DNA of 24,690 bases from a virus: the IMG/VR virus record IMGVR_UViG_3300025785_000090, positions 1 through 24,690 of that record. The stretch is one strand, 5' to 3'. This document shows positions 1 through 24,690 of this stretch, one piece after another. The notes beneath the pieces are model-generated. The model saw only the letters and a list, made by a program, of their open reading frames with translations. It did not search any database and was not told the DNA's origin. Position 1 is the stretch's first letter. Every line of letters starts with the position of its first letter. The position numbers and the translations under genes are program-made.

Positions 1-51
1 GTTAAAAAAGTCATAAAAATCAATTCAGGAGTAATAAAAAATATCACCTAA
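1..51 (+). CDS. Possible 3' end of an upstream gene (partial)
   Basis: Frame 1 is open from the window edge to a TAA at 49-51 and encodes 16 lysine- and isoleucine-rich residues. The other two forward frames stop within the first 16 bases. In this kind of module the gene before the protease is usually the portal or a minor head protein, so this may be its C-terminal tail. So few residues cannot identify it, and the stretch could equally be non-coding AT-rich leader. Confidence 0.25.
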   Translation, partial: VKKVIKINSGVIKNIT

Positions 52-74
52 AATTATGACTTATTTATAAAACT

Positions 75-83
75 TGATATTAT
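75..83 (+). promoter_or_regulatory. Candidate extended -10 promoter before the protease gene
   Basis: TGATATTAT fits the extended -10 pattern TG-N-TATTAT. The predicted transcript start is near base 90, only about four bases before the ATG at 94. No purine-rich Shine-Dalgarno sequence lies between them, so a leaderless or near-leaderless message is possible. No convincing -35 box is visible, and AT-rich DNA gives such matches by chance. Confidence 0.35.
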
Positions 84-93
84 TTATTTACAT

Positions 94-1458
94 ATGGAAC
101 TACAAAAAACGTACTGGAATAACAGTGAGTCTTCTATCGCTCTCTCCTTTCCTATTGCAAAGGTAAACAAGGAGAAAAGAACCGTTTCTGGGTTTGCGTC
201 TTTGGACAACGTAGATCATCACGGAGACGTTGTAACTGCTGAGGCAAGCAAGGCAGCGTTTGATAATTTTAGAGGGAACATTCGTGAAATGCACGGTCCT
301 TCTGCAGTAGGTAAGATGTTAAGTTTTAAAGAAGATTCTTTTTTTGATCCAAAGACAAATAAGAAATATAACGGAATTTATGTAACAGCATACGTATCTA
401 AGGGTGCTCCAGATGCTTGGGAAAAGTGCTTGGATGGTACATACACAGGTTTCTCAATTGGTGGAAACATTGTAGATGCAAAAATGGAAAAGTCAGATGA
501 TGGACAAGATTCACATAGAGTAATTCATAAGTATGAATTGCATGAGTTGTCACTTGTTGATTCCCCAGCTAACCCTCTTGCAAATATTTTTTCTATTCAG
601 AAGATGGCAGATGGCATTGTAACAGAAAATGTTTTCTGGTGTAAGTCTGATGAAGTATCTTCAACATCAACAGCATCGTCACGTGACTGTGTTGTTTGTG
701 GCAATCAAATGGAAAACATTGGTTGGGTTGAACAAGCAGATGTTGAAAAGTTTGAATCAATTGAAAAAGTAATTGATTCTTATTTTAAGAAAGATGATGC
801 TCCAACATCGTCACATGAAGCAACGGAGTCAGCAGCTCCAGGTTTGGCGGGAACAAATGTAATGCCTAATGTAGTTGATACTACAGTAGCAACACTTATG
901 TATCCTGATCAAAATAAAATCACAAAGAGTGAAGACAATTCACTAAATGAAGGAGGTAATGAAATGACAGAAAATACAGAAGCAGCAGTTGAAAATGCAA
1001 CTGATGTAGAGGCTCCAGCTGAAGAAGTTGCTGTAGTTAACGAAACACCAGAGGTTGCTCCAGAGGCAATTGAGAAGGCTGTTGAAATTTCAGAGGTCGA
1101 GAATACTCTTGATTTTGAGAAGATGGTTAACGACTTTAAGACCTTCGTTGGTGAGTCATTGACAAAGAATTATTCAGATAGCTCAGCAGCTGTTGCAGAG
1201 ATCACAAAGATGTTTGAGGAAACATCAACTAGTGTTCAGAAGCAAATCGCAGAGCTTGGCGAAAAGTATGAGACACTCAACAAGTCCATTACAGATATGT
1301 ATTCGAAGATTGATTATATTGATCATCGTTTTGCAGGATTTGAATCAGCGAGTGCAGTAAAGAAGTCCGTTGGGGTTGACGCTCCATCTGGCGAAACAAA
1401 AATGCAAAAAAGTCTATGGCAAGGCACTTTCCTCGGTGTTAATAGCTTGACAAAATAA
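94..1458 (+). CDS. Prohead maturation protease fused to a C-terminal scaffold domain
   Basis: This 454-residue protein probably processes the capsid shell from inside the prohead. Residues 10-170 resemble the XkdF/HK97-type (S78-like) prohead protease fold. His67 in EMHGPS, Ser121 in TGFSIGG and Glu151 in HELSLVDSPANP sit where the family's His-Ser-Glu/Asp triad is expected. Cys183, Cys199 and Cys202 (CVVC) follow in a short linker. Residues 285-454 are acidic, rich in Ala and Glu, then heptad-like (IAELGEKYETLNKSI), as in a scaffold or delta domain. The capsid gene follows 31 bases later and has no obvious N-terminal delta domain, so scaffolding is probably supplied here. The ATG at 94 has no Shine-Dalgarno sequence; the frame is closed upstream at 49-51 and no better start was found. 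A strong internal start lies at 964. The family is fairly sure; the catalytic residues are assigned by motif only. Confidence 0.85.
   Translation: MELQKTYWNNSESSIALSFPIAKVNKEKRTVSGFASLDNVDHHGDVVTAEASKAAFDNFRGNIREMHGPSAVGKMLSFKEDSFFDPKTNKKYNGIYVTAYVSKGAPDAWEKCLDGTYTGFSIGGNIVDAKMEKSDDGQDSHRVIHKYELHELSLVDSPANPLANIFSIQKMADGIVTENVFWCKSDEVSSTSTASSRDCVVCGNQMENIGWVEQADVEKFESIEKVIDSYFKKDDAPTSSHEATESAAPGLAGTNVMPNVVDTTVATLMYPDQNKITKSEDNSLNEGGNEMTENTEAAVENATDVEAPAEEVAVVNETPEVAPEAIEKAVEISEVENTLDFEKMVNDFKTFVGESLTKNYSDSSAAVAEITKMFEETSTSVQKQIAELGEKYETLNKSITDMYSKIDYIDHRFAGFESASAVKKSVGVDAPSGETKMQKSLWQGTFLGVNSLTK
950..957 (+). promoter_or_regulatory. Strong internal ribosome binding site for the nested scaffold
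   Basis: AAGGAGGT is an essentially perfect complement of the 16S rRNA 3' end. It is the best Shine-Dalgarno sequence I found in the window, yet it lies in the middle of the protease reading frame. It sits six bases before an in-frame ATG at 964. The protease's own start has no such site. Confidence 0.7.
964..1458 (+). CDS. Nested scaffold protein from an internal in-frame start
   Basis: Initiation at ATG 964 (codon 291 of the protease gene) would make a free 164-residue protein identical to the protease C-terminus. It is acidic at the N-terminus (Glu/Ala/Val-rich, about residues 1-55) and predicted coiled coil in the middle (about 85-120), with a basic C-terminal end (MQKSLWQ, then NSLTK) that could contact the capsid shell. 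This is what scaffold proteins look like. The arrangement parallels lambda C/Nu3, where scaffold is produced in excess by an internal start inside the protease gene. The evidence here is the strong Shine-Dalgarno sequence at 950-957, its correct six-base spacing, and the change in protein character exactly at this point. Expression itself is inferred. Confidence 0.65.
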   Translation: MTENTEAAVENATDVEAPAEEVAVVNETPEVAPEAIEKAVEISEVENTLDFEKMVNDFKTFVGESLTKNYSDSSAAVAEITKMFEETSTSVQKQIAELGEKYETLNKSITDMYSKIDYIDHRFAGFESASAVKKSVGVDAPSGETKMQKSLWQGTFLGVNSLTK

Positions 1459-1471
1459 TCTAGAAAAAAAT

Positions 1472-1481
1472 AAGGTGGTGA
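1472..1481 (+). promoter_or_regulatory. Capsid gene ribosome binding site, shared leader motif
   Basis: AAGGTGGTGA precedes the ATG at 1490 by eight bases. The surrounding sequence (AAATAAGGTGGTGAAATAA, then a short AT stretch and ATG) recurs almost unchanged before the tail tube gene at 5811-5833. AAGGTGGT is not the canonical AGGAGGT, so the shared form looks selected rather than generic. Confidence 0.7.
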
Positions 1482-1489
1482 AATAATAA

Positions 1490-2620
1490 ATGAGTAATGA
1501 ACTTCTACAAAAAGTAATTGATACAACTAATCTTGGTTCTGATGCTGTAAACGCATCTGGCGATACTAATGCTCTCTCAGGTAATGGTCTCCTTTACCCA
1601 GATCAGGCTAATCGTTTCCTCGATTACATGTGGGATGCAACAATCCTTGCAAAGGCAGCACGTACAATTCGTATGCGTTCTAACACAACCGAGATTGATC
1701 GTGTTGCAGTTGGACAGCGTATTATGACCGTAGCACAAGAAGATAATCCTCGTGATTATACAGGTGCTACAGGTGGTATTACAAATGCAGCAGCAACTTT
1801 CGCAAAGATTTCCCTAACAACCCGCAAGCTTCGTCTTGATTGGGAACTTTCATCTGAGTCTCTCGAAGACAACGTTGAGGGTCCAGATCTAGAAGACCAC
1901 ATTGCACGTTTGATGGCTACCCAGGCTGGTAACGATATCGAGGATCTCTTGATCAACGGTACAGGTACTGGTTCAGGATTGCTTTCAGCGTTCAAGGGCT
2001 TCCGTCAGCTCGCACTTGACAATGCACACGTCGTTGATGCACAGGGAGTAGGACTTGACAAGGCTGTATTCAACCTTGCAATCAAGACCCTTCCACGTAA
2101 GTACAAGCAGCGTCGCAATCAGCTTCGTTTCTTCACAGGATCAAACCTTGTACAGGATTACCTATACAACTTGACCGCAGAGACAAGCTCTGGCTTCACT
2201 CCATTCGATATCGCTTCTGGCATCATTCGTGGTGACGTAGCTGCTAACGATGGTGGACCAGGAACTGTAACCCCATTCGCATTTGGTATTCCAGTAATCA
2301 ACGTTCCGTTGATGGAAGAGACCGTTGCTGGTGATTACAGCGGTGCAGCAGGTTATCATGGAGATGTCCACTTGACATTCCCACAGAACTTTATCGTCGG
2401 TATCAAGCGTGACGTAACAGTTTATCGTCTGTTCCAGCCAAAGAAGGATACAATTGAGTACACACTCTATATCCGTGTTGGTGCACAGATGGAAAACTAC
2501 GACGCACACGTTATCGTTAAGAACGTTAAGGTCGCAGGTTCAGTAGCTAACTCAGCAGACTTCGGTTCCGTATCACACGGTGCCCATGTCAAGGGTGGCA
2601 ATGGAGCTTACACATTCTAA
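1490..2620 (+). CDS. Major capsid protein, HK97 fold
   Basis: This 376-residue protein forms the icosahedral shell. An N-terminal segment with LLYPDQANRFLDYMWDAT is followed by a region typical of HK97-type capsids of actinobacterial siphoviruses: KLRLDWELSSESLEDN, DLEDHIARLMATQAGNDIED and LPRKYKQRRNQLRFF. The family likeness is from memory of such proteins, not from a search. It follows the protease/scaffold gene and precedes the connector genes, which is the expected position. Arginine is encoded by CGT or CGC throughout, unlike the AGA-rich neighbours, as expected for the most abundant virion protein. The ATG has a dedicated ribosome binding site. The gene ends in a stop-codon hairpin followed by a terminator, so its message can be made as a separate unit. 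Confidence 0.93.
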   Translation: MSNELLQKVIDTTNLGSDAVNASGDTNALSGNGLLYPDQANRFLDYMWDATILAKAARTIRMRSNTTEIDRVAVGQRIMTVAQEDNPRDYTGATGGITNAAATFAKISLTTRKLRLDWELSSESLEDNVEGPDLEDHIARLMATQAGNDIEDLLINGTGTGSGLLSAFKGFRQLALDNAHVVDAQGVGLDKAVFNLAIKTLPRKYKQRRNQLRFFTGSNLVQDYLYNLTAETSSGFTPFDIASGIIRGDVAANDGGPGTVTPFAFGIPVINVPLMEETVAGDYSGAAGYHGDVHLTFPQNFIVGIKRDVTVYRLFQPKKDTIEYTLYIRVGAQMENYDAHVIVKNVKVAGSVANSADFGSVSHGAHVKGGNGAYTF

Positions 2621-2631
2621 TTTAAATTAGA
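2616..2631 (+). other. Palindrome over the capsid gene stop codon
   Basis: TCTAATTTAAATTAGA is a perfect 16-base palindrome containing the TAA stop at 2618-2620. A comparable hairpin covers the stop codon of the tail tube gene (6564-6580). It could slow 3' exonucleases or act at termination; the role is inferred. Confidence 0.55.
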
Positions 2632-2636
2632 TGCAA

Positions 2637-2676
2637 GATCGGGGGAATACTTAAAGTATTCCCCTTGATCATTTTC
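2637..2676 (+). terminator. Rho-independent terminator after the capsid gene
   Basis: The inner stem GGGGAATACT (2642-2651) pairs with AGTATTCCCC (2655-2664) across a three-base loop. It is flanked by matching GATC arms (2637-2640 and 2667-2670), and ATTTTC follows. The stem is long and GC-rich at its base; the T tract is short. It sits 16 bases after the capsid gene and immediately before a promoter-like site. Confidence 0.75.
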
Positions 2677-2685
2677 TGCTATAAT
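2677..2685 (+). promoter_or_regulatory. Extended -10 promoter for the connector block
   Basis: TGCTATAAT matches the extended -10 consensus TGnTATAAT exactly. It begins directly after the terminator's T tract. The predicted start is near 2692, which gives a leader of about 17 bases that keeps the GAGAGG ribosome binding site at 2696-2701. There is no clear -35 box, as is usual for extended -10 promoters. Confidence 0.6.
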
Positions 2686-2708
2686 AGCTAATGACGAGAG
2701 GAAAATAC

Positions 2709-3107
2709 ATGTCATTTACAGATCTAAAAATTACAGAACTACGCAAAGTTGCAGATTCATTTGGCGTTGATATTTCAGAAGCTAAAACAAAGACTGAAAT
2801 TGCAGCAGTTCTAGAAGAAGAAGGAATTACGTACCAGATGTACAGTTCATTTTCTGGTGCCGAAAAGGAAGAAATTGATGTACCAGCTGCTGAAAAGCAG
2901 AAGAGAGAGAAGAAGATTTTGAAAACAGAGAATTCAATTTTGGTTAAGATGGAGAGAGACAACCATTCATATCAGGTAAGAGGTCATACTTTTACCCAAG
3001 AGCATCCTTTTGTCGCAATGGCAGAATCTGATGCCCAGGCTATTTTTGATACTCAGCAAGGTTTTAGACCTGCTACTCCTAGAGAGCTGCAGGAGTATTA
3101 TAACTAA
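2709..3107 (+). CDS. Small virion-module protein with an N-terminal HeH/SAP-like helical domain
   Basis: This is a 132-residue protein I cannot name firmly. Residues 2-40 (TDLKITELRKVADSFGVDIS and on) read as a HeH/SAP/Rho-N-like helix-extended-helix module, common in small phage proteins encoded just after the capsid gene. The middle is charged and Lys/Glu-rich. The C-terminus, with HPFVAMAESDAQAIFD then FRPATPRELQEYY, looks like a compact second domain. I chose ATG 2709, with GAGAGG seven bases upstream. The ATG at 2691 lies at the predicted transcript start and has no ribosome binding site. It could be a head-tail joining factor, a decoration-related protein or an assembly factor. It is first in the coupled connector block and 16 bases before the next gene. 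Confidence 0.7.
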   Translation: MSFTDLKITELRKVADSFGVDISEAKTKTEIAAVLEEEGITYQMYSSFSGAEKEEIDVPAAEKQKREKKILKTENSILVKMERDNHSYQVRGHTFTQEHPFVAMAESDAQAIFDTQQGFRPATPRELQEYYN

Positions 3108-3123
3108 TTAGGGGGCGATTCAT

Positions 3124-4074
3124 TTGCAGAATATACAAAAGGGAAGTCAAGAGAAGGTATACTTAAACGTATATAACAATGGAGTGCTATCGCAAGCAGA
3201 TTCATTGCCAATCATTAGCGTATATGATGCAGATAATGATAGTCAACCAATTAATGGTTTTGCAAGTATTACAGCCGTAGACGAGCCAGCGACGGGAGTT
3301 TATAGTTTCTTTATATCTCCCGCACTGACTCAGGTTAACAGAACCTTAGAGGTAGTTTGGAATTATCACGTAAACTCAATTCCAACAAAAGAAACAAACT
3401 ATTATGCAATAGAAACTGTCTATGCAACTATTAGCGATATCGAAGATTTCTTGGGAGTCGGAGCAAGACCTCAAGATGTTAACTACAAGTCTGTTAGCGA
3501 TCTTCAATATGCTGAGAAGATTGCAAGAACAATTATTAATGGCTACACGCAGCAAGATTTTGGTAGAAGATATGGCAGTCAAGAACTTTTTGGCAATGGT
3601 TCCGATGCTATTGAATTTGTAGAGAGAATGTTGACCATAGACAAGTTATGGGAAGACGACATCCTAGTAATTGATAAAACTGTTGATCCGTATCTAAATA
3701 CCTTTGGATTCGAAGTTGATATCAGCGACACTGGATTTGCAGCAAGAATTTTTGATGCGGGCTGGGATATCAGATATGATAATCAGGTTGATCCAACCGT
3801 ACTTTATTATGGAAGATTTAGAGACCATGCTCGATATAGATTCCAAGGTGACATAGGCTATAAGTATGTTCCAGAAGATATCAAGCTTGCCACCATGCTC
3901 TTAGTTAACGATATCATATCAAATGACTTTAACTGGCGTAATAAGTATTTGAAGAAGGTTGATCTTTCAGAAATTTCATTTGAAATGGCTGGCGGAGCTT
4001 TTAATGGTACAGGAAACGTTACTGTAGATAAGATTCTTGACCAATATAGAAATATGAACATTGGTATAATCTAA
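3124..4074 (+). CDS. Head-tail connector (adaptor) with an N-terminal Ig-like domain
   Basis: This is a 316-residue protein. The C-terminal part, from about residue 103 (ISDIEDFLGVGARP), is helical and resembles the HK97 gp6 / SPP1 gp15 adaptor family that docks under the portal. It includes KIARTIINGYTQQDFGRR and a late helix, VPEDIKLATMLLVNDII. Residues 1-100 form a beta-rich module (VYLNVYNNG, then GVYSFFISPAL) that reads as an Ig-like domain, an extension absent from minimal adaptors. The start is TTG at 3124 with AGGGGG eight bases upstream. The stop overlaps the next start in a TAATG. The position two genes after the capsid gene supports the connector role. The Ig-like reading is by pattern only. 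Confidence 0.72.
   Translation: MQNIQKGSQEKVYLNVYNNGVLSQADSLPIISVYDADNDSQPINGFASITAVDEPATGVYSFFISPALTQVNRTLEVVWNYHVNSIPTKETNYYAIETVYATISDIEDFLGVGARPQDVNYKSVSDLQYAEKIARTIINGYTQQDFGRRYGSQELFGNGSDAIEFVERMLTIDKLWEDDILVIDKTVDPYLNTFGFEVDISDTGFAARIFDAGWDIRYDNQVDPTVLYYGRFRDHARYRFQGDIGYKYVPEDIKLATMLLVNDIISNDFNWRNKYLKKVDLSEISFEMAGGAFNGTGNVTVDKILDQYRNMNIGII
4062..4070 (+). promoter_or_regulatory. Possible extended -10 site inside the adaptor gene end
   Basis: TGGTATAAT is identical to the site at 6653-6661 and lies four bases before the next ATG. It also encodes the last residues of the adaptor, so it may be coincidence. If active, the transcript would start at about 4077, after the ATG, and that start would not be used. 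Confidence 0.2.
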
Positions 4075-4532
4075 TGTTTAATTCATCTATCATGGCATCA
4101 ATCATGAATATGAAAGCTGATCTATACATTCAGCAAAACTATCAGGATGAAAATACTGGAGCAATTACAAGAGAATGGGTTTATGACAAAACTATTCAAT
4201 GTAAAGTTGAACCAATTAAATCAGGTGGAGCTTCAACAAGAGGTGATAGCAAAGCATTTGATAAAGGATCAATTGGTGGATATACAGAAAAGCTTCAACT
4301 TAGAGTTAAGTCTTTAGAACTTTTAAGTAAGCGTTGGAGAATATCTGGCATTAAAGGTGCTGATGGCAATCAGGTTTGGGTTGAAATTGATAAGTTTGAC
4401 ACCCCAGACACAATATTTGAAGTATTTTCTTCTCACGCTGTCTTAGACCCATTCGGTAAAGTTTCTTATTTTGAAGCAGTCTTGCAAAGGGTACCAGTAC
4501 AGTCAAATGATAAAACTGACCATAGACAATAG
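4074..4532 (+). CDS. Head-tail stopper/joining protein
   Basis: This 152-residue, mainly beta protein is in the usual position of the stopper (SPP1 gp16-like, phage head-tail joining family), between adaptor and neck/tail genes. The body contains ADLYIQQNYQDENTGAITRE, then a strand-rich region ending in VEIDKFDTPDTIFEVFSS. This pattern resembles head-tail joining proteins that close the portal channel after packaging. The start overlaps the adaptor stop (TAATG) with no separate Shine-Dalgarno sequence, implying translational coupling. Its end overlaps the next gene by 26 bases. The functional call rests mainly on order and size. Confidence 0.62.
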   Translation: MFNSSIMASIMNMKADLYIQQNYQDENTGAITREWVYDKTIQCKVEPIKSGGASTRGDSKAFDKGSIGGYTEKLQLRVKSLELLSKRWRISGIKGADGNQVWVEIDKFDTPDTIFEVFSSHAVLDPFGKVSYFEAVLQRVPVQSNDKTDHRQ

Positions 4533-5223
4533 CAACTTTATAAATAAAATTAAAAGCTACACAAATGCTGTAGAAGAGTTAACAAAGCCTTCTGTGGTTG
4601 ATGAGGTAGCAAAAGCTGCATTTGCAATTACTGGAGAAAAGTTTGTTTTAGATTTAGATCGCTATGCAGCACAAAACCCAAAGAAAATGCATCACGTGTA
4701 TGAGTGGGGAAATGTAGGAAATCCAAAAGCAAGATTATTTGTTGTAGAAAGATTAGCAATATTAAATGGTAGCTTAACTGTTAGCTATTCTTTTCTGCCA
4801 TCTAGAACTCCAGTTCCAGTTCCTCCAGAAATGTTAGCTCCAGGCAGAACAGGAAAATCTGTTCAAGCAAAAAATATTTTTAGAGACAAGGCAAGAGTAA
4901 TGGAAGAAGGTGCTCCAATTACATTTTCCTCACAAAGAGTACTCGCATTCCTGGGTTCGAATGGACCTACATTTGTCGCACCTGGCACAATCATAAACAT
5001 ACTAAACCCAGGCGGGGTGGAATCAAAGAATGCTTTTGCTGACTACATGGTAGAATGGTATAGCATGAATCCTAATAAGATTATGCAGTCATCTGGTTTT
5101 TATGAAGCTTTAATCAAAGATGCTTCAAAAGCAATTAATGATGGTCAAGGCGTTGCAGGTGTTATAAAAGCTGCTAAAGCTTTAGCCGATAAAGTTGGCG
5201 GTACAATTAAGGAGATAGCATAA
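4507..5223 (+). CDS. Neck/tail-completion protein, HK97 gp10-like
   Basis: This 238-residue protein is in the slot of the HK97 gp10-like family, which helps join tail to head. The N-terminus (MIKLTIDNSNFINKIKSY) and first helices are typical of that family. They are followed by a basic stretch (NPKKMHHVYEWG) and a beta-rich core with PVPVPPEML and a GTIINILNPGG segment. The frame is open further up to a TTG at 4471. I prefer ATG 4507 because the N-terminus then matches the family pattern and the extra residues do not. No good ribosome binding site is visible for either, so coupling to the stopper is likely. The stop overlaps the next start (TAATG). Confidence 0.62.
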   Translation: MIKLTIDNSNFINKIKSYTNAVEELTKPSVVDEVAKAAFAITGEKFVLDLDRYAAQNPKKMHHVYEWGNVGNPKARLFVVERLAILNGSLTVSYSFLPSRTPVPVPPEMLAPGRTGKSVQAKNIFRDKARVMEEGAPITFSSQRVLAFLGSNGPTFVAPGTIINILNPGGVESKNAFADYMVEWYSMNPNKIMQSSGFYEALIKDASKAINDGQGVAGVIKAAKALADKVGGTIKEIA

Positions 5224-5735
5224 TGGCAGATTATACAAAAGTAGCATCATATGATGTAAGAAAAGTGATATGGCAAGAACTTCAAGATGCTGGTCTTTTC
5301 AATGAAAATGATTATGTAGCGGATGGCTTTGCTATGCCCCTGATTCCAATTATCCCATCTCAACAAGTTCCAGAATTTAATAACCTACTGCCTGGGAAGA
5401 CTTATATAGTTTATGATATTATGCAAAAGAATTATGGCGTACAATGGTGGATGTCTCAAGAAAGCATGACAATCGAAATTACTTCAACATCTCCCGAAGA
5501 GATACAGACTGTAAGCAACTTAATGGTAGACGTATTTAGAAGGTATGATAAGTCAGCTTCTGAGGTTAATTTAAAGCTAGACCCAGAAAGCCCCTACAAC
5601 TTCCACTTTTTCAAGCTAGTCAGCAATGACCCAGTTCAGTCGTTTCAGACAGAAGGCGGGATGATGACAGGTGTAATGACCATAGATTATGTCTATAGTC
5701 GAGACCTAGATCCAGTAACTGGAAGATACCTGTAA
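5223..5735 (+). CDS. Tail terminator protein
   Basis: This 170-residue protein probably caps the finished tail tube and presents it to the neck. It opens with a helix (DVRKVIWQELQDAGLF). A mixed alpha/beta body follows, with TYIVYDIMQ, an ESMTIEITST strand and a helix that includes VSNLMVDVFRRYD. This is the helix-strand pattern of the lambda gpU / SPP1 gp17-like terminators. It is placed immediately before the tail tube gene, which is the usual order. The start overlaps the previous stop by one base, with AAGGAG at 5209-5214. The assignment is by position, size and predicted secondary structure. Confidence 0.62.
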   Translation: MADYTKVASYDVRKVIWQELQDAGLFNENDYVADGFAMPLIPIIPSQQVPEFNNLLPGKTYIVYDIMQKNYGVQWWMSQESMTIEITSTSPEEIQTVSNLMVDVFRRYDKSASEVNLKLDPESPYNFHFFKLVSNDPVQSFQTEGGMMTGVMTIDYVYSRDLDPVTGRYL

Positions 5736-5833
5736 AACTTTGTTTTATTAAGCTTTAATGCTATGCTTTATCTGAGGAAATGTGAATTACATGCTTTTTT
5801 ATTTTAAAATAAATAAGGTGGTGAAATAAATAA
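5736..5833 (+). promoter_or_regulatory. Leader region of the tail tube gene
   Basis: No open frame is present. A TGCTATGCT at 5759-5767 is a weak extended -10 candidate with a TTGTTT 16 bases upstream. A four-base stem (ATGT/ACAT, 5780-5792) followed by T6ATTTT may be a weak terminator for the connector block. TTTATTTTAAAATAAA (5798-5813) is a perfect AU palindrome directly before the ribosome binding site AAGGTGGTGA (5815-5824). That site and its flanks repeat the capsid gene leader. The ATG at 5834 is nine bases after it. Confidence 0.5.
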
Positions 5834-6568
5834 ATGGCTACAAATACTAGAAACGTAATCGTTGGTGCAGCAGATCTTTTCGTAAGCACAGGAACTGGCT
5901 CAAGCCGTCCAGCAACAACAGATGCAGCTCTATCAACATTGTTCGGTGGCTCTTCAAAGGCTTCCGCACGTACAGGTTTGATTAACTCAGCTAATTATCG
6001 TGAAGTAGGTTACACATCTACAGGTCTTGAAGTTTCATACGAGCCAGTATATGGTGAAGTTATGGTTGATCAGCTTCTTGATGCAGCACGTCTTTTCAAG
6101 CAGACTCTTAAGGTTATCCTTAAGTCAGAGCTTGCAGAAGCAACTCTCGAGAATCTTCAGCTTTCATGGGGTCAAATGGATACCTATTATGCAAATACAG
6201 GTTCTGCAATTGCTCCAGTAACAAATCTTAATGAATCAACTCCAGTATCAGGCGAAACTGGTGCGACACTTAATCTCGCAGCAGGTGCTCTTGGTGATGC
6301 CCCAGTAGAGCGTGTACTCATTGCCGTAGGTAATGCTCCACGTACAATTGGTGCAGCTACAGGTGGTTCAACTTCTGATCTCCGTAACAAGGAGCGTGTT
6401 TATGTTGCACGTCGTGTAGTATCTATTGATACAACAATGCATGCACTTAAGCGTGATGCAGCAACCGTGTTCCCAGTGAACTTCCGTTGCTTGCCAGACG
6501 ATACAGATCCATCATACGCAGGCCGTGAATACGGTGTCGTTATTGACCGTGTATGGGGAACTATCTAA
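5834..6568 (+). CDS. Major tail tube protein
   Basis: This 244-residue protein should form the stacked rings of the tail tube. The N-terminus (NTRNVIVGAADLFVS) and the strand-rich body (GYTSTGLEVSYEPVYGEV, then LFKQTLKVILKSELAE) fit siphovirus tube proteins. A Gly/Ala/Thr-rich surface loop lies at about residues 125-150. It follows the tail terminator and precedes the chaperones and tape measure, the standard position. Twelve or more of its arginines are CGT or CGC, with a single AGA near the start. That bias is shared only with the capsid gene and is consistent with very high expression. It has the shared AAGGTGGTGA leader, a stop-codon hairpin and its own terminator. Confidence 0.9.
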   Translation: MATNTRNVIVGAADLFVSTGTGSSRPATTDAALSTLFGGSSKASARTGLINSANYREVGYTSTGLEVSYEPVYGEVMVDQLLDAARLFKQTLKVILKSELAEATLENLQLSWGQMDTYYANTGSAIAPVTNLNESTPVSGETGATLNLAAGALGDAPVERVLIAVGNAPRTIGAATGGSTSDLRNKERVYVARRVVSIDTTMHALKRDAATVFPVNFRCLPDDTDPSYAGREYGVVIDRVWGTI

Positions 6569-6580
6569 TCTTTGATTAGA
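6564..6580 (+). other. Hairpin over the tail tube gene stop codon
   Basis: TCTAATC pairs with GATTAGA across a TTT loop and contains the TAA stop at 6566-6568. It matches the TCTAAT...ATTAGA palindrome that covers the capsid gene stop at 2616-2631, while the intervening bases differ. Confidence 0.55.
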
Positions 6581-6595
6581 CTATAACTTAATATA

Positions 6596-6640
6596 GAATT
6601 TCAAGCCCTCCGAGAAATCGGGGGGTCTTGAATTTGTATT
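6596..6640 (+). terminator. Rho-independent terminator after the tail tube gene
   Basis: The inner stem CCCTCCGA (6606-6613) pairs with TCGGGGGG (6618-6625) across a GAAA tetraloop. The outer arms TTCAAG (6600-6605) and CTTGAA (6627-6632) continue the stem after a one-base bulge. TTTGTATT follows. The near-symmetrical outer arms could allow bidirectional function. Confidence 0.8.
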
Positions 6641-6652
6641 CATGCATAATAT

Positions 6653-6661
6653 TGGTATAAT
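6653..6661 (+). promoter_or_regulatory. Extended -10 promoter for the chaperone/tape-measure operon
   Basis: TGGTATAAT matches TGnTATAAT exactly, with TTTGTA (6633-6638) 17 bases upstream as a poor -35. The predicted start near 6668 leaves a leader of about 19 bases containing AAGGAG at 6674-6679. It follows the tube gene terminator, exactly as the site at 2677 follows the capsid gene terminator. Confidence 0.6.
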
Positions 6662-6686
6662 TTAACTAACACAAAGGAGCTATAAA

Positions 6687-7025
6687 TTGGCAACAGCAGT
6701 ATATGATATTGTAGACATTGAACTCAGTGACGGATCACAGATCACATTGAAGCCTCTGCCTATTAAGCAGATTAGAAAATTTATGGAAGTTATTCAGACA
6801 ATGGATGATCCAGCTAATGCAGATGAAAATGCAGCTATGGATATATTTATTAAGGCAGCAATGATTTGCCTCGAAACATCAGCCAGACCAGAACTCGGAA
6901 CTGATAGAGATCAGTTTGAGAATGTAATTGAAATTCCTACAATGATGAAGATTCTTGAAATTTGTGGGGGTCTAAAATTAACTGACCCAAACCTCCTGGG
7001 AGCGGCACTAGTTGGGACGAACTAG
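6687..7025 (+). CDS. Tail assembly chaperone, short form (lambda gpG-like)
   Basis: This is a 112-residue protein starting at TTG 6687, with AAGGAG seven bases upstream. It begins with strands (YDIVDIELSDGSQITLKPLP) and continues as a helical bundle (IKQIRKFMEVIQTM, then AAMDIFIKAAMICLETS). This is typical of tail-tape-measure chaperones that coat the tape measure during tail assembly. It lies between the tube and tape measure genes. The product terminates at TAG 7023-7025 unless the ribosome shifts at 6986-6992. The family is assigned from position, size and the frameshift architecture, which together are diagnostic for siphoviruses. Confidence 0.82.
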   Translation: MATAVYDIVDIELSDGSQITLKPLPIKQIRKFMEVIQTMDDPANADENAAMDIFIKAAMICLETSARPELGTDRDQFENVIEIPTMMKILEICGGLKLTDPNLLGAALVGTN

Positions 7026-7312
7026 ACCTACGCTCCTTAGAGTCTGAAGTTTTCTTGCTGGGTCATTGGAAAAATTTCGATGAACTAGAAAGTAATATTT
7101 CTTTGGAGGAGTTGATGGCTTTGCTAGATGCTTCAAGAAAGAAAGCAGCTGAAGACAGAAAGTTCCTTGCAGCAATTCAGGGAATTGAGTTGGATGAAGT
7201 TGAGGAAGAACCTGTAGATGTTGCAGATCTTCGAAACAGCTTCCAGGCCAAACAAGAAGGATTCGGTGAAGGCGAAGGTCTTGGCTTTATGACTTTAGGG
7301 GGTGAGGATTAA
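6687..7312 (+). CDS. Tail assembly chaperone, -1 frameshift fusion (gpGT-like)
   Basis: A -1 shift on the heptamer C CCA AAC (6986-6992) joins the first 102 codons of the short chaperone to 106 residues in the -1 frame. The product is 208 residues. The fused part reads PPGSGTSWDELDL, EVFLLGHWKNFDELE, ISLEELMALLDASRKKAA, which looks like a natural continuation and fits the second chaperone ORF of actinobacterial siphoviruses. The downstream frame has no credible start of its own: the TTG at 7055 has no ribosome binding site. The -1 frame opens at 6986 exactly, because a TGA closes it at 6983-6985. The C-terminus is acidic and ends one base into the tape measure ATG (TAATG). Confidence 0.78.
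6986..6992 (+). other. -1 programmed frameshift slippery heptamer CCCAAAC
   Basis: The site has the canonical X XXY YYZ form and is in register with the zero frame (C CCA AAC, Pro-Asn). After slipping, the tRNAs re-pair on CCC AAA. It is the only heptamer of this type I found between the -1 frame stop at 6983-6985 and the zero-frame stop at 7023-7025. Confidence 0.78.
6992..7312 (+). CDS. Downstream frame of the tail chaperone (gpT-like segment)
   Basis: This is the -1 frame segment, expressed as the C-terminal half of the fusion product and probably not on its own. It is rich in acidic and amphipathic helices, with DELESNISLEELMALLDASR and a basic KKAAEDRK stretch, and ends in a Gly/Glu-rich tail. 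In lambda the equivalent T domain recruits tube subunits to the chaperone-coated tape measure; the same role is inferred here. A GGAGG at 7105-7109 with ATG 7115 in frame could give a 65-residue C-terminal fragment, but that is speculative. Confidence 0.6.
   Translation, partial: PPGSGTSWDELDLRSLESEVFLLGHWKNFDELESNISLEELMALLDASRKKAAEDRKFLAAIQGIELDEVEEEPVDVADLRNSFQAKQEGFGEGEGLGFMTLGGED
7008..7025 (+). other. Candidate frameshift-stimulating hairpin
   Basis: CTAGTT pairs perfectly with AACTAG across a GGGACG loop, and the 3' arm contains the zero-frame TAG stop. It begins 15 bases after the slippery site, longer than the usual 5-9 base spacer, so its stimulatory role is uncertain. Confidence 0.4.
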
Positions 7313-10300
7313 TGGCTAATGTTGAATTAAACATAGTAGCATTAGGAGATTTTTCATCTGTTAATGCAGGAATTAAATCACTTCAAGAGCAAGTAGCTCT
7401 CCTTCAAAAAAATCTTTCAGGTGTTGGATTAAATGCAACACTAACAAAAGACCTAGCAGGCATGCAAGCTCAGTTCAAGCAGACTATGCTTTCAGCTGGG
7501 CAGTTTACACAATCAACAGTTGCAATGACATCCGAAACAGAACGTTTTGGAACAGCTCTTGCAGCAGGTAAACTAAAGCTTACAGATTATTATAATATTA
7601 TTCGTCAAAAAACTTCTGAGGCTGTAACTCAAGTTAAAGCATTAGCTATTGAACAAACTAAACTTCAAAACTCAATTGTCATGAACGATCCTTCCAAGCA
7701 AGGAATTTTATCTGTATATACACCCACACAAATTGACAAAGTTTCTAATGCTACAAGGATAGCTGCAAATGAAGCAAACCTTTATGCAATTGCAGTTCAA
7801 AAGGGATCTCAAGCCCTTACAAACTGGGGTAAGAATACACAGTGGGCGGGTCGTCAGTTAACTGTCGGTATGTCTGTACCATTAATGATATTTGGACAGC
7901 AAGCAACATCAGCATTTACATCTGTAAATACAGAGCTTACTAGATTACAAAGACTTTATGGTGAAGGACTTAAGCCACCAAGCCAAGCTGAACTTGATCA
8001 AATTTCAGGTCAGGTTTTACAGCTAGGAAAGCAAATTGCCAATACAATGGGTATTGCACAAACTGAAACTGTTAAGACTGCTGCTAACTTTGCAGCAATG
8101 GGTAAGCAAGGCCAAGATCTTCTTAATATTACAATGCAGGCGGAAAGACTTTCAAAGCTTGGCGGTATTGACACAAATCAATCAACCAATGCTATTGTTG
8201 CTCTTCAAAACGTATATAGAGTTAGCACAACAAACTTAGCAGACGCAGTTAACTTCCTATCTGATATGCAAAAGCAAACAACAATGTCTCTTTCCGATAT
8301 GACGGATGCGATCCCTCGTGTTGGACCAATTATGCAGCAGTTGGGTGGAAGCTATAAGGATACAGCTGTTATGCTTCTTGCTATGAAAGAAGCTGGTGTA
8401 CCAGCTGCACAAGCTGCTAACGCACTTAAATCTGCATTTGCATCTATCATCGCACCTACATCTGCAGCAACACAAGAATTTTCTAAATTTGGAATTAATT
8501 TATCTGCAGTTAAAAATGCAGGAACTCCAGTACAAATGATTGAAAAACTACAAGAAGGTCTTAAAGGATTAACACCACTTGTCAGAGAACAATTAATTGA
8601 AAAGCTTTTTGGTAAGTTTCAGTTTGCTCGTGTGTCAGCACTTCTTGACAACTTTGGTAGAATTGGATCTCAAACCCAAAATGCATTGAAGGTTGCAGGA
8701 GCAACATCTAGTCAGTTAGCAGACCTTGCAAACCAAGAAATGAAGCAAGCAACATCTTCTCCAACTGCTAAATATCAGAGAGCACTTGAAACATTTAAAG
8801 CCGATCTTGTTCCAGTAGGACAAAAGATTCTTGAATTTGCAACCAAACTCATGAACTTTGGTAATGCTGTTGCCAATGTATTTGGTAAGCTCCCAGGCCC
8901 AGTTAAAACAGTTATGGGTGCAATAGCAATTGGTGTAGTTCTGGCTGGACCAATCATCATGTTAACTGGTTTGATGGCCAACTTTATAGGATTCCTTGTT
9001 AAGGGTATATTTAACATTAAGCAACTTGCAACAGGTGGCAAGACTTTAGGTCAACTATTAACTCCAGAACTTGTTGCTGCTCAAAATGCTTCAAGAATGT
9101 TTAATGATGATATGTTAAACAATGTAAGCTCTGTTGATTTGCTTGCAGGTGCAATTGATAAGCTTACAATTAGTATTAATGGAATGGTGAAAGCTCTTGA
9201 CGTTGGAACGGGAGTAGATGGCCTAGTACAAACAATTGGTGCAGTTGCAACAACAGAAGCATCTGTATATACACAGATGCACCTACCTGGATTTAATAGC
9301 GGAACAACAAGCGTTCCAGGAAGTGGCAATGAAGATAATTATCCAGCATTGTTAACTCCAGGTGAGGCAGTAATCCCTGCTGATAAGGCAAGAATGTATG
9401 GTCCGTTTATTTCAGCAATGATTGATGGTACATTGCCTAGACATAGAAGTGGAACAAAGGGCTACGCAACAACGCTTTCAGAAGATCACCCACTTGCTGG
9501 AGTTGTTTCAGCTCTTGATGCAAAAGAACAAGCTAAAGCAATTCAACTTATTAATGCTGAAGAATCAAAGCTTTTGTCAACTACTGCAAAGATTGGAGAT
9601 TCTTTAAAGCCAGCAGCACTTGTTGAAATGAGAAAGAATCTTAAAGGTGCAATCGAAGACGTACAATCGTCTGGCAAGAAACTTACTTCTGGAAGCCTTG
9701 GCACAGCATATAGATCTCGTTCTACAGCTTTAGAAGATATTTCTGACCCAACATTACGATCATACTTTGCGGGCAAGGGAGTTACGGAAGTCCCAGCAGT
9801 AGGATTTAGAGCGGGAATGAATGCTAATTCATCATCACAAATGCAGTTCGGTCACGTAGGCTCTGGTGTACAAATGTCTGCATCTGATATGTTGATGCAG
9901 GTTAAAAGCGGTGCTATTGAATTAAAGGGTAAGGCATTAACTGATTTAGAAGAACTTGTTAGAAAGTCTCCAGATTCTCGTGTAGGAATAAAGAGTGGCC
10001 TAGGCTACGATATGGCTGGTAAGTATAACAATGTCATGCATCCAGGAAAAGGCGGAGCAAACCTCGGTGAGTTTGTAGATGATTATAAAGCTGGCGGTGC
10101 GGGTAAGTGGGATCAATCATTAGTTCATGCTGGAGTTAATCCTAATGATCCAACTGTACTAGAAGCTAAAAAAGCATATGATGATGCAATGGTCCAAGAA
10201 CTTGAAAACCTTAAAGAAAAGGTTGGACCTAATTTTGGCATTATGGATTCAGATATTACTCAAATTGAGGCATCTGTAAGAGAAAAAATTCGTGGTATAT

Positions 10301-12783
10301 ATCCAGCATTTGCAAGCATAGTTGATAAAGCAGAAAAGACTATTACTGAAATTCGTGTAGATGGCGGTAATAGATTAGGCGGTTCAAGCCCTTATTCAGG
10401 CAGAGTTGCAGGCGGTTGGGGAGCATCAGACATGCTCAATGCAGAAGCTATGGCACTGTCTGGTAAAAATGCTGTTGATGAAATTCTTGTATCAGCCAAA
10501 AAAGAAGGAAGAATTAATAGTCCTTCAGAATTATTTAGTGAAGAAGTCGGTGTTCCAATTGGCCAGGGAATTCAAAAAGGTTTCCAAGAAACACTTCCTG
10601 GCATGGAAAACATGCTTTCTACTTCTATGCAAGACATTGCAAACACACTACTTGCTGAAGATAAGCAGTTTAATCTTATAGGTGCAACTATTCCAGAAGC
10701 ACTCGGAAAAGGAATTGTTGAAACAACCCCAGAAGCACTTGCTATTGCAAAAGACTTTGCTATGCAGACTGGAAATGCAATCAATACAACACTCGAAGAA
10801 GAGGCTGTTAAAACTAGAGGCATTGTAGGTAGAATTGCTTCAAGCAAGATGGGCCTTGCTAGCGGTATGATGGGTGTTGGTATGGTTGGTGGCATGATCG
10901 GTGGCAGTGCAGGTTCGGCTTTAGGCACTGCAGGTTCACTTGCAGGTATGGCTGGAATGATGGCTCCAAAAGAATACGCTGCAGAAGTTATGGCGGGAGT
11001 ATTTGCAGTCTCTCTACTCTACTCAGGTGTATCTAAACTTATTGAAATGGAAAAGCAACACCAAGCAGCTGCAGACTCTGCTTATCAAACAAGTGATAGC
11101 GTTATGTCTCAATATAAAGATGGAATTGATAAAGTTAATTCAGCTCTTTCTTCAACTGCAGATTATGTAAATGCAATTCCAGCCACAAAGAATGTAACTG
11201 TAAATATTAATCAGACAACTTCAGGAAGTACCGCAGGTGGTGGACTTTCTCCTGATGCACTTTCTGCAAACGTAAAAAGAATTGAAGCTCTTGATAAGAG
11301 CAATGTTGAAAGATTAAATTTTGAAGGTTTGAGAGATATTGGAGATGGTAGTGGAAATCAACAGATTGCTTTCCTTACTAAATTAGCTAAAGCACAGGCA
11401 GCAAGAGGTGGGTCGCAAGGAGATGTAACAAGTTATTTGTCAGGACTAGCCCAGACTGCAGGTCAAGGTTTTGTAACAGGAGATAGATTAAATTCAGCAA
11501 TTGCTGCTGTATTTAAGGGCGGACAGCAAAAAGCAATTACCGATACTGTGTCTGGACAAATTGATTTTGTTACAAATGATACTTTAAAGGGATTTGCTCA
11601 ATCTAAGGACGGAATGACAATCCCTGGCGTTAGCTATGTAGATTCACAGCAAGCAAGAAATGAAGCTGTTAATTCAATTAATGATTTAATCACAAATAAG
11701 GGCCAGGGTCAAACATTTGAGATGGCAACTGATATAACTCAATCAAAGGCAAAAAGAGATTCTTATATTAACGCTTTAGCTAATACTTCTTATAATAAAG
11801 CTCCAGATATCGTTACGGATGCTATGTCAAGATCTACAGACCCATCAATGCAAAACCTTGCACGTCAACTTCAAACAGTCGGTGCAAGCGGTAAAACTCT
11901 AGCTGATAAGTTAAGACTTGTAAATGAAAACACCGTAATCGGTCAAACATTGATGAATTCTAGTTGGGTTGCTAAGGGTAAAGAAATTACTATGCAAAAA
12001 GAATTTATTGCATGGCAAGAAAAAAATGCAGCAGCATTAAAAGCAGGAACAATTGCTACAGGAGACTTCTTTAAGCAAAATAAAGATTGGGCAACATGGG
12101 CAGATAATTGGACTGCTCCAATTCCGCCAGGTTCTTCCAGCTCATCAAGTAGTAGCAGCACTAATGACGGAACTGTAGTAGACCCATCAGTTGCATTGCA
12201 AAATAAATATAAAACTCTTATTGATCAGCAAAATAAGCATATTGCATATCTTGATAAATTGCAGACAGCTATGGACAGAGTTAACACTCTTGCTCAAAAT
12301 CAGTTAAGCTATGCAACAAAGCAGACTGATATTCAAAATCAAATTACTCAAGCAATGGCATCTGGAGATTATTTAAAGGCTAACCTGTTAAGACAAGATG
12401 CAGCAGCATCAACAGATGAATTTAATAGACAGTCTATAACTAACTCTAATAAGTCCGCATTGGACGATGCAAAACTTGCAATGTCTGATTTCCAAGACAC
12501 TATTTCTCAAGGACTTAATCCAACTGCAGCTCAAATTCAAGCTCTCAAAAATGTTCAAAAGGTACAATTGGGAACATATACTCAGGCAACAATGAATAGC
12601 CCAGCAGCAGTTGCACTTGCAAAGGGTGCATCAACAATGGGTTCTGTAGTTTCTGCAAGTCCGTCTCAAGACACATATCTTGTTACAATTAATGCAGGTA
12701 AGGCATCAGCAGCAGATATAGCAAAAGCACTAGATCAGCTGCAAAAGAAAAATGGTGCTAGCTTTACAATTGGAGGTCTATAA
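7312..12783 (+). CDS. Tape measure protein
   Basis: This 1823-residue protein sets tail length and passes into the tail lumen. Residues 1-150 are coiled-coil rich. About residues 190-480 carry the PhageMin_Tail-type core (AANFAAMGKQGQDLLNITMQ, then MAMKEAGVPAAQAANALKSA). A hydrophobic stretch at about 531-570 includes VMGAIAIGVVLAGPIIMLTG. A SVPGSGNEDNYPALLTPGEA segment sits at about 668-687, a motif common in tape measures. A large unrecognised region spans about 700-1170. A second hydrophobic, Gly/Met/Ala-rich zone lies at about 1180-1246, a nine-serine run at about 1608-1616, and a coiled coil behind it. The ATG overlaps the chaperone stop, with AGGGGG and GAGG upstream. By the usual 0.15 nm per residue the tail would be roughly 270 nm. 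It is the longest gene in the window. Confidence 0.93.
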   Translation: MANVELNIVALGDFSSVNAGIKSLQEQVALLQKNLSGVGLNATLTKDLAGMQAQFKQTMLSAGQFTQSTVAMTSETERFGTALAAGKLKLTDYYNIIRQKTSEAVTQVKALAIEQTKLQNSIVMNDPSKQGILSVYTPTQIDKVSNATRIAANEANLYAIAVQKGSQALTNWGKNTQWAGRQLTVGMSVPLMIFGQQATSAFTSVNTELTRLQRLYGEGLKPPSQAELDQISGQVLQLGKQIANTMGIAQTETVKTAANFAAMGKQGQDLLNITMQAERLSKLGGIDTNQSTNAIVALQNVYRVSTTNLADAVNFLSDMQKQTTMSLSDMTDAIPRVGPIMQQLGGSYKDTAVMLLAMKEAGVPAAQAANALKSAFASIIAPTSAATQEFSKFGINLSAVKNAGTPVQMIEKLQEGLKGLTPLVREQLIEKLFGKFQFARVSALLDNFGRIGSQTQNALKVAGATSSQLADLANQEMKQATSSPTAKYQRALETFKADLVPVGQKILEFATKLMNFGNAVANVFGKLPGPVKTVMGAIAIGVVLAGPIIMLTGLMANFIGFLVKGIFNIKQLATGGKTLGQLLTPELVAAQNASRMFNDDMLNNVSSVDLLAGAIDKLTISINGMVKALDVGTGVDGLVQTIGAVATTEASVYTQMHLPGFNSGTTSVPGSGNEDNYPALLTPGEAVIPADKARMYGPFISAMIDGTLPRHRSGTKGYATTLSEDHPLAGVVSALDAKEQAKAIQLINAEESKLLSTTAKIGDSLKPAALVEMRKNLKGAIEDVQSSGKKLTSGSLGTAYRSRSTALEDISDPTLRSYFAGKGVTEVPAVGFRAGMNANSSSQMQFGHVGSGVQMSASDMLMQVKSGAIELKGKALTDLEELVRKSPDSRVGIKSGLGYDMAGKYNNVMHPGKGGANLGEFVDDYKAGGAGKWDQSLVHAGVNPNDPTVLEAKKAYDDAMVQELENLKEKVGPNFGIMDSDITQIEASVREKIRGIYPAFASIVDKAEKTITEIRVDGGNRLGGSSPYSGRVAGGWGASDMLNAEAMALSGKNAVDEILVSAKKEGRINSPSELFSEEVGVPIGQGIQKGFQETLPGMENMLSTSMQDIANTLLAEDKQFNLIGATIPEALGKGIVETTPEALAIAKDFAMQTGNAINTTLEEEAVKTRGIVGRIASSKMGLASGMMGVGMVGGMIGGSAGSALGTAGSLAGMAGMMAPKEYAAEVMAGVFAVSLLYSGVSKLIEMEKQHQAAADSAYQTSDSVMSQYKDGIDKVNSALSSTADYVNAIPATKNVTVNINQTTSGSTAGGGLSPDALSANVKRIEALDKSNVERLNFEGLRDIGDGSGNQQIAFLTKLAKAQAARGGSQGDVTSYLSGLAQTAGQGFVTGDRLNSAIAAVFKGGQQKAITDTVSGQIDFVTNDTLKGFAQSKDGMTIPGVSYVDSQQARNEAVNSINDLITNKGQGQTFEMATDITQSKAKRDSYINALANTSYNKAPDIVTDAMSRSTDPSMQNLARQLQTVGASGKTLADKLRLVNENTVIGQTLMNSSWVAKGKEITMQKEFIAWQEKNAAALKAGTIATGDFFKQNKDWATWADNWTAPIPPGSSSSSSSSSTNDGTVVDPSVALQNKYKTLIDQQNKHIAYLDKLQTAMDRVNTLAQNQLSYATKQTDIQNQITQAMASGDYLKANLLRQDAAASTDEFNRQSITNSNKSALDDAKLAMSDFQDTISQGLNPTAAQIQALKNVQKVQLGTYTQATMNSPAAVALAKGASTMGSVVSASPSQDTYLVTINAGKASAADIAKALDQLQKKNGASFTIGGL

Positions 12784-13289
12784 TGTCTCATTTAATTAAC
12801 GGCGGTATTGCAGTTTCTACTGACAATACAAATTGGTATTATATTACTGATGAAAATAGAAACCCAATTAAGATTTCATACGAGGTAATTGAAAAAACCA
12901 ACCGTATGGCAGACGGAACTTTAAGAAGATTTGTTATTGCTAGAAAACATAAGATAGCCACTGATTGGAAGCTTACATCATCTTCAAGCGTAATAACTTG
13001 GGATCATGCAGTTTTGCCAAACAACTATAAAGGCGTAGGTCTTGCATGGTTGAAATCATTTTATGAAGCAAATGTATTTGTTCCAATATACGTAAAGGTA
13101 ATTAGCTCAGGATTATCTACTGATTCTGCTAATCCAACTCCATTTACCCCCGACCCAGGAACCTTTTTAAGTGCAGTAAACAACTCTTCCGTGTATACTG
13201 TATTCATGACATCTTTTACATATGATGTAGAGAAGAGAAGCAATACCCAAGATTTGGTCACAGCTAATATAGAATTTACGGAGATATAA
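12783..13289 (+). CDS. Probable distal tail protein (Dit-like)
   Basis: This 168-residue, strand-rich protein directly follows the tape measure and precedes the hub protein, the usual place of the distal tail protein that links tube to tip. It has a central motif of NRMADGTLRRFVIARKHK, a conserved-looking GLAWLKSFYEANVFVPIY, and a final strand pair (YTVFMTSFTYDVEKR, then TANIEFTEI). These suggest a tube-like beta-sandwich as in Dit N-terminal domains. It is short for a full Dit, so it may be the ring domain alone, or a related minor tail protein. The ATG overlaps the tape measure stop (TAATG), with GGAGG at 12772-12776. Confidence 0.6.
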   Translation: MSHLINGGIAVSTDNTNWYYITDENRNPIKISYEVIEKTNRMADGTLRRFVIARKHKIATDWKLTSSSSVITWDHAVLPNNYKGVGLAWLKSFYEANVFVPIYVKVISSGLSTDSANPTPFTPDPGTFLSAVNNSSVYTVFMTSFTYDVEKRSNTQDLVTANIEFTEI

Positions 13290-16200
13290 TGCTAGGAACA
13301 ACTCCAGTAAAACAATATTTCTCATCAGGAAGCACACACCACGTTACACCAGCAGTTTCTGCTGAGTGGAACTATAACCTCTTTTATACACCTCTTACCA
13401 CTTTCTCTGGAGATGGATCTCAAGTATCTTTAGATTGGACAAATGCTGATCAGTGGACTGCAACAGGCTCATCTGTAAGCAACGAAGGTGTCGGAAGATT
13501 TACTACCGCATATCCATCTCCACATAGTTCACTTAAGCTTTCCACAATAAATCAAGCGGGAGCTGCAAAGATAAATGTTTCAGTCCCTAATGGACTTAAT
13601 ACCTATAAAGTTGTATTCTTTGCAAGAGTAAACCAAGATACTCAAGTTACTTTATCTGCACAAACATATATAGATTCTCATAGATCTTCAACAACATCTG
13701 TTGTTCTGGATAGTGCTATATGGACACGTGTAGAAGTGCTTGTTAGTTCAAGGCCTGTTGATACACCATATAGCAACTTTACGCTAACCCTTGATTACAC
13801 AGCTATTGACACAAGCTTTAATGAAATTGATATATTTGTAGATCAACTTCAAATTTATCAAACTAGCATATTTGATTATCAGTATGGAAATTTATGGCCA
13901 ACTTCTGCACCATTTACACATTTTAGACCAGGTGAAAGCTATGTACCTTCAGGTAATTCTTTAACACCATTGCCAAATAACTTTAGAAGAGTAAGCACAG
14001 ATTTATCAACATCAAAAACTTGGCCAACACAAATGCCAATTAGCCCAGCTGTATTTCACCCAAGACTTTTGGGCCTAGCAAATTCAAATCCTCTTTATAA
14101 AAATGGAATGGTTTCAGATTACTCTACTTATAGATATTTTGTTTCAGATATTGGCTCCCCATACCTAGGTGGAGTTTATGATCAGATACTAAATACTAAT
14201 AAAATAGTTTTAAAGTTTAATGTAGCATATGGAAAGCCAAGTGCATTTACAGTTGCCCTATCTAATACAGTGACTGGGTATTCAAGATCTATATCGCTAA
14301 CTGATGCAGATGTTGATGATTCTGGACTATGCATTCTTTATCTACAGGTAGACGGATCTTGGGCATCAAGAGGAACCTGGTCTACAATGCCAGCCTTTAA
14401 TCTTGCAGGAGATATACGTTTTGGAATTGCATCTCAAGTAGAAGCGTATCAGCCAATTAACAAAATTGTATTACATCAAACTAGCTTTAGCATAAATTCT
14501 AATTTTGCTAGCTCTTCAGATGTTGCACATTCTGACATGAGCAGATTGCAAGTTGTAGAAATTTCTCCAAGATTAGAAGTAGATCTAACATACTTCTTGA
14601 TGACATTTGATACTACATCTGAGCTAGATAACAAGCAAAGCCCATTGCCAATTTCAGCAATTTCATCAAATAGTGCAACGATAGAATTGTCAAATGTTCC
14701 ATTAGTTGTTAGCAACAATGTTTTAAGTTTGTTTTCAAATAACTCATCTACTTCACCGCTTAAAGGTTTGTTTAAGAAGAATGTAAAGTTTTACATCAAC
14801 TATGTAATTCAAGATGCTGTTTCAGGTACCACCCCCGCAGATAGAGTGCTGCCTGGTGGAGTTTGGTACGCAGAGTCCTGGGACAATAAGGATATAGAAA
14901 AAGTCACGGTTAACCTTTTTGATATAACAAAATACCTACAATTTTTGTCTCCAACGGATTATGTTTGTCAATCAGAAAATATCTTTAATGTTATTAGTAA
15001 TATATTAGATATGTCTGGTTTTACAGATTATGATTATGATAGCTTGAGAAAAGTTTCTTTAAGAAGTACTTCTATTAATGGAAGTCCATATGTTAATAGC
15101 CAGCCAATAATAGCTTCCTATTTTTATTGTGACAGCACTCAGCAAAAAGTGTTTGACGTTCTTCGTGAAATATTTGAAGCGTATCAAATAGGTGCATATA
15201 TTGATACTTATGGGGTAATGAAGTTTTTGAACCTTGATCAAATTTTAAGTAATCAAAATAGTGATTTAATTGTTCATGACTCTACGCTTCCAAAAGTTAT
15301 GGTCACACCAGAAAATGAAACTCTTTTGGTTAGCCCAAATATTATTACAGATACTTATACTGAAACAATTAAAACTAAAATCGGACAGGCAACGATTAAG
15401 TACAAGATTCCACAAAATAATAAAACATTAGACCCTTCAGGCACGGGGTTAAAGGGGCCAACTGCAGTAAGAGTTATTGATAAGAATGACGTTCTTTGGA
15501 CATTGGATAAAGATGACGCATTAACCTTTAACTATCTATACAGCAATATAGATACAATATCCCAAAACTATTTTAATCTTGATCCAAATGACGTACTTAA
15601 TCCATTCACACAATGGGGCGTAGATCATGATGGCTATGCAATTATTGAAGGTGAGATAGTAAGCTTTGCTGATAAGGAATATTCTTTCACTATAACTCAG
15701 GATGCAAATCCAAGCTCTGTAACTCCGACCATATCAACTGGAACTTATAGTAGCATCATCAGCAACTCAAATGATTTAAAGGCAGCGATAGCCACATATT
15801 CTGCAGAAGCAGGTTTTACAGGACAGATACAATATTATCCTACGGGCAAGATTGCAAATGTTCAAAGAGGTTTATTTAATAGTCCAGTTAGAACTCACAA
15901 AATAATCACCAATAAATCAGACCTTGATGAAAAAGCAACTATTCTTGCAGGATCAAATTGCACAATTGCAAACCATGAAATTATTATGCCTGCAAATCCA
16001 GGTGAGTATTCAATTTTGGTTCCTAAAGATGATTCTGGCAACCATGAGGTTAGCTATGACTATCATACATATTCTACAAAAATGGTTATAGGGCCAAATG
16101 CTGTTACTCCAAATGACGGTGCAGGCGGGGGAATTGTAGTAGGTTTAGATGGAGCAAATCCAGTATATGTAGAAATCAGACAAGACTTTCAGAAAAAAGT

Positions 16201-17758
16201 AATAAATAAAAAAGGTGTTAGCGTACCTTCATATCGTTTATATGTTTATAAAAATCAAGATGAAAAGCAATCCCTTCTTTCTGTACCATATTATGATGTA
16301 ACAGCATCTCTACTTAATCAATCTGATGTATATCCATCTGATTCTCCTTTTGCAGAATTTGGTAAAGTGGTCAATTTAAAGTTTGTTGTTTTGCCACCAG
16401 AAGAAAGATTTATTGTAACCTCTGCAACTGGGTCATATAAGAGTCCAGCTTTTGAAATCTATTTAAATAAGCATAAGATTAATATTCAAACCCAAGATGT
16501 AATTATTGATACAACAGGAACATTTGGAATATTTGCCCATAGTGCAGTTGCTGGGTCAATAGGATCTATACCGTTTACAGAAATTTATGCTTGTCAAACT
16601 GCACTAGATAGTGCAACAAAGCAATACCACTATGAATTAGAAAGCTTTGCAAACACTATAGCAAGTAAAAATAAAACTTTTGAAATCAACTACATGCTAC
16701 AGACCAGACCAATGGTTGTGGGAATCAACTATTACGATGTACAGTATAGTCTTGCACCAGCTATTAATGCTTACCCAGTCCCAATCAGCTACTCTTGGTA
16801 CTACTGGACACCAGCAAAAGGCAGTGCACCTGGCCCAGTTACCACAGCAAATGGTACTACGGCGGAAGTACAAAATCATATTATTGTTAATGAAGATGCA
16901 CTAAATTACTCTGGTATATATCATTCAGGGTTTAGAGGAAGATTTGCTGTGATCAATAGCTCACCTTCATCTATATGGCTAAAGAAAACCCCAGATACAA
17001 CTAACTCCATAGATGTATCATTTATGGTAAATACAAACGATGCCATTCAGCTAAGTGCAGAGCAGTCAATTAGTCAGGTCTTTGACCCAGCAAATATGTC
17101 TGAAAGTATTACAATTAACTCTAACTGGGTTCAATCAAAAACTGCTGCTATTGGTATACTAAGAAATATTTTTAGAGCACTAGATGGATTTAGTAGAGAT
17201 ACTCAAATATCAATATATGGAAATCCATTAGTACAAATTGGGGATGTTGTTACAATTGATTACAACTTAAAAAATATTCAAAATACAAATTATTTTGTTC
17301 AAGGTGTTAAGCAAACATTTAACAGTGGACTTGAAACCATTCTAACGTTAAATCAAATTTCAAATACTCCAACGACTCCAATTACATCTGCTCCGCCAAC
17401 TACAACATCAACTACGCCTCCTGTGACTCCACCGAGCACTAACACTCCAACTGCTACAGGATATATAACTCCTACTTCAACTGGGTCGGGTACAAACGGA
17501 TTGCCTGCACCTTATAATATTTACTATGATGCTGCAAAGAATTGGTTATATTGGTTGCCAGGAGAAGGTGCTCCGTTAGTTGAATTTGCATTTGATAATG
17601 TAGATTATGGGTTTGCTCAATCAGTAGTTAATCCAGCAGATAATCACATATCTATGGGATTATTTACCGAAGGCTCTGGACCTCATATTGTAAAGTTACA
17701 ATCTCGTGCAAACGATAAATCTTTGGGTGGGTATGTAGTATGTACAATAGTTTATTAA
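13289..17758 (+). CDS. Tail hub / tail-associated protein with carbohydrate-binding-like insertions
   Basis: This is a 1489-residue minor tail protein, probably the tip hub. Residues 30-195 look like a jelly-roll carbohydrate-binding module (YKVVFFARVNQDTQVTLSAQ, then EIDIFVDQLQIYQTS). About 420-650 resembles the gp27/Tal-type hub core (SPRLEVDLTYFLMTFDTT, QKVFDVLREIFEAYQIGAYI, DTYGVMKFLNLDQIL). About 860-1140 is another beta sandwich of laminin-G/concanavalin type. About 1310-1360 (LVQIGDVVTIDYNLKNI, ETILTLNQIS) looks like the closing strands of the hub core. A Thr/Pro-rich linker at about 1365-1400 leads to a small C-terminal domain ending in GGYVVCTIVY. No catalytic peptidase motif was seen. 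The start is a TAATG overlap with CGGAG upstream. The domain limits are approximate and by eye. Confidence 0.72.
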   Translation: MLGTTPVKQYFSSGSTHHVTPAVSAEWNYNLFYTPLTTFSGDGSQVSLDWTNADQWTATGSSVSNEGVGRFTTAYPSPHSSLKLSTINQAGAAKINVSVPNGLNTYKVVFFARVNQDTQVTLSAQTYIDSHRSSTTSVVLDSAIWTRVEVLVSSRPVDTPYSNFTLTLDYTAIDTSFNEIDIFVDQLQIYQTSIFDYQYGNLWPTSAPFTHFRPGESYVPSGNSLTPLPNNFRRVSTDLSTSKTWPTQMPISPAVFHPRLLGLANSNPLYKNGMVSDYSTYRYFVSDIGSPYLGGVYDQILNTNKIVLKFNVAYGKPSAFTVALSNTVTGYSRSISLTDADVDDSGLCILYLQVDGSWASRGTWSTMPAFNLAGDIRFGIASQVEAYQPINKIVLHQTSFSINSNFASSSDVAHSDMSRLQVVEISPRLEVDLTYFLMTFDTTSELDNKQSPLPISAISSNSATIELSNVPLVVSNNVLSLFSNNSSTSPLKGLFKKNVKFYINYVIQDAVSGTTPADRVLPGGVWYAESWDNKDIEKVTVNLFDITKYLQFLSPTDYVCQSENIFNVISNILDMSGFTDYDYDSLRKVSLRSTSINGSPYVNSQPIIASYFYCDSTQQKVFDVLREIFEAYQIGAYIDTYGVMKFLNLDQILSNQNSDLIVHDSTLPKVMVTPENETLLVSPNIITDTYTETIKTKIGQATIKYKIPQNNKTLDPSGTGLKGPTAVRVIDKNDVLWTLDKDDALTFNYLYSNIDTISQNYFNLDPNDVLNPFTQWGVDHDGYAIIEGEIVSFADKEYSFTITQDANPSSVTPTISTGTYSSIISNSNDLKAAIATYSAEAGFTGQIQYYPTGKIANVQRGLFNSPVRTHKIITNKSDLDEKATILAGSNCTIANHEIIMPANPGEYSILVPKDDSGNHEVSYDYHTYSTKMVIGPNAVTPNDGAGGGIVVGLDGANPVYVEIRQDFQKKVINKKGVSVPSYRLYVYKNQDEKQSLLSVPYYDVTASLLNQSDVYPSDSPFAEFGKVVNLKFVVLPPEERFIVTSATGSYKSPAFEIYLNKHKINIQTQDVIIDTTGTFGIFAHSAVAGSIGSIPFTEIYACQTALDSATKQYHYELESFANTIASKNKTFEINYMLQTRPMVVGINYYDVQYSLAPAINAYPVPISYSWYYWTPAKGSAPGPVTTANGTTAEVQNHIIVNEDALNYSGIYHSGFRGRFAVINSSPSSIWLKKTPDTTNSIDVSFMVNTNDAIQLSAEQSISQVFDPANMSESITINSNWVQSKTAAIGILRNIFRALDGFSRDTQISIYGNPLVQIGDVVTIDYNLKNIQNTNYFVQGVKQTFNSGLETILTLNQISNTPTTPITSAPPTTTSTTPPVTPPSTNTPTATGYITPTSTGSGTNGLPAPYNIYYDAAKNWLYWLPGEGAPLVEFAFDNVDYGFAQSVVNPADNHISMGLFTEGSGPHIVKLQSRANDKSLGGYVVCTIVY

Positions 17759-17759
17759 A

Positions 17760-17768
17760 TGATATAAT
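17760..17768 (+). promoter_or_regulatory. Extended -10 site before the tail-tip genes
   Basis: TGATATAAT matches TGnTATAAT and lies between the hub gene stop (17756-17758) and the next gene. The predicted start at about 17775 would leave a leader of only about eight bases before ATG 17783 and cut into its GGAGG. The message would then be near-leaderless, or the site is inactive. Confidence 0.4.
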
Positions 17769-17782
17769 TAATGGAGGGCAAA

Positions 17783-18574
17783 ATGGCATACAGTAATAGA
17801 CCAGCTAGTAGTAGATCTGCATCTGTTCAAAAACGTAAAACTCTCTACATTGCTGAGAGTGATCCAAGAAATAATCCAAAATACAAGATGGATTATTATG
17901 GAGAAATTGTTGTTTTATCTGATTTAGAGTATGCGAATTTACTAAAAAGATATACTTATCTAAACCCTCAAGATGCATCAATAACTTTGCCAGAACCTTC
18001 AAAAGAGGTATCCACACTTCACCCACCAACTAACCTGTATTGGGATTATGCAGATAATAATGCTACTGAATACGTGCCAAGTACAACATCAACATCCATA
18101 AATGTTTATGTAACGTTTGATCCAGGATCGGATGATGTTCAGTCTGATGGTCCAATAACATATGAGTATGTTGTGACCCCAGTAACTTCTCAGGGTGCAA
18201 GTTCAGTAGGAGGTTCAGGTTCAGGATCAGCAGCGGGAGGTAAAGGTTTGGGAGGCACAGCTTCTACTAATCAGGCTAAACTTCAAACAGTTGCAGTTAC
18301 TGTTGCACACAAGACAGCAAATCTTATTGAACTGACATGGGGTCAGCTTGCAGGAGCTACTTCATATTTAGTTAAGATTAAAGGTGCAAACCAAGCAAAT
18401 AGCAATGGTAAAGCTACAATGGACTATAACGAAGCTGCAACCTCAGATGCAACCAGATATTTTAGTATATACCCAATGTCTGGTAAAATTTTCTCAGGAG
18501 CTTATACTTACAGTGTTAGTGTAGTTTATCCTAATGGTACATCAAAGGCGGTGACTGGAAATTTCACAATTTAA
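17783..18574 (+). CDS. Minor tail protein with a Gly/Ser linker and C-terminal Fn3-like domain
   Basis: This is a 263-residue protein of unknown name. The N-terminal part (RPASSRSASVQKRKTLY, then MDYYGEIVVLSDLEYANLL) is followed by a short beta domain. A low-complexity Gly/Ser/Ala linker follows (GGSGSGSAAGGKGLGGTAS, about residues 140-160). The C-terminal 100 residues have the spacing of a fibronectin type III domain (LIELTWGQLAGATSYLVKIK, TYSVSVVYPNG). I chose ATG 17783, which has GGAGG five bases upstream; the in-frame ATG at 17771 precedes that site and lacks one. Position after the hub suggests a tip or adhesin accessory. It overlaps the next gene if the AUU start at 18561 is correct. 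Confidence 0.68.
   Translation: MAYSNRPASSRSASVQKRKTLYIAESDPRNNPKYKMDYYGEIVVLSDLEYANLLKRYTYLNPQDASITLPEPSKEVSTLHPPTNLYWDYADNNATEYVPSTTSTSINVYVTFDPGSDDVQSDGPITYEYVVTPVTSQGASSVGGSGSGSAAGGKGLGGTASTNQAKLQTVAVTVAHKTANLIELTWGQLAGATSYLVKIKGANQANSNGKATMDYNEAATSDATRYFSIYPMSGKIFSGAYTYSVSVVYPNGTSKAVTGNFTI
18544..18554 (+). promoter_or_regulatory. Ribosome binding site supporting an AUU start at 18561
   Basis: AAAGGCGGTGA lies six bases before ATT 18561 and is a one-base variant of the AAGGTGGTGA that drives the capsid and tube genes. It lies inside the end of the upstream gene. No ATG, GTG or TTG in the correct frame lies near it. Confidence 0.5.
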
Positions 18575-19457
18575 AGGTACATATGTATTTAAGCAAAATG
18601 GCCAAGAAATTGGAAGATCTGAAAACCTAATTACCTCTAATGGTAGGAAGGTTCTTCTTCAGTACCTTTGTGGCATTAAAAACAACTGGGCCTCACACAT
18701 GGCTGTAGGAGCAATTCAAGGTACGCCAAGCGTGAACGATTTAGAGTTAAACTTTGAAACACTTAGATTCCCAGTTACTCTAAAAACTTTTCAATCAGCC
18801 ACCCCTACATCTCCAGACATGATTGTTGTAAGGGCAGAAATGCCAGCAAACATGTATGCCAATATATATGAGGTTGGAATATACCCTGAAGATAGAGCAA
18901 CCGATATTGCTAATAGAAGCAATAACATATTAACAGATTTCTTCGACCTTTCTAACTGGACAGCTACAGCAGGCAATGTGCTAGTAACTGGATTTATTCC
19001 GCAAGGGTCAAACTCTCCAAGAATCGGCGGGTATTCAGTAGAGCTGCTGCCAAATACTACATATCAAAATAATACATATAACATTAACATGCTAGGATAC
19101 TCTGATCTTGATACATTGCAGATCCTTGCATACAATACAGTTGCTGGAACGCTAACTGTAACCCTTACAGATACATACGGGAATCAATATCCATTTACAT
19201 ATACATTACAAAATAATGATGGATATCAAGTATTGTCTGCCCCATTCCCTCCAGGAATCCACTGGACTAATACGGTTAACTCAATATCAATACAGACAGA
19301 CGGAAGTGCAGTTGTAACAATTGATGCTATTAAAGCTTCTGTAACAAAAGAATTGGGATCTAGTGATTTTATTATTAGTAAGTCTTCACTTAATACACCG
19401 ATAGCAAAAAATTATGGGGTACCTCTGGATATTGAATATTATATCCAGTTGTTATAA
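18561..19457 (+). CDS. Tail-tip/fibre protein, probable AUU start
   Basis: This is a 298-residue protein if it starts at ATT 18561. The first 46 residues (SQFKGTYVFKQNG, ENLITSNGRKVLLQYLCG) read as the conserved beginning of a phage tail family that continues ASHMAVGAIQG, LELNFETLRFPVTL and NIYEVGIYPED. The first in-frame ATG (18699) would delete this part. The frame is open from 18555, after a TGA at 18552. A central jelly-roll-like domain (LSNWTATAGNVLVTGF, then IGGYSVELLPNTTYQ) suggests glycan binding. The end, with PIAKNYGVPLDIEYYIQLL, fits the family. Alternatives are a +1 frameshift from the upstream gene, or an ATG-to-ATT sequencing or assembly error. Its role in receptor contact is inferred. 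Confidence 0.62.
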   Translation: MSQFKGTYVFKQNGQEIGRSENLITSNGRKVLLQYLCGIKNNWASHMAVGAIQGTPSVNDLELNFETLRFPVTLKTFQSATPTSPDMIVVRAEMPANMYANIYEVGIYPEDRATDIANRSNNILTDFFDLSNWTATAGNVLVTGFIPQGSNSPRIGGYSVELLPNTTYQNNTYNINMLGYSDLDTLQILAYNTVAGTLTVTLTDTYGNQYPFTYTLQNNDGYQVLSAPFPPGIHWTNTVNSISIQTDGSAVVTIDAIKASVTKELGSSDFIISKSSLNTPIAKNYGVPLDIEYYIQLL

Positions 19458-19471
19458 GAAAGGGGTAAAAA

Positions 19472-22400
19472 ATGGCTGTAGGCACAATATCAAATATTAG
19501 CGTATCTGTATCAGCAAATACAGCTACAGTTTCCTTTCTTAGACCCTCAAATGTAACCTCTTATGTAGTAGCATTTACATCTCAAGATTTTACTCAAATA
19601 GTAACAAAAACATTTAATGTTAAAGCAAACGTTGGGGCTAAAGAGTCCTTTGCTGTAAGTGGATTGACTGCAGGCGTAAATTATTATTTAAATGTAACTC
19701 CTAAAAATGGTTCTACTTCGGGCACTCAAACACACTATGTAAATGGTCAGACATTCGATTTAATTAAAATGCCAAAGGCAGCCATTACTCAAAGCCAACA
19801 GCAACAGGGAACATCAAGCAATCAGGGTGGATCGGTATCATCTGGAAGCAGTATAGGTAGTTCTGCAAATGGTGCTACAGTTGGCCCATCTTCTGGAGCA
19901 GGATCAAATACAGCTTTAACTCCAGGAACAACAACTCCTCCGCCAAGTGATCTGTCAGCATCTACAAGGCAGGGATTAACTGTAACTGGTCTTGAGCCAA
20001 ACCAAACATATCAAGTCCAAATTTATTCTGTAACAACACAAGCAGACGGCACTATTGTTAAGTCTTCAAACTCAACGCCAATTACAATTAATACTCCCAA
20101 CGTTGCACCTAGTGGTGGAAACTTTTCTACACAAAACTCTAATACAGATATCCAGCTTTCTGGTGGATCTTTGTTTGCTGGAACATTTCCAATTAATTCA
20201 GGTGCTTTTGATGTCGTTAATGGCACAACAACTGGGACTGGAGTTATCCTTAATCAGACTGGGCTAGCTGGATTTAATGCAGGAGCAAAAGAATTTTGGA
20301 TTGATGCTTCAACAGGTAAGGCATACTTTGCAGGGTTAGTAACAGCAGGAGGTGTTGTAATTGGTAAGGGTGTTAACCCTGTAAATAGCCCAACAACAGG
20401 CACTCCAGCGGGAACTAAAAATGGTATCTATATCAACCCAACAAACTATTGGTATGATGATGGAACATGGGCAGGAAATGCTTATCATATTGCTTCATCT
20501 TTAAAAAATAACAACCCAGGAAATGGCGTTCCATCCCTAAAGCCTTCTTCAATTGCAAACCTTGCAGCAGCATGGAGCGGATCTGACTTAAGCATTACTT
20601 TTGATTTTGACCCATCGGTACAAAGCAATCAATTCGTTTCAGCATTTAATATTATCTTAACTCCTTCAGGTGGTAGAGCTTACACTGTCAACAATGCAAA
20701 TATAAACCTATCAACAACTCATCAGTCTTATGTATTTACAGGAACTGCAAACCAACACTACTTTGGGTTCCCGCAAACAAGCTTTTCAAGTATTAGTGTC
20801 CAAGCAATTGATGCGTTTGGCAATGCAGGAGATATAGCAACAATTACTGGGCCAGCTTATAATAGTGGATTGCCTGTGCCAACCATTACTGTGTCTCCAA
20901 TAACTAATGGTTATACTGTTTCATATACAACCCCAAGTCAACCAAACTTTAATTATATATCTATTGAAGAGTATATTTCTGCAAGTGCAACTGAACCTAC
21001 AGGTGTTACATATAGACAAGTCTATCTAGACACTGTAAACCCTGCAGTTATAACAACATCTGATGTTCAACAAAGATGGGTTAAGGCAAGATTCACAGAT
21101 AAGATAGGAACATATACAGCTTATTCTGCTGCATCGGTAGTAACCCCAGCTCCAATACAAATTGTTAACACTACTCCTCCAACTGATTTAACAGCAGCAT
21201 CAGCAGCATGGAGCGGTAGTGATATTATAATTAGCTATACTAAACCAGCAGCAAATGCGGGAGTTAGATTTATAGTAACTTTAACTGCACCTAACAATGC
21301 TACTGGAACTTTTTACTTCTTCCCAGATGGAACAAATAACCTTAATCAAACTTATAAGATAACAAAGGCAAACCTTTATGCACAGTTTGGTGCTTACTAC
21401 AGCTCCTTCACTGGAACAATTGTATCTGCAAGCTCTGTAGATAATAGATCAAATGGAATATCATTTAACGTACCAGCAAGAGTAAATGGCCTTGCAAATA
21501 TAACTCCAGTGTTTACAGCACTAGCAGTCTCAGATGGATACACTGTTTCATTCAACCTTCCATCTTCTGCAACATATGCAGAAATTTATCAAAAAGCAAC
21601 AGATTGGGGAACATCACCTGCTAACCCTCCAGATAACATGACTGCAACTTATGTTTCAGGTGGGGCATCAGGAAGTAAAACTCTGACTGTAAGCTCAGCA
21701 ACAGATAATGACGGAAATACAAATGTACCAATCCCTGTCGGGTATTTTGTACTTGGCCCAGGAATTCCAAACAATACTTATGTTGTATCAGTATCTGGCA
21801 ATCAGGTAACATTAAATAATTCTTTAACTCAGCAAGCATCTGGCACCTATACCTTCTATGTATTAGTTTACTCTGGAGGAAGTCCAGCAAATGTTTATTC
21901 TAACTTCTACAGCCCTACATATTTATTAGTTAGATACTATGATGATTTTGGTGGCTACTCTTTAAACTCTGCACAACAAATAGTTACACCACTGAATCCT
22001 GGAAACTTATCTTTAATTCAAAACCCAGTAGCATTTTCAACAGACGGATCTATTTTGGCGGGTGCTTCACCTACAACTGGCCCAAGAGTTCTTATTAATA
22101 AAACTGGAATTTATGCTTATGACAACAATGGTAATCCCACGACAACTCTTTATGGAGATGGCACAGGATCAAACAACATAACTCTTTATACTCAAAAAGC
22201 TCAAATTGCAGATTGGCTTGTAGGCTCATCAACAATACAAAATGACTTGCACATATCGGGAAATAATTACACAGGGCTTTCAGCATCAGGTCCGTATGCT
22301 TTTTGGGCAGGTGCTGATACATCAGGCAATTATGACGGTAATGCAAAATTTAGTGTAACTCCCGCAGGTGTAGTAAATGCAAGCAATTTAAACATTTATG

Positions 22401-23434
22401 GTGGAACCATTAATGTCGGTGGTGGTAACTTTACGGTAGACTCCAATGGTGCAATGAAAGCAACAGGGGCAGATATTAATGGAAAAATTACTGCTCAAAG
22501 CGGATCATTTGCAGGTAGCGTACATATTCAAAGTGGCGGATCTTTGTATGCAGGCCTTGTCGCTAATACAACTGGAAGCGTAAACTTTGGTGAACTAGGT
22601 ATTACAGCTTTAGGTTCAAACGGATCAACCTCTATCCTAACAAATGGAACATATACACTTTCAACAACCTCTGCAAATATTGGCGGGTGGATAGTTAATT
22701 CAAGTCAGATTGCAGATTCATCAGGTCAGTTTGTTCTAGACTCCTCAGCAAAATCTTTAACTATATCGGGAACAGTAAGCAATACCAACTATTCTGCAGG
22801 AATAAAGAACCCAACATATGCTGGAGATACAGTAATCTATGCAGGAAGTAACTTTACCGTAGATTCCACGGGATTAGTAACAATGGTTGGTGCAACAATC
22901 AATGGCTCAAACATTACTATGAATAATGGTGGTGCTTCAGGAAATGCCATTTTATTCTCAGATACATCTATGCAATTGAAGTCTGCTCAAATTTTGCCAT
23001 ACAGCTACGGTGGAGGATCAGTAAGCACTGGGCTTTCAGGGTCTTATTTTACGGGAAGCCCATCTCAAGCTTCAGGATCTTCTGCTCTTTATATGGGAGA
23101 TAACACATCTAGCTATGGCGGTTACCTAGGAGTAACAACGGGATCTTCTGGGGGTGGAGTAAATATTGTTGCTAAAAATGGATCTTCAATTCAAGCTTCA
23201 TTAACACTTGATGCCAACTCAGGAGTTGTTTATATTAAGAGTGCAGCAATAGATACCAATCCACACTACGATTTATCTTACAATGATATCTCCGCTGTAC
23301 TTATGGCAGATTCATATGGTAGAATTAGCAGAGGAAAAGCTTTTTACTATAGTGGTTCTACATCAACTCAGATAACTGGAGGAAATTATTCCTCTGTAGG
23401 TCGTGATGGAGATATCATCTTTAGCGTAGCGTAA
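19472..23434 (+). CDS. Large tail fibre with Fn3 modules and a beta-helical shaft
   Basis: This is a 1320-residue fibre. Residues 1-95 form an Fn3-like domain. About 105-155 is a Gln/Gly/Ser/Thr-rich linker, and about 160-210 a further Fn3-like piece (LTVTGLEPNQTYQVQIYSV). Residues 220-345 begin a fibre shaft (GGSLFAGTFPINSGAFDVVN, FWIDASTGKAYFAGLVTAGG). Residues 360-842 hold four beta-sandwich domains arranged A-B-A'-B'. The shaft resumes at about 845 and runs as Gly/Ser/Asn-rich beta-helix-like repeats (GGTINVGGGNFTVDSNGA, GADINGKITAQSGSFAG). The C-terminus ends GRDGDIIFSVA, typical of fibre tips. The start ATG has AAAGGGG six bases upstream. It is probably a receptor-binding fibre or tip spike. 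No chaperone or lectin signature was identified. Confidence 0.78.
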   Translation: MAVGTISNISVSVSANTATVSFLRPSNVTSYVVAFTSQDFTQIVTKTFNVKANVGAKESFAVSGLTAGVNYYLNVTPKNGSTSGTQTHYVNGQTFDLIKMPKAAITQSQQQQGTSSNQGGSVSSGSSIGSSANGATVGPSSGAGSNTALTPGTTTPPPSDLSASTRQGLTVTGLEPNQTYQVQIYSVTTQADGTIVKSSNSTPITINTPNVAPSGGNFSTQNSNTDIQLSGGSLFAGTFPINSGAFDVVNGTTTGTGVILNQTGLAGFNAGAKEFWIDASTGKAYFAGLVTAGGVVIGKGVNPVNSPTTGTPAGTKNGIYINPTNYWYDDGTWAGNAYHIASSLKNNNPGNGVPSLKPSSIANLAAAWSGSDLSITFDFDPSVQSNQFVSAFNIILTPSGGRAYTVNNANINLSTTHQSYVFTGTANQHYFGFPQTSFSSISVQAIDAFGNAGDIATITGPAYNSGLPVPTITVSPITNGYTVSYTTPSQPNFNYISIEEYISASATEPTGVTYRQVYLDTVNPAVITTSDVQQRWVKARFTDKIGTYTAYSAASVVTPAPIQIVNTTPPTDLTAASAAWSGSDIIISYTKPAANAGVRFIVTLTAPNNATGTFYFFPDGTNNLNQTYKITKANLYAQFGAYYSSFTGTIVSASSVDNRSNGISFNVPARVNGLANITPVFTALAVSDGYTVSFNLPSSATYAEIYQKATDWGTSPANPPDNMTATYVSGGASGSKTLTVSSATDNDGNTNVPIPVGYFVLGPGIPNNTYVVSVSGNQVTLNNSLTQQASGTYTFYVLVYSGGSPANVYSNFYSPTYLLVRYYDDFGGYSLNSAQQIVTPLNPGNLSLIQNPVAFSTDGSILAGASPTTGPRVLINKTGIYAYDNNGNPTTTLYGDGTGSNNITLYTQKAQIADWLVGSSTIQNDLHISGNNYTGLSASGPYAFWAGADTSGNYDGNAKFSVTPAGVVNASNLNIYGGTINVGGGNFTVDSNGAMKATGADINGKITAQSGSFAGSVHIQSGGSLYAGLVANTTGSVNFGELGITALGSNGSTSILTNGTYTLSTTSANIGGWIVNSSQIADSSGQFVLDSSAKSLTISGTVSNTNYSAGIKNPTYAGDTVIYAGSNFTVDSTGLVTMVGATINGSNITMNNGGASGNAILFSDTSMQLKSAQILPYSYGGGSVSTGLSGSYFTGSPSQASGSSALYMGDNTSSYGGYLGVTTGSSGGGVNIVAKNGSSIQASLTLDANSGVVYIKSAAIDTNPHYDLSYNDISAVLMADSYGRISRGKAFYYSGSTSTQITGGNYSSVGRDGDIIFSVA
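20549..21151 (+). repeat. Fibre domain pair A-B (first copy)
   Basis: Residues 360-560 contain domain A (AAWSGSDLSITFDFDP, then ISVQAIDAFGNAG) and domain B (TNGYTVSYTTPSQPN, ending VVTPAP). Domains in the same order recur at 21173-21997. The DNA 16-mer CAGCAGCATGGAGCGG is identical at 20565-20580 and 21201-21216, 636 bases apart. Confidence 0.6.
21173..21997 (+). repeat. Fibre domain pair A'-B' (second copy)
   Basis: Residues 568-842 repeat the A-B order: AAWSGSDIIISYTKPAA, then SDGYTVSFNLPSS, then a strand pair ending QQIVTPLNPG. Copy B' is longer because of a beta-rich insertion at about residues 730-800. The copies are clearly diverged, so the duplication is old or was acquired as related modules. 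Confidence 0.58.
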
Positions 23435-23443
23435 AGGATATAA

Positions 23444-24690
23444 ATGGGTAACTCATATATTAAGGTTAGCGGTGTTTGGCAACCTATTAAAAACATGTAT
23501 ATGAAGATTTCTGGTGCCTGGACACCAATTAAAAATGCCTACATGAAAGTAGGAGGGGCTTGGACAAACGTATTTGCTCAATCTCGTATTCCAACCATTA
23601 AATCTAAAGTAACTATATCTACAAACAGCTCAAATTATCCTGCCACCTTAACTGGAACTAACTACAATTGGTCAGATTCTGTATCGGACATTACTTCACT
23701 TACATATGTATTTCAAGTATCATCAGATGGCACAAACTTTGGAGCCATAGGTTCTCCACTTACAATATCAAATCCAGCTCAAGGATCTTCAACGTCCGTT
23801 CAATATGCCTTGCAAACCACAGACTTTTTAAGCACTTATCCAAATAGCTCATATTTTAATTTTGTTGTAACAGCTACGGCTAAAGACCAACAAACAGGAG
23901 TTTCAGTTTCTGATTCAGTTCAAGTGACACCGCCCCAAGGCCCAGGACAAATCACAGATCTTTCTGCATCAGATGTAGGAATGAACAGGCCCTGGAACAA
24001 TGGTGCTATTCAGGTTTCTTGGTCAGCACCTCCAAGCAATGGAAATGCAATTGATTATTATTTAGTTGAATATCAACCGTACGGAAGCTCCTCTTGGTAT
24101 CAAGCAGGAACAACAAAATCAACTTCATACCTTTGGACGGGATTGACAGCAGGATTTCAGTATTATATGCGGGCTACAGCTCACAATGGTGGAGGATTAG
24201 CTACACCTTCAGGAGCGTCAAATCTTATCACAGTCACAACAGTTCCTAATTCTCCTACTGCAATAAGTGCTGATTCAAACTTAGATAAACAAACAAACGT
24301 TTATTTTGCTACAGTTCCTGACGGTCAAAATGGTGGATATCCAATTTCTTACTATACTGCAACAGCTCCAGCAAGCTTATATCAAGTAGTAGCAGTAAGT
24401 AAGACGGGACAAACAAGCCCGATTAATCTTACTGGGCTGGGTAACAATGGATATCAACTTAGTGCTTATGTTACTGCTACAAATGCTAATGGAACTTCAG
24501 CGAACTCTAGCTCAGTTTATTTTACTCCGCAAGCACCATATCACAACCCGATCACTATTACAACAACTACTCCAGTAGGAACTTCAGATGGATTTAAGTT
24601 TTCTATAACAAATTCCAACTATTCAAGCTATAGCTGGCTCTTTACATTTACTGGGGGAACAACTTCTGGCCCTGGACCATTTTATAGTTA
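23444..24690 (+). CDS. Fn3-containing tail protein with N-terminal Trp repeats (partial)
   Basis: The gene starts at ATG 23444 with AAAGGA five bases upstream and stays open for 415 codons to the window edge, so the C-terminus is missing. Residues 5-46 are three tandem 14-residue repeats of the form Y-[IM]-K-[VI]-[SG]-G-[VA]-W-[QT]. About 48-165 is a beta-sandwich (TYVFQVSSDGTNFGAIGSPL). About 168-265 is a clear fibronectin type III domain (AIQVSWSAPPSNG, YYLVEYQPYG, GLTAGFQYYMRATAHNGGG). About 266-365 is a second, and another begins after it. Such proteins are common tail-tip adhesins, and Fn3 domains probably bind carbohydrate or cell wall weakly. No lysis or catalytic motif is visible in the part present. 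Confidence 0.8.
   Translation, partial: MGNSYIKVSGVWQPIKNMYMKISGAWTPIKNAYMKVGGAWTNVFAQSRIPTIKSKVTISTNSSNYPATLTGTNYNWSDSVSDITSLTYVFQVSSDGTNFGAIGSPLTISNPAQGSSTSVQYALQTTDFLSTYPNSSYFNFVVTATAKDQQTGVSVSDSVQVTPPQGPGQITDLSASDVGMNRPWNNGAIQVSWSAPPSNGNAIDYYLVEYQPYGSSSWYQAGTTKSTSYLWTGLTAGFQYYMRATAHNGGGLATPSGASNLITVTTVPNSPTAISADSNLDKQTNVYFATVPDGQNGGYPISYYTATAPASLYQVVAVSKTGQTSPINLTGLGNNGYQLSAYVTATNANGTSANSSSVYFTPQAPYHNPITITTTTPVGTSDGFKFSITNSNYSSYSWLFTFTGGTTSGPGPFYS
23456..23581 (+). repeat. Three tandem 42-base repeats encoding Trp motifs
   Basis: Units at 23456-23497, 23498-23539 and 23540-23581 encode YIKVSGVWQPIKNM, YMKISGAWTPIKNA and YMKVGGAWTNVFAQ. The protein repeat is well conserved while the codons have diverged, which indicates selection on the peptide. 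Confidence 0.85.

Follow-up and report, generated by a model that had tools for sequence, protein, structure and literature searches.

In bacteriophage lambda, the scaffold protein Nu3 corresponds to the C-terminal part of the protease gene C, such that the two genes overlap (Shaw and Murialdo 1980, as cited in PMC8508860), and the C protein is a peptidase of the S49 type (PMC10695390). For phage Mu, an in-frame scaffold start within the protease gene has been published, and the Mu-like phage PaMx73 was proposed to use a valine codon for this purpose (PMC4378225). The herpesvirus scaffold gene UL26.5 is a separate gene that starts inside UL26. It is expressed from its own transcript. The fusion and the free scaffold, which is identical to the C-terminus of the fusion, are both present in the herpesvirus scaffold (PMC12474303).

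Here, we have analysed a stretch of 24,690 bases (the window) from an IMG/VR virus record of a lake-water phage. Its first gene (94-1458, 454 aa) very probably encodes two proteins, a protease-scaffold fusion and the scaffold alone, by means of two translation starts. The initial annotation had likened the gene to lambda C/Nu3, and the likeness holds, in that the protease/scaffold junction carries an internal start codon that is in frame and has a ribosome binding site to itself, and that both loci are located just before the head genes, in this case directly before the capsid gene. However, the lambda protease is of the S49 type, whereas the one described here is S78/XkdF-like, and its fusion start is apparently leaderless and has a promoter of its own. 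As with the putative valine start of PaMx73, several relatives of the window use GTG, but Mu and PaMx73 belong to a different phage group, and the nested site here is a perfect Shine-Dalgarno (SD) sequence that can be traced through several families. The arrangement also differs from UL26/UL26.5, since no conserved internal promoter was found among 36 relatives. In a search for homology to the lambda C/Nu3 or Mu proteins, there was no S49 match in Pfam, and a weak, generic match to phrog_73 (E=0.006) was the only one obtained. Given the other protease family and the lack of detected scaffold homology, the likeness of the locus to those of lambda and Mu appears to be one of working principle.

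A homologous protease (PHROG 9427), the order of protease and capsid protein, the nested SD with its start codon and the promoter-adjacent start are all shared with the Stanwilliamsviridae and with the phages Trina and Grayson. These Streptomyces and Rhodococcus phages have other hosts, and the spacing between the -10 element and the ATG is 6 nt in the Streptomyces phages versus 10 nt in the window.

Layout of the locus

The features of the locus are as follows.

52-70, + strand: upstream promoter element AATTATGnnTTATTTATAA, which holds a -35-like ATGACT at 56-61; conserved in 36 non-redundant relatives
75-83, + strand: extended -10 element TGaTATTAT; 34 of 36 non-redundant relatives have a hexamer resembling TATAAT at a distance of 10-11 nt from the ATG
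94-1458, + strand: probable protease-scaffold fusion, 454 aa; PHROG 9427 (E=4e-116), PF14550 and PF04586 over their cut-offs; start without SD
94-795, + strand: protease domain, residues 1-234; Pfam S78 match at 109-166, XkdF at 21-125; invariant columns
950-957, + strand: nested SD AAGGAGGT; conservation and anti-SD duplex energy
964-1458, + strand: nested reading frame of the putative scaffold, 164 aa, from fusion codon 291; start codon conservation
964-1113, + strand: head of the putative scaffold, acidic, predicted to be disordered, residues 291-340, net charge -14
1114-1365, + strand: predicted long helix or coiled coil of the putative scaffold, residues 341-424; AlphaFold2 model of low to moderate confidence
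1411-1437, + strand: C-terminal tail SLWQGTFLG (W-x-G-x-F), present in both products, conserved in all families; proposed to bind the capsid protein
1472-1481, + strand: SD AAGGTGGTGA of the major capsid protein gene; conserved in relatives, -12.6 kcal/mol
1490-2620, + strand: major capsid protein, 376 aa; PF05065 (1.8e-07), PHROG 1623 (2e-79)
2641-2665, + strand: hairpin 3′ of the capsid gene, probable terminator of the protease/scaffold-capsid unit; hairpin at the same place in relatives
2677-2685, + strand: extended -10 element TGcTATAAT, probable promoter of the next unit; same place in relatives

The gene product matches PHROG 9427, a head maturation protease, over residues 1-451 (E=4.1e-116), as well as PF14550 (28.5 bits, cut-off 24) and PF04586 (25.2 bits, cut-off 21). 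The protease is 37-58% identical to those of the Stanwilliamsviridae, with the same gene order, as compared from the 24.7-kb fragment. With regard to a possible herpesvirus-protease-like fold with catalytic Ser and His, H67, S121 and S153 are invariant, the latter two within the motifs GFS121IGG and ELS153LVDSPAN. The domain also contains a C183...C199xxC202 cluster. The protease domain is modelled with moderate confidence as a mixed beta/alpha structure. Confidence in the whole model is low (mean pLDDT 55.5), and a PDB fold search with this model gave no meaningful match.

The capsid gene at 1490 lies directly downstream on the same strand, an order that is shared by the Streptomyces and Rhodococcus phages. 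In the relatives checked, the hairpin at 2641-2665 keeps its position, while its stem sequences have changed. For the reading frame listed with a start at ATG 2691, the true start is probably ATG 2709, which follows GAGAGG, whereas ATG 2691 comes directly after the TGcTATAAT promoter. The strongest synonymous-site conservation of the protease-scaffold gene is found in codons 438-453 (1405-1452), before the start of the capsid gene, and possibly reflects an RNA signal for the latter.

A strong nested start

The initial annotation had placed AAGGAGGT at 950-957, six bases before an in-frame ATG at codon 291, and all of these coordinates are right. The spacer is AATGAA (958-963), the ATG occupies 964-966, and the free product comprises 164 aa. 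When both strands were scanned, the octamer was present as a single perfect copy in the 24,690 bases. With an anti-SD duplex energy of -13.8 kcal/mol, the nested site tops the window's 185 internal in-frame start codons, and it outscores nearly all of the gene starts (median -8.4). It likewise comes first in the stretches of Blueeyedbeauty (n=368), Samisti12 (n=297) and Grayson (n=323), and among the 1793 internal in-frame starts of four long relatives, the nested sites take ranks 1 to 4. Furthermore, the mRNA around the nested site is unusually unpaired in six of the seven cases tested. An out-of-frame product from the nested SD was considered and rejected, since the other forward frames within the gene are open for at most 65 codons.

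The start of the fusion

The start at 94 had been described as devoid of a ribosome binding site, in agreement with its SD energy of -1.9, which equates to no SD. The reason for this seems to be that the start codon follows a conserved extended -10 promoter at a distance of 10 nt, i.e., that the mRNA has no leader. In relatives, the hexamer is mostly preceded by TG, and its distance to the ATG is 6 nt in the Stanwilliamsviridae and 9-10 nt in the Rhodococcus phages. A TTG-type -35 element can be read by eye 17 nt above the -10 hexamer in the Streptomyces relatives. The element AATTATGnnTTATTTATAA, 24-42 bases upstream of the protease start, has no second copy in the window, and close matches in long relatives are mostly single copies before the protease gene. 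We therefore rejected it as a genome-wide late-promoter motif, the element being essentially limited to the protease gene. It is possibly the binding site of a phage regulator.

Transcription is predicted to start at about A90, giving a 5′ leader of about 4 nt, and where the gap is 10 nt, the leader may be 3-5 nt long rather than absent altogether. As judged from these signals, the fusion is probably read from a leaderless mRNA. The start combines a -10 element at 5-11 nt before the start codon with the lack of an SD, which is the sequence signature expected of a leaderless gene. In three annotated Streptomyces/Rhodococcus phage stretches, -10 hexamers peak 6-7 nt before starts without an SD (13 of 57, versus 1 of 117 SD-led starts). 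In the window's own clade, for which gene calls are crude, there is an excess of -10 hexamers at 6-11 nt before SD-less starts, whereas those of SD-led genes are mostly 16-27 nt upstream. Genes of the leaderless type thus seem to be widespread in these actinophages (L090, L091, L092 and L093-L110). The host of the phage in the window is, by analogy to its relatives, presumably an actinobacterium. The annotated protease starts of Trina (L083:2480) and Grayson (L084:2486) lie inside or beside the -10 element and are probably 4 and 3 codons, respectively, too far upstream. Read-through into the protease gene from upstream promoters is possible.

This has consequences for the ratio of the two products. 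The initial annotation had argued that, for want of a ribosome binding site at 94, the free scaffold should greatly outnumber the fusion, and that initiation strength sets the ratio. The nested start with its own strong and conserved ribosome binding site stands, but the missing site at 94 is not a safe reason, because the start is promoter-adjacent, with a -10 element that 34 of 36 relatives keep at 10-11 nt from the ATG. Since this start is probably leaderless, it is unsafe to conclude that little fusion is made. In mycobacteria, leaderless translation reportedly matches leadered initiation in robustness (PMC4633059). Together with the conservation of the promoter-adjacent start, this would be compatible with a situation in which the nested site is real, but efficient leaderless initiation makes the fusion the main product, and the nested start merely tops up the scaffold. 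We consider this unlikely, because few SDs in any of the genomes are as strong as the nested one, and because in HSV the protease-linked scaffold, from which VP21 derives, amounts to about 10% of the scaffold (PMC12474303). By analogy with HSV, an excess of free scaffold over fusion is likely, though the sequence yields no figure for the ratio.

It is very improbable that the free scaffold is made from an mRNA of its own, with a promoter inside the protease gene. The herpesvirus UL26.5, which starts in the middle of UL26 and follows the same protein logic, provides a precedent (PMC12474303), but when the 100 nt before the nested start were scanned in 36 relatives, just three had a -10-like hexamer, and its distance to the start differed from one to the next, whereas for 34 of the 36 the same scan detects the promoter in front of codon 1. 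An internal scaffold promoter was rejected on this lack of conservation.

Conservation of the nested start

When the codons of the window gene were shuffled synonymously with the protein held fixed, 18 of 200 shuffles attained the observed SD strength, since any coding sequence for the peptide EGG-x-x-M is prone to contain an SD. The window gene taken alone is therefore less impressive in this respect, and the case against chance rests on conservation. We found 71 IMG/VR relatives, 62 of which cover the nested site. The nested ATG is kept in all 62, and the SD reads AAGGAGG in 55 and AAGGGGGT in 7, the latter variant still pairing with the 16S tail through a G-U. In a non-redundant set of 36 relatives with less than 95% nucleotide identity (median 75%), ATG is present in 36, GGA in 32 and GGT in 30. 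The codon choice for GGA and GGT, at 0.80 and 0.70, greatly exceeds the 0.34 expected. The linker on either side of the site shows indels, changes in length and sequence, and little conservation. Hence, a check proposed with the initial annotation, whether SD and ATG are kept in relatives while the linker drifts, had a positive outcome.

The SD and an ATG or GTG persist in twelve Stanwilliamsviridae (Streptomyces) phages and in the Rhodococcus phages Trina and Grayson, and among the 62 + 14 relatives we found none in which the frame is intact but the junction lacks the SD or the start codon. L065, L066 and L070 are remote relatives in which AAGGAGGT is located one base further from the ATG and thus in another codon phase, where the peptide reads KEV rather than EGG. 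Since the SD is kept in another phase with another peptide, selection acts on the RNA and not on the peptide. Comparison across these relatives demonstrates that the nested initiation signal, as a sequence feature, has been selected. That AAGGAGGT is a mere by-product of the conserved peptide E-G-G-N-x-M without a role in initiation is hardly credible in spite of the 18 matching shuffles, given that the codons GGA GGT are strongly preferred, that the SD of remote relatives encodes another peptide, that the start codon alternates between ATG and GTG only, and that in Streptomyces phages with a GTG start the observed SD strength was matched in just 0-4 of 200 synonymous shuffles.

Protease homologues are found in well over a hundred phage records. 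The much more remote Brevundimonas phage Polewnik has no comparable nested site, whereas in the protease of an Alicyclobacillus phage the best site is similar and precedes a GTG (codon 296, 11-nt gap). We regard both observations as leads only. The records of the Streptomyces and Rhodococcus relatives that we examined name the protease alone, with no scaffold annotation at the nested start, and our literature searches found the Mu precedent, but no description of the present nested scaffold in actinophages. The drifting linker before the nested start contains a conserved peptide island, YPDQNK (YPDQN in the window, 901-915, residues 270-274), which is missing in L065 and L066 and possibly serves as a self-cleavage or docking motif.

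The putative scaffold part and its C-terminal tail

Codon 291 had been seen as the switch from protease and linker to an acidic coiled coil. The acidic character is confirmed, but the coiled coil does not begin there, as the predicted helix runs from residue 341 to 424. Residues 291-340 contain 30% D+E and are predicted to be disordered, and the free 164-aa product is acidic, with a pI of 4.4. The C-terminal half is poorly modelled, and the match of the scaffold part to a PHROG scaffold family is weak (phrog_73, E=0.006). We infer from its position, its acidity, the predicted helix and the weak PHROG scaffold matches that the 164-aa product is a scaffold.

A C-terminal end with the pattern aromatic-x-G-x-F is kept in all families. 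When the C-termini of 2065 reading frames from eight phages were scanned for the motif, it was found in the scaffold gene, in one further gene and in two chance hits. Since the fusion and the free scaffold both carry the tail, both could bind the capsid protein. Herpesvirus scaffolds bind capsid protein via their C-terminal end, for which the last 25 residues are required, as stated in titles of the works that PMC12474303 cites.

The further gene (about 200-290 aa; L111-L130, e.g., L110:9169-9972) is separated from the protease gene by tens of kb in the long relatives. Near its middle, it has a conserved in-frame GGAGGT with ATG or GTG (TCAAAY), and 15 of 20 loci show the strict nested-SD pattern. 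Its product ends in KKS(L/I/V)WGGAFAP or a variant thereof, such as IWKGAFAP, and the W-x-G-x-F tail is present in 20 of 20 loci. Head genes of Gordonia phages and of Streptomyces Zukovirus phages share the N-terminal module of this gene, and the Gordonia, Microbacterium and Zukovirus phages reached via this gene have other head-gene layouts. The gene may constitute a second nested pair that is sent into the prohead by the shared tail.

Proposed mechanism

We propose that the conserved promoter directly before codon 1 yields an mRNA with a leader of a few bases at most, and that ribosomes starting at its 5′ end would produce the 454-aa protease-scaffold fusion. Other ribosomes would bind AAGGAGGT on the same mRNA and start at ATG 964 to give the 164-aa free scaffold, a step that conservation strongly supports. 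The free scaffold, together with fusion molecules in lower number, would then enter the prohead through the same contact to the capsid protein, by way of their shared coiled coil and W-x-G-x-F tail, and the protease would subsequently remove the scaffold, as in lambda, Mu and herpesvirus. The capsid protein would be made from the same transcript with an SD that is almost as strong, and the conserved hairpin would end the unit. Given the shared transcript, the near-equal SD of the capsid gene and the closing hairpin, scaffold and capsid protein are expected in matched amounts. The ratio of protease to scaffold would be set by competition between leaderless and SD-led initiation, and not merely by a missing ribosome binding site.

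We regard this account as a whole (leaderless fusion, SD-led free scaffold, one mRNA, co-assembly and matched capsid protein) as well founded and probably correct. A more far-reaching version is tentative and rather less likely than not to be right. It says that, with leaderless versus SD-led initiation setting the stoichiometry, the ratio depends on the state in which the host ribosomes are, and that the W-x-G-x-F tail marks prohead proteins, including that of the second, distant gene with its nested SD and start.

Implications

The nested protease/scaffold logic as such is known from lambda and Mu. What differs here is the S78-type protease and the split between leaderless and SD-led initiation. 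With the nested start, the scaffold that had been missing is probably identified, which corrects the reading of the locus, in which the records saw a protease and no scaffold. The retention of the SD in two codon phases is clear evidence for selection on an internal initiation signal. Moreover, the promoter-adjacent start cautions that the absence of a ribosome binding site must not be taken as a sign of weak translation in phages of Actinobacteria. The culturable Streptomyces phages also offer a testable system for leaderless and SD-led initiation sharing one mRNA.
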